Below, in pieces: positions 1 through 6,123 of a stretch of DNA of 6,123 bases (position 1 is its first letter; the number at the start of each line of letters is the position of its first letter). Origin of the DNA: Thermoproteota archaeon (GTDB taxonomy: Archaea > Korarchaeota > Korarchaeia > B14-G2); contig QMWA01000107.1 of assembly GCA_003661385.1 (NCBI GenBank), forward strand, positions 1-6,123. The letters are read 5' to 3'. The notes beneath the pieces are model-generated. The model worked only from the letters and a program-made list of their open reading frames with translations. It was not told the DNA's origin and searched no databases. The position numbers and the translations under genes are program-made.

Positions 1-120
1 GCAGCACTCCTAATGGGCGGGCTAGACCTGAAAGCAGGCATAGAGCTAGCCACAATAACCGTGTTCGTTTACATAGGCATAAGAGTAGCCCCCATAGCAG
101 CCGAGCTCCTGACAGCCTAA
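1..120 (+). CDS. C-terminal end of an integral membrane protein (partial)
   Basis: The first frame is open from base 1 to a TAA at 118-120, giving the last 39 residues of a protein that begins outside the window. It is rich in Ala, Ile, Leu and Val. A hydrophobic segment at about residues 15-38 (including TVFVYIGIRVAPIAAELL) looks like a final membrane helix, preceded by a polar loop with D, K and E. Of 39 codons, 31 end in A or C, matching the 3' ends of the other native genes here, so I take it as real coding sequence. A permease or transporter is possible, but too little is visible to name a family. The DUF362 gene starts about 60 bases downstream on the same strand, so co-transcription is possible. 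Confidence 0.72.
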   Translation, partial: AALLMGGLDLKAGIELATITVFVYIGIRVAPIAAELLTA

Positions 121-148
121 CCAGCAGCAGCCTACAGCCACCACATGA

Positions 149-184
149 CTTAAAGGCCAGCTGAATGCCAACTAAGCTGAGGTG
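149..184 (+). promoter_or_regulatory. Weak TATA-like box and Shine-Dalgarno-like GAGGTG before the DUF362 gene
   Basis: CTTAAAGG at 149-156 is a weak TATA candidate about 30 bases before the GTG at 182. GAGGTG at 179-184 matches the archaeal anti-Shine-Dalgarno core (GGAGGTGAT). It overlaps that GTG and lies six bases before a TTG at 191. The spacing therefore favours TTG 191 if the message is leadered, and GTG 182 if it is nearly leaderless. The sequence alone does not decide this. Confidence 0.35.
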
Positions 185-973
185 CTGCCATTGCCCTCTA
201 GGGTCGTGGTTGCACGCGGAGAAGACCCATTCAAGCTTGTTGAAAGGGGGCTGAAGCACTTTGAGAAGCCTACTCAGCATAGGGTTGTGGTAAAGCCTAA
301 CCTGATCATAGATGAGCCCCCGCCTACAACTACACCATGTGACACCATAGAGGCACTCATCAGATACTACCTGGAGGAGGGTTATGAGGTCATAGTAGCA
401 GAGGGGTCAGGCTGGTGTGAAACCTCCAAGGCATTCAGGAAGCTAGGGTACACAAAGCTAGCCCAGGAATACGGTGTTAAGCTCGTAGACCTGAACACAG
501 ATAGATACGAGCTTGTAGCAAACCCCAGTGCACTATACCTCAAGAGGTTCGAGAAGCCCCTAACCTTAAAGGACGCCTACATCATATCAGCACCAGTACT
601 CAAAGAGCACTCGATAACACAGGTCACGATATCACTGAAGAACATGCTAGGCGCAACCCTAGGGGAGAAAGCCAAAGTAGCCAAGAAGGGGAGGTTCCAC
701 AGGAAGCTAGATGAGAGCATAGTAGACATCAACATGTACCTCAAGCCCCAGCTAGCTGTAGTAGACGCCAGGACAGCAGGCATAAGAGGAGAGCTGAAGT
801 CAACACCACTAAAGCTAGGGGTGATGCTGTTCTCCAGCGACCTAGTTGCAGCAGACTCCATAGCATCAACACTCCTAGGGAAAAACCCACTCAAAATAGG
901 CCACATAAAACTAGCCCAGAAAGCAGGACTAGGGACAGCAGACCCAACCAAGATAAAAGTAGACTACATCTGA
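182..973 (+). CDS. DUF362 family protein
   Basis: This 263-residue protein has the hallmarks of the DUF362 family (PF04015): an early KPN motif (KPNLI, residues 38-42), the glycine-rich AEGSGW (73-78), KLGY (87-90), and the long diagnostic block from SAPVLKEH to LKNMLG (136-157). A conserved DARTAGIRGEL (195-205) and an SSDLVAADS helix (218-226) follow. Some DUF362 proteins carry a C-terminal 4Fe-4S ferredoxin module; this one ends without any cysteine cluster, so it is the short form. There is no signal peptide or membrane segment, so it is probably cytosolic. The family's biochemical role is not firmly established; redox or metal-linked functions have been proposed for relatives, and I make no stronger claim. 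The start could be GTG 182 or TTG 191. A/C-ending codons rise from 12 of the first 30 to 27 of the last 30. Confidence 0.9.
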   Translation: MLPLPSRVVVARGEDPFKLVERGLKHFEKPTQHRVVVKPNLIIDEPPPTTTPCDTIEALIRYYLEEGYEVIVAEGSGWCETSKAFRKLGYTKLAQEYGVKLVDLNTDRYELVANPSALYLKRFEKPLTLKDAYIISAPVLKEHSITQVTISLKNMLGATLGEKAKVAKKGRFHRKLDESIVDINMYLKPQLAVVDARTAGIRGELKSTPLKLGVMLFSSDLVAADSIASTLLGKNPLKIGHIKLAQKAGLGTADPTKIKVDYI

Positions 974-1319
974 GGGCACAAGCCAGAAAGCAGGCAAGAG
1001 ACGCAGACACAAGAATGCCGTAAGCACCCTCAAGCCTCCACAGCCTTACCAGGCAAGGGAGAGAAGCCACCCACATTCTCTGCTCAGCAGATAAAGCTGA
1101 GAACAAGCTCACCGTACTCCCTCAGCCAAAGCTACATAAACCACTCAAATAAGAGGATCTTAAGTGTTGCAGCCTTATCTGTCAAGCCCCACACACGCCT
1201 GTGTGCACGCACTACACACGCACGAGATGTTTGCTCTCGAATGCTCCAATACCCCCCATGAGATTATTAAACTCCCTCAGATAATGGCTTTAGAGCATTA
1301 AGAGGAGTCAAGTTGAAAT
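974..1319. other. Intergenic stretch without a supported gene
   Basis: I find no credible ORF on either strand; the open frames here are shadows without family features. Up to about 1150 the plus strand is rich in A and C and poor in T, continuing the composition of the DUF362 gene's 3' end. Around 1187-1235 there is a CA/CG low-complexity patch containing a perfect 6-bp stem with a 4-base loop (CACACA 1190-1195, TGTGTG 1200-1205). After about 1235 the composition becomes mixed and AT-richer, leading into the vapB promoter. A terminator or small RNA could lie here, but none is demonstrated. Confidence 0.5.
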
Positions 1320-1329
1320 GTTTTATAAG
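1320..1329 (+). promoter_or_regulatory. TATA promoter of the vapBC operon
   Basis: TTTTATAAG lies at 1321-1329, centred about 28 bases before the ATG at 1353. This places transcription start at or within a few bases of the start codon, so the mRNA is probably leaderless, as is usual for first genes in crenarchaeal operons. A purine-rich GTTGAAATG directly upstream may serve as the TFB recognition element. The box sits inside an imperfect dyad (ATGTTT and AAGCAT), which could allow autorepression by the antitoxin complex; that part is speculative. Confidence 0.65.
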
Positions 1330-1352
1330 CATACTACTTCACGGGGAAAGTC

Positions 1353-1517
1353 ATGTCTTGTGGCATTATAAAGCTTCGTGTATCTAAGGATGCCATAAAG
1401 GAGCTATTCAGCTCCAGAAAGATTAGCGTATCTAAAGGTATTGATAAAGTGCTTGACAAATACTCCGAAAAGGTTGAGGTAGATGTATTAAAGGAGTTCC
1501 TTGAAGATAGGAGGTAG
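1353..1517 (+). CDS. VapB-type antitoxin candidate (54 aa)
   Basis: ATG to TAG encodes 54 residues, starting MSCGIIKLRVSKDAIKELF and ending EFLEDRR. The N-terminal strand-like segment IIKLRVSKDA followed by a helix resembles small archaeal antitoxins, whose N-terminus binds DNA and whose C-terminus wraps the toxin. I see no definitive family motif, so the call rests mainly on context. The gene is short, sits directly behind a strong TATA box, and is followed after seven bases by a PIN-domain gene whose ribosome-binding site is built into its last codons (AGG AGG TAG). This is the standard antitoxin-then-toxin order. Codons such as GTT, GAT, CTT and AAA are mixed, without the A/C-ending bias at the 3' end seen in the neighbouring native genes. 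The antitoxin is intact although its toxin partner is broken. Confidence 0.65.
   Translation: MSCGIIKLRVSKDAIKELFSSRKISVSKGIDKVLDKYSEKVEVDVLKEFLEDRR
1509..1515 (+). promoter_or_regulatory. Ribosome-binding site of vapC inside the vapB stop
   Basis: AGGAGGT overlaps the last two arginine codons and the stop codon of the antitoxin gene, with nine bases between it and the ATG at 1525. It fixes the toxin start and shows that the second cistron was translated from a leadered internal site, unlike the leaderless first gene. Confidence 0.65.
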
Positions 1518-1524
1518 TAGGCCA

Positions 1525-1972
1525 ATGAGCTTAGTGATTGATGTCTCAGTTTTCATCGATAGGCTCTTCGTAATATGATGAAGGGCGTAGTAGCAGAGCA
1601 CGCAGCCTCTTCAAGCTTGTGGATGAGGGAGACATTAACATATTTGAGCCTCAGGTGTTTGGTATAGAACTTGCTTCACAGCTGGCTCGAAGAAAACCTA
1701 GAGATGTAGCTAGAAGAATATATGATGAGATAATGGATAAAGTCATCGTTGTTGATGAGATAGGGTACGATCTGCTCCTAGACGTTGCCTTATCAACCGC
1801 TTGCAGAGCTATAGATGCATTTTATATCGCTATAGCAAGCGTCATCTCCGCTATGCTAGTAAGTGCTGACAAAGTAATGGTTAGCAATGCGAGAAAGTAT
1901 AGTGTAGAAGCATACTATATCCACGACTTAAATGAATACAGCACCCTAATGTCGAGAATTAGTCAGTCATAA
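1525..1972 (+). pseudogene. VapC-type PIN-domain toxin, broken by a one-base frameshift
   Basis: The frame opened at ATG 1525 gives MSLVIDVSVFIDRLFVI and hits TGA at 1576. One frame over, the sequence continues as YDEGRSSRARSLFKLVDEGD to TAA at 1970-1972. Skipping one base at 1573-1576 restores a 148-residue protein, the usual size for archaeal VapC. The reconstruction keeps all four acidic residues of the PIN active site: D6 in VIDVS, E48 in FGIELASQL, D97 in CRAIDAFYIA and D115 in VSADKVM. VapC toxins are Mg-dependent ribonucleases that cut tRNA or rRNA and are neutralised by VapB. The rest of the gene has no further damage, so the break is recent, a sequencing error, or bypassed by frameshifting. 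The downstream piece alone could start at GTG 1619, but it would lack D6. Codon use differs from the flanking genes, suggesting acquisition. Confidence 0.82.
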
Positions 1973-2099
1973 ACCTAAGTACTACACCCACCTATTTGCT
2001 CCCTTAGATTAATTCGTTTCAAAGTTAAAATCAATACCTCCTGCTCTAAGCAGCATAAAAGTACCTACTCCACCTTAATCCCCTTCCTAACCCTATATA

Positions 2100-2162
2100 G
2101 CAGCCAGCAGCCTGAGTTAAAGCCTGCTTGCATGCACCCAGACCCAGTAGGCTGCAGGCTGC
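2100..2162. repeat. Imperfect inverted repeat between vapC and the ATPase gene
   Basis: The arms at 2100-2113 (GCAGCCAGCAGCCT) and 2149-2162 (AGGCTGCAGGCTGC) are complementary at 13 of 14 positions, separated by 35 bases that contain the palindrome GCATGC. As RNA this would form a GC-rich stem. It could be a terminator or structured 3' end for vapBC, or a protein-binding site upstream of the next promoter. The arms are low-complexity CAG/CTG-type sequence, which raises the chance of coincidence. Confidence 0.4.
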
Positions 2163-2170
2163 CTCACATA

Positions 2171-2210
2171 TTAGAGGTGGCAACTCTAACAGTTTATAAA
2201 CATGTTAGAG
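2171..2210 (+). promoter_or_regulatory. TATA promoter of the ATPase gene flanked by GTTAGAG operator half-sites
   Basis: TTTATAAA at 2193-2200 is centred about 27 bases before ATG 2224, predicting a leaderless transcript. It lies in the middle of a perfect 7-bp inverted repeat: CTCTAAC at 2184-2190 and GTTAGAG at 2204-2210, with a 13-base spacer. A third half-site, TTAGAG at 2171-2176, is inverted relative to CTCTAA at 2184-2189 with a 7-base gap. A dimeric regulator bound here would cover the TATA box and the region up to the start site, which fits repression. The ATPase's own wHTH makes autoregulation conceivable, but that is inference. Confidence 0.65.
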
Positions 2211-2223
2211 ATATGGGTTCTGT

Positions 2224-3435
2224 ATGGAGCCGCTGGTCAGGAGGCATAACCCCTGGTGGAGTGGCGAGAGTGATCCTGTAGTAGAGAGGTGGCGTAGAGC
2301 CTCAGTCAAGTGGATCCCAGAGTGGATTAAGGAAGTCAGCTTAGAGCCCTTCTCCCTCAACTTCGTGATAGGCCCTAGGCAGGTTGGGAAGACAACTGGG
2401 CTCAGGCTCCTCATCCACAGGCTGCTAGAGGATAGGAGCCCATATCAGCTCTTCTACTTCAACTGCGACTTCACAGCTGACATGGAGCACCTCAGGAGGG
2501 TGCTGGACCTCTATCTGTCAGTTAAGAGGGCACATGGCCTCAGCGAGTGCTTCATCTTCCTAGATGAAGTAGGCAGCACCGCAGGCTGGTGGAGGGTAAT
2601 CAAAGGGTACATAGACCTCGGGGCACTCGACGACTGCGTCCTCACCCTAGCTGGGTCATCAACCCTAAGGCTCAAGGGGGAAGTAGAGCTCTTCCCAGGG
2701 AGAAGAGGCAAGGGAACAGATGTAAAAGCCCTCCCCCTAACCTTCAAGGAGTTTGCTGAAGTACACGGCGTAAAAATACCCCTATCAGGCAACCTAGAAA
2801 GGGACATAGCTGAAGCAAAGCTCTACCAGGACAAGCTAGAAGACCTATTCAAGCAATACCTGAAGCTAGGAGGGTTCCCACTCTCAATAAACAGAGACGA
2901 GAGAGCCCCAGAGTACCTGCTCCTAGCCCTCGAGGGAGAGCTACTGAGGCTAGGGAAAAGCCCACAAATCGCAAAAGCCATAATCTCATCCATCATGAGG
3001 AAAGCCCCCTCACCACTATCATACTCAGCCATAGCCAAAGACATAGGAGTCTCGTACAAGACAGTAGAAGACTACATCCAAACACTCAGAAAGCTATTCC
3101 TCCTAGAAATAGCCTACCACAAAGAAGGAAAGAGAATACTATGGAGAAAAGAGAAGAAAATCTTCTTCCTAGACCCATTCATAGCAAACACCCTAGCAGA
3201 GTGGGCAGGCGAAGCCCCCCTACAAGCCTCAATATACGAGTGGGTAACCCAAGCACACCTCCATAGAAAATACGGGGAAGTATACTACTACAGAAACGCC
3301 TATGAAATAGACTGCATAGCCCGAAACCTCAAAATAGAAGTAAAAGCAGGAAAACCCCACAGAAAATACCCAAAAAACACAATCACACTAACACAAGAGG
3401 ACATACCCCCATTCCTATATGCACTAAACACATAA
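2224..3435 (+). CDS. AAA_14 / DUF4143-type archaeal ATPase with wHTH and PD-(D/E)XK-like C-terminus
   Basis: This 403-residue protein has a P-loop near its N-terminus: Walker A GPRQVGKTT (50-58), Walker B FIFLDE (110-115, D114/E115) and a sensor-like LAGSST (142-147). LPLTFKEF (170-177) and YLKLGGFP (212-219) are typical of this ATPase group. A winged-helix-like segment covers about 262-300 (SYSAIAKDIGVSYKTVEDYI). The C-terminus (about 310-403) carries E339, D363 and EVK (372-374), the PD-(D/E)XK-like signature found in DUF4143 domains. These ATPases are abundant in archaea and bacteria, are often mobile or patchily distributed, and their cellular role is not established; nucleic-acid remodelling is a guess. 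There is no signal peptide or membrane helix. The start is set by the leaderless TATA spacing. A/C-ending codons rise from 10 of the first 30 to 28 of the last 30. Confidence 0.92.
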   Translation: MEPLVRRHNPWWSGESDPVVERWRRASVKWIPEWIKEVSLEPFSLNFVIGPRQVGKTTGLRLLIHRLLEDRSPYQLFYFNCDFTADMEHLRRVLDLYLSVKRAHGLSECFIFLDEVGSTAGWWRVIKGYIDLGALDDCVLTLAGSSTLRLKGEVELFPGRRGKGTDVKALPLTFKEFAEVHGVKIPLSGNLERDIAEAKLYQDKLEDLFKQYLKLGGFPLSINRDERAPEYLLLALEGELLRLGKSPQIAKAIISSIMRKAPSPLSYSAIAKDIGVSYKTVEDYIQTLRKLFLLEIAYHKEGKRILWRKEKKIFFLDPFIANTLAEWAGEAPLQASIYEWVTQAHLHRKYGEVYYYRNAYEIDCIARNLKIEVKAGKPHRKYPKNTITLTQEDIPPFLYALNT

Positions 3436-3439
3436 AACA

Positions 3440-3768
3440 CTAACCCACCAACACAAATAACAGCCCAACACACAGCAAACAACAGGACAAATACAGAAAA
3501 CACCTCCAGCCAAAACCTAAAAGAGAAAGCCAGAAAATGAGGCTAAGCAAACCGAATACAAAAGCAACCCCAATGAAAAAGTCAGCAGGATCCCTAGAGG
3601 AGTCTACCAGCCTCCTGTAAAGTTGTAAAAGCTTAATGAAGGTCGACGATAAAGCCTTTGTTCTAAGCTTAATGACAGCTTCTATAGCTTGCTCTGGGTT
3701 TTAGCTGCTTCCATAGCCGAGTAGGTGTGTTGTGCCACATCTGAGGCTGATACCCTGTTCGGTTTACT
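3440..3768 (-). pseudogene. Possible decayed minus-strand gene, unidentified, tail-to-tail with the ATPase
   Basis: On the minus strand an open frame from 3768 reads SASDVAQHTYSAMEAAK. A one-base shift in the AAAA run near 3700 then continues it as NPEQAIEAVIKLRTKALSS and on through DPADFFIGVAFVF to TAG at 3442-3440. All arginines are AGA/AGG, as in real genes here. No ATG, GTG or TTG opens the second frame near its 5' end, so it cannot stand alone. The hydrophobic C-terminus (about 3570-3440) resembles membrane helices, but it is also what antisense of A/C-rich, T-poor DNA would give, so that part is doubtful. It ends four bases from the ATPase stop on the other strand. I do not recognise a family. 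Confidence 0.25.
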
Positions 3769-3818
3769 TTAAGCTTGGTTTAGAGGCCTTCAGGCTGCCA
3801 GCAGCATCCAGGTGGCTT

Positions 3819-3850
3819 ATGCTACATTGGTACGCTAACCAATGTAGCAT
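3819..3850. repeat. Perfect 13-bp stem-loop
   Basis: ATGCTACATTGGT (3819-3831) and ACCAATGTAGCAT (3838-3850) are exact reverse complements around a 6-base loop (ACGCTA). It is the strongest simple hairpin seen in the window. It carries no T-run directly after it, so it is not a classic terminator. Confidence 0.7.
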
Positions 3851-3853
3851 CTT

Positions 3854-3886
3854 CTCTTCTCTTGCTGACGAAGAGAGGAGCTCCTC
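3854..3886. repeat. Second stem-loop (10 bp) merging into a 12-bp palindrome
   Basis: CTCTTCTCTT (3854-3863) pairs with AAGAGAGGAG (3871-3880) over ten consecutive pairs, one of them G-U, with a 7-base loop. The 3' arm is shared with GAGGAGCTCCTC (3875-3886), a perfect 12-bp palindrome, so alternative pairings are possible. It starts three bases after the preceding hairpin. Confidence 0.55.
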
Positions 3887-3935
3887 GCTGCAGGAGATGG
3901 GCTTTTAGCTTGAACCTAAAGGCCTTAAGCACCCT

Positions 3936-3974
3936 TATAGCAGGGAGGCTGAAGGAGGCTATAGCAGGGAAGCT
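3936..3974 (+). repeat. Two-copy direct repeat, 24-bp period
   Basis: TATAGCAGGGAGGCT (3936-3950) recurs as TATAGCAGGGAAGCT (3960-3974), with one mismatch in 15 and an offset of exactly 24 bases. In the decayed plus-strand frame it encodes IAGRL and IAGKL eight codons apart. The periodicity in multiples of three supports a coding origin. Confidence 0.6.
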
Positions 3975-3996
3975 CGATGCCCGCGAGCTACAGTAG

Positions 3997-4588
3997 TATG
4001 GGCTTTAGCACCCTGAACCCCTAACTCAATAACCTGACTTTCCTTTTAGTGTGGCTGTTAGCTGGCTTGAGCTTCATTCTGCCAACAGTCTTAACTTCCA
4101 ACTTCCTCAATAGGCTTTAGGCAGCACCATATACACTACTCGCGTCAGCAAGAGTTCAGTCTCCTTGCTAGCACTAGGCTTCTTAACGTTTCACATTCTC
4201 ACTCTAACATAACCTAATTAAGCTCTCACTAGAAACTGCTTATAGGCTTTGACCAGGCTGTTCTAACCAGCAGTACGTAGCTTAACTTAAGCTAGGTGAG
4301 CAGCTCCAGACAGTAAGCCTCTGGCAGCATGTCGACCACAACACTTTTAAGGCATAAAATTAACCCTTAGAAAAAACAGTGTCTATCTTACTTTCCTTTC
4401 ACTTTTTACTTTCTTCTTGACCTGTAGTGGCTTAGGTGAGCTGGTAAGGTTGCCTAAAGAGGCCTTCCCTGTTGGAGGTAGGGTGGATAGGAGGCTACCG
4501 CGGTAAGCCTTTACCATACGCTACATAGGTAGCTTAGACGGAAGCTAATGCAACGTTAACCTCATAGGTAGGGTTAATCCTGCTGGGA
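3997..4588. other. About 590 bases without a supported gene
   Basis: Both strands carry frequent stops in all frames, and I see no tRNA, rRNA or CRISPR signature. Small items include a TATA-like TTTTAAGG at 4345-4352, a pyrimidine tract at 4387-4418, a nearly perfect palindrome at 4492-4510 (AGGCT, then the self-complementary ACCGCGGT, then A, then AGCCT), and a 6-bp stem TAGCTT/AAGCTA just after it. The stretch from about 4440 onward includes short protein-like readings (for example ELVRLPKEAFPVGGRV) that are interrupted quickly. It is probably decayed coding DNA. Confidence 0.45.
4387..4418 (+). terminator. Pyrimidine (T-rich) tract, possible archaeal terminator
   Basis: This 32-base run contains only three purines, all A, and several T3-T5 clusters. 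Oligo-T stretches can terminate archaeal RNA polymerase without a hairpin. No transcript ending here is evident, so the call is tentative. Confidence 0.22.
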
Positions 4589-4870
4589 ATGGAGATAGTG
4601 ACCTCAGGGAAGGGGATACCGGCTCTGCTAGGAAGGCTAGAGACAGTAGGAAGCAGGAGGCTATATCCTAGGGAAAGCCACCTACATGATAGAAGCCTAC
4701 ACCTTCACCCACTATCAGAGCTCCTCAACACACTTAAGCTAGGGCGTACAGCAAAAGAAGCTGAAGCCGAGAAAGCGGTAAGAGAGCTAGTAGAAAGAGC
4801 ACAGCAAAAATACCAGGGAGAGCTAAATATCGTAGATGAGCTAGACCAGGTAAGAGCGCTTCCAGATTAA
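4589..4870 (+). CDS. Hypothetical ORF of 93 codons, probably a fragment of a decayed gene
   Basis: ATG 4589 opens 93 codons to TAA at 4868. The second half looks like genuine protein: a charged amphipathic helix at about residues 53-75 (TAKEAEAEKAVRELVERA), then YQGELNIVDELDQVRALPD, with A-ending codons, AGA arginines and GAG/CTA usage typical of native genes here. Residues 30-45 (HLHDRSLHLHP) look unusual and may mark a frameshift. The same frame remains protein-like after the stop, with only TAA 4868 and TAG 4931 between 4589 and 5023, so this is more likely a piece of a longer inactivated gene than a complete one. No good promoter or Shine-Dalgarno site precedes the ATG. I do not recognise a family. 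Confidence 0.35.
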   Translation: MEIVTSGKGIPALLGRLETVGSRRLYPRESHLHDRSLHLHPLSELLNTLKLGRTAKEAEAEKAVRELVERAQQKYQGELNIVDELDQVRALPD

Positions 4871-5026
4871 TATGGAGGTGAATGGAAGGCTTCTTCTGCG
4901 CCTTTAAGCGAGATTGCTTCTAGGTTCAATTAGGTGATGTACATGGAGTCTATGCTTGCTGCTCCGTGGGGTAACCCTGGAAGCCTGGTTGGAGTGGGGT
5001 TAGAGAGCATGTTGAGGATATCGTGA
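4871..5026 (+). pseudogene. In-frame continuation of the 93-codon ORF beyond its stop
   Basis: In the same frame as the preceding ORF, the sequence reads GGEWKASSAPLSEIASRFN, then TAG at 4931, then MYMESMLAAPWGNPGSLVGV and so on to TGA at 5024-5026. The two blocks have sensible composition (Trp, Pro and Gly-containing motifs) and look like decayed protein. A perfect GGAGGTGA (4874-4881) lies here but has no start codon at a usable distance. The neighbouring frame from about 5030 to 5098 also has a short protein-like run (ADPADPPRAGVRF). Assignment to one original gene is inferred. Confidence 0.3.
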
Positions 5027-5113
5027 CTTTGTAAGCGAGTTTTACAGCGGTGATGGGTGCTGATCCAGCTGATCCACCTAGGGCTGGTGTGAGGTTTTGA
5101 GTAGGGGTTAGAG

Positions 5114-5345
5114 GTATGATGTGAGCTTAACTTATCTTATTCAAGCTCATTGGGATAGGGTCTAGGGTTGTTAGAGGGTTATGTTGGCTTCTTGATAGTA
5201 TGGGAGCTGTTGTCTCTTATATCTGAGCCTACAAGTACTTGGTGTAGGGCTTGCTTCGCAGCTGGTGTCTAATGGGTTTTAGTGAGGCTGTGGCTTATGC
5301 TAGGATGCTAGGTATGCTGCTAGAGCCTGTAGATTTATTAGGGAG
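5114..5345 (+). pseudogene. Heavily decayed second vapC (PIN-domain) gene
   Basis: Pieces of a PIN protein appear in order but in different frames: YDVSLTYL (catalytic Asp region, from 5115), LFKLIGIGSRVVRGLCWLLD (to about 5197), SEP (5222-5230), LGVGLASQLVSNGF (5238-5279) and SEAVAYARMLGMLLEPVDLL (5281-5340). Each aligns in sequence with the upstream VapC (DVSVFIDRLF, LFKLVDEGD, FEP, FGIELASQL, then the following helix). At DNA level 5219-5265 matches 1640-1685 at 38 of 46 aligned positions with one gap. At least three frame breaks and loss of the GIEL glutamate (now Gly) mean it is inactive. The part encoding the third and fourth acidic residues is not recognisable. Its 3' end overlaps the tail of the protease gene on the other strand. 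Confidence 0.6.
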
Positions 5346-5923
5346 TGGGCTACTATGCTCGGGGCTATGGTATCCCACTTGAGCACAGAGTAGCCTAATG
5401 CTAGTGCTATGAGGAGCATTGTTGGAAGCATTGGCGTAGGAACAGCCTTGAAGTGTAGTAGGGTGAAGGCTAGTGAGGAGGCTGCTAGAGCCTTGTAGTC
5501 GCCGTACTGCCTCAGCCCGGCTAGGATGGCACCCCTGAACACAAGCTCCTCAGCTACTGGGGCTAAAGCCAGGAGGACTGGTATAGCTAGGGGAAGTGAG
5601 GCTCCAGCTACAGGAGGATTATACTCTACTTTACATATGCGTGTCGTGATGAGGCCTCCAGCTAACTGAAGCCCAGTGCAGGCGATGAAGAGTAAAGCTC
5701 CCCTCTTTAAGGTAGATTTGGGTTTAAGCAGCTTTCTGAGTTCTCCTCTCCTCAGTGCTGGCAGCAAGCAGAGGACTGCAGCTACATCCCCAACTCCACC
5801 TGAGACTACAGCTAGGTTCCCGCTGCTTAGCTTCCCTGAAGCCAGGTGGTAAACTGTGGAGGATGCTAAAGCTAGAGCCACAAGGCTTAGAGCCCCAAGT
5901 GCAGCTAAGGCCAATCCTCTCAT
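5300..5923 (-). CDS. CPBP family intramembrane metalloprotease (CAAX protease / Abi type)
   Basis: This 207-residue, very hydrophobic protein carries the three motifs of the CPBP (ABI, PF02517) family in order: EELVFR (E125, E126, R130), FTLLH (F153, H157) and HSLIN (H193, N197). These residues form the metal/water-activating site in the membrane. Helices are visible near residues 5-28, 38-57, 74-94, 109-123, 145-160, 166-181 and 189-205. In eukaryotes Rce1 trims prenylated CAAX proteins; archaeal substrates are unknown, and some prokaryotic members are linked to bacteriocin or phage resistance. The ATG at 5923 is supported by a TATA box at leaderless distance. A/C-ending codons rise from 16 of the first 30 to 21 of the last 30. 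Only about eleven codons follow the HSLIN motif, and these overlap the decayed vapC. It is apparently monocistronic. Confidence 0.92.
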   Translation of the reverse strand: MRGLALAALGALSLVALALASSTVYHLASGKLSSGNLAVVSGGVGDVAAVLCLLPALRRGELRKLLKPKSTLKRGALLFIACTGLQLAGGLITTRICKVEYNPPVAGASLPLAIPVLLALAPVAEELVFRGAILAGLRQYGDYKALAASSLAFTLLHFKAVPTPMLPTMLLIALALGYSVLKWDTIAPSIVAHSLINLQALAAYLAS

Positions 5924-5943
5924 AGCCTCCCCAGGCTACCTCA

Positions 5944-5951
5944 CTTTAAAA
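5944..5951 (-). promoter_or_regulatory. TATA box of the CPBP protease gene
   Basis: On the minus strand TTTTAAAG occupies 5951-5944, centred about 25 bases before the ATG at 5923, implying a leaderless or nearly leaderless transcript. A GGGGAGG lies only a few bases before the ATG, too close to act as a normal ribosome-binding site. Confidence 0.6.
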
Positions 5952-6100
5952 GACTTGCATACAGAAAGCATCCTTCTCAGCCTTCACCCTTACCAGCTAG
6001 CTCTAGCATAGCTTAGTTAAGGGTAGTGGAGGCAGAGCTGACTGCATGCTGGGGTAGCTCATAAACTGGTTGCATGTTTGGTACTGCAGTTCTCAACTAT

Positions 6101-6109
6101 TTTTATATA
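6101..6109 (+). promoter_or_regulatory. TATA box for a gene beginning beyond the right edge
   Basis: TTTTATATA on the plus strand is a strong archaeal TATA sequence, and a start site would be expected near 6130, just outside the window. It points away from the protease gene, so the two promoters are divergent and about 150 bases apart. The rest of 5952-6100 shows no gene. Confidence 0.5.
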
Positions 6110-6123
6110 CCTTGATACTTGGA

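Follow-up and report, generated by a model that had tools for sequence, protein, structure and literature searches.

A probable short relic of a vapC toxin gene near a VapBC locus in an archaeal draft genome

Toxin-antitoxin modules are described as mobile elements with a patchy distribution; truncated or inactivated copies are to be expected, and inactivated ones are considered likely among the PIN toxins (PMC2701414). The stretch of DNA analysed here (the window, 6,123 nucleotides, which is contig C107 of an archaeal draft genome of 206 contigs and 1.74 Mb, ~91% complete) carries a VapBC pair and a block at 5219-5267 that is very probably what is left, short and inactive, of a gene encoding a PIN ribonuclease toxin of the VapC family. 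It belongs to the subfamily of the vapC gene at 1525-1972. Set against the VapC toxins (PIN domain, PF01850; here the archaeal subfamily L042-L047), the block encodes the PIN stretch EPQVFGIELASQL but covers only ~15 of ~150 codons, has a broken frame, has lost a conserved Glu and cannot encode a toxin. Set against the vapBC pair at 1353-1972, it is of the same subfamily, on the same strand and 83% identical over the block; the pair, however, retains a full-length toxin gene with one lesion and an intact antitoxin, and the relic has neither. It is of the same kind as other degenerate toxin-antitoxin loci of prokaryotes, with nothing distinctive about it. Given that VapBC modules are mobile and often decay, a relic adjoining a VapBC locus with a once-frameshifted toxin is an ordinary kind of thing.

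The VapBC locus and its setting

The features of the window are:

182-973: DUF362 gene
1353-1972, plus strand: VapB-VapC pair
1353-1517, plus strand: vapB antitoxin gene, partner of the first vapC copy (54 aa, intact frame)
1525-1972, plus strand: first vapC copy (vapC1), full length in the family model except for one frameshift near 1570
2224-3435, plus strand: AAA_14/DUF4143 ATPase gene
Between the end of the ATPase gene (3435) and the protease gene (5300): spacer of ~1.9 kb without recognisable genes
5219-5267, plus strand: probable vapC relic, found by blastn, a nucleotide profile of foreign vapC genes and a frame-tolerant family profile
5300-5923, minus strand: CPBP/Rce1-type intramembrane protease gene, intact frame (PF02517, E 1.6e-17, residues 110-198)

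The first toxin gene was matched by nhmmer along 1526-1968 (E 6.9e-124), with one insertion near 1570 relative to six relatives, and shares 74-77% amino-acid identity with its closest relatives. The related VapC genes L042-L047, which reach 77%, lie in draft genomes of Desulfurococcales and other members of the Thermoproteota. A search of public genome contigs with vapC1 alone returned no match; a four-protein alignment used as the query in public genomes found 50 relatives. The vapB product gave no convincing Pfam or NCBIfam match, a similar ORF of 53-54 aa lies upstream of vapC in L042-L047, and the antitoxins of the first pair and of the relatives end in ..EEDVLAEFLKERR. A frameshift or stop also disrupts two of the six nearest vapC relatives, both in other draft genomes (L045 1378-1825 and L046 851-1309), so the toxin subfamily may often be inactivated, or the draft assemblies may carry errors. 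In the source genome, two other PIN matches (L005 1501-1857 and L011 1501-1656) have one in-frame TAG each, and further PIN-domain matches are partial. Matches to solved structures of designed pentatricopeptide proteins lacked any stretch that passed and were attributed to composition.

The product of the ATPase gene matches the PADLOC candidate defence family PDC-S01 (E 5.5e-33). Frame-wise translations of 3436-5345, in three plus-strand frames and one minus-strand frame, gave no Pfam match. The spacer also holds a palindrome with a 13-bp stem at 3819-3850 (folding z-score -7.5), of which a search of the genome found no full second copy.

The core block and its flanks

The original prediction read 5114-5345 as a second, ruined vapC gene, starting from an alignment of 5219-5265 with 1640-1685. 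This alignment proved exact: 38 of 46 bases are identical (83%), with one gap, eight transitions and no transversions, and comparison of the window with itself by blastn gave E = 1.7e-5. The strict local score was 45, against a maximum of 33 in 1000 dinucleotide shuffles (Gumbel p = 1.7e-6). Among 296 real prokaryotic segments of 691 bases used as a control, the 99th percentile was 33 and the highest score 41, those scoring 36-41 being from loci fetched for matching the window. A nucleotide profile of six vapC genes from other archaea (L042-L047), from which vapC1 of the window was excluded, matched the window in nhmmer only twice, at 1526-1968 and at 5219-5266 (E 6.6e-6). Homology of 5219-5266 to VapC family members is significant by this foreign profile, and since the profile finds the block independently, the reading of the block as a vapC relic holds regardless of vapC1. 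A frame-tolerant profile of the six proteins scored 47.3 on the block, the null maximum being 36.3; 0 of 400 and 0 of 60 shuffles reached the score of the block. When the source genome was searched at the DNA level with the first vapBC pair as query, the block at 5219 was not listed, probably because it offers no long exact seed.

The block encodes VapC codons 39-53 (IFEPQVFGIELASQL), one inserted base shifts the frame inside it, and Gly is read at the conserved PIN Glu of 'GIELASQL'. With its frame interrupted internally and without the conserved PIN Glu codon, the block makes no product. Stops are present in all three frames of 5100-5420, and the combination of open frame and conserved acidic PIN residues that marks a functional VapC was not found in 5219-5267.

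Tested at the DNA level, with frame tolerance and with the family profile, the sequence on either side of the block (5085-5218 and 5268-5345) resembled VapC no better than shuffles did. Anchored DNA extension from the block scored 0 on both sides, a frameshift search of each flank alone with the family profile scored near the null mean, and when the block was fixed and the flanks shuffled, the best left score was reached by 164 of 500 shuffles and the best right score by 500 of 500. By the same three tests the order of peptide fragments, which had been thought to follow the PIN domain, was not above chance. The second ruined vapC is thus upheld for 49 bases, by the independent profile and the frame-tolerant search, but not for ~230 bases, the flanks being equal to shuffles. 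Collinear homology along most of the vapC gene was not found around the block, and six VapB queries detected no vapB-like sequence above shuffles upstream of it in 4860-5125. The right part of the predicted range is overlapped by the 3' end of the protease gene, which runs on the minus strand from 5300, and 5300-5345 lies inside its intact frame.

Further candidates were rejected. A 5' continuation of the relic at 5104-5218 (plus strand), where VapC-like peptides (DVSL, SRVVRG) can be picked out by eye, scored as shuffles do, and a match to L047 that seemed to extend to 5154 was lost once the block was fixed. A peptide pieced together from the relic by eye had no Pfam match. At 4471-4739, where vapC1 alone gave its best frame-tolerant match, a possible third vapC relic was unseen by the other family members and by the family profile.

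Origin of the relic

The simplest account, and the most likely, is that the block is a remnant of a second VapC copy that is mostly lost. A complete toxin-antitoxin pair would once have stood at this site, having arrived by transfer or duplication, and would have decayed because nothing prevents the decay of a toxin that is not under selection; the rest of the copy may have gone by deletion, been rearranged or changed too far by mutation to be recognised, or may never have existed here. In favour of a relic is the six-gene model, whose sole match besides vapC1 is the block, and decay of such genes is plausible here because other PIN matches in the same genome are partial or contain stops. Against it, the block is only 49 bases long, neither the 5' nor the 3' flank can be recognised, and the sequence upstream shows no remnant of vapB. 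Furthermore, simulated in-place decay of a 237-base copy left a lone island of this kind in at most ~8% of runs. It is therefore probable that loss of the surrounding sequence, or relocation of a short fragment, played a part, and translocation of such a fragment must be taken seriously as an alternative to decay in place.

It is accordingly a tenable, if tentative, proposal that illegitimate recombination brought a vapC fragment of ~50 bases to this site, by copying or by transfer, and that a complete second toxin gene never existed there. This is a sub-case of the relic reading, and the confidence placed in it overlaps with that in the best explanation. The edges of the block are sharp, with 83% identity inside and nothing outside, a pattern that decay in place rarely gave in the simulation. 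Nevertheless, neither a mechanism nor a repeat at the edges came to light, the same appearance would result from deletions and indels to the left and right, and the block shows no clear preference for vapC1 (38 of 46) over the copies of other species (36 of 46).

Another sub-case, which is somewhat unlikely, is that the relic is a decayed local duplicate of vapBC 1353-1972 and not the result of another arrival from elsewhere. The two lie in the same orientation 3.5 kb apart and the best single match of the relic is vapC1, but self-comparison of the window revealed no other duplicated flank, there is no vapB relic, and the match of the relic to vapC1 is hardly better than its matches to L042 and L045. 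The original prediction suggested that the same toxin family had arrived and been inactivated at this locus more than once. Taken further, VapBC modules of one subfamily would come in and be silenced here again and again, leaving toxin relics of different ages side by side in this archaeon. Repeated arrival and inactivation survives as one of several histories and is an unlikely one; the block is nearly as close to the vapC genes of other species as to vapC1.

Finally, the similarity might be due to chance, from shared composition and codon use, as the block is short, was singled out by a reader in one of many windows and has flanks that fail. This is very improbable for several reasons: the E value of 1.7e-5 and p of 1.7e-6, the detection of the block by an independent family model, the real-sequence controls that stay below its score, and its position on a conserved PIN motif.

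Substitution pattern and significance

Transition-only differences are ordinary for this vapC family. Among its members 59-81% of the differences from one another are transitions. When comparable 46-column windows with 7-9 differences are taken, 110 of 880 (12.5%) show transitions alone; between the relic and other relatives there are 1-4 transversions. A longer, doubtful alignment contains 44 transitions and 47 transversions. Deamination-driven mutation of silent DNA, raised in the original prediction because all eight substitutions are transitions, can be dismissed as the cause with near certainty, since the directions are mixed (at six of the eight sites it is the relic that has G or C, and only two changes run in the direction of its deamination) and since no directional C-to-T or G-to-A excess beyond the family background was found.

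The main value of the analysis is one of calibration: a match made by eye was real at its core, whereas its extension to 230 bases and the reading of a mutation spectrum were not. The relic is one more sign of PIN toxins coming and going in archaea related to hyperthermophiles, as is already accepted.
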